Below are positions 1-64,000 of a stretch of DNA of 64,000 nucleotides, in pieces (within the stretch, counting starts at the first letter, position 1; each line of letters starts with the position of its first letter). This DNA comes from Ulvibacter antarcticus (GTDB lineage: Bacteria > Bacteroidota > Bacteroidia > Flavobacteriales > Flavobacteriaceae): assembly GCF_003688405.1 (NCBI RefSeq), contig NZ_REFC01000014.1:434001-498000 (forward strand). The letters are read 5' to 3'. Under the pieces are notes generated by a model, which saw only the letters and a list, made by a program, of their open reading frames with translations, was not told where the DNA came from and did not search any database. A program made the translations under genes and the position numbers.

Positions 1-780
1 GAAGATAGTTCAACAGATAGAACCAGAAAAATTTGTCAAAAGTTAAAGGAAAAGTATCCTTCCAAAATCGAATTGTTTTCGCATGAAAGTAATATTGGAG
101 CAAATGCCAATGGAATTTTTATGTATGAGCAATGCTTTCAAAGCAATGCAAAATATATAGCTTTACTTGAAGGAGATGACTACTGGACCGATCCTTTAAA
201 ATTGCAAAAGCAAGTAGATTTCTTAGAAGCAAATCCAACCTATACTATATGCTTTCATAGGGTACAGTTATTAACCAACGAAGTGCTGGAACCTGATATG
301 AGTGTTGAAGCCAGATACAACAAAATAGAAAAGTTGCCGGCAACCGCTAAAGATCTTATTGAGCAGGGTAATTTTATACATACACCATCCGTCGTATTTC
401 GAAATGTCTTGGAAGAATTTCCATTCGAGTTTAAATATAGTACTGTAGGGGATTATTTTTTATATATCATTCTTTCCCAAAAAGGACCTATTAAAAGATT
501 AGATGATATTATGGCAGTGTACCGAAATAATGTGGGAATTTATTCGACCCTAACCGATGCCGAAATGAATAGAAAGATTGCTGTGTATCAATCCTGCATT
601 TTGTCGTATTTAAAAGACCCGGAATTAAAAGAAATCATGCTTAAAAAACAGTTAGCCTTACTCAATACATTTAAGCCCACTACAAATGAGGTAGATTTGA
701 CTCTCGAGCAGTTTTCAAATCGGTTGGACATGAAATCTTTATGGAAAATTCTAACTTTAAAAATTAAAAAGTTATTCTAA
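1..780 (+). CDS. GT2 glycosyltransferase, 5' end outside window
   Basis: The reading frame is open from the first base, so this is the C-terminal 259 residues of a longer protein. The visible start carries the GT-A nucleotide-sugar motif EDSSTDRT (residues 1-8). EGDDYW (57-62) holds the DxD-type metal-binding acidic pair, followed by DPLKLQKQVDFLE, typical of family 2 glycosyltransferases. It should add one sugar from a nucleotide-sugar donor to the lipid-linked repeat unit at the cytoplasmic membrane face. A TTG at 73 is internal and is not the start. The next gene begins 2 nt after the stop. Donor and acceptor cannot be told. Confidence 0.88.
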   Translation, partial: EDSSTDRTRKICQKLKEKYPSKIELFSHESNIGANANGIFMYEQCFQSNAKYIALLEGDDYWTDPLKLQKQVDFLEANPTYTICFHRVQLLTNEVLEPDMSVEARYNKIEKLPATAKDLIEQGNFIHTPSVVFRNVLEEFPFEFKYSTVGDYFLYIILSQKGPIKRLDDIMAVYRNNVGIYSTLTDAEMNRKIAVYQSCILSYLKDPELKEIMLKKQLALLNTFKPTTNEVDLTLEQFSNRLDMKSLWKILTLKIKKLF

Positions 781-782
781 AT

Positions 783-1709
783 ATGAATTCTAGCTTTATC
801 ATCATCGTTACCTACAACGGCATGCCATGGATTGAAAAATGCCTGAAGAGCTGTGGAGATTATCAGGTGGTGGTGGTCGATAATGCTTCAAGCGATGAAA
901 CGGTTTCTTTTATAAAGGGAAAATTTCCGAAGGTTCAAATATTGCATCAAACAAAGAATCTTGGCTTCGGACAAGCAAATAATACAGGAATTGTGTGGGC
1001 CCTTCAACAAGGTGCAGAGCATTTCTTTCTACTTAATCAAGATGCTTATTTGATAGATGACTGCCTTCAGAAATTGATCACATTTCAAAAAGCCAATCCA
1101 GCATATGGAATTGTAAGTCCGATACATATTACCGCCAATCAAAAGAAGTTGGATAAGAACTTTTCAAGCTATTTAACTTCTCAGTACAATTCCGATTTCT
1201 ATTCCGATTATGTGCTTAAACAGCCTCTCAAACCAGTATATCCTGTTCCTTTCGTAAATGCCGCCGCCTGGTTGCTTTCCGAAGAGATTATTAACACCGT
1301 GGGTGGTTTCGATCCGCTATTTTTCCATTATGGTGAGGACGATAATTATTGTCAGCGAGTGACTTACCACAATTTCAAAATTGGAATACTCCCCGAATGT
1401 TTTATAATCCATGACAGAGTCGATCGAGAAGCGGCTGTGATTGACTTGTTTTCCGAAGCCTATTACAATCAGCAGGAACGTTCATGTAAGGTGAAATATG
1501 CCAATATCAATGACCCTATGGGCCTTAATAATTTAAAAGGAGTTATTGATGGGCTAAAGAAAAGGCTGCTAAAACTAAAACTTAAAGGAAAGTTTGGCAA
1601 ACTCGCGCCCTTAAAAAAGGAAATGGAATTGTACGAAAAAATTGAGCCGCAGATCAAGAAAAGTAGAGATCTAAATGCTAAAAAAGGCCAAACTCATTTA
1701 CAAATCTGA
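783..1709 (+). CDS. GT2 glycosyltransferase, rhamnosyltransferase-like
   Basis: This 308-residue protein has a GT-A fold. The N-terminal IIIVTYNG strand is followed by VVDNASSDET (31-40), NLGFGQANNTG (59-69) and NQDA (85-88) in place of the DxD. This combination is typical of the WbbL/rhamnosyltransferase-like branch of GT2. GGFDPLFFHYGEDDNYCQR is the usual acceptor-side ED motif. The last 80 residues are Lys-rich, as expected for a peripheral membrane enzyme. It starts at ATG 2 nt after the preceding gene. The sugar transferred is unknown. Confidence 0.88.
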   Translation: MNSSFIIIVTYNGMPWIEKCLKSCGDYQVVVVDNASSDETVSFIKGKFPKVQILHQTKNLGFGQANNTGIVWALQQGAEHFFLLNQDAYLIDDCLQKLITFQKANPAYGIVSPIHITANQKKLDKNFSSYLTSQYNSDFYSDYVLKQPLKPVYPVPFVNAAAWLLSEEIINTVGGFDPLFFHYGEDDNYCQRVTYHNFKIGILPECFIIHDRVDREAAVIDLFSEAYYNQQERSCKVKYANINDPMGLNNLKGVIDGLKKRLLKLKLKGKFGKLAPLKKEMELYEKIEPQIKKSRDLNAKKGQTHLQI

Positions 1710-1737
1710 GCATTTTTTAAGAGTACCTTTTAAAATG

Positions 1738-1745
1738 TAACTTTG
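1738..1745 (+). promoter_or_regulatory. Candidate Bacteroidota -7 promoter element
   Basis: TAACTTTG matches the TAnnTTTG consensus of the Bacteroidota primary sigma factor. It sits in a 52-nt gap, one of the few real gaps in the locus, 17 nt before an ATG. A T-rich tract lies at about -33 but no clear TTG. It may be an internal promoter for the genes from 1762 onward. Confidence 0.5.
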
Positions 1746-1761
1746 CCCTATAAAAATCAAC

Positions 1762-2670
1762 ATGCTATTCTCCATCCTCATCGCTAATTATAACAACGGA
1801 AAGTTCTTTCCCGATTGCTATAAAAGTATCATGGCGCAATCCTATACAAATTGGGAGGCGATCATCGTGGATGATGGTTCAACGGATGATTCAGTTGCTG
1901 TAATCAAAGAAATAATAGGGGAGGACGAACGATTTACCTTTATTCAAAGATCCGAAAATAAGGGCTGTGGCTACACCAAACGAGAATGTGCCAAACACGC
2001 AAAAGGTGAAATTTCCGGTTTCTTGGATCCCGATGACACCATACTTGAAGATGCGTTGCAAATTATGGTAGATGAGCATAAAGACCATCCCGATGTTGCC
2101 ATTATTACTTCCCGATACGCGCTGGTCGATATGAAATTGAATTTTATTGAAAATGGATCTCACGGAAGCGCCATTCCAAATGATAAATCCTATCTCACCT
2201 TCGGAAAAGGGGCTTTAACTGCATTTGCCTCCTTCAAACAACAACTGTATGATAAAACGGAAGGGATTGATCCAAATATGAAACGGGCAGTCGATCAGGA
2301 TTTATATTATAAAATGGAAGAGCAGGGCGAGCATCTCTTTCTCGATAAAGTGTTGTACAATTATCGCATTCATGAAAACAGTATTTCCAATAACGAAAAT
2401 CTGTACAAGGCAGAATACTGGCACTTTTACGCTATTATGAATGCCTATAAACGACGAAAACGCCTTGGCCTTAAGCTTGATAATTTTTCTCAAAACTATG
2501 CTAGTGAGTATGCTTCTCGCTATTATCTAACACGTTTTAGAGAGCTTAAACATTCAAAAAAAACTACTTCGAAATTTTATTTTATATGGAAAGCCATACA
2601 TGCGAGCCCTTTCCATCAGTTTAAACACAAGATTAAAAGTTTATTATTGCTAATTTTGGGACGAATATGA
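1762..2670 (+). CDS. GT2 glycosyltransferase
   Basis: This 302-residue family 2 glycosyltransferase has the N-terminal strand SILIANYNN, then VDDGSTDDS (36-44) for UDP/NDP binding and LDPDD (88-92) as the metal-binding DxD. A VDQDLYYKMEEQG segment matches the C-terminal acceptor-site acidic motif. It is cytoplasmic and peripheral. The ATG start follows a candidate promoter. The end overlaps the next gene by 4 nt (ATGA), so the two are probably translationally coupled. Specificity cannot be read. Confidence 0.9.
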   Translation: MLFSILIANYNNGKFFPDCYKSIMAQSYTNWEAIIVDDGSTDDSVAVIKEIIGEDERFTFIQRSENKGCGYTKRECAKHAKGEISGFLDPDDTILEDALQIMVDEHKDHPDVAIITSRYALVDMKLNFIENGSHGSAIPNDKSYLTFGKGALTAFASFKQQLYDKTEGIDPNMKRAVDQDLYYKMEEQGEHLFLDKVLYNYRIHENSISNNENLYKAEYWHFYAIMNAYKRRKRLGLKLDNFSQNYASEYASRYYLTRFRELKHSKKTTSKFYFIWKAIHASPFHQFKHKIKSLLLLILGRI

Positions 2671-3512
2671 AGAATCCCTTAATTTCAATAGTCGTTCCCT
2701 GCTACAACCAGGCGCAGTATCTAGACGCGGCTCTGCAATCTGTTTTGGATCAGACCTACTCGAATTGGGAATGTCTTATCGTTGATGACGGCAGCCCCGA
2801 TAACACTAAGGAAGTTGCTTCTCAATGGGTGGCAAAAGATGAACGTTTTTCCTATTTGCATAAGGTAAATGGGGGTTTGTGTAGTGCGCGTAACTTCGGA
2901 ATTGAGGCTGCAAACGGAGAATTTATCCTTCCGCTGGATGCAGACGATAAGATTGGCAAGGAATATCTCTCAAAAGGGATTGAGGTCTTTCTGAAGGATT
3001 CTTCGCTTAAAGTTGTGTATTGCAAAGCTGAAAAATTTGGAGATGCTTCAGGAGTTTGGGAATTACCACAGTTCAGTTTACATAATTTGAGCCGTTCTAA
3101 TATGATCTTTTGTACAGCACTCTTCAGAAAAGAAGACTGGAAAAAAACGGGTGGTTACGACGAAAATATGGGGCATGGCTGGGAAGATTGGGAATTTTGG
3201 ATCTCTCTTCTGAAAAATGGTGGAAACGTACATCAATTGGATTATCAAGGCTTTTATTATAGAATCAAAGCGGGCTCTATGCTACTTGAAATCGATGCTG
3301 AAAAATCCAAAGAATTACTTGAATATATTAGTGTAAAACATGCCGATTTCTTCGTGAAGCATTACGGTTCTTTCAAATCTTTGGAACATAAAAAACTATA
3401 TTTAAAAAGAGAGTTTGAATCCAATTTAAAAAGTGAGAAGTTTGTAACTGATGCGTTTCTTAAAAAGTTCTTCAGATTTACACTCTTCGGAACTCAAAAA
3501 AAGCAGCGATAA
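2667..3512 (+). CDS. GT2 glycosyltransferase
   Basis: This 281-residue family 2 enzyme shows ISIVVPCYNQ at the N-terminus, VDDGSPDNT (39-47), GLCSARNFG (70-78) and LDADD (90-94). GWEDWEFWISLLKNGG in the second half is the acceptor-side ED motif. It starts within the stop of the previous gene (ATGA overlap). It resembles the proteins at 4658 and 6226, including the WEDWEF-type motif, which suggests related paralogues acting on similar acceptors. Confidence 0.9.
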   Translation: MKNPLISIVVPCYNQAQYLDAALQSVLDQTYSNWECLIVDDGSPDNTKEVASQWVAKDERFSYLHKVNGGLCSARNFGIEAANGEFILPLDADDKIGKEYLSKGIEVFLKDSSLKVVYCKAEKFGDASGVWELPQFSLHNLSRSNMIFCTALFRKEDWKKTGGYDENMGHGWEDWEFWISLLKNGGNVHQLDYQGFYYRIKAGSMLLEIDAEKSKELLEYISVKHADFFVKHYGSFKSLEHKKLYLKREFESNLKSEKFVTDAFLKKFFRFTLFGTQKKQR

Positions 3513-3520
3513 CCTAAATC

Positions 3521-4654
3521 ATGGCGCAAAAGGACATACAATTTCTTGCCTATTACCTTCCACAGTTTCATCCCATTCCGGAGAATGATAAATGGTGGGG
3601 CAAAGGATTTACCGAATGGGCAAATGTCACCAAAGCGAAACCTCTGTTTAAAGGGCATTACCAGCCTATTTTGCCGTCCGAATTGGGCTTTTACGATCTA
3701 CGGGTCCCCGAAGTACGCGAGCAGCAGGCGACACTTGCCAAAGAGTACGGCGTCGATGGTTTTATCTATTATCAGTATTGGTTCTCCAGTAAGAAGATGT
3801 TGTTGCAACGCCCTTCCGAAGAGATGCTAAAAAGTAAATCGCCCGATCTGCCATTTTGTTTTTGTTGGGCAAATGAAACCTGGAAAGGAATCTGGCACGG
3901 ACTGGATAATCCGGAAGTTTTAATCGAGCAGGAATACGAAGGTAAAGAGGGCTATACGGCTTATTTCAATTATTTATTGCCATTTTTTCAGGATTCACGT
4001 TATATCAAGGTAGCTAATATGCCTATGTTTCATATCTACAGAATTGGGGATATCCCGGATCTTGAGGTTTTTACTAACACCTTTAATGCTCTTGCTAAAA
4101 AAGCAGGCTTCGACGGAATCTATTTTGTGGCTACGGTTAATGCCGATCATGATTCCATCTTAAAAAACGACGCGATTTATGGCCAAGTTGGTTTGGATGT
4201 ATTTCTGAAAATGCGCTACGGCAATAAAAATCAGTTTTCTAAAGAGTCTTTGTTGGGAAAAGTAGAGAATCGCATTAAAAAGGCAGTGAGTACTTCAAAT
4301 AAAGTAGGAGTCCGTAAAAAACCTTTACTATTCGACTATGCCGACGGAGTAGCACATCTAAACATCAAGTTTCCGAACAAAAAATACATATCCTGTGTCT
4401 TCCCAAATTGGGATAACTCGGCTCGCAGTGGAAAAAAATCACTTATATTTAAAAATGCCGACCCAAAAGCATGGCAAAAACATCTGCAGATTGCCGTTGA
4501 TGAATTAAAAGAAAATCCAGAGAATCCGAAGTTTGTTGTTATAAAATCATGGAACGAATGGGCAGAAGGAAATCATTTGGAACCAGATAAAAAGTTCGGC
4601 CGACAATGGTTAGAAGCCGTGAAAGCCGTGAAAGATAAAATTTCGAAACCATAG
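3521..4654 (+). CDS. WbsX-like protein (GH99-like / PF14307 family)
   Basis: This 377-residue protein matches the WbsX family found in O-antigen and capsule clusters. Signature segments are LAYYLPQFHPIPEND (about 10-24), KGFTEW shortly after, FCWANETW near the middle and SWNEWAEGNHLEPD (343-356) near the end. The family has a GH99-like TIM-barrel fold; its role is debated between glycosyltransferase and glycan hydrolase. Context (GT2 genes on both sides, gaps of 8 and 3 nt) places it in repeat-unit synthesis. No signal peptide is visible, so it is cytoplasmic. Confidence 0.85.
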   Translation: MAQKDIQFLAYYLPQFHPIPENDKWWGKGFTEWANVTKAKPLFKGHYQPILPSELGFYDLRVPEVREQQATLAKEYGVDGFIYYQYWFSSKKMLLQRPSEEMLKSKSPDLPFCFCWANETWKGIWHGLDNPEVLIEQEYEGKEGYTAYFNYLLPFFQDSRYIKVANMPMFHIYRIGDIPDLEVFTNTFNALAKKAGFDGIYFVATVNADHDSILKNDAIYGQVGLDVFLKMRYGNKNQFSKESLLGKVENRIKKAVSTSNKVGVRKKPLLFDYADGVAHLNIKFPNKKYISCVFPNWDNSARSGKKSLIFKNADPKAWQKHLQIAVDELKENPENPKFVVIKSWNEWAEGNHLEPDKKFGRQWLEAVKAVKDKISKP

Positions 4655-4657
4655 CCT

Positions 4658-5488
4658 TTGGAAAAACAAGTTTCTATAATCATTCCTTGTTATAACGATG
4701 CCAAGTATATTGAGCAGGCGGTGGCTTCGGCATTGGGACAAACAAATGTCAAGGTTGAGGTAATCGTTGTGGATGATGGTTCTAATGAGGAAACGAAGGC
4801 AGTGTTAAAAAAACTGGAACCTAAAATCTCCAAGCTTATTACACAAACCAATCAGGGACAGAGTTCTGCAAGAAATACAGGTGTCGAGACAGCTTCAGCA
4901 GATTTTCTATTAATGCTCGATAGCGATGATTATTTCGAAGCGTCTTTTTGTGAAAAGGCATTAAAGGAATTTCAAAAGTCTTCCGAAGTAAAAATGGTGA
5001 CCTGTCAGGCGAATCTAATTAATGAGGATGGCTCTCAACAACTTTTTAATCCGGAAGGCGGCACTGTAGTTAATTTTATGTTTAAGAACTGTGCTTTGGG
5101 GACTTCAATGTTTCGAAAGGTAGATTGGGAAGCCTGTGGTGGCTATGACGAAAGTATGCGTAAAGGATTTGAAGACTGGGAGTTTTTTATTCGTTTGCTG
5201 AAAAATGGCGGATCTGCAACTGTAATTCCAGAAGCTTTGTATACTTACAGAAAGCGAAGTGATTCAACAACCAATAGAGCTAATAAAGTGAGATTTGATA
5301 TTCTGAAGTATATTTACCTGAAGCATAAAGATATTTACATCGAGAATTATGAAGCTACTATATCGAACTTTCTAAGGCAAAATGAAATGTTACAGGTTTC
5401 GGTAAAAAATAAAGATATAACTGTGGATGCCAAGATTGGGAAACTTCTTTTGTCTCCTCTTAGATTTTTCAAAAAACTTTTTAAATGA
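4658..5488 (+). CDS. GT2 glycosyltransferase, TTG start
   Basis: This 276-residue family 2 enzyme shows VSIIIPCYND at the N-terminus, VVDDGSNEE (38-46), GQSSARNTG and LDSDD (87-91). The later segment KGFEDWEFFIRLLKNGG closely parallels the protein at 2667. No ATG is available near the start; a TTG 4 nt after the upstream stop puts the conserved first strand at the right distance. The end overlaps the methyltransferase gene by 4 nt (ATGA). Confidence 0.87.
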   Translation: MEKQVSIIIPCYNDAKYIEQAVASALGQTNVKVEVIVVDDGSNEETKAVLKKLEPKISKLITQTNQGQSSARNTGVETASADFLLMLDSDDYFEASFCEKALKEFQKSSEVKMVTCQANLINEDGSQQLFNPEGGTVVNFMFKNCALGTSMFRKVDWEACGGYDESMRKGFEDWEFFIRLLKNGGSATVIPEALYTYRKRSDSTTNRANKVRFDILKYIYLKHKDIYIENYEATISNFLRQNEMLQVSVKNKDITVDAKIGKLLLSPLRFFKKLFK

Positions 5489-6222
5489 AAGAAACGATTA
5501 AAAATTTATTAAAATTCTCGGTGTATGGTGCTTATAGCGATGGCCGTACCAAAAAGAAGACACGCGAAAAATTGAATTCACAGAAAACAATTATTTCTAA
5601 TTACATTTCTAATCATAAAGTTAAAAAACTTCAAATAGGTTGTGGAGCTAATATTTACGAAGGGTGGTTAAATACCGATTTGCAAAGTAAGGAATCCATT
5701 GCTTTTCTTGACGCTGGAAACATTTTTCCAATGGAAAGTGAAACCTTTGATTATATTTATTCAGAGCACCTTTTTGAACACCTTACTGCTGATCAACAAA
5801 TCAATATGTTAAGTGAAGGGGCAAGAATTCTAAAAAAAGGCGGAATTATGCGAATCGCAACTCCTTCGTTAGATTTTTTGTTCAATCTATATGAAAATCC
5901 ACAAACAGACATGCATTCTGAATATACCGAATGGACAGTGAACCATAGCCCTTATTTACAGTCGGTGAAAGAAAAAGTGGAGAATAAGGAATCGCATTAT
6001 TGCTATGTCATAAACAACTTTTTTAAAGCTTGGGGGCATCAAATGATTCACAATTTTAAGAGTTTGGAGCGATTAGCACTGCAATATGGTTATAAAAATG
6101 TTAGCTCCTGCAAGGTCGGTGAAAGCACAGATGAACATTTAAAGAATGTAGAAAGGCATGGTACTGTAATTCCATCTAAAATGAATTTACTCGAAACAAT
6201 GGTGGTAGAATTAATTAAATAA
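5485..6222 (+). CDS. Class I SAM-dependent methyltransferase
   Basis: This 245-residue protein has a Rossmann methyltransferase core. LQIGCGANIYEGWLNTDL (49-66) is motif I with the SAM-binding glycine loop and the acidic end of strand 2. FDYIYSEHLFEHL (88-100) is the EHxxEHL motif seen in glycan-cluster methyltransferases, and LKKGGIMRIATPS is the post-core strand. It is likely to methylate a sugar hydroxyl of the polymer. It is coupled by overlap to the GT2 gene upstream and sits 3 nt before the next one. Confidence 0.85.
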   Translation: MKETIKNLLKFSVYGAYSDGRTKKKTREKLNSQKTIISNYISNHKVKKLQIGCGANIYEGWLNTDLQSKESIAFLDAGNIFPMESETFDYIYSEHLFEHLTADQQINMLSEGARILKKGGIMRIATPSLDFLFNLYENPQTDMHSEYTEWTVNHSPYLQSVKEKVENKESHYCYVINNFFKAWGHQMIHNFKSLERLALQYGYKNVSSCKVGESTDEHLKNVERHGTVIPSKMNLLETMVVELIK

Positions 6223-6225
6223 AAA

Positions 6226-7164
6226 ATGGATTTGCAACACAAAGTTTCAATCGTAATGGCGACCTACAACAGGGCTCACTTTATTGTGGAAACTTTGCAG
6301 TCAATTACAAACCAGACCTATAAAAATTGGGAATGTATTATCATAGACGACGGAGGTACTGATAATACTTTGGAAATTATTACGCCTATCCTTGAACAAG
6401 ATTCAAGATTTAATTTTTCCAAGCGTCCCAGCTCTTATGGAAAAGGCCTACCGGGATGTAGAAATTATGGAATAGATAGCGCTACAGGTGATTATATTAT
6501 CTTTTTCGACGACGATGATATTGTGCATCCTCAAAATCTGGAATTGTGTGTGAATGAGTTAAAATTGGATAAATATAAGTACTGTCGTTATGTTCGTACG
6601 GTATTTCATGGAGATTTTGATTATAAGTTTGATGATACAGAGAGCTTCGGAAAATTTGAGATCCTTCAGCAAGATCTTTCTAAAATGATTGATCATACAA
6701 TACCATTCAATTCCTGTGCTGTTATGTGGTCGAAGAAGTGTTTTGAAGGTGTTCGTTTTACTGAAACGCTTATGTATGCCGAAGAATGGGAGTGTTATGT
6801 ACGCATTCTTTCCGAAGATATTAAAGGGATATCCATAGATAAAACCTTGTTCTACGGAAGAAAACACCAGGAATCCAATACTGGTGAGTTTATAAAGCAT
6901 AATCCAAAACGGGTAAATTCAAAGAAAGAAGCAACTTACTTAATAGCGAAGCATTTGGCTGAAAAACGCTTACTTTCAGATTATTTACTCAAATACTTAT
7001 CGAGTATTGCTATTACATTTCGCGATAAGACCCTGTTAAACAAAATATTAGTAGTGAGCAATCATGGTACATCACAACAGCTGTTTAGCAATTTTAAGTT
7101 TGCCATGTATCCTATCTGGTCAGTATACAATCGAATGAAAAAAAAAGTAAAAAATAATATCTAA
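6226..7164 (+). CDS. GT2 glycosyltransferase
   Basis: This 312-residue family 2 glycosyltransferase shows VSIVMATYNRAHFI (7-20), IIDDGGTDNT (39-48), GLPGCRNYG and FFDDDD (93-98) as the metal-binding DxD. An AEEWECYVRIL segment corresponds to the acceptor-site acidic motif. The ATG start lies 3 nt after the methyltransferase stop. Its base composition is a little more AT-rich than the genes around 2-4 kb. Substrates are unknown. Confidence 0.89.
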   Translation: MDLQHKVSIVMATYNRAHFIVETLQSITNQTYKNWECIIIDDGGTDNTLEIITPILEQDSRFNFSKRPSSYGKGLPGCRNYGIDSATGDYIIFFDDDDIVHPQNLELCVNELKLDKYKYCRYVRTVFHGDFDYKFDDTESFGKFEILQQDLSKMIDHTIPFNSCAVMWSKKCFEGVRFTETLMYAEEWECYVRILSEDIKGISIDKTLFYGRKHQESNTGEFIKHNPKRVNSKKEATYLIAKHLAEKRLLSDYLLKYLSSIAITFRDKTLLNKILVVSNHGTSQQLFSNFKFAMYPIWSVYNRMKKKVKNNI

Positions 7165-7168
7165 ATCT

Positions 7169-8437
7169 ATGTCTGCAACAAAACCAAAAATTCTGGCTGT
7201 AGTTGAATCAATAGATGTCAACGACAGTAGTGGAACAAAGGTAAACATGGCTATGATCAACAGTTTGAGACAGTTGGGATATGAAGTAACGTGTTTGCAT
7301 TATACGAGAAAAGATATTAAGATAAACGGGATAGAATGCATTGCTGCAGAGGAAAGAAAAGCTTCAATATTTTTTATCCTTGGAAGGATTCAACGCCTAT
7401 TGTTCAGATGGTTTAAAATACAAATTGGAGAGCGGGTTGATAGAGTTTTAGGTTTCTCGTTTGGGTTTTTTAATGATAGTAAAAGTATTGAAAACGCAAT
7501 AAAAAAGCATAGTCCAAAAGATTTTCAAATGATCTGGACACTAAGTAAAGGAAATAGTTACCGTACACATAGAGCAGTTCTCTCACTACCCGCTTGGCAC
7601 GACAAATGGTATTCCTGTGTTCACGATCCCTATCCGCAGCAATTATATCCAAGACCCTATAATTATATTCCGAGAGGCTATAGGGAAAAACGGAGATTCT
7701 TTTTAAAAATGACTCAAAAAGCCAAACGCATTGTTTTACCAAGCTTGGTATTGAAAGAATGGTTACAGAGTTATTATCCGGCGATGGAAGGAAAATCTCT
7801 TATCATTCCGCATCAGATTGTAAACTTTGAGATGCACGCCGTTGATCTTCCTCATTATTTTAACAAAGATAATTTTAACTTGCTCCATGCAGGAAATCTA
7901 CTTGATTTAAGAGACCCTAAACCTTTGGTAGAAGCTTTTGAACTTTTTTTAAAGAAAACTCCTGAGGCGATTTCTGATGCCAAACTACTCTTTTTAGGAG
8001 GTGAGTCTGTTTTTACTAAATATATGTTGGAGCAATCGAAAGAGTTGCCACAGTTGTATGTAAGTAATGGTTATGTTGCTTTTGAAGAGACATATCGAAT
8101 GCAACAACTAGCCGTCGTCAATATTATTTTGGAAGCAAAATCTGAAATAAGCCCGTTTCTTCCCGGAAAGTTTCCCCATTGCATCACCGCTGATGCACCT
8201 ATTTTATTAGTGGGACCTTATTATAGTGAATGCAAACGTTTGCTTGGAAATGATTACCCATATAAATTTGACTTTGATGAGATCGAAAAGATTGCGGCAA
8301 CACTAAAAAATCTTTATAATCAATGGAAACTGGGAAGTGAAAAAGTTCGTTTAAATCGTCCGGATCTCGAGAAGTATCTTTCGTTGGATTATTTTAAGGC
8401 GGTTTTGGAAGAAACTCAAGAATATCCACCTGTGTAA
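7169..8437 (+). CDS. GT-B-fold glycosyltransferase (GT4-like)
   Basis: This 422-residue protein has the two-domain GT-B layout. The N-terminal half starts with KILAVVESIDVNDSSGTKVNMAMINSL, a GT4-type opening where a flexible Gly/Ser loop meets the acceptor. The second half begins near NLLHAGNLLDLRDPKPLVEAF, and LFLGGE is a strand of the nucleotide-binding domain. The usual EGFGLPxxE motif is degenerate (ILEAKSEISPFLPGKFPH). This resembles GT4-like proteins of divergent capsule clusters. It is 4 nt from the preceding gene and a 115-nt gap follows. Confidence 0.75.
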   Translation: MSATKPKILAVVESIDVNDSSGTKVNMAMINSLRQLGYEVTCLHYTRKDIKINGIECIAAEERKASIFFILGRIQRLLFRWFKIQIGERVDRVLGFSFGFFNDSKSIENAIKKHSPKDFQMIWTLSKGNSYRTHRAVLSLPAWHDKWYSCVHDPYPQQLYPRPYNYIPRGYREKRRFFLKMTQKAKRIVLPSLVLKEWLQSYYPAMEGKSLIIPHQIVNFEMHAVDLPHYFNKDNFNLLHAGNLLDLRDPKPLVEAFELFLKKTPEAISDAKLLFLGGESVFTKYMLEQSKELPQLYVSNGYVAFEETYRMQQLAVVNIILEAKSEISPFLPGKFPHCITADAPILLVGPYYSECKRLLGNDYPYKFDFDEIEKIAATLKNLYNQWKLGSEKVRLNRPDLEKYLSLDYFKAVLEETQEYPPV

Positions 8438-8552
8438 AAGTGATTTAAAGTTGGGTTAGGGAATTACAATAAAAAGTTTAACTTCGAAAAAAATTATAAT
8501 TGCCCTAAATTATATTGATTTTGAACCAAATCAATTCCAAACTAACCAAACT

Positions 8553-9146
8553 ATGCTGTCAAAAATACTTAATAAACTTAGATCTATTATTCAAAAAACA
8601 AGGCGGAGCTTATATGTGTCTCTTCTGAAGATTTTTGGGATTTCAGATTATAAACGATGGAGCAAAACCGACACCCTAGATGAAACTTGGGATGAACGCA
8701 CTATTTTGTTGGCACAGCAAATTACTCCCAACTCTAAAGTATTGGAGTTTGGGCCTCGCCGTTTGATTTTGAAAAAAAACTTGCCCGAGAATTGTGAGTA
8801 TTATAATTCCGATATTATAAAACGAGATGATGAAACGCTCGTCATTGATCTTAACAAAGAACTTCCGGAGCTACCAGAAGTCGATTTTATTGTCTTTAGT
8901 GGCGTGTTAGAATATGTAAAAGATGTGAATCATTTAATTTCACACTGTAATAAATACTCGAAATCAATATTGCTTTCTTATGCAGTAACAGATCATTTTT
9001 CAAATGTGAAAAACAGAAGAATTTCAGGTTGGATTAGCGACCTTAGCGTAGATGATATTGAAAAAATTGCACGTGATTTAAAAATGAACTGGTCTTTTTT
9101 GAATGTTTGGAAAGGACAGCGGCTTTTTAGATTCGACAAACGATAG
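8553..9146 (+). CDS. Putative SAM-dependent methyltransferase
   Basis: The protein is 197 residues. KVLEFGPRR (62-70) fits motif I of class I methyltransferases, with the second acidic residue expected at YYNSDIIKRD. VDFIVFSGVLEYVKDVNHLI is the motif equivalent to FDxVxxxxVLEHV. A basic N-terminal tail of about 45 residues precedes the core, which is slightly short for the family. It probably modifies a sugar of the repeat unit. A 43-nt gap separates it from the next gene; no clear -7 element was found in the 115-nt gap before it. Confidence 0.68.
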   Translation: MLSKILNKLRSIIQKTRRSLYVSLLKIFGISDYKRWSKTDTLDETWDERTILLAQQITPNSKVLEFGPRRLILKKNLPENCEYYNSDIIKRDDETLVIDLNKELPELPEVDFIVFSGVLEYVKDVNHLISHCNKYSKSILLSYAVTDHFSNVKNRRISGWISDLSVDDIEKIARDLKMNWSFLNVWKGQRLFRFDKR

Positions 9147-9192
9147 CAGATAGCTGAAAATACAATTCTGCACATATAATTAAATCCGATTG

Positions 9193-10296
9193 ATGAGTGC
9201 AAGAACCACATTTGTGTATGCCTTTCGTAACCGGGATTCTCGACGGGTTATGCTTTCTTTGGAATCCTTGAAACGGCAAACGCATTCCAATTTTGAGGTA
9301 GTTTTTGTCGATTACGGCAGTGATAATGAATTTGCGAGCGATGTAAAAAAAGTAGTCGAAACTTTTAAGTTCGCAACGTATCATTACGTGGCACATCCCG
9401 GATTGCTCTGGAATAAAAGCAAGGCGCTCAATTATGGAATAAAGCATGCGGCTTCCGAATATATTTTTATCGCGGACGTCGATATTATATTTCATCCTAA
9501 AACGGTGGAGCTCTTCGGAAATATTGCAGCTCCCGATCAAGCCTTTCTTTTTAAACTAGGCTATATTGATAGGGAAGAATCTGCAAAACTGAAGCCGGAA
9601 ACTGAATTTGCTTCAATCTCGCTAAAACATTTCGGGGATGTCAACGGAATGATCTTGGCGCCCAAAAAAGCATTCGAAGCGGTACATGGATTCGATGAGT
9701 TCTTTCATTTTTATGGTTCTGAAGATGTCGATGTATTTCAACGTTTGGAGTTTTCAGGAATAAAATTTACAAATCGTGAAGAGCCTTATTTCAAGCATAT
9801 CTGGCATAGAATCTATAATTCGTATAACGATGCTGAAATTAGCACGATTCCACGCATTTTTAATATAAAACGTATTAATAAGGAGCATTTTAATTATCAT
9901 AGCGATAATAAAACCATTGTTCCCACCTCTCAAAAAGATTGGGGTAAGCTTATAATGGCTTCGGAAGGAGTTGTATTGGAAAAACCTTCCGTAGAAATCA
10001 ACCTGGATACCACTCATGCTAAGGTTATTCACTTTTTTGAAGTGCAACTACATCACTTTCAGAATGAAATAATAAAAATTAATATTTCTGAAACCAGATC
10101 AAATACAGATATAAAAACAAAGCTTAAAAAGATACTGAAGAAAAATACGGAAGCTCAAATGACTGTCAAAGAGGTAAACGATATTGTCCTTTCAAAGATA
10201 GTGTATCTTTACAGAAATCATAATTACAGTTACAAGATAGCAGCCGATTTTAAATCATTGGAGTTCGTGTTGGATTTCAAAACTACCCTTAAGTAA
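9193..10296 (+). CDS. GT2-like glycosyltransferase, galactosyltransferase type
   Basis: The 367-residue protein starts at ATG 9193, with a TTG directly upstream in frame. TTFVYAFRNRD opens the GT-A domain. VVFVDYGSDNEF (37-48) and IADVDIIF (93-100, a true DxD) follow. NGMILAPKKAFEAVHGFDEFFHFYGSEDVDVFQRL is the galactosyltransferase-type C-terminal motif with its ED pair. The last 100 residues are Lys-rich without a known domain. This layout resembles chondroitin-polymerase/mycofactocin-type GT2 domains. It is 5 nt from the pyruvyl transferase gene. Confidence 0.82.
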   Translation: MSARTTFVYAFRNRDSRRVMLSLESLKRQTHSNFEVVFVDYGSDNEFASDVKKVVETFKFATYHYVAHPGLLWNKSKALNYGIKHAASEYIFIADVDIIFHPKTVELFGNIAAPDQAFLFKLGYIDREESAKLKPETEFASISLKHFGDVNGMILAPKKAFEAVHGFDEFFHFYGSEDVDVFQRLEFSGIKFTNREEPYFKHIWHRIYNSYNDAEISTIPRIFNIKRINKEHFNYHSDNKTIVPTSQKDWGKLIMASEGVVLEKPSVEINLDTTHAKVIHFFEVQLHHFQNEIIKINISETRSNTDIKTKLKKILKKNTEAQMTVKEVNDIVLSKIVYLYRNHNYSYKIAADFKSLEFVLDFKTTLK

Positions 10297-10301
10297 GCGT
10301 T

Positions 10302-11117
10302 ATGAAGAAAAAAATAAGGTTATTCTGGTGGAATGAAAAGAAGCTAATGGGTAAGTCCAAAGAGAATTATGGAGACCTTATGGGGAAGTATTTGGCAGAA
10401 AAGATCTCAGGAAAAAAAGTGGTTTGGGCACATCCTAAAAAAAAGAAACTCAAAAACCTTTTTTCTCCTATTTATGTGACTATAGGAAGTATTTTGGCAA
10501 ATGTTACTTCTAATTGTATCGTTTGGGGTAGTGGTATAATATCTAAAGAGTATCCAGTAAAAAGAGCTGCATTTCTAGCAGTTCGAGGTCCTTACACCAG
10601 AGAGTTTTTGCTCGATTCAGGTTATGATGTCCCGGAGGTGTATGGAGATCCAGCTCTCTTACTTCCAGATTATTACAATCCGAAGTTAGAAAAGAAATAT
10701 AAACTTGCGGTAGTGCCACATTATAATGATTACAAGGCTTTAGAGGAGCAATACAAGTCGGAGAAAGACATTCTGATTATAGATTTAATGACAGACGATA
10801 TTGAGGCAACAACAGATCTTTTCTTGCAAAGTGAACGCGTAATTTCCTCCTCGCTTCACGGATTAATTGTGGCGCATGCATATGGGATACCGGCCATTTG
10901 GACCCCATTTTCAGATAAGTTATTTGGTGATGGGATTAAGTTTAAGGATTATTTTGCTTCGGTTGATATTCCATACTACCAAATGCCTATTCAGAAGAAA
11001 AAAATGACATTAGCAGATATAGATGTATTGTTTCGGGAACATCCAAGTTTGGTGGAACTGGAAAAAATTAAACAATTGCGAGTAGATCTAATGGAAGTCT
11101 GTCCTTTTAAGGGCTAG
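10302..11117 (+). CDS. Polysaccharide pyruvyl transferase family protein
   Basis: This 271-residue protein matches PF04230. YGDLMGKYLAEKISGK near the N-terminus is the NxGD-like opening. Then come TIGSILAN, VWGSGI, AVRGPYTREFL, EVYGDPALLLP and the diagnostic SSLHGLIVAHAYGIPAIW near residue 185-205. The family transfers pyruvate from PEP to sugar hydroxyls as a ketal, adding negative charge to exopolysaccharides; it is cytoplasmic and GT-B-like. Directly upstream of neuABC, it suggests a polymer with several acidic groups. At 271 residues it is slightly short for the family. Confidence 0.85.
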   Translation: MKKKIRLFWWNEKKLMGKSKENYGDLMGKYLAEKISGKKVVWAHPKKKKLKNLFSPIYVTIGSILANVTSNCIVWGSGIISKEYPVKRAAFLAVRGPYTREFLLDSGYDVPEVYGDPALLLPDYYNPKLEKKYKLAVVPHYNDYKALEEQYKSEKDILIIDLMTDDIEATTDLFLQSERVISSSLHGLIVAHAYGIPAIWTPFSDKLFGDGIKFKDYFASVDIPYYQMPIQKKKMTLADIDVLFREHPSLVELEKIKQLRVDLMEVCPFKG

Positions 11118-11122
11118 TACAA

Positions 11123-11130
11123 TAATTTTG
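11123..11130 (+). promoter_or_regulatory. Candidate -7 element before neuA
   Basis: TAATTTTG fits TAnnTTTG and lies in the 83-nt gap between the pyruvyl transferase and neuA genes, about 70 nt before the TTG start. No convincing -33 TTG is present. It may give the neuABC block its own promoter. Confidence 0.35.
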
Positions 11131-11200
11131 ATTTAGCAATTTAGGTATTGTTTCTCTGATAATATCTATCTTTATCAAATTCGAAAAAGCACGAAAACAC

Positions 11201-11881
11201 TTGGTAGAAAGCGGTAAAAACATAGCGATAATTCCTGCGCGAGGCGGCTCAAAGAGGTTTCCAAAGAAGAATTTAGCATTATTAAATAATAAGCAACTTA
11301 TTGTATATAGTATAGAATATGCAAAAAGGAATAACGCTATTATTGATGCCGTTTATGTGTCAACAGACGATTCTGAAATAGCAAAGGTTGCAGAAGATCA
11401 TGGCGCAATAGCAATAGAGAGACCATCTGTTTTGAGCGGAGATCATGAGCCAACTGTTACGTCTTTGAGCCACGTGATTTCTAAAATAGATGAGCAAGTT
11501 GCTAACGTTATTTTATTACAGGTTACAAATCCATTGCGTCCCGAAAATCTATTGCAAGAGTGTTTCACTCAATTTCAAGCTGGAGATTTTGAAAGCGCAA
11601 TGACGGTTACACGAAATCACCAGAAATTTGGTAAGATTACGAATGGCAATTTTGTTCCCTTTAATTATACCTTTGGTCAACGCAGTCAGGATCTAGATCC
11701 ATTGTATTTTGAAAATGGACTTTTATATATTACAAAGGCAAGTTTGATCTCCGAAAATGTTATTCTAGGAAAAAAAAATCTGCCATTTATAGTAAATCAT
11801 CCTTTTGCAGAAATCGATATCGATGTAGAGGAAGATCTTATAAAGGCGGCGTTTATTTACAATAATCTTATTAAGAAATAG
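11201..11881 (+). CDS. neuA: CMP-nonulosonate (sialic-type) cytidylyltransferase
   Basis: The 226-residue protein activates a nonulosonic acid with CTP to its CMP-sugar in the cytoplasm. AIIPARGGSKRFPKKN (9-24) is the CTP-binding signature of acylneuraminate cytidylyltransferases. LLQVTNPLRP is the second conserved strand, and EIDIDVEEDL near the C-terminus holds the metal-binding Asp pair. The TTG start is the only one that keeps the N-terminal strand. With NeuB and NeuC next to it, the substrate may be Neu5Ac, but legionaminic-type acids cannot be excluded. The gene looks more AT-rich than its neighbours. Confidence 0.88.
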   Translation: MVESGKNIAIIPARGGSKRFPKKNLALLNNKQLIVYSIEYAKRNNAIIDAVYVSTDDSEIAKVAEDHGAIAIERPSVLSGDHEPTVTSLSHVISKIDEQVANVILLQVTNPLRPENLLQECFTQFQAGDFESAMTVTRNHQKFGKITNGNFVPFNYTFGQRSQDLDPLYFENGLLYITKASLISENVILGKKNLPFIVNHPFAEIDIDVEEDLIKAAFIYNNLIKK

Positions 11882-11927
11882 CGAATATATCAAGCTTAGA
11901 AATAGTAAAATCAATACATTATTATAA

Positions 11928-12977
11928 ATGCAGGAAAATCATTCAATTAGTATAGCCGGAAGAAAGGTAGGGATTGATTATCCACCATTGGTAATTGCTG
12001 AAATTGGAATAAATCATGAAGGTTCTTTAGCAATAGCCAAACAGATGGTAGATGCTGCAAAAAGGGCTGGTGTTGAGGTTGTAAAACATCAAACACATAT
12101 TGTTGAGGATGAAATGAGCGCTGCAGCGAAAAAGGTAGTACCTGGAAATTCTGATGTATCCATTTATGAGATCATGGAGCGCTGTGCTTTGAATGAAGTC
12201 GACGAAAAAGCACTAAAGGATTATGTAGAAGAAAACGGAATGATTTTTATTTCAACCCCCTTTTCCAGAGCCGCCGCCGAACGTTTAGAACGTTTTAATG
12301 TGGCTGCCTATAAAATAGGGAGTGGTGAATGTAATAATTATCCGCTGTTAGAACACATTGCCGACTTCGGAAAACCTGTAATTTTAAGCACAGGAATGAA
12401 CACTATTGAAAGTGTCGCTAAAGCTGTTGCAATATTTAAAGAAAGAGGAACTCCGTTGGCGTTGCTTCATACGACCAATTTATATCCAACCCCAATCAAT
12501 TTAGTGAGATATGGTGCGATGACAGAATTGCATCAAGCCTTTCCCAAGCAGGTATTTGGGCTTAGTGATCATACATTAAATAATAACGCATGTCTCGGAG
12601 CTGTTGCTTTAGGAGCTTCTATTTTAGAGCGGCATTTTACAGATCATAAAAATCGCACTGGTCCTGATATTATTTGCAGTATGGATGAAATGGAATGTAA
12701 AGAGCTCATCGTTGCGAGTAATGAAATTTGGCAGATGCGTGGTGGAACTAAAAAACCAGCAAAGGAAGAGCAAGTAACCATCGATTTTGCTTTCGCGAGT
12801 GTTTGTACAATTGCTAGCATAAAAGCAGGAGACACTTTTACAAAAGATAATATTTGGGTTAAGCGACCCGGAACAGGCGAGATTTTGGCAACGCACTTTA
12901 ATGATATTTTAGGAAAGATTGCAACAAGTGATATTGAAGATAATGAGCAATTAAAATTTAGCGATATTGAAAAATAA
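11928..12977 (+). CDS. neuB: N-acetylneuraminate synthase family protein
   Basis: This 349-residue protein condenses PEP with an N-acetyl-mannosamine-type sugar to give a nine-carbon nonulosonic acid. The N-terminal TIM barrel shows [11 protein letters not shown] (22-32), [39 protein letters not shown] and GLSDHT. The last 60 residues form the SAF/antifreeze-like lid ([20 protein letters not shown]). Length is normal for NeuB/SpsE/LegI. The ATG start lies 46 nt after neuA. Distinguishing sialic from legionaminic acid synthase needs phylogeny. Confidence 0.92.
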
Positions 12978-13024
12978 TAGTTTACATTTTTCTAGTATCA
13001 AATCCTACATTGTAAAGTAGATTT

Positions 13025-14149
13025 ATGAAAAAAATTACCTTCCTTACTGGTACCAGGGCTGATTTCGGAAAAATTAAATCCTTACTTCAAATTCTGGACA
13101 ATGATCCTGATTTTGAACCACATATTTTCGCGACTGGAATGCACTTGCAGGTGAAATATGGTTATACGGTGAAGGAAATTGAAAAAAGCGGTTTCAAATT
13201 AATTCATACTTTCGATAATCACACTTCTCAAGGTACCATGGATCTCAATTTAGCAAAGACCATCGAAGGTTTTTCCAGCTATGTAAGAGAGTTAAAGCCG
13301 GATTTAATTGTGGTACACGGCGATAGAGTAGAGACCTTGGCAGGGGCAATTGTAGGCGCTTTGAATAATATTTTAGTTGCACATATCGAAGGTGGTGAAA
13401 TTTCAGGAACCGTAGACGAATTGATACGTCACTCCGTAAGTAAGCTAAGTCACTTACACTTTGTTTCCAATGCCTCAGCAGCAAGAAGATTGGAACAAAT
13501 GGGAGAACTGGCAGAGTCAATACATGAGATTGGATCGCCCGATGTTGATATCATGTTTTCAGGTAATCTTCCTGAGCTTCTAGAAGTGAAACGATATTAT
13601 GAAATTCCCTTTGATAGGTATAATGTAGCCATGTTTCATCCGGTGACTACAGAGTACGAGCAAATGGAACAGCATGCCTCGAATTTTGTAGATGCTTTAT
13701 TAGCCGACGATTCTAATTATGTGATTATTTATCCTAATAATGACCTCGGAAGTGACTTTATTTTTAAGGCTTATGAAAGACTTAAGGGCAATTCACGCTT
13801 TAGAATTTTTCCATCAATTAGATTTGAATACTTTTTAACGCTTCTGAAAAAAGCAGATTTTATGATTGGTAATAGCAGCGCCGGAATTCGTGAGGCTCCT
13901 TATTATCATATTCCAACTGTGAACATCGGGACCAGACAACAAAACAGATCGTTACATGACGACATAATACACAGTACCTATAATACTGAAGATATTTGTT
14001 CTTCTATTGAGAAAGCCAAACAACTAAAAGTACAACAAGCCGATGAATCTTTTGGAGAAGGGAACAGTGCAACTCTTTTCTTAGAAGCTTTGAAAAAAGA
14101 GGCCTTGTGGGAATTAAGTAATCAAAAGCAATTCCGTGATAGAATCTAA
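13025..14149 (+). CDS. neuC: UDP-GlcNAc 2-epimerase, hydrolysing
   Basis: This 374-residue GT-B-fold enzyme releases ManNAc (or its 4-acetamido analogue in LegG homologues) from a UDP-sugar, supplying NeuB. Visible motifs are FLTGTRADFGKI (6-17), VVHGDRVETLAG (96-107), HIEGGEISGTVDELIRHSVSKLSHLHF and IGNSSAGIREAPYYHIPTVNIGTRQ near 290-315, all diagnostic of the hydrolysing 2-epimerases. Its length is typical. The next gene starts inside it (14-nt overlap), so both are probably translated together. Confidence 0.92.
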   Translation: MKKITFLTGTRADFGKIKSLLQILDNDPDFEPHIFATGMHLQVKYGYTVKEIEKSGFKLIHTFDNHTSQGTMDLNLAKTIEGFSSYVRELKPDLIVVHGDRVETLAGAIVGALNNILVAHIEGGEISGTVDELIRHSVSKLSHLHFVSNASAARRLEQMGELAESIHEIGSPDVDIMFSGNLPELLEVKRYYEIPFDRYNVAMFHPVTTEYEQMEQHASNFVDALLADDSNYVIIYPNNDLGSDFIFKAYERLKGNSRFRIFPSIRFEYFLTLLKKADFMIGNSSAGIREAPYYHIPTVNIGTRQQNRSLHDDIIHSTYNTEDICSSIEKAKQLKVQQADESFGEGNSATLFLEALKKEALWELSNQKQFRDRI

Positions 14150-15530
14150 AAAAATATTTTTGGTCGTACCCGATGGAGTAGGCCTACGGAATTTTGTTTA
14201 TACTTCTTTTGCTAAAATAGGTGCGGAAAAAGGATGGGATATTACGTATTGGAATAATACTCCCTTTGATTTTACAGAATTCGGACTTCAAGAAGTAAGA
14301 CTCTCCGGAAAAGTGGCTGCTCAGACGGATTTGTATAAACGTGCTCGAAAAGAAATTGAACTTCAAATTTTTGAACAACAGTTTCAGGATGATATCTACA
14401 AAAAATACACCTTCAAACCGGCTTCAGATTCATTCAAAAAAAAGCTAAAAAACTATCTGGTTAGGAGATATATTCAGAAATACAAAGGAGAAAATCTATA
14501 TAAGCTACGGGAAAAAATAAAAGATTCAGAAAGAAAAACCGCCTACTATAAAAACTGTGTTGCTACTCTAAAACAGCATAAGCCGGAAATTGTTTTTTCA
14601 ACGAATCAACGCCCTGTCAATGCAATTTCACCTATAGTTGCCGCGCAGGATTTGGGAATCCCAACGGCAACTTTTATATTTTCCTGGGATAATATTCCGA
14701 AGGCAACGATGGTGATTGAGACCGATTATTACTTTGTTTGGAGTGAGCATATGAAACAGGAATTACTTACCTATTACCCGTATGTCAAGGAAGAACAAAT
14801 TTACATAACCGGAACGCCACAGTTTGAACCACATTTTAATAAGAATTCATTAGTATCCAGAACAGAATTTCTAACTGAAAATAAACTACCTAAGGACAAG
14901 GAGTATATTTGTTATTCGGGCGATGATATTACAACTTCCCCACACGACCCTCAATACTTGGAAGCCGTGGCATTAGCCGTTCGAAAACTAAATGCTGAAG
15001 GACGAAATTTAGGTATTTTGTTTAGGCGATGTCCTGTGGATTTTTCCGATCGTTTCGATTTGGTTTTAGAAACGTATAAAGATATAATTTATAAGCTTCC
15101 ACCAAAATGGGAGAAAAAAGGAGGAGCATGGAATACGGTCGTACCTTTAAAAGAAGATATTGCTCATCAGGCGAATACAATTAATCATTCTGCCTTCGTC
15201 GTGAATGTAGGCTCTTCGATGGTATTCGATTATATCTGCCATAATAAACCCTGTGCTTTTATAAATTATAATCCGGAAGAGGTACCGATTCAAGTAGATA
15301 TACATACCATTTATAAATATGTGCATTTTAGATCGATGCCAACTCCCGAAGCGGTTGTTTGGTTCAATAATACTGATGAAATTTCTGAAAAAATAGAAAA
15401 AATGTTATCCGGAACGCCCGAAATACTAAAAGGAGCACAACAATGGTTCGAAAAGATTAATTTGCATCCTCCCCAAGAAGCATCCCAACGAATTTGGAAC
15501 AGCATCGATCAAATAGTAGATAAAACATAA
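14136..15530 (+). CDS. GT-B-fold transferase, surface carbohydrate synthesis
   Basis: This 464-residue protein follows neuABC. The N-terminal domain opens with IFLVVPDGVGLRNF, has a Lys/Arg-rich helix (about 85-150) and EIVFSTNQRPVNAISPIVAAQDLGIPTATFIFSWDNI. The second domain has WSEHM, YITGTPQFEPH and NVGSSMVFDYICHNKPCAFINYNP, resembling the nucleotide-binding half of CDP-glycerol-transferase/UDP-GlcNAc-epimerase-fold enzymes. GTG start, overlapping neuC by 14 nt; no ATG nearby. Position makes it a candidate for the transferase that uses the CMP-nonulosonate, but no sialyltransferase family motif is visible to me. Confidence 0.62.
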   Translation: MIESKKIFLVVPDGVGLRNFVYTSFAKIGAEKGWDITYWNNTPFDFTEFGLQEVRLSGKVAAQTDLYKRARKEIELQIFEQQFQDDIYKKYTFKPASDSFKKKLKNYLVRRYIQKYKGENLYKLREKIKDSERKTAYYKNCVATLKQHKPEIVFSTNQRPVNAISPIVAAQDLGIPTATFIFSWDNIPKATMVIETDYYFVWSEHMKQELLTYYPYVKEEQIYITGTPQFEPHFNKNSLVSRTEFLTENKLPKDKEYICYSGDDITTSPHDPQYLEAVALAVRKLNAEGRNLGILFRRCPVDFSDRFDLVLETYKDIIYKLPPKWEKKGGAWNTVVPLKEDIAHQANTINHSAFVVNVGSSMVFDYICHNKPCAFINYNPEEVPIQVDIHTIYKYVHFRSMPTPEAVVWFNNTDEISEKIEKMLSGTPEILKGAQQWFEKINLHPPQEASQRIWNSIDQIVDKT

Positions 15531-16666
15531 TGCACCTCGCCTTCCTCACATCCGAGTATCCCCATCCCAGTGTAAACCGAGCTGCAGGGATTGGTACCAG
15601 TATAAAAAATCTGGCAGAAGGTCTTGTGGAGAAGAACATTAAAATTAGCCTTTTCATTTACGGGCAGGACACTAATCTGGTCTTTGAAGAAAGCGGAATT
15701 ACTTTTCACCTAATAAAACACATCAATTACCCATTTTTAGGATGGTTACGTTATAGAAAACATATTGCATCTTATATCAATAAAGTAGCTAAAAAGGAGA
15801 AAATCGACGCGATTGAAGCCGCAGATTGGACCGGAATTACAGCTTTTATGAAGTTGTCTATTCCTTTGGTGATAAGACTTCACGGCACAGATGCTTATTT
15901 TTGTCATTTAGAAGGACGATCGCAAAAGAAGAAAAATCGCTGGTTTGAGGCTACTGCTCTTAAAAATGCGGATGCCATTATTTCGGTGAGTGATTACACT
16001 GCAAAAATGACCACGGAAATTTTTGGATTAAAGTCAAATATTACAACACTTTACAATGGTATCGATACTAACAAATTTAAGCCGTTGCACCTTCCTAAGG
16101 AGGCGAATACGATCTTGTATTTTGGGACTATTGTTCGAAAAAAGGGCGTGTTGGATCTTGCGAAAGCATTTCAGATCCTTAAAAATGAGAACCCAGATGC
16201 AACCTTGACCTTAATAGGAAAGGATAATGTCGATATCTTCGAGAAACGATCTACCTTGGAGCTGTTTAATGAACTTCTGGATGAGAAATATCGATCTTCT
16301 GTGAAACACTTACAACATATGCCATATGAAGATGTGGTGAAGGAAATCGCCAAAGCCGGAGTAGTTGTTTTGCCAAGTCGGGCTGAGGCTTTTCCTATGA
16401 GTTGGTTGGAAGCCATGGCAATGGAAAAGGCCTTGGTGACTTCCAATATTGGTTGGGCAAAGGAGTTAATGATCGCTGATAAAACGGGTCTCATGGTGTC
16501 TCCAGACGATCATCAGGGATTGGCGGAGGCTATATTAAAGATCTTAAATGATGAGAAGCTTGCTAATGAATTTGGAATAAATGCAAGAAAACGGATCGTC
16601 GATCATTTTTCTTCGGAAATAATTGTAGATAAGAATATCGAATATTATAAAACGCTCACTTCTTGA
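15530..16666 (+). CDS. GT4 family glycosyltransferase
   Basis: This 378-residue GT-B enzyme has HLAFLTSEYPHPSVNRAAGIGTSIKNLAEGL as the GT4 N-terminal opening with its glycine-rich acceptor loop. YFGTIVRKKGVLDLAKAF opens domain 2. PSRAEAFPMSWLEAMAMEKALVTSNIGW is the EX7E-type donor-binding motif (E-A-F-P-M-S-W-L-E). It is retaining and cytoplasmic. Its ATG overlaps the previous TAA by 1 nt, and the next gene starts inside its stop (TTGA). Confidence 0.9.
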   Translation: MHLAFLTSEYPHPSVNRAAGIGTSIKNLAEGLVEKNIKISLFIYGQDTNLVFEESGITFHLIKHINYPFLGWLRYRKHIASYINKVAKKEKIDAIEAADWTGITAFMKLSIPLVIRLHGTDAYFCHLEGRSQKKKNRWFEATALKNADAIISVSDYTAKMTTEIFGLKSNITTLYNGIDTNKFKPLHLPKEANTILYFGTIVRKKGVLDLAKAFQILKNENPDATLTLIGKDNVDIFEKRSTLELFNELLDEKYRSSVKHLQHMPYEDVVKEIAKAGVVVLPSRAEAFPMSWLEAMAMEKALVTSNIGWAKELMIADKTGLMVSPDDHQGLAEAILKILNDEKLANEFGINARKRIVDHFSSEIIVDKNIEYYKTLTS

Positions 16667-18207
16667 AGCTACTTATTCACCATACCGATACTCCTTTAAG
16701 GCTGTTAGATGAAAGCGGAGAAACCATCCCTTTTTCTTCGGAAGGAAGGCTGAGTGCAGACTTGTTCGCTCTAGCTAGAACCTTTCCAGACGAATTGATA
16801 CTATGGTGTAATACAGAATTATATGAATTTCTGAATCTGGCAGCTATCGATAGCATTTTTCATCACAAACGCATCATGGCTTCGTATGCTGCTTCAAAGA
16901 CTAGCTTTCTTCCGAAGCAAATTGGATACGTAGAAGATTCACCTTTCTTAAAAGTAAATTTTGAAGTGAATTATCCAACCTGGTTGATGCATAGTGACGT
17001 GGGCGGAATTCATGCTGAGGTGCTTAATTTGTTGGATGAGAAAGTATTTTTTAATAAGAGTTTCGATCTCACATTGAATTCGATTGCCAAAGAAGCGATA
17101 AAATCAGGACTGTTTTGCTATTCAAATCCGAAATTGCTTAAAATGCCTTCGGAAGAGAAATTTATACCATCTACTGCATCCAACGAACAGTTGTTTCAAT
17201 TTATAAAATCACATTATAAAGGGGTTTGGATCTATCTGGCCTTTTTAAGCTATTTGCTTTACGAGAGAAAACTTCTACTCTTTCCGTTAATTGCGAATCT
17301 TTTCCGAAGTAGAAAAAATACCAGTACAGGAAAAATTCAGGCTAACGATATCATATCTACTTCCCAAAAAACGATTGGGAAATCTATGGACGTGATCATT
17401 CCAACCATGGGGCGAAAAACGTATTTATATGATGTACTTAAAGACCTAGCAAAGCAAACAATATTACCTGCCAAAGTCATTATCGTAGAACAAAATGCCG
17501 ATTCTAAGTCGAAATCAGAACTGGATTATATTACTAGCGAGACTTGGCCGTTTGAGATTATTCATGAGTTTACACACCAAGCAGGAGCTTGTAATGCAAG
17601 AAATATAGCGATTAAAAAATGTACTTCAGATTGGATTTTTATGGCAGATGATGATATTCGCTTTCCAGAAAATACGTTGGCAGATGTCTTTAGATTTCTT
17701 GAACAAACACAGATAAAAGCGGTGACATTGAGTTGTCTTCGCGACGACGATATTGAAATCGAGAAAAACGTCATTCAGTGGGTGTCGTTTGGCTCTGGCT
17801 GCAGTGTGGTATCTTCGGAAGTTGTGCGAGCCACTTTTTACAATATGGCATATGAATTTGGCTATGGCGAGGATATGGAATACGGGATGCAGTTACGAAA
17901 TCAAGGTGTTGATATTCTGTATAACCCACATATAAAATTGAAGCATTTAAAAGCAGCTGTTGGAGGTTTCCGAAAGCCTATAAAAAAACCTTGGGAAGCT
18001 GAGGTTGTATTGCCAAAACCTGCTCCCACCATCATGCGTTTTAGGATGGAGCACACCACTGCCGAACAATTGAAAGGTTATAAATTACAATTGTTTTTAA
18101 AATATTATCGCAGACAGAAAATTAAAAACCCCTTTGCGTATATTAAAATGATGAAAAAGGCCTGGAATGCGAGTCAGCAGTGGGCAAAAAGTTTGAATAA
18201 CAAATGA
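16663..18207 (+). CDS. Two-part protein: unknown N-terminal region plus GT2 domain
   Basis: The protein is 514 residues. Residues 1-241 match no family I know; they include a hydrophobic stretch (about 186-213) that could be a membrane anchor. Residues 242-500 are a GT2 domain: MDVIIPTMGRKTYLYDVL, IIVEQNAD, AGACNARNIAIKK, FMADDDIRF (DxD at 328-331) and YGEDMEYGMQLRNQG. TTG start in a 4-nt overlap with the previous stop. An internal ATG at 17386 could express the GT2 part alone. The N-terminal part may be a degenerate or specialised acceptor domain (inference). Confidence 0.78.
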   Translation: MKLLIHHTDTPLRLLDESGETIPFSSEGRLSADLFALARTFPDELILWCNTELYEFLNLAAIDSIFHHKRIMASYAASKTSFLPKQIGYVEDSPFLKVNFEVNYPTWLMHSDVGGIHAEVLNLLDEKVFFNKSFDLTLNSIAKEAIKSGLFCYSNPKLLKMPSEEKFIPSTASNEQLFQFIKSHYKGVWIYLAFLSYLLYERKLLLFPLIANLFRSRKNTSTGKIQANDIISTSQKTIGKSMDVIIPTMGRKTYLYDVLKDLAKQTILPAKVIIVEQNADSKSKSELDYITSETWPFEIIHEFTHQAGACNARNIAIKKCTSDWIFMADDDIRFPENTLADVFRFLEQTQIKAVTLSCLRDDDIEIEKNVIQWVSFGSGCSVVSSEVVRATFYNMAYEFGYGEDMEYGMQLRNQGVDILYNPHIKLKHLKAAVGGFRKPIKKPWEAEVVLPKPAPTIMRFRMEHTTAEQLKGYKLQLFLKYYRRQKIKNPFAYIKMMKKAWNASQQWAKSLNNK

Positions 18208-19202
18208 AATTTTCACTTATAGTCTGTACCTATATGCGTCCCGAACCACTTCTGAAACTTCTGAAGTCGGTACAGGAACAGCTTTTGTATCCAGATCAGA
18301 TTATTATCGTGGATGGCTCGACGAACGATGAAACATTGGGAATGTTGGGTGCAAATTCTTTTAAGAATCTTGAATATTTTAAGGTTTCAGATGAAGAACG
18401 AGGGCTTACGAAACAACGGAATTTTGGTATTGAAAAAGTGCTCGATTCTATGGATATTGTGTGTTTTCTCGACGATGATATTGTTTTGACGCAGACATAT
18501 TTTAAGACTTTAATTGAAACATACGCTGTGTTTCCTAATGCATTGGGAGTGGGCGGATATATTAGCAATGAAGTCGATTGGCGACTTTTAAATCCTTCCG
18601 AAGGAACCCAAATTGATCAATTTGTATACGACGGTTGGGTTCGAAAAGACGGATCCCGCTTTGTACTTCGGAAGAAATTAGGACTCGATGCCGATCGTAA
18701 ACCAGCACATTTACCCGATTTCGCACATGGACGTAGCGTTAGTTTTTTGCCTCCATCCGGAAAGACGTATAAAGTTGAACAGTTTATGGGAGGTGTTGCT
18801 TCCTATAAAAAAGAGGTGTTGGATCTGCATAAATTTTCGGAGTATTTTGAAGGTTACGGGCTTTATGAAGATGCCGATTTTACCTTACGATTATCAAAAA
18901 TGGGAGAATTGTATGTGAATACAGCGGCTCAATTGTCACATTTTCATGAAGCTTCCGGACGACCAAATCAGTACTCTTATGGAAAAATGGTGGTGCGAAA
19001 TGGCTGGTACGTTTGGCGGGTACGACATCCAAAACCCTCATTTAAGGCTAGAATTAAATGGAATGCCACTGCTTTTCTGTTAACTTTGATTCGATTTTTG
19101 AATGCCGTCACAAGTAATGAGAAGAAAAAGGCCTTTACTGAGGCCATGGGTAGGACTGCCGGCTGGTTAAGTCTAATATTCAATAAACCCCGAATCGAGT
19201 GA
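18204..19202 (+). CDS. GT2 glycosyltransferase
   Basis: This 332-residue family 2 enzyme shows FSLIVCTYMRPEPLLKLL, IIVDGSTNDET, RGLTKQRNFGIEK and VCFLDDDIVL (metal-binding DDD). FMGGVASYKKEVLDLHKFSEYFEGYGLYEDADFTLRL contains the acceptor-side ED motif. ATGA overlap upstream and GTGA overlap downstream place it inside a translationally coupled run from 15530 to 21375. A C-terminal hydrophobic segment (AFLLTLIRFLNAV) may help membrane association. Confidence 0.89.
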   Translation: MKFSLIVCTYMRPEPLLKLLKSVQEQLLYPDQIIIVDGSTNDETLGMLGANSFKNLEYFKVSDEERGLTKQRNFGIEKVLDSMDIVCFLDDDIVLTQTYFKTLIETYAVFPNALGVGGYISNEVDWRLLNPSEGTQIDQFVYDGWVRKDGSRFVLRKKLGLDADRKPAHLPDFAHGRSVSFLPPSGKTYKVEQFMGGVASYKKEVLDLHKFSEYFEGYGLYEDADFTLRLSKMGELYVNTAAQLSHFHEASGRPNQYSYGKMVVRNGWYVWRVRHPKPSFKARIKWNATAFLLTLIRFLNAVTSNEKKKAFTEAMGRTAGWLSLIFNKPRIE

Positions 19203-20317
19203 AGTTTGTAATAATAACACATGCCGAGCATATGAAAAAGGAGGGTAAAGTCTATTCTTATGGACCTTATGTTCGCGAAATGAACCTTTGGTGTAAGCAT
19301 GTGGATGAAGTATTGGTGGTAGCGCCTTTCTCTTCGGAAGCACCTTCAAAAATAGATCTTCCTTACCTTCAGACGAATGTTACATTACAACACATACCGG
19401 CAATTTCACTAACATCTCCTTCTGAAGTATTAAAAACCATCATTAAGATTCCGTTAGTAAAATGGAGGATTTTTAACGCCATGCGAAAGGCAGATCATAT
19501 TCATTTGCGCTGTCCGGGGAATATCGGATTATTAGGTTGCTTTATTCAGATCGTTTTTCCGAAGAAAACAAAAACTGCTAAATATGCGGGCAATTGGGAT
19601 CCAAAGGCAGAACAACCATGGAGCTACAAACTCCAAAAATGGTTGCTGAGCAATACATTTTTAACGAAAAATATGCAGGTGTTGGTTTATGGAGAATGGC
19701 CAATGCAAACTAAAAACATTAAATCCTTTTTTACTGCAACTTATAAGGCAAGTCAAATTAAAGAAAGCGTGCTAAGAACATTTCAAACACCATATAGATT
19801 TGTATTTGTAGGTAGTTTGTCCCCTGGAAAGAGACCATTATATGCAGTTCAGTTGGTGGAAACCATTAAAAACAAGGGATTCGATGTGTTTTTAGATATT
19901 TATGGAGATGGAGTCGAAAGAGCCGCATTGGAAGCTTATATTACAGAAAATGAACTGTCTGAACGTATAAGCTTGCATGGAAATCAAACTTCGGAAACTG
20001 TAGAGAAAGCATACACAAACTCAGATTTTATGATATTACCATCGAAATCTGAAGGATGGCCAAAAGTGGTAGCAGAAGCTATGTTTTGGGGAGTAATTCC
20101 AATCGTGACTAAAATTTCATGTGTGCCTTGGATGCTGGAAGAAGGTGAAAGAGGAGTCTTGATCGATGTAGATTTAGAAACTGATACTGCCAAGTTAGTT
20201 TCACTTATCAAAAATCCCCAAAACCTGGGTAGTATGAGTTCAAAAGCAAAAACTTGGTCACAAAACTACACTCTGGATTCTTTCGAAGCGGAAATTGAAA
20301 AATTGATTCACCCATGA
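19199..20317 (+). CDS. GT4 family glycosyltransferase, GTG start
   Basis: This 372-residue GT-B enzyme starts at GTG inside the stop of the preceding gene. FVFVGSLSPGKRPLYAVQLVETI begins the C-terminal nucleotide-sugar-binding domain. ILPSKSEGWPKVVAEAMFWGVIPIVTKISCVPWML is the EX7E donor motif. The N-terminal domain is short on the usual glycine-rich loop but keeps HLRCPGNIGLLG. Its product probably acts on the growing lipid-linked oligosaccharide. A 4-nt overlap (ATGA) leads into another GT4 gene. Confidence 0.87.
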   Translation: MKFVIITHAEHMKKEGKVYSYGPYVREMNLWCKHVDEVLVVAPFSSEAPSKIDLPYLQTNVTLQHIPAISLTSPSEVLKTIIKIPLVKWRIFNAMRKADHIHLRCPGNIGLLGCFIQIVFPKKTKTAKYAGNWDPKAEQPWSYKLQKWLLSNTFLTKNMQVLVYGEWPMQTKNIKSFFTATYKASQIKESVLRTFQTPYRFVFVGSLSPGKRPLYAVQLVETIKNKGFDVFLDIYGDGVERAALEAYITENELSERISLHGNQTSETVEKAYTNSDFMILPSKSEGWPKVVAEAMFWGVIPIVTKISCVPWMLEEGERGVLIDVDLETDTAKLVSLIKNPQNLGSMSSKAKTWSQNYTLDSFEAEIEKLIHP

Positions 20318-21375
20318 GAGTGCTACAACTTATAGATTCTTTGAACGCGGGAGGTGCCGAACGAATGGCAGTAGGATACGCCAATGCGTTGTCGACACAA
20401 ATTGAAGGCTCTCATTTATGTGTCACCAGAGAAGAAGGTATTTTAAAAGAGACCGTGAGTCCATCGGTTGGTTATTTGTTTTTGAATAAGAAGAAGACCT
20501 TCGATAACGGTGCACTGCTTAATTTAAAGAATTATATAAAGGAGAATAAGATAACCATCATCCATGCCCATACTACTTCATATTTCTTTGCGATTCTTTT
20601 AAAATTGCGATATCCAAGTGTAAAAGTCATTTGGCATGAACATCAAGGGAACCGGGTGAAGATGCAAAGGAAAGATAATCGCGCACTTTATTTTTGTTCC
20701 TTGTTTTTTAGCGCGATTTTCACCGTAAATGAAGAATTGACACTTTGGTGCAGAAAGCATTTGAGTACTAAAAAAGTGGAATATATTCCAAATTTCGTTC
20801 AACAACCTTCTCAAGTTACAGCTATTGATGATCGAAAGGAAGAAATTATTTGTGTTGCTAATTTAAAGGCACCAAAGAATCATTTGAATCTACTAAAAGC
20901 TTTTAATAAAGTACATTTAAGCCATCCCAATTGGAAGTTAATCTTGGTAGGCAGAAAAGAAGAAGGCAGTTATCTGGTAGAATTGAAGAATTTTATTTCA
21001 GAAAACAATTTGAATTCTGTCGTAAATTTACTTGGCGAAAGAGCAGATGTGATGGAGTTAATGAATCGAGCTTCTATTGGTGTACTATCATCAGATAATG
21101 AAGGCTTGCCCGTAGCTCTTCTCGAGTATGGAATGTGTAAACTGGCTGTAGTAACCACCGATGTTGGGCACTGCTCTAAGGTGATTAATGGTTATGGAAA
21201 AGTGGTTGATGCAGGCAATTATGATGCTCTTGCTAACGGGATAATCGATTACATTACAAATGACTCTAAGCGAAAGAAGGATGCATCCGAATTTTATCAT
21301 CATATTGAAGCCTCGTATTCTGTTACCTCAGTATTGCCAAAAATTATAAGTTTGTATAAAGAAATAGCCTATTAA
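20314..21375 (+). CDS. GT4 family glycosyltransferase
   Basis: This 353-residue protein opens with VLQLIDSLNAGGAERMAVGYANAL, a classical GT4 acceptor-side motif (LxxGGAExxxxxL). HAHTTSYFFAILLKLRYPSVKVIWHEHQGNR follows. IICVANLKAPKNHLNLLKAF starts the donor domain, and VLSSDNEGLPVALLEYGMCKLAVVTTDVGHC is the EX7E motif. It is retaining and cytoplasmic. ATGA overlap with the upstream gene. Confidence 0.92.
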   Translation: MRVLQLIDSLNAGGAERMAVGYANALSTQIEGSHLCVTREEGILKETVSPSVGYLFLNKKKTFDNGALLNLKNYIKENKITIIHAHTTSYFFAILLKLRYPSVKVIWHEHQGNRVKMQRKDNRALYFCSLFFSAIFTVNEELTLWCRKHLSTKKVEYIPNFVQQPSQVTAIDDRKEEIICVANLKAPKNHLNLLKAFNKVHLSHPNWKLILVGRKEEGSYLVELKNFISENNLNSVVNLLGERADVMELMNRASIGVLSSDNEGLPVALLEYGMCKLAVVTTDVGHCSKVINGYGKVVDAGNYDALANGIIDYITNDSKRKKDASEFYHHIEASYSVTSVLPKIISLYKEIAY

Positions 21376-21403
21376 ATCACTTTCAAAAATAAAGTACACT
21401 CAG

Positions 21404-22717
21404 TTGGTTGCATTGCATGTTGCTATGGGAGTAGGAATCTTTATTTTTCCTCTGCTGGCTAAACTGATATTACCCCTTGTAATCTTGTTTTTTCTTTATT
21501 TATTGTTGTCTAATAACAACAGACAGGACGAAGCATTAATGGCTGCTGCTTATATTATGGGTTTTGAAGTGCTATCACGTATGACAGGCACTTCGTTTTC
21601 GTATGAGTTTGCTAAGTATGCAGTAATCGCTTTTCTATTTATTGGTATGTTTTATAGAGGATTTCATCGAAAATCCTGGCCTTATATTTTCTTTATATTC
21701 CTCCTCGTTCCCGGGATTATATTTTCGGCAATAAATTTATCTTACGATGCTAACGTTGCTAATGCCATCGGTTTTAATTTAAGTGGCCCAATTTGTTTAG
21801 CTACAAGTGCCCTTTATTGTTACGATCGAAAAATGAATTTTGCACGGCTTCAAATAATATTAGTATGTATCTATCTTCCTTTAATAACTATGATCGTCTA
21901 TTTGTATCTCTATACACCAGATCTAAGGGATTCACTAACTAGTACAGGATCTAACTTCGAGGCTTCCGGTGGATACGGACCGAATCAGGTGGCAACAATA
22001 CTTGGATTGGGAATGTTTATTTTATTTTCCAGATTACTAACGGTAAAAAACCGAATGGTCAATATTGTAGATCTGGTTTTGCTAGGCCTAATGAGTTATC
22101 GGGCAATTATTACATTTTCGCGTGGTGGAGTGTTTACTGCAGCAATTTGCGCGCTCTTGTTTCTCTACTTTTATTTTAAATGGCTTCCTGCCGATAAAAA
22201 AGCGAGTCTCTTGCCTAAGGTTGGAATTATTTCGGCTGTATTAGTTGGAACTTGGTTTGTTTCTGTAATTTTTACATCGGGCCTTATTATTAATAGGTAT
22301 TCGAATGAAGATGCCGCTGGAAGATTAAAAAGCGATATCACGACAGGAAGATCTGAATTAATCGATTCTGAGTTATCTGCTTTCTTTGAAAATCCGATCT
22401 TTGGAATTGGTGTTGGAAAAATTAAAGAATACCGATTTGAAAGGACAGGTATACTCTCAGCAACGCATAATGAAACCAGTAGGATGTTATCGGAGCATGG
22501 AATTTTAGGTCTTATCGGACTCATGATTTTATTTATAACGCCTATGGTTTTTAGGATTAGAAATAGATCAAATTTCTTTCTGTTCTCCTTTTTAGCATTC
22601 TGGTTTTTAACGATCAATCACTCGTCTATGCGAATCGCTGCACCGGCATTTGTTTACGGACTCTGCTTAATAACATTAATCGATGGAAAAAAGAAGCCTG
22701 CTTTACGTAGGAAATAA
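21404..22717 (+). CDS. Wzy-like O-antigen polymerase/ligase membrane protein
   Basis: This polytopic membrane protein (437 residues from TTG 21404) has about ten hydrophobic segments and the Wzy_C/O-antigen-ligase core: ITFSRGGVFTAAICALLFL, then a periplasmic loop with TTGRSELIDSELSAFFENPIFGIGVGK and ATHNETSRMLSEHGILGLIGLMILF. It polymerises repeat units or ligates the glycan at the periplasmic side. The start is uncertain: the frame is open upstream to 21368 with only ATT (21371) and ATA as earlier candidates, and the next ATG is at 21425. It overlaps the next gene by 35 nt. Confidence 0.85.
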   Translation: MVALHVAMGVGIFIFPLLAKLILPLVILFFLYLLLSNNNRQDEALMAAAYIMGFEVLSRMTGTSFSYEFAKYAVIAFLFIGMFYRGFHRKSWPYIFFIFLLVPGIIFSAINLSYDANVANAIGFNLSGPICLATSALYCYDRKMNFARLQIILVCIYLPLITMIVYLYLYTPDLRDSLTSTGSNFEASGGYGPNQVATILGLGMFILFSRLLTVKNRMVNIVDLVLLGLMSYRAIITFSRGGVFTAAICALLFLYFYFKWLPADKKASLLPKVGIISAVLVGTWFVSVIFTSGLIINRYSNEDAAGRLKSDITTGRSELIDSELSAFFENPIFGIGVGKIKEYRFERTGILSATHNETSRMLSEHGILGLIGLMILFITPMVFRIRNRSNFFLFSFLAFWFLTINHSSMRIAAPAFVYGLCLITLIDGKKKPALRRK

Positions 22718-23702
22718 ATTAAGCACCAAAGGCGTTACGGCATCGACTATTGATAGTTTAAGCACCTTATTGGAAGAAGAAGACTATAAAGTATACACTG
22801 CGTCCTCCTTTAAAAATAAACTGCTTCGGTTCTTAGATATGCTATGGGCGGTTTTACGCTATTCTAAAAAGGTATCAGTTGTCTTAATAGATACTTACAG
22901 CACTCAAAATTTCTATTATGCAGTGGCTGTAGCAAAACTGTGTAGAATGCTTGGATTGGACTACATTCCTATTTTACATGGTGGAAATCTACCCGACCGA
23001 CTTAAAAAGAGTCCGGTGTTGTCAAGAAAATTGTTTAAAAATGCCAAGTCAAACGTTTCTCCATCAATGTATTTGATAGAAGCGTTTAAATCGCATGGCT
23101 TTGATAATCTAACCCACATTCCAAATTCAATTGAACTAGAAAATTATCCTTTTTTACTTCGGAAGGAATTGCAACCTAAACTTTTATGGGTGCGTTCGTT
23201 TACAGAAATTTACAATCCGTTGCTAGCCTTGGATGTGGTCGAATTACTTCAGAAGAAAGGAATAGACGTTTCACTCACCATGGTTGGACCGGAAAAAGAT
23301 GGTTCTCTGGAAAAGTGTGAAAAGGAAGTAGAGAAGCGGAATCTCCCAGTCACGTTCACAGGAAAATTGAAAAAATCGGAATGGTTACTTCTTTCCGAAG
23401 ATCATGATATTTTTATAAATACTACGAATTTCGATAATACACCGGTGAGTGTGATTGAAGCAATGGCGCTCGGACTTCCTGTAATATCCACAAATGTAGG
23501 GGGAATTCCGCACTTAATTTCCGACAAACAGACCGGAATTCTAGTGCCGCCAAATGATTCAGCAGCAATTGAAAAAGCTATAAATCAACTTCTTAACGAA
23601 CCCGATTTAGGGCTTACGATCTCCAAAAATGCACGAAAAAGTATAGAAACCTTCGACTGGCAAAAGGTAAAAGTCCGATGGCATGTCCTTTTGAACGAAT
23701 AA
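22683..23702 (+). CDS. GT4 family glycosyltransferase
   Basis: This 339-residue GT-B protein opens with LLYVGNKLSTKGVTASTIDSLSTLL. The N-terminal domain includes IPILHGGNLPDRLKKSP. The donor domain shows LLWVRSFTEIYNPLLALDVVELL and INTTNFDNTPVSVIEAMALGLPVISTNVGGIPHL, an EX7E-like motif with the first Glu replaced by Asn/Asp (NFDNTPVSVIE). Its ATG lies 35 nt inside the Wzy gene, an unusually long overlap for this locus. It ends within the coding-compatible frame upstream of the sugar-1-phosphate transferase. Confidence 0.88.
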   Translation: MEKRSLLYVGNKLSTKGVTASTIDSLSTLLEEEDYKVYTASSFKNKLLRFLDMLWAVLRYSKKVSVVLIDTYSTQNFYYAVAVAKLCRMLGLDYIPILHGGNLPDRLKKSPVLSRKLFKNAKSNVSPSMYLIEAFKSHGFDNLTHIPNSIELENYPFLLRKELQPKLLWVRSFTEIYNPLLALDVVELLQKKGIDVSLTMVGPEKDGSLEKCEKEVEKRNLPVTFTGKLKKSEWLLLSEDHDIFINTTNFDNTPVSVIEAMALGLPVISTNVGGIPHLISDKQTGILVPPNDSAAIEKAINQLLNEPDLGLTISKNARKSIETFDWQKVKVRWHVLLNE

Positions 23703-23707
23703 ATACT

Positions 23708-23715
23708 TATTTTTG
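23708..23715 (+). promoter_or_regulatory. Candidate -7 element before the sugar transferase
   Basis: TATTTTTG matches TAnnTTTG just after the upstream stop, 19 nt before ATG 23735. A TTTTG lies at 23689-23693, closer than the ideal -33 spacing. If real, the terminal gene of the locus has its own promoter, and the upstream in-frame ATG at 23678 cannot be its start. Confidence 0.45.
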
Positions 23716-23734
23716 CACATGCCAAAACCAGATC

Positions 23735-25129
23735 ATGGACCAAAAGTCTAGTATTCACTTTGATATTTCGGAAAGAAAAGTACTATTGCGCATACTGGAC
23801 GTAGTAAGTGTATTGGGACTGCTTTATATAGTAGGTCAAGTGTTTGATTTCGATTACTTTAAGATTAATTCTACACACTGGGTTTGGTCTATTGTATTAG
23901 GACTATACCTTACAATTTTTGCTACTATTTTTGAACTTTATGACTTGCAGAAGGCGAGCAAATTCGAAGTTGTAGTTCAGAATGTAATCCTTACATCTTC
24001 GGTAACAGTACTCTTTTATCTACTTACACCCTTTTTCACTCCAACTTTGCCTGTAAATCGATTGCAGATTGTTTATTTCTATATTTCGGTAAATGTTTCG
24101 CTTTTTCTTTGGCGATATGCATATATAGTATTGGTTTCGGCACCTCGATTTTTTAAAAGGATATTACTCATTGGAGATGCATCCGATATTGACACCATTG
24201 TGACTTCCCTTCAAAAATCGGATCCCAATTATAAAGTTGTTGGTTTTATCAATACGAGTAAAGAGAAATATGTGGCCCCTCATTTTAGAGAGTTTGACGA
24301 GTATAAAGTAAAAGAGATCGACAAAATTGTAAGAACAAAATCAATTTCCGAGATTGTTGTCGCAACTCCTCAATCCAGTGGGATGACTGTTAAACTATAC
24401 AATAAACTCATTGTCTTATTGGAAGGTGGCCTGTCTATTCGGGCGTATACTCAGGTGTACGAAGAAATTACGCATCGAATTCCAGTACAGCATGTGGATA
24501 AGGATTTTTATAATTTTTTCCCATTTAGTCGCAGTAATCAAAACAAGCTTTATCTTTTCTTTCACAGGATATTAGATCTTTTGTTTTCAGTGATAGGACT
24601 CGTTTTCGGACTTATTTTGTTTCCTGTTATTCTCTTCGGAAACCTTTTCGCAAATAAGGGACCTTTGTTTTACACTCAAATACGTGTTGGTAAAAACGGG
24701 CAGCATTTTAAGATTTACAAATTAAGAAGCATGGTGACCGATGCAGAGAAAGATGGGGCTCAATTTGCTTCTGCCGGCGACTCCAGAGTTACCAAATTTG
24801 GGCGTTTTCTTCGGAAATCCCGTTTCGATGAAATCCCGCAGTTTATTAACGTAATACTAGGAGATATGAGTGTAATAGGACCCAGACCCGAGCGACCGGT
24901 ATTTGTGAAAGAACTCTCCGATAAAATTCCTTTTTACGAAGTGCGACACTTAGTAAAACCAGGAGTAACCGGCTGGGCACAGGTAAACGCCAAATACGGT
25001 TCTTCGGAAGAAGACGCACTAGAAAAACTCCAATACGATCTTTATTACATCAAACACCGAAGCCTGTTTCTAGATATCAGTATTGTAATAAAGACCTTAA
25101 GTACGATCATTTTCTATAGAGGACAGTAA
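23735..25129 (+). CDS. Polyprenyl-phosphate sugar-1-phosphate transferase (initiating)
   Basis: This 464-residue PNPT/PHPT enzyme of the WbaP/WcaJ type starts repeat-unit synthesis by moving a sugar-1-phosphate from a UDP-sugar to undecaprenyl phosphate. Four N-terminal membrane segments are followed by a CoA-binding-like Rossmann domain (KRILLIGDASDIDTIV). One more hydrophobic segment (LLFSVIGLVFGLILFPVILF) precedes the bacterial sugar transferase domain: KIYKLRSM, FGRFLRKSRFDEIPQ and MSVIGPRPERP. I prefer ATG 23735 over 23678 because the longer start overlaps the previous gene and a -7 box. It closes the locus. Confidence 0.93.
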   Translation: MDQKSSIHFDISERKVLLRILDVVSVLGLLYIVGQVFDFDYFKINSTHWVWSIVLGLYLTIFATIFELYDLQKASKFEVVVQNVILTSSVTVLFYLLTPFFTPTLPVNRLQIVYFYISVNVSLFLWRYAYIVLVSAPRFFKRILLIGDASDIDTIVTSLQKSDPNYKVVGFINTSKEKYVAPHFREFDEYKVKEIDKIVRTKSISEIVVATPQSSGMTVKLYNKLIVLLEGGLSIRAYTQVYEEITHRIPVQHVDKDFYNFFPFSRSNQNKLYLFFHRILDLLFSVIGLVFGLILFPVILFGNLFANKGPLFYTQIRVGKNGQHFKIYKLRSMVTDAEKDGAQFASAGDSRVTKFGRFLRKSRFDEIPQFINVILGDMSVIGPRPERPVFVKELSDKIPFYEVRHLVKPGVTGWAQVNAKYGSSEEDALEKLQYDLYYIKHRSLFLDISIVIKTLSTIIFYRGQ

Positions 25130-25140
25130 AAAATTAAATC

Positions 25141-25170
25141 CCAAATTTCAAATCCCAAATTCCAAAGATT
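25141..25170. repeat. Short imperfect direct repeats after the polysaccharide locus
   Basis: AAATCCCAAATTTCAAATCC-type units are repeated imperfectly right after the last stop codon. Such C/A-rich spacer words are common between convergent genes in Flavobacteriia (general knowledge). No coding potential or hairpin is visible. Confidence 0.45.
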
Positions 25171-25178
25171 GTCACTTC

Positions 25179-25448
25179 GAGTGATTTTTAATGACCAGAG
25201 GGAATAAAAATAGTATCGAGAAGGAGTGATTTTTAATGACCAGAGGGAATAAAAATAGTATCGAGAAGGAGTGATTTTTAATGACCAGAGGGAATAAAAA
25301 TAGTATCGAGAAGGAGTGATTTTTAATGACCAGAGGGAATAAAAATAGTATCGAGAAGGAGTGATTTTTAATGACCAGAGGGAATAAAAATAGTATCGAG
25401 AAGGAGTGATTTTTAATGACCAGAGGGAATAAATCCCGAAGCTTCGGG
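25179..25448. repeat. 45-bp tandem repeat array, five perfect copies plus one variant
   Basis: Units begin with GAGTGATTTTTAATGACC at 25179, 25224, 25269, 25314, 25359 and 25404. The first five are identical over 45 bp. The sixth diverges after 30 bp, gaining the perfect 14-bp palindrome CCCGAAGCTTCGGG before rejoining at GTATCGAGAA. The upstream flank GTCACTTCGAGTG and downstream copies of GTATCGAGAA with CACTTCGAGTG (25449-25520) show that the array grew from a dispersed element of the TTCGAGTG family. Each unit contains TAATGA stops, so it is not coding. Identity of the copies implies recent expansion. Confidence 0.95.
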
Positions 25449-25571
25449 AGTATCGAGAACCTCTGTCACTTCGAGTGTTTTCATACCGACCATAAGGAGT
25501 GATGAAAAAGTATCGAGAAGGAGAAGAAAGAAGTTAGGATAACGTAGTATGTAGCGCAATTTTTTAATTTT

Positions 25572-25648
25572 GCTCACTCCTCACTCCTCACTCCTCACTC
25601 CTCACTCCTCACTCCTCACTGCTCACTGCTCACTGCTCACTGCTCACT
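25572..25648. repeat. Heptamer tandem array (CTCACTC/CTCACTG), 11 copies
   Basis: Eleven 7-bp units run without interruption: one GCTCACT, six CCTCACT and four GCTCACT. The array overlaps the stop codon and last codons of the minus-strand gene ending at 25630. Because seven is not a multiple of three, gain or loss of a copy changes the frame and thus the C-terminal tail of that protein. Confidence 0.95.
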
Positions 25649-26838
25649 TCATGTTTTCCAAAATACTGCATCAAATACAAATAGCGAATCCCTAGAGCAA
25701 TCAATAATGGCAATAGGCCAATGGCGAATTCTTGAACGCCTGTAATCCAATGTATGGTGAGCAAGGTCAGACACAGAATTAAGAATAATACATAACGCCT
25801 TAGCCATGTTTTTGGGTGTCTTTTAATAATTGCAAAGATAAATATCAACGAAAGCGGAACCGCCCATAGTAAGTTGTAATTGTTTGCTGTTGCAGAATGA
25901 TCTGTTGCAAACCAAAGTAATAATAATAGTATTCCAATAATTCCTGTAACAAAGAAAATAACAAGATCTAGAAAACGACTTCTTGTTTGCTTCTTGTTGT
26001 CTCTTATTGTTGTAAATACAATGAGTAAACCAAGGCATCCAAAAATAAACAAGGGGCTTGTGAAAAAATTGGATGATGGCATGTTTTCCGTTTCACTCAC
26101 TACATCCACAGTTTGTTTTACCAAAGGCACATCATTGCCATTTCTATGAATAACTGCATTTTCTGCGGCTTTAAACACATATTCGGGTAGAAACTGATAC
26201 TCAAGAGGGGAGGCTTTTCTATCGACTACTGCACCAATAGCCACATCCATCCCTAGGCTACCCCATGAATTGGCATTTACATTTTTCTGAATGAGTTGCC
26301 GAAACGTATAATCTTCAATAATATGGTCTGTTTTGTATTCCAGCTTATCTCCCAGTACTCCTGAAAGTACATCTCGCATCCTGGTGGCACAGTTATCATA
26401 GAAAAAATCGTATTTGTACTTCTTGTTTTCCGGCTTGGCATTATTCTGAAGGAAATCAAACAACTCCTGTTTCTCAGAAGAAGTCAGATCGAGTACTTGT
26501 TTTTTCACCCATCGGTTTTGACCTTTGTAATAGCTTACGAAAGGATTATAATTACTAACACCCAGTTCATACAACAATTTGCCTTGTGCAAACTTCAGAT
26601 AGAAATTTGGGGTATTGAAATCGTATCGCCCGTAATCATAAACTAGATCAATTCCCAAAGAAGGATCGGAAACATGATACCCATTATGGCCAAATGAATC
26701 GTTAAGTTGAGTGCCGGGACCAATAGTGAGAATACTTATTTCTGCATTTTCGGATAAATTGTTGAATTGTGCTTCGACAGTCAATGTTGTAAGCAGAACT
26801 AAAAGTAGAATGAATTTTTTAATCACAATGCTGTTCAA
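25630..26838 (-). CDS. DUF4105 (Lnb-type N-terminal domain) membrane protein
   Basis: The 402-residue protein has an N-terminal signal peptide (KKFILLLVLLTTLTVEAQ) and a periplasmic DUF4105 domain with LTIGPGTQLNDSFGHNGYHV, DLVYDYGRYDF and YDFFYDNCATRMRDVL; the Cys and His are conserved in the family. From about residue 270 there are five or so membrane helices. It is related to the Lnb lipoprotein N-acyltransferase domain, so lipoprotein processing is a possible role (inference). TTG 26838 is the furthest start; GTG at 26824 gives a tighter signal peptide. The last residues are encoded by the heptamer array. Confidence 0.82.
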   Translation of the reverse strand: MNSIVIKKFILLLVLLTTLTVEAQFNNLSENAEISILTIGPGTQLNDSFGHNGYHVSDPSLGIDLVYDYGRYDFNTPNFYLKFAQGKLLYELGVSNYNPFVSYYKGQNRWVKKQVLDLTSSEKQELFDFLQNNAKPENKKYKYDFFYDNCATRMRDVLSGVLGDKLEYKTDHIIEDYTFRQLIQKNVNANSWGSLGMDVAIGAVVDRKASPLEYQFLPEYVFKAAENAVIHRNGNDVPLVKQTVDVVSETENMPSSNFFTSPLFIFGCLGLLIVFTTIRDNKKQTRSRFLDLVIFFVTGIIGILLLLLWFATDHSATANNYNLLWAVPLSLIFIFAIIKRHPKTWLRRYVLFLILCLTLLTIHWITGVQEFAIGLLPLLIALGIRYLYLMQYFGKHEVSSEQ

Positions 26839-26911
26839 GGATTAGCTATTTTTTGAATTAACAAAGTTAAAGAAACTTTACTTCCAAAAGCCATAAAGTA
26901 GTCATTTGAAA

Positions 26912-28009
26912 TTATCTGAAAAGACTCCAATCTAATTTCACAGAAAATACGTTCGAATACAAGGCAGCACTCTGATCACCAATATCCGTAAGCGCATAAT
27001 CAACATAAATTCCTTTGTATTTAAATCCGACCCCAATATTAGGCTGAAACCCTACAGATTCATTGCCGTCCAATTGTTGTACATTCTGAAAATTCCCTAC
27101 ACCTCCTCGTACAAAGATCATGTCTATATATCCAAATTCGAGTCCTAAAGCAGGCGTAATACTTGTTGAAGAAGATGAAAAGATATCGTTGGTTTCTGCA
27201 AAGCGAACGTTGAGGTCTAGTTCGGTTTGTAGCGTGTAATCATAATCATAAACAAATTTCTTCGCCATTCCTAATTGTAGTTTTGGAATGGTAATCTCTG
27301 TGCTTTCCGGAAGTTCCTGATTCTGACCTTCTACTGCTCCTTGAATAGTCGCAAATTCTTCTTCATCGATAGACCAGGCGTTAAAAGTGGTGGTAATATC
27401 ACGCGCCATGATCCCGAATTGCCATCCCTTCTTATTTTCAAACTGTATTCCGGCATCTAGCCCAAATCCCCATGAGGATGCGAACTTCCCAATTACTCGT
27501 CTAATTACTTTCGCATTGATACCGTATTGTAGTCCGTCTAATGGGAGTTTTCTTGCATAGGAAAAAGTGAAACCATAATCGGCAGTTGAGAATAAACTAA
27601 TTCGGTCGTAATTTATATTTCCTTCGTCATCAATTAATTGAGTAGTATTAAGAATATCATCTACTCCAAAGCGAATAATCGATAAACCTACGGCACTCTT
27701 ATCATCCAAGGGCATTGCGAACGCAGCATAATCGTAACTCGCGATGTTGGCGAAATAGGAGGCATGCATTAAAGAAAATTGCTTGTCTTCCAATTTTAAG
27801 AGACCCGCCGGATTCCAATAGCCAGAATTTACATCAGATGTGGACGCGACCACGGCGTTAGACATACCAAAGGCAGCGGCATCCACACCAATGTTCATAA
27901 ATTCGTTTGAGTATTTACGAACAGTTTGTGAAAAGGCAGCACAGCTAACTAAAAATAAAACAAAAAACAGGTTCTTCTTCAAGCGTGAAATTTTGGACAA
28001 ATATCTCAT
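26912..28009 (-). CDS. PorV/PorQ-like outer-membrane beta-barrel protein
   Basis: The 365-residue protein carries a signal peptide (LKKNLFFVLFLVSCAAFSQ) and a FadL-like barrel. NEFMNIGVDAAAFGMSNAVVASTSDVNSGYWNPAGL is the diagnostic N-terminal segment of the PorV/PorQ family. Alternating amphipathic strands run to the end, which closes with VFSVKLDWSLFR, a terminal aromatic as in barrel proteins. Family members serve type IX secretion, but this one is a generic member and its role is not assigned. It is transcribed with the DUF4105 gene, 73 nt apart. Confidence 0.83.
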   Translation of the reverse strand: MRYLSKISRLKKNLFFVLFLVSCAAFSQTVRKYSNEFMNIGVDAAAFGMSNAVVASTSDVNSGYWNPAGLLKLEDKQFSLMHASYFANIASYDYAAFAMPLDDKSAVGLSIIRFGVDDILNTTQLIDDEGNINYDRISLFSTADYGFTFSYARKLPLDGLQYGINAKVIRRVIGKFASSWGFGLDAGIQFENKKGWQFGIMARDITTTFNAWSIDEEEFATIQGAVEGQNQELPESTEITIPKLQLGMAKKFVYDYDYTLQTELDLNVRFAETNDIFSSSSTSITPALGLEFGYIDMIFVRGGVGNFQNVQQLDGNESVGFQPNIGVGFKYKGIYVDYALTDIGDQSAALYSNVFSVKLDWSLFR

Positions 28010-28163
28010 TAATTTACAGAATACTAAACTATAATTTTAACGACATATTGTGTTTTCATGGCATTAGACGCAAATACTTTCCTATTTTTACATTAAATTA
28101 CGAATAGTAATTAAAAGCAGGTCTAATCCTGTTTGAAACTATTAGGAAATACCATCAAAATAT

Positions 28164-28916
28164 ATGATTAAACAAATACCGAATATCATTACCTCACTTA
28201 ACTTATTGTGTGGTTGCGTTGCCATTTTATTTGCAGTTTCGGGAGATCTTGTATCGGCTTCTATTTTTGTTTTCTTCGGAATTTTTTTCGATTTCTTCGA
28301 TGGATTGGCTGCCAGAGTCTTAAACGCGCAAAGCGATGTAGGTCTTGAGCTCGACTCTTTAGCAGATATGGTTACTTCCGGTCTGGCTCCTGCAATCGTA
28401 ATGGTGCAGTTGTTAAGTGAAGCTACCAAAGGAGTACCATTACAATTAGTCTCTGAAAACACGGAATCGATGCACTGGAATAGTGGAAGCATTCCGTTTG
28501 TGCCATTAATCGGACTTTTAATTGCGGTTGCATCTGCTTATAGATTGGCGAAGTTTAATGTAGATACTCGACAGACAACCAGCTTTATTGGCTTACCTAC
28601 ACCCGCAAATACAATTCTGATTCTTAGCTTACCTCTAATTCTTCATTTTCAGTATTCAGAAGGAATAGAACAGATTATTCTGAATAAGTGGTTTCTAATA
28701 GGATTGACATTGCTGAGTTGCATCCTATTGAATGCAGAACTTCCTTTATTTGCTTTAAAATTTAAAACCTGGGATTTCAAGAGCAATGCAATTCGGTACG
28801 TATTTTTACTTATTTGTGTAGTGTTATTGGTTTTTCTGAAATTTATGGCAATTCCGGCCATCATTTTACTTTATATACTGCTTTCGTTGTTCTGGAAAGA
28901 AAAAGAAGTGCATTAG
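28164..28916 (+). CDS. pssA: CDP-diacylglycerol-serine O-phosphatidyltransferase
   Basis: This 250-residue integral membrane enzyme makes phosphatidylserine, the precursor of phosphatidylethanolamine. The CDP-alcohol phosphotransferase signature DG-x2-AR-x8-G-x3-D-x3-D is complete: DGLAAR, then G, D and D in GLELDSLAD (about residues 46-70). About seven hydrophobic segments span the protein; the N-terminal NIITSLNLLCGCVAI is typical of PssA. It is convergent with lptB and divergent from the PorV/PorQ-like gene. Confidence 0.92.
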   Translation: MIKQIPNIITSLNLLCGCVAILFAVSGDLVSASIFVFFGIFFDFFDGLAARVLNAQSDVGLELDSLADMVTSGLAPAIVMVQLLSEATKGVPLQLVSENTESMHWNSGSIPFVPLIGLLIAVASAYRLAKFNVDTRQTTSFIGLPTPANTILILSLPLILHFQYSEGIEQIILNKWFLIGLTLLSCILLNAELPLFALKFKTWDFKSNAIRYVFLLICVVLLVFLKFMAIPAIILLYILLSLFWKEKEVH

Positions 28917-29031
28917 GGGTAGAGCGGTTTGTTTGAGCTCTCCTCTGCAGCCTTTAGCGAAAGAGGAAGCGAGTAGCGATGACCCGACCTTAACTACGAG
29001 CGAGAGGGAGTAGTGAGGGAATGCCCAAATA

Positions 29032-29772
29032 TTAAAACTCCAAACGTTTTTTACGAAGTTCAAAATTTTGTCCCAAATATACTTTACGCACCATTTCGTC
29101 GGCTGCAAGTTCTTCAGGTTCGCCATGTTTTAAGATGCTACCTTCGAACATTAGATACGTGCGGTCTGTAATAGCCAACGTTTCCTGCACGTTATGATCG
29201 GTAATGAGAATTCCTATGTTTTTATTCTTTAACTGTGCAACAATGCGTTGTATGTCTTCCACAGCAACTGGGTCTACGCCGGCAAAGGGTTCATCCAGAA
29301 GAATGAAATGTGGATCGGTTGCCAATGCGCGTGCAATTTCGGTACGTCTACGTTCCCCACCACTTAAAAGATCTCCACGGTTTTTACGAATATGACCCAA
29401 GCCAAATTCGTCAATGAGCGTTTCCATCTTCATGTTTTGCTCTTTTTTGGAAAGCTTGGTGAGTTGCAATACACTTAAAATATTATCTTCCACACTCAAT
29501 TTTCGAAAGACTGATGCCTCCTGCGCAAGATAACCGATACCATTTTGAGCACGTTTGTACATTGGGTAATTAGTGATCTCGGTTCCTTCCAGATAGATGC
29601 GCCCTCCATTCGGTTTTATGAGTCCTACAATCATGTAGAAAGAAGTGGTTTTACCAGCTCCATTAGGTCCTAAAAGCCCTACAATTTCACCTTGGTTAAC
29701 TTCCACAGTGATACCCTTGACCACTTTTCGGCCTTTGTAGGATTTCATTAGGTTCTCGGCTTTTAATTTCAT
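29032..29772 (-). CDS. lptB: LPS export ABC transporter ATP-binding protein
   Basis: The 246-residue ATPase drives LPS extraction from the inner membrane with LptFG and LptC. Walker A is GPNGAGKTT (35-43), the Q-loop region is [18 protein letters not shown], the signature is [15 protein letters not shown], Walker B is [13 protein letters not shown] and the H-loop is LITDHNV. The LSGGERRR signature with FAGVDP is characteristic of LptB. It ends with the KKRLEF tail. Kdo-pathway kdsD lies close by on the same strand. Confidence 0.94.
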
Positions 29773-29832
29773 TCGGACTTGGCTTCAGATAAGTTAACGT
29801 TAAAAGTACTATATAATTTTCCGAAGAAAAAA

Positions 29833-30186
29833 TCAGGCATTATTTTGCTCTAAAGCTTCCCAATATTCATAAGCACGACGTAAATGTGGAATTACAATGG
29901 TGCCTCCAATTAAAAGCGATACACTCATTCCATCTACTACTTCTTCCTTGCTTATTCCCAGCTTGTAACATTCTTCCAAATGATAACGAACGCAGTCGTC
30001 GCATCTTAAAACGAGTGAATTTCCTAGTCCTAACAGTTCTTTTGTCTTTTTTGAAAGGGCTCCTTCAGTAAATGCGTTGGTGTCCAGATTAAAAATTCGC
30101 TTGATGATTTTATTATTATCGGCAAGCATTTTTTCGTTCATTTTTGAACGATAGGCGTTAAATTCTTCTACTATATTATTTGACAT
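29833..30186 (-). CDS. Carboxymuconolactone decarboxylase family (AhpD-like) protein
   Basis: The 117-residue protein belongs to the CMD/AhpD family. RCDDCVRYHLEECYKLGISKEEV holds the redox-type CxxC and the downstream His, as in AhpD-like thiol peroxidase partners. An all-alpha protein of this length matches the single-domain subfamily. It overlaps the tatC 3' end by 11 nt on the same strand, so it is probably cotranscribed. Whether it acts as a peroxidase or a decarboxylase is not evident. Confidence 0.85.
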   Translation of the reverse strand: MSNNIVEEFNAYRSKMNEKMLADNNKIIKRIFNLDTNAFTEGALSKKTKELLGLGNSLVLRCDDCVRYHLEECYKLGISKEEVVDGMSVSLLIGGTIVIPHLRRAYEYWEALEQNNA

Positions 30187-31018
30187 GGGCTTTTTCTCTT
30201 TTACGTTGTTTTCGTACTACAGCAGCTGAAATAAAGATACTTATCTCGTATAATATTAGAACTGGTACCGAAACGATTACCTGACTGGCAATATCCGGGG
30301 GAGTAATTATAGCAGACAAAATTAGTACCCCAACCAGCGCAAATTTGCGATAAGTACGAAGTAATTTAGGGGTGACAATCCCAACTTTAGTTAGGAAATA
30401 AATGATTATTGGTAACTCGAAAATAAGTCCGCTGGCTAATACCGAGGCTCGAACGAGACCAATATAGCTACTAAGATCAAAATCGTTAAAGACTTGATCA
30501 CTTACGCGGTAACTTCCTAAAAAGTTAATTGATAATGGGGTGACTACGTAATATCCAAACAACACTCCCAGAAAGAATAGAAAGGAAGCAATTACAATAA
30601 AGAAGCGACTGTTACTGCGTTCATTAGAACGCATTCCCGGGCTGATAAACTTCCAGAATTCATAGATAACATAAGGGAAACCAACGATAAACCCGGTCAT
30701 TATTGAGGTCCATATATGTGCAGAAAATTGTCCTGACATGGTTCTGCTTTGAATTCGAAATTGTGATTCGGTAAAACAGAAGCTGTCTTCTAGTCCAATT
30801 GTATTTGCAAGTCTGCAAAGTAATTTATACGTAGGGAAATCCGGATTTTTTGGTCCAAATATTAGCACATCGAAAATAAAGTCCTTCGCTAGAAAAGCAA
30901 CTACAGACAGCGCCAATACTACTCCTGTCGCGCGAATGAGGTGCCATCTTAGATCTTCAAGATGATCTAGAAATGACATTTCTTTTTCGGAATTTTTATT
31001 TTTTAAGGTTTTCGACAT
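30176..31018 (-). CDS. tatC: Sec-independent translocase subunit TatC
   Basis: TatC is the receptor for twin-arginine signal peptides. The 280-residue protein opens with EKEMSFLDHLEDLRWHLIRA, the hallmark cytoplasmic segment, and has six membrane helices. FIVGFPYVIYEFWKFISPGM is the conserved loop and LIFELPIIIYFLTKVGI follows. I start it at ATG 31018, which overlaps the kdsD stop by 1 nt; an upstream in-frame ATG would add 16 non-conserved residues inside kdsD. At least one likely Tat substrate is encoded in this window (45185-46348). Confidence 0.95.
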   Translation of the reverse strand: MSKTLKNKNSEKEMSFLDHLEDLRWHLIRATGVVLALSVVAFLAKDFIFDVLIFGPKNPDFPTYKLLCRLANTIGLEDSFCFTESQFRIQSRTMSGQFSAHIWTSIMTGFIVGFPYVIYEFWKFISPGMRSNERSNSRFFIVIASFLFFLGVLFGYYVVTPLSINFLGSYRVSDQVFNDFDLSSYIGLVRASVLASGLIFELPIIIYFLTKVGIVTPKLLRTYRKFALVGVLILSAIITPPDIASQVIVSVPVLILYEISIFISAAVVRKQRKREKAHVK

Positions 31019-31983
31019 TAAATGATACCTTCTTTCGTAAGGTTGTGGATGTGCACTACCCCGCAATATTTTCCTTTCTCTTCAGCGAGGATCTGAGTGA
31101 TGCCAAAGGTATCCATAATTTCCATTGCTTCGACTGCCATGGCATCGTTAGATATCATTTTTGGATTTTTAGACATAATGTCTTTTGCGGTTAATCCTTT
31201 AAAGGTGTCAACTTTGCTTAACATTCTACGAAGATCCCCGTCGGTAATAATCCCTACAACCTTATTGTTCTCAACAACAGCGGTAACTCCAAGCATTTTT
31301 TTGGAGATCTCAACAATAACTTCTTTTAGATCTGTATCGGGATGAACCTCAGGCTTTTCGTTTAAAGCGGTTAGGTTGCTTACTCTTAGATAGAGCTTTT
31401 TACCTAGAGATCCACCAGGATGAAATTTCGCGAAGTCCTTACTCGAAAAACCATGAAGGTCTAATAAGCACATTGCCAGCGCATCACCAATCACTAATTG
31501 AGCTGTCGTACTGGTCGTGGGCGCGAGATTATTTGGACATGCTTCTTTTTCAACATATGCGTGTAATACATAATCTGCTTGAGTTCCAAGGAATGATTCT
31601 CGGTTGGAGGTGATCGCAATAAGCTTATTTCCAATCGCTTTAATTAGTGGAACCAGCACTTTTATTTCCGGGGTATTACCACTTTTTGAAATACAAATAA
31701 CAGTGTCGTTTTCCTGTATGGTTCCCAGATCTCCGTGGATCGCATCGGCTGCATGCATAAAGATAGCAGGTGTTCCGGTTGAATTGAGCGTTGCCACAAT
31801 TTTGGTTGCGATGTTCGCGCTTTTTCCAATCCCGGTGATGATCACTCTTCCCTTCGAATTATAAATATAATCAACGGCCTCAGCGAATTCTTCGTTCACA
31901 AGGGAGGACAGATTAAAAATCGCTTTGCTTTCAGTTTCAATGGTTTTCCTCGCCACTGAAATAATTCGGGCTTTTTTGTTCAA
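31018..31983 (-). CDS. kdsD: Arabinose-5-phosphate isomerase (KpsF/GutQ family)
   Basis: The enzyme interconverts ribulose-5-P and arabinose-5-P, the first step to Kdo for LPS. The 321-residue protein has an N-terminal SIS domain (GIGKSANIATKIVATLNSTGTPAIFMHAADAIHGDLG; VICISKSGNTPEI; GDALAMCLL) followed by FHPGGSLGKKL. Two CBS domains fill the last third (VVGIITDGDLRRML). TTG start at 31983. It is divergent from recQ and coupled to tatC by a 1-nt overlap. Confidence 0.93.
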   Translation of the reverse strand: MNKKARIISVARKTIETESKAIFNLSSLVNEEFAEAVDYIYNSKGRVIITGIGKSANIATKIVATLNSTGTPAIFMHAADAIHGDLGTIQENDTVICISKSGNTPEIKVLVPLIKAIGNKLIAITSNRESFLGTQADYVLHAYVEKEACPNNLAPTTSTTAQLVIGDALAMCLLDLHGFSSKDFAKFHPGGSLGKKLYLRVSNLTALNEKPEVHPDTDLKEVIVEISKKMLGVTAVVENNKVVGIITDGDLRRMLSKVDTFKGLTAKDIMSKNPKMISNDAMAVEAMEIMDTFGITQILAEEKGKYCGVVHIHNLTKEGII

Positions 31984-32119
31984 AATTTTACGCTTTTGAT
32001 TGTTTGTAACTGATTCAGAAATTAGTATATTTAGATTGAAATTTAAATCATATGTGGTTTAAAGATCAGATTTTACACAAATAAGATGCAGTTATATAAT
32101 ATTGGTTGCAAAATTACAA

Positions 32120-32148
32120 TTGTTCCATTGCATAAACAATTAATTTTG
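32120..32148 (+). promoter_or_regulatory. recQ promoter, Bacteroidota type
   Basis: TTG at 32120-32122 and TAATTTTG at 32141-32148 are separated by 18 nt, close to the -33/-7 arrangement of the Bacteroidota primary sigma factor. They lie 40 nt before the GTG start of recQ in the divergent kdsD-recQ gap. Confidence 0.6.
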
Positions 32149-32187
32149 ATGGCTGAAACTAATTCTTTTTAAAACAACCCAAGCGGC

Positions 32188-34380
32188 GTGAGCGAAATTG
32201 ATATATACGCAGCACTCAAGACTTATTTTGGATTTACAAAGTTCAAGGGACTCCAGGAACCGGTAATTAAAAGTTTACTTTCCGGAGATGATACTTTTGT
32301 TGTTATGCCAACGGGAGGTGGGAAGTCTTTGTGCTATCAGCTACCGGCATTGATTAATGAGGGTACTGCTATTGTAGTTTCCCCTTTAATTGCGTTAATG
32401 AAAAATCAGGTGGATGCGTTACGTGCGCTCTCTTCGGAAGAAGGCATTGCTCATGTATTGAATTCTTCATTGAATAAAACAGAAGTTAAGAAAGTTAAGA
32501 GCGACATAGAAGCAGGAATAACTAAGCTGCTTTATGTGGCTCCGGAATCCCTTACGAAAGAAGAGTATGTAGAATTTCTTCAGAATCAAACTATTTCGTT
32601 TTTAGCAATAGATGAAGCGCACTGTATTAGCGAGTGGGGACACGACTTCCGTCCTGAATACAGAAATCTAAAATCTATTATTCAACGAATCGGTGATAAT
32701 ATTCCTATTATCGGTCTTACGGCTACAGCAACTCCTAAAGTACAGGAAGATATTTTAAAGAATCTTGGAATTCAGGATGCCAATACTTTTAAAGCATCAT
32801 TTAATCGCCCGAATTTATATTACGAAATTCGTCCTAAGACCAAGAATGTGGATGGTGATGTCACTCGTTTTGTAAAACAACATGAAGGTAAAAGTGGTAT
32901 TATTTATTGTTTGAGCCGAAAGAGAGTGGAGCAATTAGCTCAAATTCTTCAAGTAAATGGGGTAAAGGCAGTTCCCTATCACGCTGGACTGGATGCAAAA
33001 ACTCGAGTTAGGCATCAGGATATGTTTTTGATGGAAGATGTAGATGTGGTAGTTGCAACTATTGCCTTTGGGATGGGAATTGACAAACCTGACGTCCGAT
33101 TTGTAGTACACAATGATATTCCAAAAAGTATAGAGAGTTACTATCAGGAAACTGGTAGAGCTGGAAGAGATGGAGGAGAAGGGCATTGTTTGGCTTATTA
33201 CTCGTACAAGGATATTGAGAAGCTGGAAAAATTTATGAGTGGTAAACCGGTTGCAGAGCAGGAGATAGGACATGCATTATTACAGGAAGTCGTAGCATTC
33301 GCTGAAACTTCCATGTCAAGGAGAAAGTTTATTTTGCATTATTTCGGGGAAGAATTTGATAATGAAACCGGAGATGGTGGAGCCATGGACGATAATATGC
33401 GTTATCCGAAAAAGAAACACGAAGCTAAAGAAGATGCGGTTCGGTTAATCACTGTAGTGGATCGAACCAATGAACAATATAAATCGAAGGAAATTGTAAA
33501 TGTTTTGATTGGTAAGGCCAATGCAATGATTAAGTCACATCGTACAGATACTCAGGATTTCTTCGGAATAGGTCACATGCATGAAGCTGCTTATTGGATG
33601 GCTTTGTTAAGGCAACTATTAGTCGCAAGATATCTTAAGAAAGATATTGAAACCTATGGTGTGGTAAAACTAACGGAAGAAGGAAAGAATTACCTTATAT
33701 CGCCGGTTTCATTTTTGATGACCGAGGATCATTCGTTCAAAGAGGCAAATGATGATATTGTTATTGTCTCAGAGATGAGCGGAGCCGTTGCCGATGATAA
33801 GCTCTTCAAATTGCTTAAAGCCGAACGTAAAAAGGTGGCAGATACATTAAAATTACCCCCATTTGTGATTTTTCAGGATCCTTCACTTGAAGATATGGCC
33901 TTAAAATACCCAACAAGTCTTGAGGAACTTGCAAATGTACATGGCGTTGCCGAGGGAAAAGCTAAAAAATATGGAAAATCTTTTGTGAAGCTTATCCAAA
34001 AGTATGTTGATGAAAATGATATACTACGACCAGATGATTTTGTTGTGAAAACTACTGGAAGTAATAGTGCTATTAAATTATATGTAATCCAAAATGTAGA
34101 TCGAAAATTACCCCTTACCGATATCGCTTCTGCGAAAGGCTTGGAAATAAGTGACCTAATTAAGGAAATGGAAGCCATTGTTTATAGCGGCACCAAACTC
34201 GATATTAGTTATTGGATAGACGATTTACTCGATGAGGAACAACAAGAAGAGATACACGAGTATTTTCTGGAAGCAGAGAATGATAATATTGAAATCGCCA
34301 TGGAAGAATTCGACGGTGATTATGATATTGAAGAGCTTCGGTTGTATCGAATCAAGTTTATTAGTGAGGTTGCAAATTAG
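32188..34380 (+). CDS. recQ: ATP-dependent DNA helicase RecQ
   Basis: The 730-residue 3'-5' superfamily 2 helicase acts in recombination and repair. It shows the Q-motif region (YFGFTKFKGLQEPVI), Walker A PTGGGKS (41-47), DEAHCISEWGHDFRPEY, GLTATATP, ATIAFGMGIDKPDVRFVVHNDIPKSIESYYQETGRAGRDG and a short zinc/RQC region. After the RQC winged helix, the HRDC-type segment (YPTSLEELANVHGVAEGKAKKYG) and an acidic C-terminal tail follow. The zinc-binding cysteines of E. coli RecQ are not obvious after the helicase core. GTG start chosen because it gives the usual N-terminus. Confidence 0.95.
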   Translation: MSEIDIYAALKTYFGFTKFKGLQEPVIKSLLSGDDTFVVMPTGGGKSLCYQLPALINEGTAIVVSPLIALMKNQVDALRALSSEEGIAHVLNSSLNKTEVKKVKSDIEAGITKLLYVAPESLTKEEYVEFLQNQTISFLAIDEAHCISEWGHDFRPEYRNLKSIIQRIGDNIPIIGLTATATPKVQEDILKNLGIQDANTFKASFNRPNLYYEIRPKTKNVDGDVTRFVKQHEGKSGIIYCLSRKRVEQLAQILQVNGVKAVPYHAGLDAKTRVRHQDMFLMEDVDVVVATIAFGMGIDKPDVRFVVHNDIPKSIESYYQETGRAGRDGGEGHCLAYYSYKDIEKLEKFMSGKPVAEQEIGHALLQEVVAFAETSMSRRKFILHYFGEEFDNETGDGGAMDDNMRYPKKKHEAKEDAVRLITVVDRTNEQYKSKEIVNVLIGKANAMIKSHRTDTQDFFGIGHMHEAAYWMALLRQLLVARYLKKDIETYGVVKLTEEGKNYLISPVSFLMTEDHSFKEANDDIVIVSEMSGAVADDKLFKLLKAERKKVADTLKLPPFVIFQDPSLEDMALKYPTSLEELANVHGVAEGKAKKYGKSFVKLIQKYVDENDILRPDDFVVKTTGSNSAIKLYVIQNVDRKLPLTDIASAKGLEISDLIKEMEAIVYSGTKLDISYWIDDLLDEEQQEEIHEYFLEAENDNIEIAMEEFDGDYDIEELRLYRIKFISEVAN

Positions 34381-34448
34381 ATTTTTACATCATCCTTTTC
34401 ATTTATAACAATCCTATTATCCGTTCTATTTATTTCAAAAGCAATCCG

Positions 34449-34456
34449 TACCTTTG
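34449..34456 (+). promoter_or_regulatory. Candidate -7 element before the prolyl isomerase gene
   Basis: TACCTTTG matches TAnnTTTG, 24 nt before ATG 34481. The -33 region has no clear TTG. Confidence 0.5.
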
Positions 34457-34480
34457 CCGCTCATAAAAAACTAGTAAGCA

Positions 34481-35416
34481 ATGCAAGACGGTATTTACGC
34501 AAAAATAACGACTGAAAAAGGAGAAATTCTTGGAAAATTAACCTACAAAAAGACACCGGGAACGGTTGCAAATTTTGTGGCGTTAGCAGAAGGAAATTTA
34601 GAAAACAACGCGAAACCACAAGGAACGCCATACTATGACGGCTTAAAATTTCACAGAGTAATCCCTAATTTCATGGTTCAGGGAGGAGATCCTGCTGGAA
34701 CAGGAGCCGGAGGGCCGGGTTATAAGTTTGAGGACGAATTCCATCCAGAATTAAAACATGATAAGCCTGGAGTTTTCTCAATGGCAAATTCAGGTCCGGG
34801 GACTAATGGAAGTCAATTTTTTATCACACATGTACCTACAGATTGGTTAGATAATAAGCATACTGTATTTGGTAATGTGATAGAAGGACAGGATGTGGTT
34901 GATACTGTTGCTCAGGGGGACAGTATGAAAACAGTAGAGATTATTAGAGTTGGGAAAGAAGCTCAAGATTGGAATGCTGTTGAATCCTTCAGAAAATTTA
35001 ATGGTGCTAAGGCAGAGCGGGAAGCTGCGGCTAATAAGGCACAAGAAGATTCGATGAAAGATCTGGTTCAAGGCTTCGATAAAACTGAAAGTGGTTTATA
35101 TTTTAAACACATTCAGAAGGGAGAAGGTGTAAAACCAAATCAAGGACAAACAGTTGCTGTTCATTATAAAGGAATGCTGGCAAACGGACAAGAATTTGAT
35201 AATTCATACAAAAGAGGGAATCCTATCGAGTTTCCAGTAGGAACAGGACAGGTGATACAAGGATGGGATGAAGGAATCATGCTTTTGAACCAAGGTGATA
35301 AGGCTCGATTTGTAATTCCATCGAATTTGGCATATGGTGAACAAGGTGCTGGCGGAGTTATTCCTCCCAATGCAACGCTGATCTTTGATGTCGAATTGAT
35401 GAATGTAAAGGGATAA
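34481..35416 (+). CDS. Cyclophilin-FKBP dual-domain peptidyl-prolyl isomerase
   Basis: The 311-residue protein joins two unrelated prolyl isomerase folds. Residues 1-160 are cyclophilin: [47 protein letters not shown] and [11 protein letters not shown] charged linker (about 165-205) follows. Residues 205-311 are [38 protein letters not shown] and [28 protein letters not shown]. Both active sites look intact. No signal peptide, so cytoplasmic folding is likely. Such cyclophilin-FKBP fusions are known from Flavobacterium. A strong terminator follows. Confidence 0.95.
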
Positions 35417-35465
35417 TTTTCACATCGAATAGAAAGAAAAAACTTTCAGAAATAATAAGTTCAGA

Positions 35466-35501
35466 ACGCCTTAGGAGACTAAGGCGTTTTGTATTTTTAT
35501 A
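35466..35501 (+). terminator. Rho-independent terminator
   Basis: ACGCCTTAG and CTAAGGCGT form a 9-bp stem around a GAGA loop (35466-35487), followed by TTTTGTATTTTT. It ends the prolyl isomerase transcript. It lies directly before the DinB-family gene. Confidence 0.9.
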
Positions 35502-35503
35502 AG

Positions 35504-36040
35504 ATGGATATTGAAAAATTAAAATACCCCATCGGCAAATTTGATTGCCCTTCGAATATTGATTCTGAAAAACTGGAAGCCTGGATTTCGATCTTAGAGC
35601 ATTTTCCAAATCGATTGGCTTCATTGGTCGAAAATCTTTCCGAAGCACAATTAAATACTCAATATCGCCCCGATGGTTGGACGGTACGGCAAGTAATCCA
35701 TCATGTCTATGATAGTCATCACAATAGTTATTCGAGATATAAATGGGCTTTGACAGAAGAAACACCATTAATAAAGGTTTACAATGAAGCCGATTGGGCA
35801 AAATTATTTGACGGAGCTACGGCACCTATTGAAACTACGCTTCCTGCGTTAACAGCACTTCATGCCAAACTTGTTTTTTTATTAAAAGGTATGAAACCAG
35901 AGGATTTTCAAAGAGAGTTTATTCATCCAGATAAAAAGGAAAAGGTGACCCTTGCAGAAAATACAGGAATCTACGCCTGGCATTGCAATCATCATTATGC
36001 CCACATCGAAACTTTAGTAAAAAGAGAAGGGTGGAAATAG
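35504..36040 (+). CDS. DinB/YfiT-family putative metal-dependent hydrolase
   Basis: The 178-residue protein is a four-helix DinB-superfamily member of the YfiT (bacillithiol S-transferase-like) branch. WTVRQVIHHVYDSHHNSYSRYKWAL and YAWHCNHHYAHIETLVKREGW supply the three metal-binding His of the family. YPIGKF at the N-terminus is the conserved YfiT start. ATG 35504 is preferred over an in-frame TTG at 35489 that lies in the preceding terminator. Substrate unknown; thiol transfer or detoxification is the family role. Confidence 0.85.
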   Translation: MDIEKLKYPIGKFDCPSNIDSEKLEAWISILEHFPNRLASLVENLSEAQLNTQYRPDGWTVRQVIHHVYDSHHNSYSRYKWALTEETPLIKVYNEADWAKLFDGATAPIETTLPALTALHAKLVFLLKGMKPEDFQREFIHPDKKEKVTLAENTGIYAWHCNHHYAHIETLVKREGWK

Positions 36041-36121
36041 GTTCTTATCTATTGAAACGCTAGAATGAAAACACCTTACTAATACGGAACACTCAACGTT
36101 TAAAATTTAATGAGTAATATT

Positions 36122-36153
36122 CAGTTTACAGTTTACAGTTTACAGTTTACAGT
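36122..36153. repeat. Heptamer tandem repeat (CAGTTTA)
   Basis: Four full CAGTTTA units plus CAGT lie between the convergent DinB-family and thioredoxin-like genes. It is another 7-bp-period repeat, with a sequence different from that at 25572. GTGATCGGTGAGTAGTGTTCAG follows, recalling the GTGAG words of the first array. Confidence 0.9.
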
Positions 36154-36196
36154 GATCGGTGAGTAGTGTTCAGTAACTTTCGACGTCAAATATTTA

Positions 36197-36751
36197 TTAC
36201 TTCCATTTAATATTGCAACCAATACTGGGTTTTTGATCTTTTCGCTGCGGATTGTTATTTAAAACATTATCTAATGCTTCCCTCAGATCTCTACCGTTAA
36301 CCGGGATCCCATTTCCCGGACGGGAATCGTCTAATTGTCCGCGATAGATGAGCTTTAAATTATCATCAAATAAATAAAAATCTGGGGTACAGGCCGCTTT
36401 GTAGCTTTTGGCTACCTCTTGTGTTTCGTCATAAAGGTAAGGGAAAGAGTAATTTTCTTTTCTAGCCGTATTCCACATTTCCTGAGGGCTGTCTTCCGGG
36501 TAATTGTCGACATCATTACTATTAATAGCGACAAATCCAAAGCCGGTAACTCTATAATCATTGCAAACTCTTACTAGTTCATCGTTCACATGTTTTACAA
36601 AAGGACAATGGTTGCAGATAAACATTACTACAGTACCTTTTTCACCTTTTATGCTATTTAGAGTCACTAGTTTGTTTGTCGAAGCGTCCACCAGTGAAAA
36701 ATCGGGTGCTTTTGTACCAAGTGCTAACATATTTGAAGGGGTAAGTGACAT
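36197..36751 (-). CDS. Thioredoxin-like / AhpC-TSA family redoxin
   Basis: The 184-residue protein has the redoxin core: LGTKAPDFSLVDAS, then VVMFICNHCPFVKHV with the CxxC pair at 46 and 49, INSNDVDNYPEDSPQEM, and ACTPDFYLFD supplying the cis-Pro (TP) motif. It lacks a signal peptide and is likely cytoplasmic. The CNHC site and the long PEDSP insert mark a widely found thioredoxin-family subgroup of unknown partner. It is convergent with the DinB-family gene. Confidence 0.88.
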   Translation of the reverse strand: MSLTPSNMLALGTKAPDFSLVDASTNKLVTLNSIKGEKGTVVMFICNHCPFVKHVNDELVRVCNDYRVTGFGFVAINSNDVDNYPEDSPQEMWNTARKENYSFPYLYDETQEVAKSYKAACTPDFYLFDDNLKLIYRGQLDDSRPGNGIPVNGRDLREALDNVLNNNPQRKDQKPSIGCNIKWK

Positions 36752-36872
36752 AAGTTATCTTTTCAGAATTAGTGCAAGAATATAGCTCAAAGTTACAACA
36801 TCATAAAGAATATATAAATTTTTGTCTGTGTCTATTATGTCTCGTAACTTTAAGAAACTAATAAAAAGAAGC

Positions 36873-37184
36873 ATGGAAAAGTCATATACATCACTTTCGG
36901 TTGCTATTGGAGCGTTGCAGAATGAAGGATACACGGTTGATTTTAATTTAGCGAAAAATGGTTTGCACTCGAAATCATTAAAAACAGAATGGAAATCTTG
37001 TGAATTGGACGTTATTAAATATTATCGATTCGAAGGAATGACCGATCCGGGAGACAACACTATTTTGTTCGTGATAGAAACCAACGATGGAAAAAAAGGC
37101 CTGCTTGTAGATACTTATGGTGCAGATTCAGGACCGGTTTCCAGAGAGATGATTGAGAAGTTACGCATGCATACCAACGATTAA
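36873..37184 (+). CDS. Small conserved protein, annotated in relatives as PRPP synthetase-like
   Basis: This is a 103-residue protein from ATG 36873 (MEKSYTSLSVAIGALQNEGY). In-frame ATGs at 36822 and 36837 would add a basic tail. It is a small alpha/beta protein conserved in Bacteroidota; databases often label it phosphoribosylpyrophosphate synthetase, but it is far too short and lacks the PRPP motif, so I regard the name as unsupported. DVIKYYRFEG and DTYGADSGPVS look like its conserved parts. A bidirectional terminator follows. Confidence 0.75.
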   Translation: MEKSYTSLSVAIGALQNEGYTVDFNLAKNGLHSKSLKTEWKSCELDVIKYYRFEGMTDPGDNTILFVIETNDGKKGLLVDTYGADSGPVSREMIEKLRMHTND

Positions 37185-37224
37185 ACATTTTTGCGTTCAT
37201 TCGCTTATTCTAATTCATATTGTA

Positions 37225-37269
37225 AACAAACCTGTTCTCGAGCTAAAAGTAGCTGAGAGCAGGTTTGTT
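37225..37269. terminator. Bidirectional terminator hairpin
   Basis: AACAAACCTG (37225-37234) pairs with CAGGTTTGTT (37260-37269). Inside, CTCGAGCTA pairs with TAGCTGAG around AAAG with one bulge. It separates the convergent genes ending at 37184 and 37292. T-rich sequence lies on the downstream side, A/T-rich on the other. Confidence 0.85.
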
Positions 37270-37291
37270 ATTATTCTCTAAAATTCAGAAT

Positions 37292-37897
37292 TTAAGAAGA
37301 AGGAAAATCTTCATCATCCATAACTTCTTCAATTTGTAATACATGTCGTTCATTATGCGCCGACATAAACAACAGTACTTGATAGGCATCCATAGTGCCA
37401 AAAGGTAATTGTGCATAATGATTGCGTAAGTCTTCAGTTGTATTTTTTACAAAGTCTGTATTTTCTTTTCTTTTGCTGAGGTAAGCTTTAAGCGTAGCAT
37501 CGTGAGAACCAAATTTTCCGGTAGGCTCAAAAGGAGCTTGGGTTTTAAGCTTGTTGGATCTATCGACTATCATCATAAGAATAGCCTCATCGGTCATGGC
37601 AACTTCGCTTCTTTTTGAAGGATCTGCTTCGGTTTCAAGACTTTTTTCTAATAATCCGAAAATATTATTCTCAGACAATGCAATGTGCTCAACACATTCG
37701 GCAATTGACCATGAATCGGGGGCTGCCTTAAAATTTAGTTGTTCTTCACTAAGTCCGTCGAGTGATTCGAGCAAATGTGCTTTAGTTTTTGATAATTCCT
37801 CAATTGCAATATCTCGTTCCGTTTGTTGAAGTTGGGCGTAGCTGAAACTGGCACTTCCTAGAAATAGTACTACCAGTATTAGGATTGTTTTTTTCAT
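37292..37897 (-). CDS. Secreted DinB-superfamily protein
   Basis: The 201-residue protein has a signal peptide (MKKTILILVVLFLGSASFSYAQ) and a DinB_2-type four-helix domain: SWSIAECVEHIALSENNIFGLLE and MSAHNERHVLQIEEVM provide the metal-binding His positions. It is the extracytoplasmic counterpart of the family seen at 35504. The C-terminus is acidic (MDDEDFPSS). Function unknown. Confidence 0.82.
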   Translation of the reverse strand: MKKTILILVVLFLGSASFSYAQLQQTERDIAIEELSKTKAHLLESLDGLSEEQLNFKAAPDSWSIAECVEHIALSENNIFGLLEKSLETEADPSKRSEVAMTDEAILMMIVDRSNKLKTQAPFEPTGKFGSHDATLKAYLSKRKENTDFVKNTTEDLRNHYAQLPFGTMDAYQVLLFMSAHNERHVLQIEEVMDDEDFPSS

Positions 37898-38066
37898 GAT
37901 ATAATGATTTTAATTAAAATGTTCTATAACATTAATATGACGTTCGTTATATGATTATTTGGACAACCAACTACTAAAAATATAAAATTTTTATTTAACC
38001 TCTTGAAAATAAACGCATTGTATTCTGAAATTGTTCGCTATGAGTAATCCCAAAATGTTGTAAATT

Positions 38067-38074
38067 TAGGTTTG
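38067..38074 (+). promoter_or_regulatory. Weak -7 element before csaA
   Basis: TAGGTTTG matches TAnnTTTG, 71 nt before ATG 38146; no well-spaced -33 TTG. It is the only such match in the 248-nt divergent gap, which otherwise holds AT-rich sequence and one CTTCGGAAG word. Confidence 0.3.
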
Positions 38075-38145
38075 AATGACTTCGGAAGAAAAACGATAGT
38101 ATCATCATAATTGAGGTCAGTATTCTTTTAACCAATCTGAAGTAT

Positions 38146-38481
38146 ATGAACGATCTTTCCTGGAGCGAATTTGAAAAGGTAGAAATGCGGGTAGGAACAA
38201 TAACTGAAGTATCCGATTTTCCTGAGGCACGTAATCCTTCCTATAAAGTTATTATTGACTTCGGAAATGATATCGGTTTCAGAAAATCCTCTGCACAAAT
38301 TACTACAAGATATACGAAGGAAGAATTAATTGGCAGGCAAATAATAGCAGTTGTTAATTTTCCGAAGAAACAAATAGGACCTTTTATGAGTGAATGCTTG
38401 GTTCTGGGTGCAGTTGAAGGAAAAGAAGTTACTTTGTTAGAGCCAGGGTTAAAAGTGAAAAACGGACTTAGAATCTCATGA
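38146..38481 (+). CDS. csaA: CsaA-like tRNA-binding/export-related protein
   Basis: The 111-residue protein is a stand-alone tRNA-binding OB-fold domain of the CsaA type. FEKVEMRVGTITEVSDFPEARNPSYKVIIDFG is the hallmark, with SSAQITTRYTKEELIGRQIIAVVNFPKKQIGPFMSECLVLGA and LLEPG near the end. CsaA proteins bind tRNA-like substrates or act as chaperones. It is coupled (ATGA overlap) to the lipoprotein gene that follows. Confidence 0.92.
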   Translation: MNDLSWSEFEKVEMRVGTITEVSDFPEARNPSYKVIIDFGNDIGFRKSSAQITTRYTKEELIGRQIIAVVNFPKKQIGPFMSECLVLGAVEGKEVTLLEPGLKVKNGLRIS

Positions 38482-39026
38482 ATAAAATATATATGAAAAA
38501 GTTTGCCTTAAGTAGTTCCATACCCTTTATAATGATGGTTGGAATTACATTGAGTTGTAACAATCAAGTCAAAGAAAAGGAAGCTTCCGAAGTAAAAACA
38601 ATTGAAAGGAATTTTGAAAAACTCGAAGCAATGCAGTGGCTGCTTGGTGATTGGGAGAACGAAACAACCCAGGAGTATTCTAAAGAAAGTTGGAAAAAAG
38701 AAAACGATAGCACCTATACTGCTTTCAGTTATACGCAGGTTGGTAAGGACACTGTTTTTGCTGAGCAGGTAATACTTCAGCAAAATGGCGAAACACTAGC
38801 GTTTACAGCCGTGGCTTACGATCAAAATGATGATAAACCGGTTACATTTACTATGATTCCTTCCAAAGTTGGACAGTTTACTTTCGAGAATAAGAACCAC
38901 GATTTTCCGGAGCGAATAAACTATACAAATCCGGTGAAAGACTCTATCCATGCTTGGATTGAAGGGAAAGTTAATGGTGAAGATAGGCTAGTAAATTTTT
39001 ATTTTAAAAGAAGGTCATTAGAATAA
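38478..39026 (+). CDS. DUF6265-like lipoprotein
   Basis: The 182-residue protein has an N-terminal hydrophobic segment and a lipobox ending ITLSC (Cys27 from ATG 38478; a second ATG is at codon 6). MQWLLGDWENETTQEYSKESWKKENDSTYTAFSY resembles the DUF6265 heme-free lipocalin-like family. ENKNHDFPERINY is its second conserved block. It is probably a periplasmic lipoprotein. Binding partner unknown. The start overlaps the csaA stop. Confidence 0.78.
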   Translation: MNKIYMKKFALSSSIPFIMMVGITLSCNNQVKEKEASEVKTIERNFEKLEAMQWLLGDWENETTQEYSKESWKKENDSTYTAFSYTQVGKDTVFAEQVILQQNGETLAFTAVAYDQNDDKPVTFTMIPSKVGQFTFENKNHDFPERINYTNPVKDSIHAWIEGKVNGEDRLVNFYFKRRSLE

Positions 39027-39033
39027 ATAAGTT

Positions 39034-39849
39034 ATGGTAATCAAAAGTCTGGAAGGAATTTCATTAAACGATATTGTTGACTGTTTGGTGTCTTCATTTG
39101 AAGGATATTTTGTGCCCTTGCCTTCGGAAGTTTCGTTCTGGGAACAACGATTTAAGGCAGCTAGAGTTGATTTGTCGTTGTCATTTGGAGTTTTTGAACA
39201 AGGTACACTAGTGGCATTTATAGTTCATGGAATTGATACCAATGATGGATTGAAAACTGCTTTTAACTCGGGAACAGGAGTGCTTCAGAAGTATCGTGGA
39301 CAAGCAATTGTAGATAAAATGTATGCATTTGCTCTTCCGAAGTTAAAAAAACACGGAATACAAAAATGCAAACTGGAAGTAATTGATAAAAATATAAGAG
39401 CCATAAGAGTCTATGAACGTATAGGATTTAGTATTACAAGACGGATGAAGTGTTATAAAGGTGAACCAAAATCCGTCGGTAATCAGCAATTGGAAGTTCG
39501 AGAAGTAAAACTTTCCGAAATAGTAAATAAACCTCAATTTCCGTATTCATGGGATAATTGTCATGAAGCCATTCAGCTTTCCGGGAAAAGTTATAAATGT
39601 TATTTGGTGAACGAGCTTGAAGAGGATAATTATGTTGGTTCTTTCGTAATCAATCCTTCAAACGGATATATAGCACAGCTTGAAGCAAAATCCAAGAACT
39701 TGGAAGCCCTTTTAACGGCCGTAACTGAAATCGCTGCTTCAATTAAAATCAACAATATTGATGATCGCAGAATTGAATTAATCGCTTGTTTAGATAAAAT
39801 TGGAATGGAAAATACCATCGATCAATTCGAGATGGAAATGATGCTTTAA
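39034..39849 (+). CDS. GNAT-family acetyltransferase with extra C-terminal domain
   Basis: The 271-residue protein is longer than a single GNAT domain. The first 150 residues hold the acetyl-CoA fold: GTGVLQKYRGQAIVDKMYAFAL is motif A and KCKLEVIDKNIRAIRVYERIGFSI is motif B. The remaining 120 residues form a second, more degenerate GNAT-like half ending in DDRRIELIACLDKIGMENTIDQFEMEM. Substrate unknown. It is 7 nt after the DUF6265 gene, so the three genes 38146-39849 are one operon. Confidence 0.8.
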   Translation: MVIKSLEGISLNDIVDCLVSSFEGYFVPLPSEVSFWEQRFKAARVDLSLSFGVFEQGTLVAFIVHGIDTNDGLKTAFNSGTGVLQKYRGQAIVDKMYAFALPKLKKHGIQKCKLEVIDKNIRAIRVYERIGFSITRRMKCYKGEPKSVGNQQLEVREVKLSEIVNKPQFPYSWDNCHEAIQLSGKSYKCYLVNELEEDNYVGSFVINPSNGYIAQLEAKSKNLEALLTAVTEIAASIKINNIDDRRIELIACLDKIGMENTIDQFEMEMML

Positions 39850-39850
39850 A

Positions 39851-40234
39851 TTAGCCGTGTTTCTTGGCTGTTACTTCAATTTCAATCTTCATTCTTGGGT
39901 CTGCCAATCCTGCAGAAATCATGGTTGCCGCAGGTTTTACATTCCCTAAGTATTTTTTCAAAGTGGGCCAGCACTTCTTAAATTCGGAAGCTTCAGGCAC
40001 TATATATAAGACGCGTACTACATCCTTTAATCCGGAATCTGCTTTTTCAAGAACGTCAATTATATTTACAAAACATTGTTCGGCTTGTGCGACAATATCA
40101 TCCTCAATGGTCATATTGGAATAGTCGAATCCCGTGGTGCCTGAAACAAATATCCAATCGCCATCAACGACGGCACGAGAATACCCAATCTCCATTTCGA
40201 AGCTTGAACCTGAACTAATATATTTTCTTGTCAT
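39851..40234 (-). CDS. RidA family protein
   Basis: The 127-residue protein matches the YjgF/RidA family: YSRAVVDGDWIFVSGTTGFD, QAEQCFVNIIDVLEKADSGLKDVVRVLYIV and PAATMISAGLADPRMKIEIEVTA. RidA enzymes hydrolyse reactive enamine/imine intermediates. The catalytic Arg expected in classic RidA (in the RVRxxxxD region) is not clearly present, so this is probably an Rid subfamily relative. It is convergent with the GNAT gene, with 1 nt between stops. Confidence 0.87.
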   Translation of the reverse strand: MTRKYISSGSSFEMEIGYSRAVVDGDWIFVSGTTGFDYSNMTIEDDIVAQAEQCFVNIIDVLEKADSGLKDVVRVLYIVPEASEFKKCWPTLKKYLGNVKPAATMISAGLADPRMKIEIEVTAKKHG

Positions 40235-40257
40235 TTTTTAGCTGATTTATCTTCAAG

Positions 40258-40710
40258 TTAAAATCCATACGCTTTCTTAGCGCTTTCAATTTGTTGTGAT
40301 TCAGTGGTTTCCGGATATAAGATATATTTAGGAGCAATAATTGGTTTAGCGTGTTCTATCGTGATTTTGATAATAGATGCAAAGGGAAATTTACCTTCCG
40401 TCATTTTCAGAAGCACCTTCTCCATAGTTGTAAAATCGGAATCCTTTTTAGTATGGAGGGTGGCAGTTCCATGCAACTGAAAACCTTTTTGTACCAGTAC
40501 ATCTATAAAGCTAATACAAACCTTTTTATTCTCCTTGATATTACGAACACTTTGAGGGGAAGCGATATTGGCAATAATAATAGCATCTTCCCCAAATTCT
40601 GAAAAAATCTCTTTTGGCGAAACATTGGGTGTATTATCTGCAGAAGATGTCGCAAGCCAGCAAAGCACACTCTGATTGATATATTTTTTTATTTCCTTCG
40701 AAATTTTCAT
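40258..40710 (-). CDS. Pyridoxamine 5'-phosphate oxidase-like FMN protein
   Basis: The 150-residue protein has a split-barrel flavin-binding fold: VLCWLATSSADNTPNVSPKEIF, AIIIANIASPQSVRNIKENKKVCISFIDV and GFQLHGTATLHTKKDS. The C-terminal YPETTESQQIESAKKAYGF is a typical tail of this subgroup. The substrate is unknown; family members use FMN or F420 for small reductions. It lies 23 nt upstream of the ridA-like gene. Confidence 0.85.
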   Translation of the reverse strand: MKISKEIKKYINQSVLCWLATSSADNTPNVSPKEIFSEFGEDAIIIANIASPQSVRNIKENKKVCISFIDVLVQKGFQLHGTATLHTKKDSDFTTMEKVLLKMTEGKFPFASIIKITIEHAKPIIAPKYILYPETTESQQIESAKKAYGF

Positions 40711-40738
40711 GCTTGCTGCGAGGTTTTATCTTCCTTAA

Positions 40739-41029
40739 TTATCGCTCATTAGGCAGAATATTTACATATTTTTCTAATAAAATCTGAAACTTTTCCATAA
40801 TTACCGGTTTGTAAACAACTATGTCAGTAGGAGGATTGCTTTCTAATTCAATTTTTGGGCGAATAGGGCGTTTTTCGAAACCTCCAGAGCAATTCGGACA
40901 AACATTTTGAAGTACATTATCTACACAATCCTTGCAAAAGGTACACTCATAGGTACAAATCATTGCTTCGGTGCTGTTGGGAGGAAGTGTTTTATTGCAA
41001 TTTTCGCAGTTTTGCCTTAATTCTAACAT
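40739..41029 (-). CDS. DUF1272 zinc-ribbon protein
   Basis: The 96-residue protein is a DUF1272 member: CENCNKTLPPNSTEAMICTYECTFCKDCVDNVLQNVCPNCSGGF carries seven or eight Cys arranged as two zinc-binding CxxC-type sites. A C-terminal extension of about 45 residues without Cys follows. DNA, RNA or protein binding is possible; no role is established. Confidence 0.87.
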   Translation of the reverse strand: MLELRQNCENCNKTLPPNSTEAMICTYECTFCKDCVDNVLQNVCPNCSGGFEKRPIRPKIELESNPPTDIVVYKPVIMEKFQILLEKYVNILPNER

Positions 41030-41092
41030 GATGAAATTGTAGTTATTTAGTACTAAAATAGTTGATTGAATATAAACAATACTCGTTTTGAA

Positions 41093-41587
41093 CTATGCAT
41101 TCAACATCCCTTTTAGGCTTTCGTCTTTATTTCTAAGATCGACACCACCTTCGTAAACCGATTTTAAATTTACGAGATAAAAGGACCAACCAGAATCACA
41201 TCCCAATCTTATACCTTTTTTCGAGTTATCATCAACAGGAATATTAGATTGGGTAAGGGTTACTATTACCTTGCCTTCCTTCTCTGTAAGTACGACATCC
41301 ACCAAGCAGTCACCGGCAAAAGTAAATTGAAGATGATCTTTACCATTCGCTTTGGTAATCTTTCCATCTTCCGTGGGTTCATATAAATACCAGGACCATA
41401 CATACGAATCTCCTTTTTCTACTCTTTTTGTCTTCGGAATTTCTTTATTTTCTGAATTTTTATAGACGGAGCGTTCCAAAAACCAGCGTTCTATTTCTGA
41501 AGCGGTTGTCCAGGCATCATAGAGTTCTTTTATAGTAGCATTTATTGCAATTTTTCGTGTAAATTTTGTCCAATCGAAGTCTTTCAT
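41093..41587 (-). CDS. SRPBCC / AHSA1-type protein
   Basis: The 164-residue protein is a START-like ligand-binding fold of the AHSA1 group: RKIAINATIKELYDAWTTASEIERWFLE is the N-terminal signature and GWSFYLVNLKSVYEGGVDLR the C-terminal helix. These small proteins hold hydrophobic ligands in a helix-grip cavity. No partner gene indicates a specific role. A 63-nt gap separates it from the DUF1272 gene. Confidence 0.85.
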   Translation of the reverse strand: MKDFDWTKFTRKIAINATIKELYDAWTTASEIERWFLERSVYKNSENKEIPKTKRVEKGDSYVWSWYLYEPTEDGKITKANGKDHLQFTFAGDCLVDVVLTEKEGKVIVTLTQSNIPVDDNSKKGIRLGCDSGWSFYLVNLKSVYEGGVDLRNKDESLKGMLNA

Positions 41588-41714
41588 AAGGATTAGTTTA
41601 GAATACTTAAAGATAATAACATAATTTCAATCGTGTTGTATCTCGTGCTATTTCAGTTGCTTAAATCCTTTTGTGTCGGTTTTTTATTTGCGAGAAGATA
41701 GATAAGTATATGCA

Positions 41715-43160
41715 CTAGTTCGTAAACATGGATAAGGCCTTTTCTATCGCCAAATCCCCAGAATCTAAATCGTCTATCACTTTATAAAGAAATTCCTGCG
41801 GATCTCTGGGATATCCTATTTCAACGTCTGGTGGGATGCCAATACTTTCGTAATTAATTTCATTCAAGTCTAAATACACCTCACTTGACAATCCAAATTC
41901 CCAGCCATTAGGAAGGACTTTATCTAATACATCAGAGAAAACACCTTCTGTGTTAGAACCAATTTGTGTGACATTGGGCATAGATAACGCGCTAAGCGCC
42001 ATAATTTCGGTGGCGCTGGCAGATTCCACGCTAATCAGCAGGTACACGGGCTTTTTGTAAGGTTTTTGTGAAGCAGGCTGTATTACTTTATTTACGGCTG
42101 TAAAACCTTCATCCAATTTGCCTTTTTTGGTAAAAACCACTTTTTCTGTTTCATTAAATCGTTTTAAAACTTCCATACCAACTTCGTCTTTTCCACCACC
42201 ATTAAAACGTACATCGATAATCATGGCTGCGGTATTACCAAGTTCGTTCATGATGATGTCCATGGAGCTGATAGTTCCCGCGATCTCATCTTCATTATCG
42301 TTTGCACTTTCATCTGCGATTTCCATATAGGCCATCCAATAATCACGATAAGACAGGGTATCACTAAGATTATAATCTGATAAACACATCATCTGATTCA
42401 GTTGTAGATATCCTACATTGTCTTTCAATATTCCCCATCTCAGATTTCCATTTTTAATAGAAGTGCCTTCAGGAATGTATTTTTCGGCGACTTTTTCTGA
42501 AACCTCCCACTTTCGAAGTCGAGGCTTAGTCAGCTCGTTTTTTTCGTTTTCTGTTGCTTCGGAAGTGATTTCAGACTTCATTTTTGCAGCTGCTTTTTCT
42601 ACTTCTTCCGAAGCGGATATACTTATATGACCGTCATGAAAGCTTTCGAGCATTTCGGATGACACTACGAATAATTCTGCTTGGGTCGTTTCATTGCTGA
42701 CTCTAGCTCTGTATTTAGCATAGGTTTCTTCAGGATTCACCTTCCGAAGCTCAAAATAAGCGTAATGATCTTTGAAGTTTTCCCACAAAACCTCAAAATT
42801 ATATTCAGGATCCATTTTCTTTTCTTCGGAAAGTTCTGATTTGCAAATAGCTGGGCTATCCTCGATTCTAGTGAAGTAATAGGTGTTAATGCCATCCTGA
42901 TAACTGAGCGTATCGTTTTTCAACTTTAGCGAATCACCAAACTCGGAAACATCACCACTCATTAACGGAATACATGAAATTGAAGTAATATCTGCCACTA
43001 AATAATTCCCTGATTCAATTTTCACCAAGTGACCGTAGCCTATAGATGTGTAAACCCCGTCTATTGTTTTAGTCTTATCGGTTGTTTTATTTTCCCCGCA
43101 GCTAATGAAAAGAAAAGAGGTAGAAATAAATAGTGTTAGTAGTAATCTGAAATTTTTCAT
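41715..43160 (-). CDS. S41-family (C-terminal processing type) peptidase lipoprotein
   Basis: The 481-residue lipoprotein (lipobox ending FLFISC, Cys21) has a tail-specific protease core in the second half: NVGYLQLNQM, AMIIDVRFNGGGKDEVGMEVLKRF, PVYLLISVESASATEIMALSALSMPNVTQIGSNTEGVFSDVLDKVLPNGWEFGLSSEVY and SIGIPPDVEIGYP. SASATE positions the catalytic Ser; the expected downstream Lys/Gln is less clear. No PDZ domain is obvious. It is probably anchored in the periplasm. Confidence 0.85.
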   Translation of the reverse strand: MKNFRLLLTLFISTSFLFISCGENKTTDKTKTIDGVYTSIGYGHLVKIESGNYLVADITSISCIPLMSGDVSEFGDSLKLKNDTLSYQDGINTYYFTRIEDSPAICKSELSEEKKMDPEYNFEVLWENFKDHYAYFELRKVNPEETYAKYRARVSNETTQAELFVVSSEMLESFHDGHISISASEEVEKAAAKMKSEITSEATENEKNELTKPRLRKWEVSEKVAEKYIPEGTSIKNGNLRWGILKDNVGYLQLNQMMCLSDYNLSDTLSYRDYWMAYMEIADESANDNEDEIAGTISSMDIIMNELGNTAAMIIDVRFNGGGKDEVGMEVLKRFNETEKVVFTKKGKLDEGFTAVNKVIQPASQKPYKKPVYLLISVESASATEIMALSALSMPNVTQIGSNTEGVFSDVLDKVLPNGWEFGLSSEVYLDLNEINYESIGIPPDVEIGYPRDPQEFLYKVIDDLDSGDLAIEKALSMFTN

Positions 43161-43218
43161 ATGTGGCGGATTCGTTTTTTAGATGCTAGGTACTAGTAAT
43201 GTAAAAATACCTAAAATT

Positions 43219-44121
43219 CTATAGGTCAATTTTTCCGGCCTTTACTAAATCTACCAAACCTCGAATTGTATAACCATGTTCCCAGTCGACAGAAAACGTT
43301 GAAACTGATTTTGAATTTAGAAATTCTAATTCAGATTCAGTTAGGCCACCAACGCGGTCATCATTAGGATTGTAGATATAAGTTACGTCCGAGAGGTCTA
43401 CGTTTTTAAGAGCCTTCGAATACGAAATTTCGCCAATTGCTGCTTTAATTCGCTGCTTCGCAATATAATATTTTAGTGCCCAACCGTTATAATCGCTGTA
43501 ATCTTTGGCACCTTCATCTGAAATAAATGTAACACCGTTTTTATAAATCCCGTTAAAACCTTTTTTATGAGCTTTAACTACGACTTTTGGATCATCGATT
43601 CTTCCTGAAATAATAAAATATTTATCTGCTATGGAAGGTCTTGTAGCCAAATAATGAGGAATGATAAAAGCACCATAAGAATGACCCATTACATAAACTG
43701 TTTTATCTAAATCTTTAAAATGTTTGATTGCTCTGTATAGAATTTCGGAAGAATTATCAACTTCTTTTCTCGCCATGGCCATGGTAAAATCACAGTCGTA
43801 TGCAAACATGGCAGGGTTTAGAGTGTTCGATTGATGAAGATGAATAGCGTAATATTTATCGTATTCTGGCAAGTATCGCCAGCTTGATTTCTTTCTGGTT
43901 TCGAAATCCAAATCATCTTTCGGACCACCTTGTAAAAATATAGTTACGATTTGATTTGTGGGATCACCTTCTGCTAGCCATAGTTTAGTTGTGTCGCTGG
44001 GAAGAATGGTTTCGGGATAAGAGAAATTTGTATTTAGTGTTTGATTAATAGGCTGACTCGTCGCGATAGATGCAGACAGGAACAGTGAAATGGATATAAT
44101 AATTGTAAGAAAAGACTTCAT
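43219..44121 (-). CDS. Secreted alpha/beta hydrolase
   Basis: The 300-residue protein has a signal peptide (LTIIISISLFLSASIATSQ) and an alpha/beta-hydrolase core. TIFLQGGPKDDLDF supplies the oxyanion region, VYVMGHSYGAF the nucleophile elbow GHSYG with the Ser, and VDWEHGYTI the likely catalytic His. Strands beyond the elbow are less conserved. It faces a MarR gene across 115 nt with two operator-like palindromes, so it is probably repressed by it. Substrate unknown. Confidence 0.82.
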   Translation of the reverse strand: MKSFLTIIISISLFLSASIATSQPINQTLNTNFSYPETILPSDTTKLWLAEGDPTNQIVTIFLQGGPKDDLDFETRKKSSWRYLPEYDKYYAIHLHQSNTLNPAMFAYDCDFTMAMARKEVDNSSEILYRAIKHFKDLDKTVYVMGHSYGAFIIPHYLATRPSIADKYFIISGRIDDPKVVVKAHKKGFNGIYKNGVTFISDEGAKDYSDYNGWALKYYIAKQRIKAAIGEISYSKALKNVDLSDVTYIYNPNDDRVGGLTESELEFLNSKSVSTFSVDWEHGYTIRGLVDLVKAGKIDL

Positions 44122-44139
44122 AGAATTGTATAAATTAAA

Positions 44140-44157
44140 TATCTTTACATAAAGATA
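44140..44157. promoter_or_regulatory. MarR operator site 1
   Basis: TATCTTTACATAAAGATA is an 18-bp perfect inverted repeat (TATCTTTA / TAAAGATA around CA), 19 nt upstream of the hydrolase ATG. It lies in the divergent gap with a MarR gene. Confidence 0.75.
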
Positions 44158-44175
44158 CTTTGTAAATATAAAATT

Positions 44176-44193
44176 TATCTTGATATAAAGATA
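44176..44193. promoter_or_regulatory. MarR operator site 2
   Basis: TATCTTGATATAAAGATA repeats operator 1 with two changes (16 of 18 bases identical). The two centres are 36 bp apart, and site 2 ends 43 nt before the MarR start codon. Confidence 0.72.
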
Positions 44194-44236
44194 TATTAAT
44201 GTACTTTTATTTTCAAAAGGAAAAATTTATCAATAA

Positions 44237-44737
44237 ATGAACACTAAGAATAATGATATTATCGACACATTAATTAGTGACTGGAAAAAGGAACGCCCGG
44301 ATCTGGACGCTTCATCTATGCACATTGTGGGTCGAATCCTTAAACTTGGGAAGACACTAGAAAAGAGAGCTGGGAAAGCACTTCAGGAAAGTGGAATTTA
44401 CTATACCGATCTCGATGTTCTGGCTACTCTAAGACGATCGGGTAGTCCCTATGAACTTACTCCAAAAGAGTTAATGATGTCTGTATTAATCACCTCAGGA
44501 GCAATGACCGCTTTATTGGATCGTCTCACAAAATTGGATCTTATTTATCGCGCACCGGATTCTTCAGATGGACGAATAAGGCGTGCCGGCCTAACTCAAA
44601 AAGGAATTGAAATCATCGATAAAGCCATAGAAACACGGTTTTCCGAAGCCACAACATCTGTTCAGACTTTAAACAACTCGGAAAAAGAACAATTATCGGA
44701 CTTACTTAAAAAATTGATGGCCGCACTGAATAGTTAG
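44237..44737 (+). CDS. MarR-family transcriptional regulator
   Basis: The 166-residue winged-helix protein has RILKLGKTLEKRAGKALQESGIYYTDLDVLATLRRSGSPYELTPKELMMSVLITSGAMTALLDRLTKLDLIYRAPDSSDGRIRRAGLTQKGIEII. The recognition helix is the SGAMTALLDRL segment; the wing is SSDGRIRRAGLT. It likely binds the two palindromes upstream and controls itself and the divergent hydrolase. Ligand unknown. It is convergent with the small protein gene that follows. Confidence 0.92.
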   Translation: MNTKNNDIIDTLISDWKKERPDLDASSMHIVGRILKLGKTLEKRAGKALQESGIYYTDLDVLATLRRSGSPYELTPKELMMSVLITSGAMTALLDRLTKLDLIYRAPDSSDGRIRRAGLTQKGIEIIDKAIETRFSEATTSVQTLNNSEKEQLSDLLKKLMAALNS

Positions 44738-44744
44738 CTATTTG

Positions 44745-45173
44745 CTAATCATCCACAATCGTAGCGGTTTTACTAATAATCTTCCAGCCGGAATCTTTAA
44801 TATTCCTCAAAAGGAAAATATCCAGATAGCGGGTATTAGATTTTTCTATTAAAATCTCCACCTTAGCCGTAGCCATATCTTTTATGACTGCTACTTCTAA
44901 GATTGTTCCTTTTCTACCGTTGTACTCACCAGGAACCCGTTTTTTAAAGAAATTTGTATACTCTACAGGGGAATATCGTTTTAAAGTATCTCTTGAAACC
45001 AGGTAAAGTGTTGCATCTTCGGTGAAGGCGCTCTCCAATTGTTCAATTTCATTGTAAGAACTGCCATGTATATAGTTGTTTAGCGTTGCTTTAATTGCCA
45101 GTTCTTCGTCAGATTGTGCATATCCGAAGAATAAGGTTGATAATGCTAGAACTAATAAGATGTGTTTTTTCAT
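44745..45173 (-). CDS. Secreted NTF2-like (SnoaL/lumazine-binding-like) protein
   Basis: The 142-residue protein has a signal peptide (KKHILLVLALSTLFFGYAQ) and an NTF2-like fold: ELAIKATLNNYIHGSSYNEIEQLESAFTEDATLYLVSRDTLKRYSPVEYTNFF, ending DIFLLRNIKDSGWKIISKTATI. These small cone-shaped proteins bind ligands or catalyse isomer/dehydratase steps. It sits 11 nt downstream of the exported aminotransferase-like gene, so they are probably cotranscribed. Confidence 0.82.
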   Translation of the reverse strand: MKKHILLVLALSTLFFGYAQSDEELAIKATLNNYIHGSSYNEIEQLESAFTEDATLYLVSRDTLKRYSPVEYTNFFKKRVPGEYNGRKGTILEVAVIKDMATAKVEILIEKSNTRYLDIFLLRNIKDSGWKIISKTATIVDD

Positions 45174-45184
45174 TTGAATTCTTT

Positions 45185-46348
45185 TTATTTAACCAGCCAA
45201 TCCATTGTTTGAACAACTGAGATATATTTTTCCATCGTTTTTTGATCACCTATACTAATTCGGGACCAATTAGGGTAAGTTTTTCCACTTCCACCAACAG
45301 GTGAAATTCCAGCATCATTTAGTTTATTTCTATATTTTTCGATCTCCTTTATATTTATAAGTAAAAAGTTAGTGCTGCTTGGTAGAAATTCGATACCCAT
45401 AGACCGCAATGCATTTTCTGTATAAGATCTTACTTCTAGATTTTTACTTCGGAAGGCATTTACATGAGTATCATCTTCCAACGCTGTAATGGCAGCCACA
45501 ACGCCTAGCGTATTGATAAGTCCGTTAAATGTATAGTGCTCACCATAGATCTTTTCTACCGTTTCCGGCAACCCCATAGCGTAACCAACTCTTAATCCAG
45601 CCATCCCATAAGCCTTAGAAAAAGTGCGAAGGATTAAGACGTTATGTTTCTGAAGCAATAATTTAACAGTATCCGGTCTTTCTGAAGGTGCTACCATATC
45701 GATATATGCTTCATCAATAGCGACCACACATTCTTCCGAAGCAACTTCCTTACAAAAATCTTCTAGTTCTGAAGCTTTTAAAATTCTTCCTGTTGGATTG
45801 TTAGGATTACAGATAAACACAAGTTTTGTTTCATTGGTAACCGCTTTTGCTGTAGCCTTAAGGTCAATGTTCATTTCTGAATCTAATGGAATTTCTATTT
45901 GCTTATGATCAAATACCTTATCAGCAAATCGCCCTACCACATTAAAAGTTAGTGCTGGCATTATTAAACTATTTTCGGTATTACCGAATGATCTCGTAAG
46001 CATGCGAAGTATATCGAAAGAGCCATGCCCTAAGATCACTTGATCGGTATTAATCCCGTTTTTCGTTGCAATCGCTTCCTTTAAATGATTTGTATCGTAT
46101 TGATGAAAGGATGCATAATGATTTACCCTTTTTATCTGAGAATTAATAGCATCCATGACCTTCTCTCCCGGCCCATAAGGGTTTTCGTTCGAGAAAAGTC
46201 GGATTTTCTCTTCTTCCGTAAAAAGTGTAGAAGCATCAGATTTGTTAAATAATCCGGCTCCATAAAGCGCAGGGGAAATTGTACTGGCAACAGCGGCCAA
46301 TCCTCCCAGCTGTAAGAATCGTCTTCGGTCGTATCCTTTATTTTTCAT
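45185..46348 (-). CDS. Tat-exported histidinol-phosphate aminotransferase-like PLP enzyme
   Basis: The 387-residue protein starts with a twin-arginine signal: DRRRFLQLGGLAAVASTISPALYGAG. A fold-type I aminotransferase of the HisC type follows: LILGHGSFDIL-like segment (VILGHGSFDILRML), FICNPNNPTGRIL with the Asn that contacts PLP, VAIDEAYIDM, and LRTFSKAYGMAGLRVGYAMG with the catalytic Lys (SKAYG). The core is complete. Tat export would let PLP be loaded in the cytoplasm. It is not in a his operon, so histidine synthesis is unlikely; the periplasmic substrate is unknown. Confidence 0.85.
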   Translation of the reverse strand: MKNKGYDRRRFLQLGGLAAVASTISPALYGAGLFNKSDASTLFTEEEKIRLFSNENPYGPGEKVMDAINSQIKRVNHYASFHQYDTNHLKEAIATKNGINTDQVILGHGSFDILRMLTRSFGNTENSLIMPALTFNVVGRFADKVFDHKQIEIPLDSEMNIDLKATAKAVTNETKLVFICNPNNPTGRILKASELEDFCKEVASEECVVAIDEAYIDMVAPSERPDTVKLLLQKHNVLILRTFSKAYGMAGLRVGYAMGLPETVEKIYGEHYTFNGLINTLGVVAAITALEDDTHVNAFRSKNLEVRSYTENALRSMGIEFLPSSTNFLLINIKEIEKYRNKLNDAGISPVGGSGKTYPNWSRISIGDQKTMEKYISVVQTMDWLVK

Positions 46349-46468
46349 CTGTTGTGTATTTTAAACAAATGTGGGAGTAACTAGGCTTAATTCCTAACAA
46401 CATCCTGATTTAGGGACATTAAAAGACGATTTTAATAGTGAAACTTAAGTTTTTAGGGAATTACTGAT

Positions 46469-47521
46469 TTACTTTTTTCCTTCATTCTTCCGGAATTGCA
46501 CTGCTGTAATAGAAGTATGTTTCTTAAAGGCAGCATTGAAGGAGGACAGACTGTTAAATCCGCTGTCGTAGGCTATCGCAGAAATTTTATAGTTTTCGAA
46601 TGCTTCCGAAGCTAGTCTTTTTTTAGCTTCTTCCACACGATACTGGGTGATATACTGTGAATAATTGATGTTTTCTATCTGGTTTATCGCTTGCGAAAGC
46701 AATTTTGATGAAACTCCAATCTTCTTACTTAATTTGGACAGTTTTAGTTCAGGATCGAGGTATAATTTTTCATCGTTCATTAACTGATTCAGTTTAAGAA
46801 TATGGTCTTCTGCTTCAGATTTATTCAGTGAAGAGTTCGAGTACTTTTCGGTTTCAAGCTTAAACAAAAACGGATTTTTCAATGCCCATATCGAAAAACA
46901 AATCACCACGACCGAAAACAAAAAAGCGATTCCTAAATAATAGGGGATAATTCTCGTTGAGATTAAAATAGAGATAAGCAGCATAATTAGGGTGGTAATC
47001 ACGAAAAACAATAACCATTTGTGGATTTTGACTTCCTTAGAACTAGCTAGTGTTGGCTTGTTCTTCAGAAGAAAAAAGAGGGAATAGCTACTATATATTG
47101 CCATATGCACTATCAAACTGTAGTAAAATATGCGAGAAATAGTTCCCGAATCATTCGGAATAAACCAGCAACAGCCAATCACAACAAACATTGGAACGTA
47201 ATGCCATATGTAAGATTTAAAGCGCAATTCTTTATTAGGATTCTTTAGAAGAGAAACATAAAACCATACGGAAGGTCCTATAGCCAATAAGATACCCAGA
47301 AACATATTTCGAATTATGGGATCGATAGGGAAGTAGTTATAAAACAGAGATTTCCCTATGCGGAGACTAAAAGCCAGAAGATAGAGGGCTAAGAAGGTAT
47401 TGGCTTTAGGTTGCTGTTTCCGATTGCTAAGTAGAAAAATGGCGAAAAATAAGCTTAAAATTACTCCAATACTCCCAACTAGTAATTCGATATGCTTTAA
47501 AATATCAGGATTGAGATTCAT
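46469..47521 (-). CDS. AraC-family regulator with N-terminal membrane domain
   Basis: The 350-residue protein has about six hydrophobic helices in residues 15-220 (e.g. LLVGSIGVILSLFFAIFLL and a run near 170-210) and a C-terminal AraC DNA-binding domain: LSKKIGVSSKLLSQAINQIENINYSQYITQYRVEEAKKRLA, then KISAIAYDSGFNSLSSFNAAFKKHTSITAVQFRK. It senses something at the membrane and binds DNA directly. It is a regulator of the common Bacteroidota membrane-AraC type. Target unknown. Confidence 0.9.
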   Translation of the reverse strand: MNLNPDILKHIELLVGSIGVILSLFFAIFLLSNRKQQPKANTFLALYLLAFSLRIGKSLFYNYFPIDPIIRNMFLGILLAIGPSVWFYVSLLKNPNKELRFKSYIWHYVPMFVVIGCCWFIPNDSGTISRIFYYSLIVHMAIYSSYSLFFLLKNKPTLASSKEVKIHKWLLFFVITTLIMLLISILISTRIIPYYLGIAFLFSVVVICFSIWALKNPFLFKLETEKYSNSSLNKSEAEDHILKLNQLMNDEKLYLDPELKLSKLSKKIGVSSKLLSQAINQIENINYSQYITQYRVEEAKKRLASEAFENYKISAIAYDSGFNSLSSFNAAFKKHTSITAVQFRKNEGKK

Positions 47522-47603
47522 AGCGCAAAGAAACTAAATTAAAATCAATCACCTTATTCAAAGACAAAAAGCGGAGCTTAAGTAGGGAAGAAATCTCGAT
47601 GCT

Positions 47604-48320
47604 TTATGGGTTGTTTACAATCTTGGCTATTTTCTTCGGAAAAAATAAGTTCATGACATTAGCTGTTTTTGCCACGCCCGGATAAATCTCCTTTTTCTTT
47701 CGTTCCAGGCCATTAATTATATCTGAAGCTACTTTTTCGGGATTCATCTTGGAATTCGATACAATATCCTTGGTGAAATCAGTATCGACGAGTGGAGGCA
47801 GGACTTCGATCACACTAATATTCTTTAGCTGTTCACGTAAGGAGATGCAATAGGAGTGAAGTGCAGCTTTAGAAGCCGAGTACAATGGTAATACGTACAC
47901 TGGCACCTTGGCAAGAATCGAAGTTACTACCACAATTGAAGCGTCTTTACTCTTCCGAAGTAAGGGAATACATTGAGCAGTGAGTATCACGGTGCCTTCA
48001 AAATTGATTTCCATATCATGACTTTTTTCTATGGCGATAACTTCTGAAAGATCGGTAAAGCTGGAAACCCCTGCATTGTTAATCAAAACGTCCATACTTC
48101 CGAAGTGATCCTTTACAAATTCAACGAGTTTGTCACGTCCCGTTTCTTTAGAAATGTCTGCTTTTACGGTATAAATAGACGGAAACTCTTTTTTGCATCT
48201 ATCGAGAGATTTTTGAGTCCGACCACAAATGATCAAGGTATTATCCGATGCCAATTGCGCAACCAATGCCCTGCCAATTCCTTTACTACCTCCTGTAATT
48301 ACTATTATCTTATCCTTCAT
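47604..48320 (-). CDS. SDR-family NAD(P)-dependent oxidoreductase
   Basis: The 238-residue classical short-chain dehydrogenase has the cofactor motif TGGSKGIG (9-16), GRTQKSLDRC (pointing to NADP via Arg), NNAG near residue 88 and PLYSASKAAL with the catalytic Tyr-x3-Lys. It resembles DltE-type SDRs. It overlaps the membrane protein gene by 11 nt and belongs to an operon starting with a MarR regulator. Confidence 0.9.
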   Translation of the reverse strand: MKDKIIVITGGSKGIGRALVAQLASDNTLIICGRTQKSLDRCKKEFPSIYTVKADISKETGRDKLVEFVKDHFGSMDVLINNAGVSSFTDLSEVIAIEKSHDMEINFEGTVILTAQCIPLLRKSKDASIVVVTSILAKVPVYVLPLYSASKAALHSYCISLREQLKNISVIEVLPPLVDTDFTKDIVSNSKMNPEKVASDIINGLERKKKEIYPGVAKTANVMNLFFPKKIAKIVNNP

Positions 48321-49029
48321 TTTTTCTGGATTTAGTTAATTGAACAATACTCAAAACATGAATAAATACCGCGCTTGGCATTAGAAATGCAGGTACAAGT
48401 ACATAAGGATAAACAATAAAGTCTGTTGAAAGTAATGGTACATCGCTACCGTATAAATGTGGCGCGTAGACCGAAGAAAGGAATAAAAATATGATAACAG
48501 CGATCACGACAAGCCCAAGATAGTTCCAAAAAATCAAGAATTTTTCGGGAAGAACGTTCATTTTAAATACTAGTACTGCAAGCACGGGGGCTGTAAAAGC
48601 AAATATCATATCGTAATTGTAGCCTTTAACTGTCACAATAGGTGTGAGAATACCCATAGCGACGGTCCAAACAAAAATGGATTCTATGAAAATCCGAAAG
48701 CTTTGATAGTAAACTAACCAACTTTTAGGAATGTGATGTATCCAGGAATTATTACGGTTTTTATAGATAAAAATTCCGGTGAAAGTAAATGCAGGAAGTA
48801 TTAGAAATATAAAAAAACGAGGCGGTAAATCGAAGTTCTGCAGAATCCCTGTCGCGGCGATTCCAATGACGTACACTTGCCATAGTAACAATAGTATGAC
48901 TAAGAGTAATTTCTTTTTATGTGCTTTGGGTGTCTTTCCAAAAGCTCCATTAATCGCCGTAAATCCTATGCGAAGTATAATAAGAAACATGATGATTGAA
49001 AGTCCGATGTATGCAAGTTGTAATCCCAT
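48310..49029 (-). CDS. Unknown polytopic membrane protein
   Basis: The 239-residue protein has about seven predicted helices (LAYIGLSIIMFLIILRI, KKLLLVILLLLWQVYVIGIA, FFIFLILPAFTFTGIFIY, IFVWTVAMGILTPIV, MIFAFTAPVLAVLVF, YLGLVVIAVIIFLFLSSV, VLVPAFLMPSAVFIHVLSIVQL). I recognise no domain. It is encoded between the SDR and MarR genes with an overlap and a 9-nt gap, so it is part of the same regulated operon. Confidence 0.85.
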   Translation of the reverse strand: MGLQLAYIGLSIIMFLIILRIGFTAINGAFGKTPKAHKKKLLLVILLLLWQVYVIGIAATGILQNFDLPPRFFIFLILPAFTFTGIFIYKNRNNSWIHHIPKSWLVYYQSFRIFIESIFVWTVAMGILTPIVTVKGYNYDMIFAFTAPVLAVLVFKMNVLPEKFLIFWNYLGLVVIAVIIFLFLSSVYAPHLYGSDVPLLSTDFIVYPYVLVPAFLMPSAVFIHVLSIVQLTKSRKNEG

Positions 49030-49038
49030 AAGGTGGTT

Positions 49039-49467
49039 TTAAGAAATGTTTTTAGTTAGTTTCGAATGGATGGTATTTACGGCAGAAACACCTTCTGAAC
49101 CTAACAGATTGGTTATTTCTGCCATTGCTTTTTCCCATTCAGGTAAGATGTTAGTCACTAATTTTTTTCCTGTTGAAGTGATTTTTAACTTCGGAAAATA
49201 TTTCCGAGTGATATAATCAGACTCAATAAGGCGTTTTAAGTTTCGGTTCACGGAAGATTTTTCCAATTTCGCTATGTCTGAAAGTTCTTTCTGCGTGAGT
49301 TCCATTCCGGAAGAGAGAATAAAGAGTAAAGTCAGCTGACTGTCGGTAACACCAAAAGGCGCGATATATTTCCTAAATATGTTTGCTGTTAGCCTATTGA
49401 TCCGACCAATTTTTCCGGATAAACATTCTCTTGGACTAAAGGATAATTTATGTGCTTCAGAACTCAT
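49039..49467 (-). CDS. MarR-like winged-helix regulator
   Basis: The 142-residue protein shows GRINRLTANIFRKYIAPFGVTDSQLTLLFILSSGMELTQKELSDIAKLEKSSVNRNLKRLIESDYITRKYFPKLKITSTGKKLV: a winged helix with the recognition segment SSVNRNLKRL. Start at ATG 49467, not the TTG 18 nt further out, which would lie closer to the operator. The first gene of its operon, it probably represses itself and the SDR/membrane genes via the palindrome at 49488. Confidence 0.88.
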   Translation of the reverse strand: MSSEAHKLSFSPRECLSGKIGRINRLTANIFRKYIAPFGVTDSQLTLLFILSSGMELTQKELSDIAKLEKSSVNRNLKRLIESDYITRKYFPKLKITSTGKKLVTNILPEWEKAMAEITNLLGSEGVSAVNTIHSKLTKNIS

Positions 49468-49487
49468 GCTACAAATGTATAACAATT

Positions 49488-49503
49488 AGTTGTATATACA
49501 ACT
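49488..49503. promoter_or_regulatory. Operator palindrome before the MarR operon
   Basis: AGTTGTATATACAACT is a perfect 16-bp palindrome, 20 nt upstream of ATG 49467. A partial half-site (TGTATAAC) lies just downstream of it. It is a strong candidate for autoregulation by the MarR-like protein. Confidence 0.72.
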
Positions 49504-49553
49504 TTATAGGTAATTATTATATTCTTAGTTATTTCTGAAATCAAAAGTGAGGG

Positions 49554-51410
49554 TTATTTTTCTTTTTTAATATTGAAACTTGGCGCTTCATAATCTTCCG
49601 GTAGATAATCGGAAGGAATCGTACTCATATTGCCATCTCGGGCGGCTCTATAATGTGGCGAAAGAATTTCGATACCATTCTCATTACAAACATCCTGAAT
49701 ATTTTGGTGTAGGTTCGAATAAATAACAGCCTGTTTATTGGCTTCACGAATATATGCGTTGATTTGATAAGCGACATAAAAGTCTTCCAAACTGGTTTGC
49801 AATACAAAGGGAGCGGGTTCTTTCAATACTAGGTCGGTTCTTAAGGCAGCGTCGATCAAGGTTTGGTACATGTCTTTCCAGGGTACGTCGTAACCAATGG
49901 TCACAGTAGTGTGAATTATAAGCCCTTTTTCAGGCGCATCACTACTATAGTTAATAGTATGACTGTTCATTACCGTTGAATTTGGGATAGAAATTATTTC
50001 ATTCTTGATGGTTCGAACTCTGGTGACTAGCGAGGATTTTTCTATTACATCTCCTACAACTTCACCAATCTTTACACGGTCTCCTATTCGGAATAACCGC
50101 ATATAGGTTAAAACCAATCCTGCTATTAAATTAGATAGTGATCCTGCAGATCCGAAGGTGAATAAAAATCCTAAAAAGACCGAAATCCCTTGAAAAATAG
50201 GGGAGTCACTTCCAGGTAGGTAAGGGAAAATAACCACAATCATAAACGCGACTACCAAAACCCGAACAATCTGATAGGTAGGGTTTGCCCAATCCGGGTA
50301 GAATCCGTTGAGATGTAAATTACCTTTTGCAATCTCGTCTTTTAAAAACCGAATCCCCTTCAGAACATATCTAAAGACAAAAACTATCACAACAATAGTG
50401 ATGAGGTTAGGTAAAAAATTCCAAAAACTAACAAGGATGTTTTTAATTGGATTCAGAATATAACCAAATAAAGTATCGGCAAAATTTTGTGTCCAAGGGA
50501 AAAGGCCGAATAAGATTGGTAAGGCAATATAAATGGCCAATAAAATAACAATCCATTTAAGTATTCTATTTACTAATAACAGTGCAGTTATCTGTCTTTT
50601 GGAATCAAATAAAGTGTAGTTTTTAAATTTGATTCCTTTGATGTATTTATTCTCTTGCTCCTGAATTTTTACCGCAGACCATTTAAATAGCCGAATTATA
50701 TACTTGATAATAAGCCCAATGATGATGATTACTAAAAACGCAAGCCCAATTCCCTTACCAATAGTAAAAAGGCTTGTTTCGCTTCGATATCTTGTTACAG
50801 ATTCACCTATTATTGTTTTGTAGTTCTTTGCCAATCCATAAGTAGTATTGTCGTTCCAAAGAGCATCATTTTCAGAAACACTTAAAATGATGCGTTCGCC
50901 ATACGTAATGTCGAAAGTGGTTTCTGCTTCAACCAATTTTAATGAATCGGCCGAAAATTCCAGAACTTCCGGTAGTCGTTTTATACGTCTGCTTATAGCA
51001 TCTGCACGCTCCATAGGGGAAAAACTCCCTAATTTATTATGTATTAAAAATAAGGTGTCGTTAAAAAATCCAGTTACGGGGTATCCCTTCGTACTCTTCT
51101 TTAGAGCTTCGATTTGCGATCTTCTCTGCTTAGTAAATTCTTCTTCTTGCTGATTGATTGATTGTAATTGTTCTTCGAGCTGCGCTCTTTTTGTCTCATC
51201 GGTAGATTGTAATGATACGATTTCCGCTTCCAGATTGACTTTTCGAATAGAATCAACAATTCGTTGTTTCTCCATATCCGACAACTTCTTTAAAAGCTGA
51301 TCGTTACTAATGGTATCTGTAACGGTAGTGGTGCTATCTGTTTGCGCATACACAAACTGTGAGGTAAAAAAGAAAAAAACACTTATAAAGAGTAGTCTTA
51401 AAACTTTCAT
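49554..51410 (-). CDS. Mechanosensitive ion channel of the MscS family, large form
   Basis: The 618-residue protein has a signal peptide (LRLLFISVFFFFTSQFVYAQ), a periplasmic Gln/Lys-rich coiled coil (about 25-95), and a region with four to five membrane helices. The MscS pore core is IFQGISVFLGFLFTFGSAGSLSNLIAGLVLTYMRLFRIGDRVKIGEVVGDVIEKSSLVTRVRTIKNEIISIPNS. A C-terminal alpha/beta domain contains TVTIGYDVPW and LQTSLEDFYVAYQINAYI. It guards against osmotic downshift. Confidence 0.92.
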   Translation of the reverse strand: MKVLRLLFISVFFFFTSQFVYAQTDSTTTVTDTISNDQLLKKLSDMEKQRIVDSIRKVNLEAEIVSLQSTDETKRAQLEEQLQSINQQEEEFTKQRRSQIEALKKSTKGYPVTGFFNDTLFLIHNKLGSFSPMERADAISRRIKRLPEVLEFSADSLKLVEAETTFDITYGERIILSVSENDALWNDNTTYGLAKNYKTIIGESVTRYRSETSLFTIGKGIGLAFLVIIIIGLIIKYIIRLFKWSAVKIQEQENKYIKGIKFKNYTLFDSKRQITALLLVNRILKWIVILLAIYIALPILFGLFPWTQNFADTLFGYILNPIKNILVSFWNFLPNLITIVVIVFVFRYVLKGIRFLKDEIAKGNLHLNGFYPDWANPTYQIVRVLVVAFMIVVIFPYLPGSDSPIFQGISVFLGFLFTFGSAGSLSNLIAGLVLTYMRLFRIGDRVKIGEVVGDVIEKSSLVTRVRTIKNEIISIPNSTVMNSHTINYSSDAPEKGLIIHTTVTIGYDVPWKDMYQTLIDAALRTDLVLKEPAPFVLQTSLEDFYVAYQINAYIREANKQAVIYSNLHQNIQDVCNENGIEILSPHYRAARDGNMSTIPSDYLPEDYEAPSFNIKKEK

Positions 51411-51496
51411 TCGATTCTATTAAATTCAGGCTAAAGTAGTTATTAAATAGAGAACTGATTTAATTTTAAAAATTAATTAACAATGATATTTTTCGG

Positions 51497-53113
51497 CTAA
51501 ACCTCACTGTCTAAGGTATCTGTCATTACGTAGTAACGCGGATCATCAATATTATGTTCGATAATGGTTTCAAATTCTGGATTCCACTTTAGTAGCAGCG
51601 TTTTACAATCTGGACTCAAATGCGTTAATTTCACTTCTTTCCCAAGGTCCATATATTTGTTTGCGATATTCCGAAGTGCCTCCACACCCGAATGATCACT
51701 AACTTTCGATTCCATAAAATCAATTTCGACCCTTTCAGGATCAGTTTTTGGATCGAATTTCGTGTTGAAGTTTTGTACAGATCCGAAGAACAACGGCCCC
51801 CATACTGTATACACCTTAGTTCCATCATCTTTAAGATGTTTTCGTGCTCGAATCATAGTTGCATTTTTCCAGGCAAAGACCAGTGCAGACATTATTACAC
51901 CAGCGATTACAGCAATCGCAAGATCCTGCCAAACAGTTATCGCCGAGACAGCAATCAATACAATAGCATCCGATAATGGTATTTTATGTAATATCCTAAA
52001 ACTACTCCATGCGAAGGTGCCAATTACTACCATAAACATTACACCAACTAAAGCTGCAATAGGTATTTGTTCGATTAGTGGTGCTCCAAATAGAATAAAA
52101 CACAGTAAAGCTACTGCTGCTACTGCACCAGATAAACGACCTCGACCACCTGAATTAACATTAATAATTGATTGACCAATCATTGCACAACCACCCATAC
52201 CTCCAAAAAGACCGTTGAGTATATTTGCGCAACCCTGTGCAACACATTCACGGTTTCCGCTTCCACGGGTTTCGGTCATTTCGTCAATTAAGTTAAGAGT
52301 CATTAAGGATTCAATAAGTCCAACTGCCGCCAATATAGAAGCAGTAGAAAATATGAGACCCCAATTTCCTTTTAAAGTATCTAATAGTCCAAAGATTTGA
52401 CTTTGAAAAGAAGGAAGCCCTCCTTGTAATCCTGCACCTCCACCATCTTTTATAAATGATCCAACGGTGCTTACATCAACACCTCCAAATATGGTTACGG
52501 AAGCAACGACAACAATAGCTACAAGTGCTGCGGGTACTTTTTTAGTAAGCTTCGGAAGACCAAACATTATGCCCATCGTGAGTAAAACAAGTACGAGCAT
52601 AATCCAAAGCTGAGTGCCTTGCATATACACTTGATTTCCATCTACATTTTCTTTGAAGAGTCCCAATTGCGATAAGAAAATCACAATCGCAAGTCCGTTT
52701 ACAAATCCCATCATTACAGGATGCGGAATCAATCGAACAAATTTTCCTAAACGAAAAACTCCTGCAGCAATTTGAATAGCACCAACGAACAAAAGCGTTA
52801 TAAATAGCCATTGAAGGCCTAAGTTTTCAATTGGAACGGCTAGCGCATCACCAACCTCGTTTCCTTTCTGAATCAAATGCACCATAACAACAGCCATAGC
52901 TCCTGTTGCCCCTGAGATCATTCCAGGACGACCACCAAATAAAGATGTGATTATTCCCATCATAAAAGCGCCGTATAAACCAACTAAAGGGTCTATCCCC
53001 GCCACAAAGGCAAAGGCTACAGCTTCCGGTATTAACGCCAATGCTACTGTTAATCCGGAAAGTATATCGTTTTTTGGATTCTGAGTGAAATTCTTGATCG
53101 TTTTCTGCAACAT
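51497..53113 (-). CDS. SulP-family anion permease
   Basis: The 538-residue protein has the SulP opening DILSGLTVALALIPEAVAFAFVAGIDPLVGLYGAFMMGIITSLFGGRPGMISGATGAMAVVMVHLI, ten or more helices, QGCANILNGLFGGMGGCAMIGQSIINVNSGGRGRLSG, and a C-terminal STAS domain (IDFMESKVSDHSGVEALRNIANKYMDLGKEVKLTHLSPD). SulP carriers move sulfate, bicarbonate or other anions with sodium or protons. Substrate not determined. A candidate promoter lies just upstream. Confidence 0.93.
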   Translation of the reverse strand: MLQKTIKNFTQNPKNDILSGLTVALALIPEAVAFAFVAGIDPLVGLYGAFMMGIITSLFGGRPGMISGATGAMAVVMVHLIQKGNEVGDALAVPIENLGLQWLFITLLFVGAIQIAAGVFRLGKFVRLIPHPVMMGFVNGLAIVIFLSQLGLFKENVDGNQVYMQGTQLWIMLVLVLLTMGIMFGLPKLTKKVPAALVAIVVVASVTIFGGVDVSTVGSFIKDGGGAGLQGGLPSFQSQIFGLLDTLKGNWGLIFSTASILAAVGLIESLMTLNLIDEMTETRGSGNRECVAQGCANILNGLFGGMGGCAMIGQSIINVNSGGRGRLSGAVAAVALLCFILFGAPLIEQIPIAALVGVMFMVVIGTFAWSSFRILHKIPLSDAIVLIAVSAITVWQDLAIAVIAGVIMSALVFAWKNATMIRARKHLKDDGTKVYTVWGPLFFGSVQNFNTKFDPKTDPERVEIDFMESKVSDHSGVEALRNIANKYMDLGKEVKLTHLSPDCKTLLLKWNPEFETIIEHNIDDPRYYVMTDTLDSEV

Positions 53114-53133
53114 AGTTTTCGCTTAAAAAGCCG

Positions 53134-53141
53134 CAAAGATA
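53134..53141 (-). promoter_or_regulatory. Candidate -7 element before the SulP gene
   Basis: On the minus strand TATCTTTG matches TAnnTTTG, 20 nt before the start codon at 53113. The -33 region lacks a clear TTG. Confidence 0.45.
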
Positions 53142-53221
53142 TGATTTTCAGAACTAGTGGCCCCTAAAAAATATGGCTTAGTTTGATTGGGAAAATTAGC
53201 TAAGAATAAAGCAACATGGAG

Positions 53222-55744
53222 CTACATTTCATTTCCGAAGAAAATAGCATTCATCAGCAATTTATTAGTGCCATACCAAAATGCTCTAAAATTAGTGTTG
53301 TCTGTAAAATAAATAATACGCCCTTTCCCCATTCTTCCTGTTTTAAAAGGCACTGTATTTCCAAGTTCTTTCAAATTGACTTGAGAAATATAACCACTTA
53401 ACAAGGGGTTGTCGGTGTATTGAATTGGGTTATTGTAACTTGTTTTGTCGGCTTCCACAAAAAGTGTAGTATTTCTGAAAATCGGTAAAGTTTCATTTTT
53501 ATACCCAAAAGCAATGGGGTGGGAGCGATCCAGTTTTGTTTCAAAAATTGCACCTCCAATTACTTTTGCACCCGAAAACGCCCGTTTTTGCTCAAAAGTG
53601 ATATTTCTTGCAGTATCTTTTAAGGTTTTAAATGGAATTTTTAGCATTTTAGTTTTATCAAGCCATTTTCCCGCATTCCTATAGGCTATTAATGTACCTC
53701 CGTTCTGCACCCAACTTTTTAAATCCTTGACGATTTCATCGCCTAACTCACTTCCAGACGTGCTAGGAACTATAATATCGGTGTACCGACTTAAATCGGC
53801 ACGGGCCAAGTCTTTAGTGTCCAATTTTGTAAGTAAAATATCGTATCGCTGATCAAATAAATGCCACATTTCTCCGGCATCATAGCTGTTAATTCCCTCG
53901 CCAACCAGCATTGCAACTTTAGGAAGTTCTAGTGCTTTAAATTTACTACTGCCCAGATCAATCCCTTGATTAAGTCCTGTAGCAACACTATGAATTTTCA
54001 CATTTGTTTCTTTTGTTACTTCGGAAAGAAAAGCATGCAAGTCTGAAGCCGATAATTCCTGATTCCGCACCGGAATTAGAATGGTGCCGTAGTCGTAGTT
54101 TTTATTTCCTGCTGAAAATGCCGACATGCCCACCTTGGCTCTAAGTCCTTTTTGAAGGATCATTTGAAGCGCTTTCGGACTATAATATTCATGCCATTCC
54201 ATTAGATAAGCATAATTGGATTGGGTGGGAATGGTTGATTGTGGCTTTTGTAAATCTGTGATTTTATCTCCGGCCTTACTCATAGTCCCGGATTCATCAT
54301 AATCGAGGTTAAATGCTAGTGGAAACGTCCATGCACTAATGTCGTAGAAGAGACTATCTCTAAACTGTGTTCGTTTTTCAAACATGGCATTGATCAATCT
54401 ATGTTGTCGTTGGTTCTTCGGAATAACATAACTATATCCTTTTTTAAAGTTTTTTCCATTAGAAGAGAAATTTTCTTTCAATTCATGGATTTCAATCTTA
54501 TGCCTCTGAAGTATTTCAGCTAAATGATAAGCCTTAGAGGCATCTTTTTCATCTCCAAAAATAATGGCACCTCCCGAGCTTCCTTCATTTCGGGCTTCGG
54601 AATAAAACTTACGTTGATAGTCCAAGAGCTCTTTTCTCATTGAAACGGCAGCTTCAAGAGTAGAGAGTGCTGCAGTACATTGATTGCGGATAGTAAAAGG
54701 AAATGTTAAGATTCCATTCTTGCTTTCCTGAGCATGCCCGCGAGACGAGGCTTGTTCAAATAGAATACCAATACTTCCATTGATATCAGGAAAGGTGGAG
54801 CCTTTACCATAGTAGAAATCGTCGAAATCCTCTTCAGAATAATACAAACTACCAATCTTATCGAAGGCCTGGGCATGAAATTTACCAATTGCCACGGTCA
54901 AGTCTTGATTTTTTTGTGGTGTTAACGGATGAGTTCGTGAAGGAATTCCCGGTTGAAAAAAGAAACTTGAATTCGTACCCATTTCATGATGATCGGTTAG
55001 AATATTAGGATACCAATTATGAAAGGTCTCAATACGGGCCCGACTTTCAGGAAGTTGTACAGGTAGCCAATCGCGGTTCATATCGAACCAATAGTGGTTA
55101 GTTCGTCCTCCAGGCCAGACTTCATCGTACTCACGGTCGTTGGGATCGGGATTTATGTTTTTACTTTTATTGGAATTTGCCCAATACGCGAACCTTTGCA
55201 AACCGTCAGGATTGAGAGAAGGGTCAAAAAGTATCACAGTGTTGTCAAGTAGTTCGTCAATTTTCGGGCCTTGGGCTGCCGCCAAGTAGTAAGCCACAGC
55301 GAGAGCAGCATTGGAGCCGCTGGGTTCATTTCCATGAATCGAGAAACCTTGATACACTACAACAGGCATAGAATTCGTATCGAGATTTGAAGGATTTTTC
55401 TCTGTTAGTTCGAGATGAGATTGTCGGATCGATTCGAGATTGCTGTGATTTTTAGGACTTGTAATGGTTAATAATATCAAAGGACGACCTTCGAACGTTG
55501 TTCCTCTATCTTCAATACTAATACGATCACTAGCCTCGGCAAGTGCATACATATATTGTAAAAGCTTATCATGTGTAATATGCCAATCACCAACTTCATG
55601 TCTTATAATACTTTTTGGCGTGGGCGTTTTGTCATTGTAGGTGATATTTTGTGGTAAATAATAAGACAGATCGACCTTAAAATCCTGAGCTGCTGTTAGA
55701 AAGTAAGAAAGTAAAAAGCTTAGGTAAAGAAGGGTTCTCATCAT
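53222..55744 (-). CDS. M14-family zinc carboxypeptidase, large secreted form
   Basis: The 840-residue protein has a signal peptide (MMRTLLYLSFLLSYFLTAAQ). The peptidase domain shows ISIEDRGTTFEGRPLILLTI and SIHGNEPSGSN with the HxxE zinc ligands, NPDPNDREYDEVWPGGRTNHYWFDMNRDW, and NILTDHHEMGTNSSFF with the third His. The second half holds a class I amidotransferase-like domain (VAMLVGEGINSYDAGEMWHLFDQRYDILLTKLD, DIIVPSTSGSELGDEIVKDLKSWVQNGGTLIAYR). I start at ATG 55744 because the longer frame runs across a terminator and carries no conserved sequence. It likely cleaves peptides outside the cell membrane. Confidence 0.9.
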   Translation of the reverse strand: MMRTLLYLSFLLSYFLTAAQDFKVDLSYYLPQNITYNDKTPTPKSIIRHEVGDWHITHDKLLQYMYALAEASDRISIEDRGTTFEGRPLILLTITSPKNHSNLESIRQSHLELTEKNPSNLDTNSMPVVVYQGFSIHGNEPSGSNAALAVAYYLAAAQGPKIDELLDNTVILFDPSLNPDGLQRFAYWANSNKSKNINPDPNDREYDEVWPGGRTNHYWFDMNRDWLPVQLPESRARIETFHNWYPNILTDHHEMGTNSSFFFQPGIPSRTHPLTPQKNQDLTVAIGKFHAQAFDKIGSLYYSEEDFDDFYYGKGSTFPDINGSIGILFEQASSRGHAQESKNGILTFPFTIRNQCTAALSTLEAAVSMRKELLDYQRKFYSEARNEGSSGGAIIFGDEKDASKAYHLAEILQRHKIEIHELKENFSSNGKNFKKGYSYVIPKNQRQHRLINAMFEKRTQFRDSLFYDISAWTFPLAFNLDYDESGTMSKAGDKITDLQKPQSTIPTQSNYAYLMEWHEYYSPKALQMILQKGLRAKVGMSAFSAGNKNYDYGTILIPVRNQELSASDLHAFLSEVTKETNVKIHSVATGLNQGIDLGSSKFKALELPKVAMLVGEGINSYDAGEMWHLFDQRYDILLTKLDTKDLARADLSRYTDIIVPSTSGSELGDEIVKDLKSWVQNGGTLIAYRNAGKWLDKTKMLKIPFKTLKDTARNITFEQKRAFSGAKVIGGAIFETKLDRSHPIAFGYKNETLPIFRNTTLFVEADKTSYNNPIQYTDNPLLSGYISQVNLKELGNTVPFKTGRMGKGRIIYFTDNTNFRAFWYGTNKLLMNAIFFGNEM

Positions 55745-55764
55745 TTTGTTTTTATTGCGACCTA

Positions 55765-55809
55765 AATATAAAAAATAAAAAACCGTTCCCAAGAGTATTG
55801 AGAACGGTT
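55765..55809 (-). terminator. Terminator of the DUF3276 gene
   Basis: AACCGTTC (55781-55788) pairs with GAACGGTT (55802-55809). On the minus strand the stem is followed by TTTTTATTTTTTATA, a classical U-run. It ends the DUF3276 transcript and separates it from the M14 gene. Confidence 0.88.
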
Positions 55810-55841
55810 CTGCAAATAGTTAATTTTGGTTGGTTTAACTA

Positions 55842-56231
55842 TTAAATATCGTCGAAACTTACATCTGTAAAGCTTGAAGTTGAAGGCTCGTCGTTTTCCG
55901 TACTGACTTCAGATGGAGTCATATCAGATTCTTTTTTGAAATCTTTTTGATGACGTTCGCTAATTACCTCGTCTCCTTTTTCATCAATAATATATTGAAT
56001 CATTTCGTTCAAGCTATCTTGAAATTCTGAAAAATCCTCTTTATAGAGATAAATCTTGTGTTTTTTATAATGAAATGAGCCGTCGTCGTTTGTGAACTTC
56101 TTACTCTCAGTGATGGTTAGATAATAATCACCTGCTTTAGTAGATCGCACATCAAAAAAATAGGTGCGTCTTCCTGCTCGCATTACCTTAGAAAATATCT
56201 CTTCTTGCTCCATTGAATACTGCTCACTCAT
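55842..56231 (-). CDS. DUF3276 / PUR-family nucleic-acid-binding protein
   Basis: The 129-residue protein matches the small bacterial PUR family of Bacteroidota: EIFSKVMRAGRRTYFFDVRSTKAGDYYLTITESKKFTNDDGSFHYKKHKIYLYKEDFSEFQDSL is the PUR repeat with its basic, aromatic beta sheet. Residues 90-129 are acidic and disordered (ENDEPSTSSFTDVSFDDI). Homologues bind DNA/RNA. It is transcribed from its own unit with a terminator. Confidence 0.88.
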   Translation of the reverse strand: MSEQYSMEQEEIFSKVMRAGRRTYFFDVRSTKAGDYYLTITESKKFTNDDGSFHYKKHKIYLYKEDFSEFQDSLNEMIQYIIDEKGDEVISERHQKDFKKESDMTPSEVSTENDEPSTSSFTDVSFDDI

Positions 56232-56295
56232 AGTTTTAATTTATTTATAGCGTTGCTCAAAAATCTAAAAAAAAACCAAATATGGCAACTTTAAC

Positions 56296-58050
56296 TTAAA
56301 TTTCTTTTTCTGAAAGTTGTTTTATGTAAAGCTCTTTGTAATAGCCATCTACGTTTACAAGCTCATTATGAGTGCCTTGCTGAATGATTTTTCCTTCTTC
56401 TAACACTATAATCTTGTCCGCATTTTTGGCTGAAGATATCCGGTGACTTACTATTATCGTTGTTTTATTCTGTGAGATGCGGTGTAAATTTTGTAGGATT
56501 TCTTCCTCTGTCTCGGTATCTACCGCCGATAAACAATCGTCAAATAACAAAATCTGTGGGTTTTTAATAACAGCTCTTGCGATAGATACTCGCTGTTTTT
56601 GGCCTCCACTAAGTGTGATACCTCTTTCTCCTAATATAGTATCATAACCTTTACTAAAACCTTCAATATTCTTATGTACTGAAGCAAGTTTAGCGGCTTC
56701 AATTACCTCCTTTTCGGAGGCCGCTTCCTTACCAAATTTTATATTATTACTAATCGTATCACTAAAAAGAAAAGCATCTTGAGGAACGTAACCAATACTA
56801 TATCTTAAATCCCGTAGATTCAAATCCGTTATTTTTGCGTCGTCTATTGTCAATTGTCCTTCTTCAACATCATATAAACGTCCTATGAGTTCAAGGATGG
56901 TTGATTTCCCCGATCCTGTATTTCCGATGATTGATAAAGTTTCGCCTGGTTTAACTTCAAATGAAACATTTTTTAAAGCCGTGATATTGGTGTCGGTATA
57001 TGTGAATGACAAGTCTTTAAAGGCTATTCTACCATTAATAGGGGTGCTTTTATCCACAGTATTTTTAATAGCGGGTTCTTCCATTAAAAATTCATTGATC
57101 CGTTTTTGGGAAGCCGCTGCCTGTTGTATCATTGAGGTCACCCAACCAACTACTGCTACAGGCCAAGTAAGCATATTTACATAGATAAGAAATTCAACGA
57201 TGGTTCCAAAGTCGATTTTATCTTCCATAAACTGGTTGCCGCCTACATATATAACCATCAGGTTACTGGCGCCAATAAGCAACATCATTAGTGGGAAGAA
57301 CAGCGCTTGTACTTTCGCTAAATCAATATTTTTTTCTTTACTGCCTTTGGCGAGTTCTGCAAATTCAATGTTAGTTCGGCCTTCAATTCCGTAAGCCTTT
57401 ATCACCGCTATCCCACTAAAACTTTCCTGTGTAAATGATGTGAGTTTAGATAAATATTGCTGTACCACGGTGCTGCGTTTATGAATTGCAACACTTAGTC
57501 TATACACTGCGATCGACAAAACAGGTAAGGGTGCAATTGCATAGAGGGTGAGTACGGGAGCTGTATAAAACATATAGCTTATAACCACAATAAACAGAGT
57601 TACAGTGGTGACACTATACATGATTGCCGGTCCGGCGTACATACGTACCTTCGAAACGTCCTCACTAATTCTATTCATAAGATCTCCCGTTCGATTGTTT
57701 TTATAAAAACCGAGAGAGAGCCTTTCATACTGTTTGAAAATTTCATTCTTTAAGTCGAATTCAATATAACGGGAAACGACGATTATTGCTTGTCGCATTA
57801 AAAATGTAAAGAAGGCGGCAAGAATTGTTGTACCTAAAATGAGAAGAATATTGGTTAACAATTCTGATTTTACATACGCAAGATCCGTTAATTCACCATT
57901 GATGTATTTTTCTACAATATCTGTAGAGTCACCAATAAATTTAGGTGTGAGTAAAGCAAATATCCTTGCGATAATTGTAATAAGTAATCCAAAAATCAAA
58001 CGACCTCTATACTTATAAAAATAGCGGTTAAGATACTGGAGTTCTTTCAT
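56296..58050 (-). CDS. ABC exporter, fused permease-ATPase (MsbA/MdlB type)
   Basis: The 584-residue half-transporter has six helices in the first 310 residues, then an ATPase domain: Walker A IIGNTGSGKST, Q-loop YVPQDAFLFSDTI, signature LSGGQKQRVSIARAV, Walker B ILLFDDCLSAVD and IIVSHRISSA as the switch His. The residue after the Walker B Asp is Asp instead of the catalytic Glu (FDDC). It exports a lipid or drug; the partner is unknown. Divergent from leucine dehydrogenase. Confidence 0.92.
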   Translation of the reverse strand: MKELQYLNRYFYKYRGRLIFGLLITIIARIFALLTPKFIGDSTDIVEKYINGELTDLAYVKSELLTNILLILGTTILAAFFTFLMRQAIIVVSRYIEFDLKNEIFKQYERLSLGFYKNNRTGDLMNRISEDVSKVRMYAGPAIMYSVTTVTLFIVVISYMFYTAPVLTLYAIAPLPVLSIAVYRLSVAIHKRSTVVQQYLSKLTSFTQESFSGIAVIKAYGIEGRTNIEFAELAKGSKEKNIDLAKVQALFFPLMMLLIGASNLMVIYVGGNQFMEDKIDFGTIVEFLIYVNMLTWPVAVVGWVTSMIQQAAASQKRINEFLMEEPAIKNTVDKSTPINGRIAFKDLSFTYTDTNITALKNVSFEVKPGETLSIIGNTGSGKSTILELIGRLYDVEEGQLTIDDAKITDLNLRDLRYSIGYVPQDAFLFSDTISNNIKFGKEAASEKEVIEAAKLASVHKNIEGFSKGYDTILGERGITLSGGQKQRVSIARAVIKNPQILLFDDCLSAVDTETEEEILQNLHRISQNKTTIIVSHRISSAKNADKIIVLEEGKIIQQGTHNELVNVDGYYKELYIKQLSEKEI

Positions 58051-58096
58051 TTATTACTAAAATTTTATTAACAAATTCTTAATTTAACAACAATTA

Positions 58097-58129
58097 TTTT
58101 GCAGTATTGTTAGTTAACCACTATTTTTG
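58097..58129 (+). promoter_or_regulatory. Promoter of the leucine dehydrogenase gene
   Basis: TTTTG at 58097-58101 (-33) and TATTTTTG at 58122-58129 (-7), spaced by 20 nt, match the Bacteroidota promoter pattern. ATG 58166 follows 36 nt later. Confidence 0.7.
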
Positions 58130-58165
58130 CCAGTCCTTTTTAAGGAATCCTAAATTTATCATACT

Positions 58166-59263
58166 ATGCAGACAGAAATAATGACTCCAAATGAATTAAA
58201 GAAATTCGATCCGGTTTTTGGACAATTATCTTTTGATAATCACGAGCAAATCGTTTTTTGCAACGACAAAGATACAGGTTTAAAAGCAATAATTGGAATA
58301 CACAATACAGTATTGGGACCTGCATTGGGAGGCACACGAATGTGGCAATATAACAGTGAATGGGAAGCGCTAAATGATGTATTAAGACTATCGCGCGGGA
58401 TGACTTTTAAATCGGCCGTTACCGGACTTAATCTGGGAGGTGGAAAGGCTGTCATAATAGGAAATGCTAAAACGCAAAAAACTCCTGAATTAATGCTTCG
58501 TTTTGGTGAGTTTGTGCATTCGCTTAGTGGAAGATATATCACAGCTGAAGATGTCGGGATGGAAACTAAGGATATGGATCTTGTGCGTACTGTAACTCCT
58601 TTTGTTACGGGTATTTCTGAAGAAATTGGTGGTTCGGGAAATCCTTCACCAATTACAGCTTACGGTGTGTTTATGGGAATGAAGGCTGCGGCTAAATTCG
58701 CTTATGGAAGCGATGTGCTTGAAGACAAGGTCGTATATGTACAAGGAATTGGAAATGTAGGTGAAGCATTAGTTGAAAATCTTACTAACGAAGGTGCTAA
58801 AATCTATATTTCAGATATAAATAGAGAGCGACTAGAAGAAGTTCGAGACAAATATAGTGTTACTATTTATGAAGGGAATAATCTCTATGCTGAGAAAATG
58901 GACATTTATGCTCCATGTGCTTTAGGCGCAACTGTGAATGATGAAACTATTAATCAAATAACCGCTAAGGTTATTGCAGGAGCCGCTAACAACCAATTAG
59001 CTGATGAAAATAAACATGGGATGCTATTGCGAGAAAAAGGCATCGTGTATGCTCCCGATTTCTTGATCAACGCCGGTGGGATAATTAATGTTTACGCGGA
59101 ATTAGAAAATTACGGCCGACAAGAAATTATTCGAAAAACTGAAAATATTTACAATACTACTCTGGAGATTTTGACCAACGCAGAGGCGGGGAATATGACC
59201 ACGCATCAAGCGGCTTTGGCAGTTGCACAAGCGAGAATTGACTCAAGGAAGAAAGAAAAATAG
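58166..59263 (+). CDS. Leucine dehydrogenase (Glu/Leu/Phe/Val family)
   Basis: The 365-residue enzyme interconverts branched-chain amino acids and 2-oxo acids with NAD+. Residues show LGPALGGTRMWQYNSEWEALNDVLRLSRGMTFKSAVTGLNLGGGKAVIIG (substrate Lys in the GGGKAVI block and the TFKSA Lys), TAEDVGMETKDMDLV, GSGNPSPITAYGVFMGMKAAAK and the NAD-binding VYVQGIGNVGEALVENL. Length equals that of Bacillus leucine dehydrogenases. It should feed branched-chain precursors for iso-fatty acids of Bacteroidota. Strong own promoter. Confidence 0.92.
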   Translation: MQTEIMTPNELKKFDPVFGQLSFDNHEQIVFCNDKDTGLKAIIGIHNTVLGPALGGTRMWQYNSEWEALNDVLRLSRGMTFKSAVTGLNLGGGKAVIIGNAKTQKTPELMLRFGEFVHSLSGRYITAEDVGMETKDMDLVRTVTPFVTGISEEIGGSGNPSPITAYGVFMGMKAAAKFAYGSDVLEDKVVYVQGIGNVGEALVENLTNEGAKIYISDINRERLEEVRDKYSVTIYEGNNLYAEKMDIYAPCALGATVNDETINQITAKVIAGAANNQLADENKHGMLLREKGIVYAPDFLINAGGIINVYAELENYGRQEIIRKTENIYNTTLEILTNAEAGNMTTHQAALAVAQARIDSRKKEK

Positions 59264-59283
59264 TTTTCAATTTTTTAAAAGTA

Positions 59284-59291
59284 TATCTTTG
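59284..59291 (+). promoter_or_regulatory. Candidate -7 element before nusB
   Basis: TATCTTTG matches TAnnTTTG, 96 nt upstream of the nusB ATG. It would give nusB a 5' leader of about 90 nt that includes a hairpin at 59325. Confidence 0.55.
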
Positions 59292-59324
59292 CAATGCATA
59301 TGTGAATAGCTGTGCGTTTTGGTT

Positions 59325-59343
59325 ATTCCGCGTGAAGCGGAAT
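59325..59343 (+). promoter_or_regulatory. Hairpin in the nusB leader
   Basis: ATTCCGC and GCGGAAT form a 7-bp stem around GTGAA, followed by a T-rich stretch with no long U-run. It lies between the candidate nusB promoter and the ATG. It could be a weak terminator of the upstream gene or an attenuation/antitermination leader; the sequence does not decide. Confidence 0.5.
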
Positions 59344-59387
59344 TGCTTTATTTGTTGTTAAATTTCAGAAATAAGTTCTTTTAAAAT

Positions 59388-60332
59388 ATGCTTACAAGAA
59401 GACATATAAGAGTTAAAGTATTACAATCTGTTTACGCTTTTAATCAAACAGAGTATTCAGACCTTGATAAGCAGGAGAAATTTCTTTTCTATAGCATAGA
59501 GCAAATGCTTGATTTGTATTTGCTAATGCTTCAGCTTATGGTCGAAATGAGAAATCATGCCGAAAATTATCTGATTGTTTCACAAAAAAAACACCTCCCA
59601 ACAGCCCTAGAGAAAAATCCGAGCAGGACATTTATTGAAAATAAAATGCTGCGATTAATCGCCTCCAATCCAATTCTTTCAGAAACTATTAAAAGGAAAA
59701 AATTAAATTATTGGGCACAGGATGGTGAATATGTGGCGGTATTATTCAATTCTTTACGGGAACAGGAATGGTACGCCGATTATTTGTCTCTACCTGAAAC
59801 TACATTCAAAGATGATCAGGCTTTTATAATTAAAGTGTTTAAAGAGGTCATTGCTCCAAACGATAAATTATACGATTATCTAGAGGATAAACGACTTACT
59901 TGGGTAGATGATTTTCCTATTGTGAACACTGCTTTGGTGAAAATGTTGTCGAAACTCAACGAAAAAAATGCAGCAGCTACATTAGTTCCTGAGTTGTATA
60001 AAGATGAACAGGATCGCGAATTTGCCTTGAGATTATTACGGAAAGTGGTTCTAAATGAGGAAAAACTCTCTGCCGAAATTGAAGGTAAAACGCCAAACTG
60101 GGATAAAGAACGAATTGCAGAAGTAGATTTAATTATACTAAAAATGGGGATTGCAGAATTTTTGTACTTCCCTTCAATTCCAGTTCGGGCTACTATCAAT
60201 GAATATCTCGAAATATCAAAAGAATACTCTACTCCAAAAAGCAGCCTGTTCATTAATGGAATATTGGATAAGCTGGTCAAAGAATTCGAGACATCCAAGA
60301 AATTAAATAAAATTGGGAGAGGGCTTCAATAA
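59388..60332 (+). CDS. nusB: Transcription antitermination factor NusB
   Basis: The 314-residue protein is twice the usual NusB length, which is normal in Bacteroidota. TRRHIRVKVLQSVYAFNQTE is the N-terminal RNA-binding Arg-rich segment. The conserved C-terminal half is ALRLLRKVVLNEEKLSAEIEGKTPNWDKERIAEVDLIILKMGIAEFLYFPSIPVRATINEYLEISKEYSTPKSSLFINGILDKL. NusB with NusE binds boxA RNA for rRNA antitermination. It is upstream of the DUF1573 and yajC genes. Confidence 0.95.
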   Translation: MLTRRHIRVKVLQSVYAFNQTEYSDLDKQEKFLFYSIEQMLDLYLLMLQLMVEMRNHAENYLIVSQKKHLPTALEKNPSRTFIENKMLRLIASNPILSETIKRKKLNYWAQDGEYVAVLFNSLREQEWYADYLSLPETTFKDDQAFIIKVFKEVIAPNDKLYDYLEDKRLTWVDDFPIVNTALVKMLSKLNEKNAAATLVPELYKDEQDREFALRLLRKVVLNEEKLSAEIEGKTPNWDKERIAEVDLIILKMGIAEFLYFPSIPVRATINEYLEISKEYSTPKSSLFINGILDKLVKEFETSKKLNKIGRGLQ

Positions 60333-60346
60333 AAGCAAAAAATTAG

Positions 60347-60354
60347 TATTTTTG
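60347..60354 (+). promoter_or_regulatory. Candidate -7 element before the DUF1573 gene
   Basis: TATTTTTG matches TAnnTTTG, 28 nt before ATG 60383. It suggests the DUF1573-yajC pair has a promoter independent of nusB. Confidence 0.5.
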
Positions 60355-60382
60355 CAACTCTTTAAATTTAAATTTAATAACT

Positions 60383-60847
60383 ATGAAAAAATCAATTTTA
60401 TTATTAGCTGTATTATCGGTATTCGCTTTTACTTCTTGTAAGGAAAACGCTGCGGATAAAGTAAATGAAGAAAATGTTGCTGCTGCTGCCGACCGTGATG
60501 CCAAATCTGGTGATGTGCCAGTAATGACTTTCGCAGAAAGTGAATTTGACTTCGGAACAATCGAAGGAGGAACAAATGTTGAACACGTTTTTAAATTTAC
60601 GAATACGGGTAACGCGCCATTAGTAATCGTTGACGCTAAAAGTAGCTGTGGTTGTACAGTACCTACATACACTAAGGCTCCAGTTGCACCAGGTGATTCA
60701 GGTGAGTTACTAGTGAAGTTTAACGGTAGTGGAAAAAATCAGGTAAGCAAAACAGTAACTGTTACTGCTAATACTGAAAAAGGAAAAGAAACATTGGTAA
60801 TCAAGGCTTTTGTTAATGCAAAAGAAGGTTCTTTACCAACAAGTTAA
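60383..60847 (+). CDS. DUF1573 lipoprotein
   Basis: The 154-residue protein has a lipobox ending FAFTSC (Cys19) and one DUF1573 domain, an immunoglobulin-like fold: FDFGTIEGGTNVEHVFKFTNTGNAPLVIVDAKSSCGCTVPTYTKAPVAPGDSGELLVKFN. SCGCT is the family hallmark. Widely paired with yajC in Flavobacteria. Likely a periplasm-facing lipoprotein; role unknown. Confidence 0.9.
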   Translation: MKKSILLLAVLSVFAFTSCKENAADKVNEENVAAAADRDAKSGDVPVMTFAESEFDFGTIEGGTNVEHVFKFTNTGNAPLVIVDAKSSCGCTVPTYTKAPVAPGDSGELLVKFNGSGKNQVSKTVTVTANTEKGKETLVIKAFVNAKEGSLPTS

Positions 60848-60866
60848 TATATAGCAGTCAATAATT

Positions 60867-61160
60867 ATGGAGCAAATTCAAGGCTTTTTGCCTATTATTC
60901 TCTTATTCATGGTGATGTATTTATTTTTAATACGTCCTCAAATGAAAAAGCAAAAACAAGAGAAGCAATTTTCCCAAACTTTAAAAGAGGGAGATAAAGT
61001 GATAACTAAAAGTGGTTTACATGGAAAACTCCTGAACCTAAATGACGATGGTACGTGTATCATTGAATCTGGTGCAGGGAAAATGAAGTTTGAAAGATCT
61101 TCATTATCTATGGAGCTTACCGCAAAATTGAATGCTCCGGCTACTCCTGCTAAAAAATAA
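60867..61160 (+). CDS. yajC: Preprotein translocase subunit YajC
   Basis: The 97-residue single-helix protein is YajC of the SecDF-YajC accessory complex. FLPIILLFMVMYLFLIRPQMKKQKQEKQF is the family signature (membrane helix followed by RPQxKxxK), and LKEGDKVITKSGLHGKL the conserved cytoplasmic block. It ends with a bidirectional terminator 27 nt later. Confidence 0.95.
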   Translation: MEQIQGFLPIILLFMVMYLFLIRPQMKKQKQEKQFSQTLKEGDKVITKSGLHGKLLNLNDDGTCIIESGAGKMKFERSSLSMELTAKLNAPATPAKK

Positions 61161-61186
61161 GGATACCTTATTAGGCATCTATATTA

Positions 61187-61219
61187 AAAAAACCTTCAGT
61201 GAAAACTGAAGGTTTTTTA
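61187..61219. terminator. Bidirectional terminator between yajC and pepT
   Basis: AACCTTCAGT pairs with ACTGAAGGTT (10 bp) around GAAA. An A-run precedes and a T-run follows, so it stops transcription from both sides. Confidence 0.93.
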
Positions 61220-61238
61220 TTTTAGATATGTTCTCTAA

Positions 61239-62474
61239 TTACTTCTTCGCTACGAGCTGTGCGATGTTTATAATAACTTCGATTGCTTTCTGCATGCTCT
61301 CTACAGGAACGTATTCATACCTTCCATGAAAATTATGGCCGCCTGCAAAAATGTTCGGACAAGGAAGTCCCATAAAGCTTAATTGAGATCCATCGGTACC
61401 ACCTCGAATAGGCTTTATAAGTGGCTTTATACCAGCCATTATCATAGCTTCCTCTGCCGTATCGACGATGTGCATCACCGGCTCCACTTTTTCGCGCATA
61501 TTAAAGTACTGATCTTTTATCTCTACGGAAATCATCTCTTTTTCATATTGTGCATTCAACTCATCCGCTAGTTGTTGTATCATTTCCTTACGGGCTTCGA
61601 AATGACCCTTGTCATGATCGCGAATAATATATTGAAGCTTTGTGCCATCCACTTCACCCTTGATGCTGTATAGATGAAAGAAACCTTGACGGTCTTCGGT
61701 ATGCTCTGGAGTTTCCAGTCTAGGGAGTGAATTGATGAAATCGGTAGCGATGTACATACTATTCACCATTTTCCCTTTTGCATAGCCCGGATGCACGATT
61801 TTACCTTTTACCGTGACCATAGCACCTGCAGCATTGAAATTTTCATATTCTAATTCACCCACCTGACTTCCATCCATAGTGTAAGCCCATTCTGCTCCAA
61901 ATTTTTCTACATCAAACTTGTGTGCGCCTCGTCCAATTTCTTCATCTGGGGTAAAACCTACTCTAATTTTACCATGTTTTATTTCCGGATGGTTAATCAA
62001 GTATTCCATTGCCGATACAATTTCGGCGATTCCAGCCTTGTCATCGGCTCCTAATAAGGTAGTTCCGTCTGTTGTGATAAGTGTCTGTCCTTTATATAAG
62101 AGTAAATCATCAAAATCATCAGGCGAGAGAATAATATCCAGTTCCTTATTTAATACGATGTCTTTACCATCGTAATTTTCAATAATCTGCGGATTTACGT
62201 TTTTACCTGTAAAATCGGGAGTAGTATCGAAATGGGAAACAAATCCGATAACCGGAGTGTCATGATCCACATTCGAAGGTAGAGTTGCCATTATATAAGC
62301 GTTCTCATCGATAGTAACATCTGCCATCCCTATCTGTTTTAGTTCTTCAACTAATGCATTGGCAAGATCCCACTGTTTGTCACTACTAGGAGTTGTCTCA
62401 CTTTCCGGATCACTTTCAGTGTCTACGGTTACATAACTTACAAATCGTTTAATAAGGTGTTGTTTTTCAATCAT
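61239..62474 (-). CDS. pepT: Peptidase T (tripeptidase)
   Basis: The 411-residue M20B metallopeptidase removes N-terminal residues from tripeptides in the cytoplasm. [15 protein letters not shown] gives the HxD zinc ligand and Asp, [18 protein letters not shown] the bridging Asp, [32 protein letters not shown] the catalytic Glu-Glu and next ligand, and [32 protein letters not shown] the final His. Complete and of normal length. Confidence 0.95.
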
Positions 62475-62535
62475 AGCATTTCATTTACTCTGCAAATTAA
62501 AACATATTCAAAATAATAAATACATTCTTTAATAC

Positions 62536-62543
62536 TATTTTTG
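62536..62543 (+). promoter_or_regulatory. Candidate -7 element before pyrD
   Basis: TATTTTTG matches TAnnTTTG and overlaps an in-frame TTG at 62541, so that codon cannot be the start; ATG 62562 follows 18 nt later. No clear -33 TTG is visible. Confidence 0.55.
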
Positions 62544-62561
62544 CTTCAGATTTTACAACCT

Positions 62562-63575
62562 ATGTATAAAGCGATTGCTCGTCCGATTTTCTTCTTATTC
62601 GATCCGGAAAAAATTCACCATTTTACCTTTTCATTTATTCGTTTTCTTAGCAGTCTTGGCTTGGGAGGACTTTTCCGAAGCATGTATTTGGTAAAAAACA
62701 AGAAACTTGAAAGAGAATTGTTTGGCCTTACATTCCCTAATCCCGTGGGACTCGCAGCTGGTTTCGATAAGGATGCGAAATTGTATAAGGAGTTGTCTGA
62801 TTTCGGATTTGGCTTTATTGAAATTGGAACTGTGACGCCAAAGCCACAAGCTGGAAACCCGAAAAAACGCTTGTTTCGATTAAAGGAAGACTCTGCAATT
62901 GTAAATCGGATGGGATTCAATAATGGTGGTGTTTCCGAAGCTGTAGAGCGATTAAAGAAAAACCAGAATGTACTTATTGGCGGTAATATTGGTAAGAATA
63001 AAGTAACGCCCAATGAAGATGCGGTAGATGATTATGTGATCTGTTTTGATGCATTATTCGATCATGTCGATTACTTTGTTGTAAATGTGAGTTCTCCTAA
63101 TACTCCTAATCTTCGGGAGCTTCAGGACAAGGAGCCTCTAACAAAATTATTGCAAACCCTTCAGAATAACAACAATACCAGGCCTGCTAGAAAACCTATT
63201 CTCTTAAAAATCGCGCCTGATCTTAGTAATGAGCAATTACTGGATATTATCGACATTGTTTCAGAAACCAAAATTGACGGAATTATTGCAACAAACACCA
63301 CTATTTCCAGAGACGGTCTCACTTCAGAAAATAAAAAAGAAATGGGCGGCATGAGTGGTAAGCCTCTTGGTAAGCGCTCTACCGAAGTGATTCGGTTCCT
63401 TTCAGAAAAAAGCAATAAAGCCTTTCCAATTATCGGTGTTGGAGGAATCCATTCTGCAGATGATGCGTTAGAAAAGCTTGCTGCAGGCGCAAGTCTTGTG
63501 CAATTGTATACAGGTTTTATTTACGAAGGTCCGCAGCTTGTAAAAGACATAAACAAAGCGCTATTAAAAGACTAG
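62562..63575 (+). CDS. pyrD: Dihydroorotate dehydrogenase (quinone), class 2
   Basis: The 337-residue membrane-associated flavoenzyme oxidises dihydroorotate in pyrimidine synthesis, passing electrons to quinone. The N-terminal helices ([24 protein letters not shown]) mark class 2. [74 protein letters not shown] (catalytic Ser), [18 protein letters not shown] and [34 protein letters not shown] are the FMN and active-site motifs. Complete. Confidence 0.95.
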
Positions 63576-63579
63576 TTCG

Positions 63580-64000
63580 ATGATTGAAAACCTACTTTCC
63601 TTTTCATTGGCAACACTGGCTTTAGCGCTATCACCGGGTCCCGACAATATCTATGTGCTTACTCAGTCACTAATTAATGGAACGAAAAGTGGTATTGCGA
63701 CCACCGCGGGTTTAATTAGCGGATGCATTGTTCATACTACATTATTAGCCTTCGGCGTTTCAGCTTTGATTACAGCTTCGGAAGGGATTTTTTATGGAAT
63801 CAAAGTGTTTGGCGCCCTGTATTTGCTTTACCTTGCCTACAGTGTCTATAAAAGCGATGCTAGTATCGATCTTTCGGAAAGTGCACCCAAAAAATCAAAT
63901 TGGGAACTTTTTAAGCAAGGCGTTTTTATGAATTTAGTGAATCCGAAAGTTATGATTTTCTTTCTCGCCTTTTTCCCTGCTTTTTTATGGGATTTGAATG
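63580..64000 (+). CDS. LysE/RhtB-family exporter, 3' end outside window
   Basis: The frame opens at ATG 63580 and stays open to the last base (140 codons seen of a usual 200-210). LSFSLATLALALSPGPDNIYVLTQSLINGTKSGIATTAGLISGCIVHTTLLAFGVSAL is the LysE signature (SPGPDN). GALYLLYLAYSVYKS and FKQGVFMNLVNPKVMIFFLAFFPAFLW continue the family pattern. It exports amino acids or homologous small molecules. It lies 4 nt after pyrD. Confidence 0.9.
   Translation, partial: MIENLLSFSLATLALALSPGPDNIYVLTQSLINGTKSGIATTAGLISGCIVHTTLLAFGVSALITASEGIFYGIKVFGALYLLYLAYSVYKSDASIDLSESAPKKSNWELFKQGVFMNLVNPKVMIFFLAFFPAFLWDLN

Follow-up and report, generated by a model that had tools for sequence, protein, structure and literature searches.

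GT*, as we label the 464-residue product of an open reading frame in a 64,000-nucleotide stretch of the Ulvibacter antarcticus genome (the window), probably represents a divergent, putative family of CMP-nonulosonate (CMP-NulO) transferases of the Flavobacteriaceae, remotely related to the BFO_1060 family of glycosyltransferases. GT* probably attaches sialic-acid-like sugars, because at nearly all of its places in the relatives examined it adjoins genes that make these sugars in activated form. The support thereby gained for the original prediction of a cytidine-nucleotide-dependent transferase is comparative in kind, and includes the company that GT* keeps with NulO modules; the family searches assigned it to no other donor class. 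A fuller version, which we also favour though with distinctly less assurance, would make GT* the type of a new CMP-NulO transferase family, common throughout the Flavobacteriaceae, with a CMP site in which the motif histidine is replaced, with an ordinary GT-B fold nearer to TagF/TarL and NeuC than to the known sialyltransferases, and with separate branches for Neu/Leg-like and Kdn-like donors. The final step of the bacterial pathways for sialic-acid-like sugars, which NulO transferases carry out, is poorly known. If true, the assignment would explain how the many flavobacteria that have the pathway without a recognisable sialyltransferase make use of NulOs, and would make naturally occurring variants of the enzyme available for donors of both the Neu/Leg-like and the Kdn-like kind.

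The GT* gene and its neighbours

The reading frame is exactly as originally described in extent, length and GTG start, and it contains no internal stops (Table 1). Its first 14 nt overlap the preceding gene, because the NeuC-like frame runs from 13025 to 14149 and GT* begins at 14136; locus L066 has the same 14-nt overlap. GT* is a real gene, with full-length homologues, 49 places of occurrence in relatives and a confident AF2 model. The homologues in a 23-row alignment (A1) share 24-66% identity, and A1 has 29 invariant columns, including SWDN at 183-186, GTPQF at 226-230, R297, P300, S360, D365 and H397.

Table 1. Coordinates of GT*, its conserved motifs and its neighbours within the window
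Feature	Position	Strand	Remarks
NeuA-like CMP-nonulosonate cytidylyltransferase, 226 aa	11201..11881	+	PF02348 77.6 bits; nearest NCBIfam PseF 135.9, below cut-off 205.7
NeuB-family NulO synthase with SAF domain, 349 aa	11928..12977	+	PF03102 234 bits; PF08666 32.5
NeuC-like hydrolysing UDP-GlcNAc 2-epimerase, 374 aa	13025..14149	+	TIGR03568 418.7, cut-off 235.9
Overlap of neuC end and GT* start	14136..14149	+	14 nt
GT*, proposed CMP-nonulosonate transferase, GT-B fold	14136..15530	+	464 aa, GTG start
S183-W184-D185-N186 motif codons	14682..14693	+	Invariant in 23/23 alignment rows; W, D, N in 49/49
R297-R-C-P300 codons	15024..15035	+	Site of (K/R)xHP in relatives; R, P in 49/49
S360-S361...D365 codons, putative GT-B nucleotide-binding motif	15213..15230	+	S360, D365 in 49/49; position 361 S or T
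GT4a, GT4-type glycosyltransferase, rival candidate	15530..16666	+	PF00534 124 bits; 1-nt overlap with GT*

The genes upstream of GT* had been taken as a trio for CMP-NulO synthesis. Of these, NeuC exceeds the TIGR03568 cut-off; NeuB falls just below that of TIGR03569 (398.3 against 399.65) and NeuA stays under that of PseF. The LegC model finds its best match in the genome on another contig, at 375 against 420, and the product of the window's module may be Neu5Ac-like or legionaminate-like. On the 3' side, GT* is followed by GT4a, two GT2 proteins, more GT4 proteins and a Wzy_C protein, and the locus is read here as a Wzy-type surface polysaccharide cluster. A PS_pyruv_trans (PF04230) protein encoded at 10302-11117 of the window adjoins NeuA; its cluster is present in 13 loci and stands directly before GT* in four cases. 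A second NeuB-family gene of the same genome lies outside the window (G000, contig C1:378642-379358).

Company with CMP-NulO synthesis genes

Homologues of GT* occupy 49 places in 48 of 198 genomes of relatives. Gene context was evaluated over about 20 kb per place (about 10 kb on each side), that is, in 48 regions plus the window, two of them clipped at contig ends. At least one of NeuA, NeuB and NeuC is found near GT* at 48 of the 49 places, which is the consistent company with CMP-NulO synthesis genes expected of a CMP-NulO transferase, and the reverse of a gene commonly residing in loci without neuABC, a pattern that would tell against the original prediction. Taken separately, NeuA-like proteins are encoded at 47 places, NeuB-family proteins at 45 and NeuC at 35; NeuB is never further than 10 kb from GT* at its 45 places, and in 44 of these it lies upstream on the same strand. 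At the level of genomes, NeuB (PF03102) is present in 91 of the 198 and NeuC, by scores above the TIGR03568 cut-off, in 55, with NeuB found in 47 of the 48 GT* genomes versus 44 of the 150 others (Fisher 7.6e-19, uncorrected for kinship).

NeuA is missing near GT* at two places: L069, a short contig that carries NeuB and NeuC, and L080, which is a true exception to the NulO company. In L080 (genome G073, one contig), an intact GT* and downstream glycosyltransferases are present without NeuA, NeuB or NeuC nearby, and the genome has no NeuB; the module may have been lost, another CMP-sugar may be used, or NulO may be scavenged. Among the 80 named loci, a set that overlaps the 49 places, a NeuA, NeuB or NeuC homologue is found in 75. 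The genomes of the other loci (L130, L131, L136, L186 and L199) all have NeuB-family matches elsewhere, those in the genome of L199 being fragments only, and L150 has NeuA in the locus and no NeuB match in its genome. One named locus, L161, belongs to Ulvibacter litoralis and carries a GT* relative. Another, L164, is a GT* locus of flavobacterial type inside a metagenome-assembled genome labelled Candidatus Nitrotoga, and probably represents a mis-binned contig.

The gene directly upstream of GT* on the same strand encodes NeuA, NeuC or a short NeuB at 19 of the 49 places and an AsnB-like amidotransferase at 9 more (28/49 together), so that the partner varies between loci while GT* stays. The AsnB-like protein (cluster c19; L065:7464-9158 and nine more) occurs in 10 GT* loci in all, and perhaps serves in NulO amidation or amidine modification. 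In L095 (8262-9209), L061, L093 and L103, the gene directly before GT* encodes a D-2-hydroxyacid dehydrogenase (cluster c49).

The NulO modules themselves can be divided into three types. Identity to the window's NeuC is bimodal, with 59-80% in type N (11 loci including the window) and about 29-33% in type L (24 loci), and type K (13 loci) has a short NeuB and no NeuC; L096, with a short NeuB as well as NeuC, was labelled L, and L080 carries no label. The NeuA-like protein of type K measures 384-404 aa in 11 of the 13 loci. In L074, the one type-K locus in which the HAD part was scanned, the C-terminal half of NeuA matches KdsC over the cut-off (132.6 bits) and the KDN-9-phosphate phosphatase model below it (129.2 against 180). 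The genes at L074:6923-8077 and L074:8091-8966 thus present a NeuA-like protein fused to a KdsC/KDN-9-phosphatase-like HAD domain, beside a short NeuB, and from this architecture we infer that type K is a compact CMP-Kdn-like module. Since 13 loci have this Kdn-like module in place of neuC, GT* tracks NulO modules broadly.

Family relationships and the putative CMP site

No Pfam or NCBIfam family matches GT* above its curated cut-off, the nearest being PF04464 at 19.8 (cut-off 22.1) and NF046086, the "BFO_1060 family glycosyltransferase", at 36 (cut-off 200), and the family searches assigned GT* to no other class of donor. The claim that no sialyltransferase family is recognisable is borne out as well: sialyltransferase Pfams are absent from the 19 cluster proteins scanned, GT* among them (four ORFs at 73-3512 and one at 23678-25129 lay outside the scan), and neither the GT80, GT52 and GT42 Pfams nor PF05159 Capsule_synth, the latter searched in this genome alone, match anything in the window's genome. 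Across the 198 genomes, nothing reaches the cut-offs of PF11477 (GT80) and PF06002 (GT42), and PF07922 (GT52) has a match in two genomes, G013 and G087, both of which also encode GT*. In G013, which contains two NulO modules, GT* adjoins the Kdn-like one and GT52 lies at a distance of about 6 kb from the second; in G087, GT52 and GT* lie about 50 kb apart on the same contig. A phmmer search of the PDB with the single GT* sequence gave chance-level matches only, the NF046086 profile search returned unrelated chains only, and a plasmid search found nothing. In a literature search of partial coverage, no description of the GT* family was found, and the excerpts of PMC12871550 and PMC5561996 contain nothing on the GT* gene.

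By profile-profile comparison, GT* and NF046086 are remotely homologous (hhalign, 287 columns, prob 98.1, E 1.1e-13). Members of NF046086 are likewise of GT-B type and, as with GT*, have a NeuB-family gene nearby, in 9 of the 10 fetched loci (L110 being the exception); they differ in the N-terminal part and in keeping a motif histidine that GT* lacks, and the score of GT* stays far below their cut-off. Proteins above this cut-off occur in 12 genomes out of the 395 examined for the phylum. In locus L112, neighbouring proteins exceed the PseB, PseC and PseI cut-offs and another, PseG-like, narrowly misses its own, and the NF046086 member also matches PF05159 Capsule_synth with 29 bits (cut-off 20). 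In locus L119, PseC and PseI are over cut-off. This pseudaminate locus (L119:7799-16971) brings together the NF046086 member and two GT* homologues, c237 and c241, with HMMER values of 3.9e-75 and 3.2e-44 in a seven-sequence set.

The histidine in question belongs to (K/R)XHP, described as a CMP-binding motif of families GT29, 38, 42, 52, 80, 99 and 107, and no activity was detected once this H was changed to A in KrkA (PMC12887879, excerpts). In c241, R-P-H-P is aligned to the R-R-C-P of GT*, and K-x-H-P is invariant in NF046086 (KQHP in the alignment). GT* itself retains R297 and P300 at 49 of 49 places and lacks the histidine at all of them, position 299 being C, S, A or V. With the arginine and proline kept where c241 and NF046086 have (K/R)xHP, this pattern suggests, though it does not prove, that GT* has a CMP site from which the histidine of the motif has disappeared.

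Several characterised enzymes can be compared with GT*. In Tannerella forsythia, GtfS (Tanf_01245) and TFUB4_00887 have been tied to the transfer of Pse and Leg derivatives by knock-out and glycan mass spectrometry, and according to the excerpts describing them, they resemble GT* in type (GT-B), in size (445 and 442 aa) and in being encoded beside a CMP-NulO module in Bacteroidota (PMC6388019, PMC6120980). BFO_ is the locus tag of T. forsythia 92A2 (PMC7468200, excerpt), and BFO_1060 may be GtfS: in the type strain gtfL and gtfS are 11 genes apart, and the locus tags of BFO_1060 and the glycosyltransferase BFO_1049 show the same spacing, the identity of BFO_1049 being assumed. Families GT99, GT107, GT118 and GT140 (WbbB, KpsC, KpsS1 and KrkA) are also GT-B-type, use CMP-2-ulosonate donors and carry a (K/R)xHP-like motif within the C-domain (PMC12887879, PMC10148158, excerpts). 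In contrast to these retaining Kdo/Pse transferases, GT* has neither the motif histidine nor a conserved QXXXD: the motif with the nucleophilic Asp known from GT99, GT107 and GT140 is absent from A1, in which the invariant Gln at 158 and 229 have no Asp at +4. The novelty originally ascribed to GT* has therefore to be narrowed, since it has a relative in NF046086 and is preceded by the Tannerella GtfS and TFUB4_00887; what stands is that it is unmatched above cut-off in Pfam and NCBIfam.

In the proposed mechanism, GT* would act as a cytoplasmic GT-B glycosyltransferase that takes CMP-NulO from the NeuC-NeuB-NeuA set encoded just upstream, the donor being Neu5Ac-like or legionaminate-like in the window and Kdn-like in sister loci, and would add the NulO to the growing repeat unit of the surface polysaccharide. 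The C-domain may bind CMP, contacting its base through R297/P300, its phosphate through S360/S361 and its ribose through D365, and N-domain residues, for example D13, Q158-R159 and SWDN, may line the sugar and acceptor side.

Trees, fold and competing readings

The points that speak against GT* as a CMP-NulO transferase are the histidine missing at 49 of 49 places, L080, the linkage to GT4a, the UDP-dependent fold matches, the N/L label and the second change that the K label takes on the full tree. Linkage bears on the most serious rival, according to which GT4a or another conserved glycosyltransferase of the cluster transfers the NulO and GT*, being merely linked, moves an ordinary neighbouring sugar; we regard this as unlikely. 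GT4a is present in 47 of the 49 GT* loci and, at E<=1e-60, in 37 of the 198 genomes, 36 of which are GT* genomes. GT4a is thus almost as locus-bound as GT*, and therefore co-occurrence alone cannot choose the transferase; the genome spread of GT4a, tried as a discriminator, did not separate the two. Against GT4a stands that it exceeds ordinary GT4 Pfam cut-offs, and that L099 has GT*, NeuA and a short NeuB but no GT4a within its 20 kb.

The trees were compared over the same 39 loci (21 L, 10 N and 8 K, without L072, L074, L077, L085 and L099 of the 13 K loci) by counting the label changes that each tree requires. The K label takes 1 change on the GT* tree versus 4 on that of GT4a and 5 on that of GT4b, and all labels together take 9, 13 and 13, respectively; over the 31 loci shared with GT2b, GT* needs 9 changes versus 14. 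By this measure, the Kdn-like module is tracked more closely by the tree of GT* than by those of GT4a, GT4b and GT2b. The N/L label is not better followed by GT*, with 8 changes versus 10 for GT4a and 8 for GT4b in the 39 loci. When all 48 rows are kept in the GT* tree, 11 changes suffice for the three labels versus a mean of 20.8 after shuffling (0 of 200 shuffles as low), and the K label requires 2, since L099, on its long branch, is separated from the other K loci. Part of the agreement could stem from linkage to the module.

The fold was modelled with AF2 from alignment A2, which holds 76 of 80 possible rows and uses 75 of the 80 named loci (those omitted as too short or of odd length include L128, L180, L185, L188 and L190). 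The model, with a mean pLDDT of 94.6 and a pTM of 0.92, has two Rossmann-like domains and finds matches of Z 18.9-24.2 among the 50 listed; the NeuC/WecB epimerases come out best (Z 24, with 331-338 residues aligned), and MurG (20.6), MGD1 (20.6) and TarL (20.4) are also among them. A separate C-domain model (alignment A4, mean pLDDT 85.9) reaches Z 15.5 with TreT (177 residues) and Z 14.2 with TagF (210 residues, 17% identity). Among the matches listed, the best ones of both whole model and C-domain are mostly UDP-dependent enzymes, and structures of the sialyltransferases (GT42/GT52/GT80) and of WbbB, KpsC, KpsS1 and KrkA are not among the 50 listed for either, an absence that rules out none of these classes. 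GT* is thus predicted to have an ordinary GT-B fold, which does not identify the donor.

A CDP-glycerol-transferase-like second domain had been part of the original prediction. This likeness is real but not exclusive, because the C-domain matches TreT and TagF alike: in the profile search TarL comes closest among proteins of solved structure (E 0.0058), yet PF04464 stays below cut-off and the TagF/TarL matches (Z 13.7-14.2) are no better than those to many UDP-sugar GT-B enzymes (Z 14-15.5). As an argument for a cytidine-linked donor it is not specific, the matches being those of a generic GT-B protein. The same sub-threshold PF04464 score, TarL profile hit and C-domain match to TagF might also suggest that GT* is itself a CDP-polyol (glycerol or ribitol) phosphotransferase like TagF/TarL; however, with its genomic company being CMP-NulO synthesis and none of the Pfam-scanned cluster proteins recognised as making CDP-glycerol or CDP-ribitol, we consider this very improbable. 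We consider it equally improbable that GT* is no transferase and serves the NulO pathway as an additional epimerase or hydrolase with the NeuC fold: its best structural matches are indeed the epimerases, but NeuC is already there in 35 of the 49 GT* loci, GT* also occurs in Kdn-like loci without NeuC, and the sequence links of GT* lead to transferase families.
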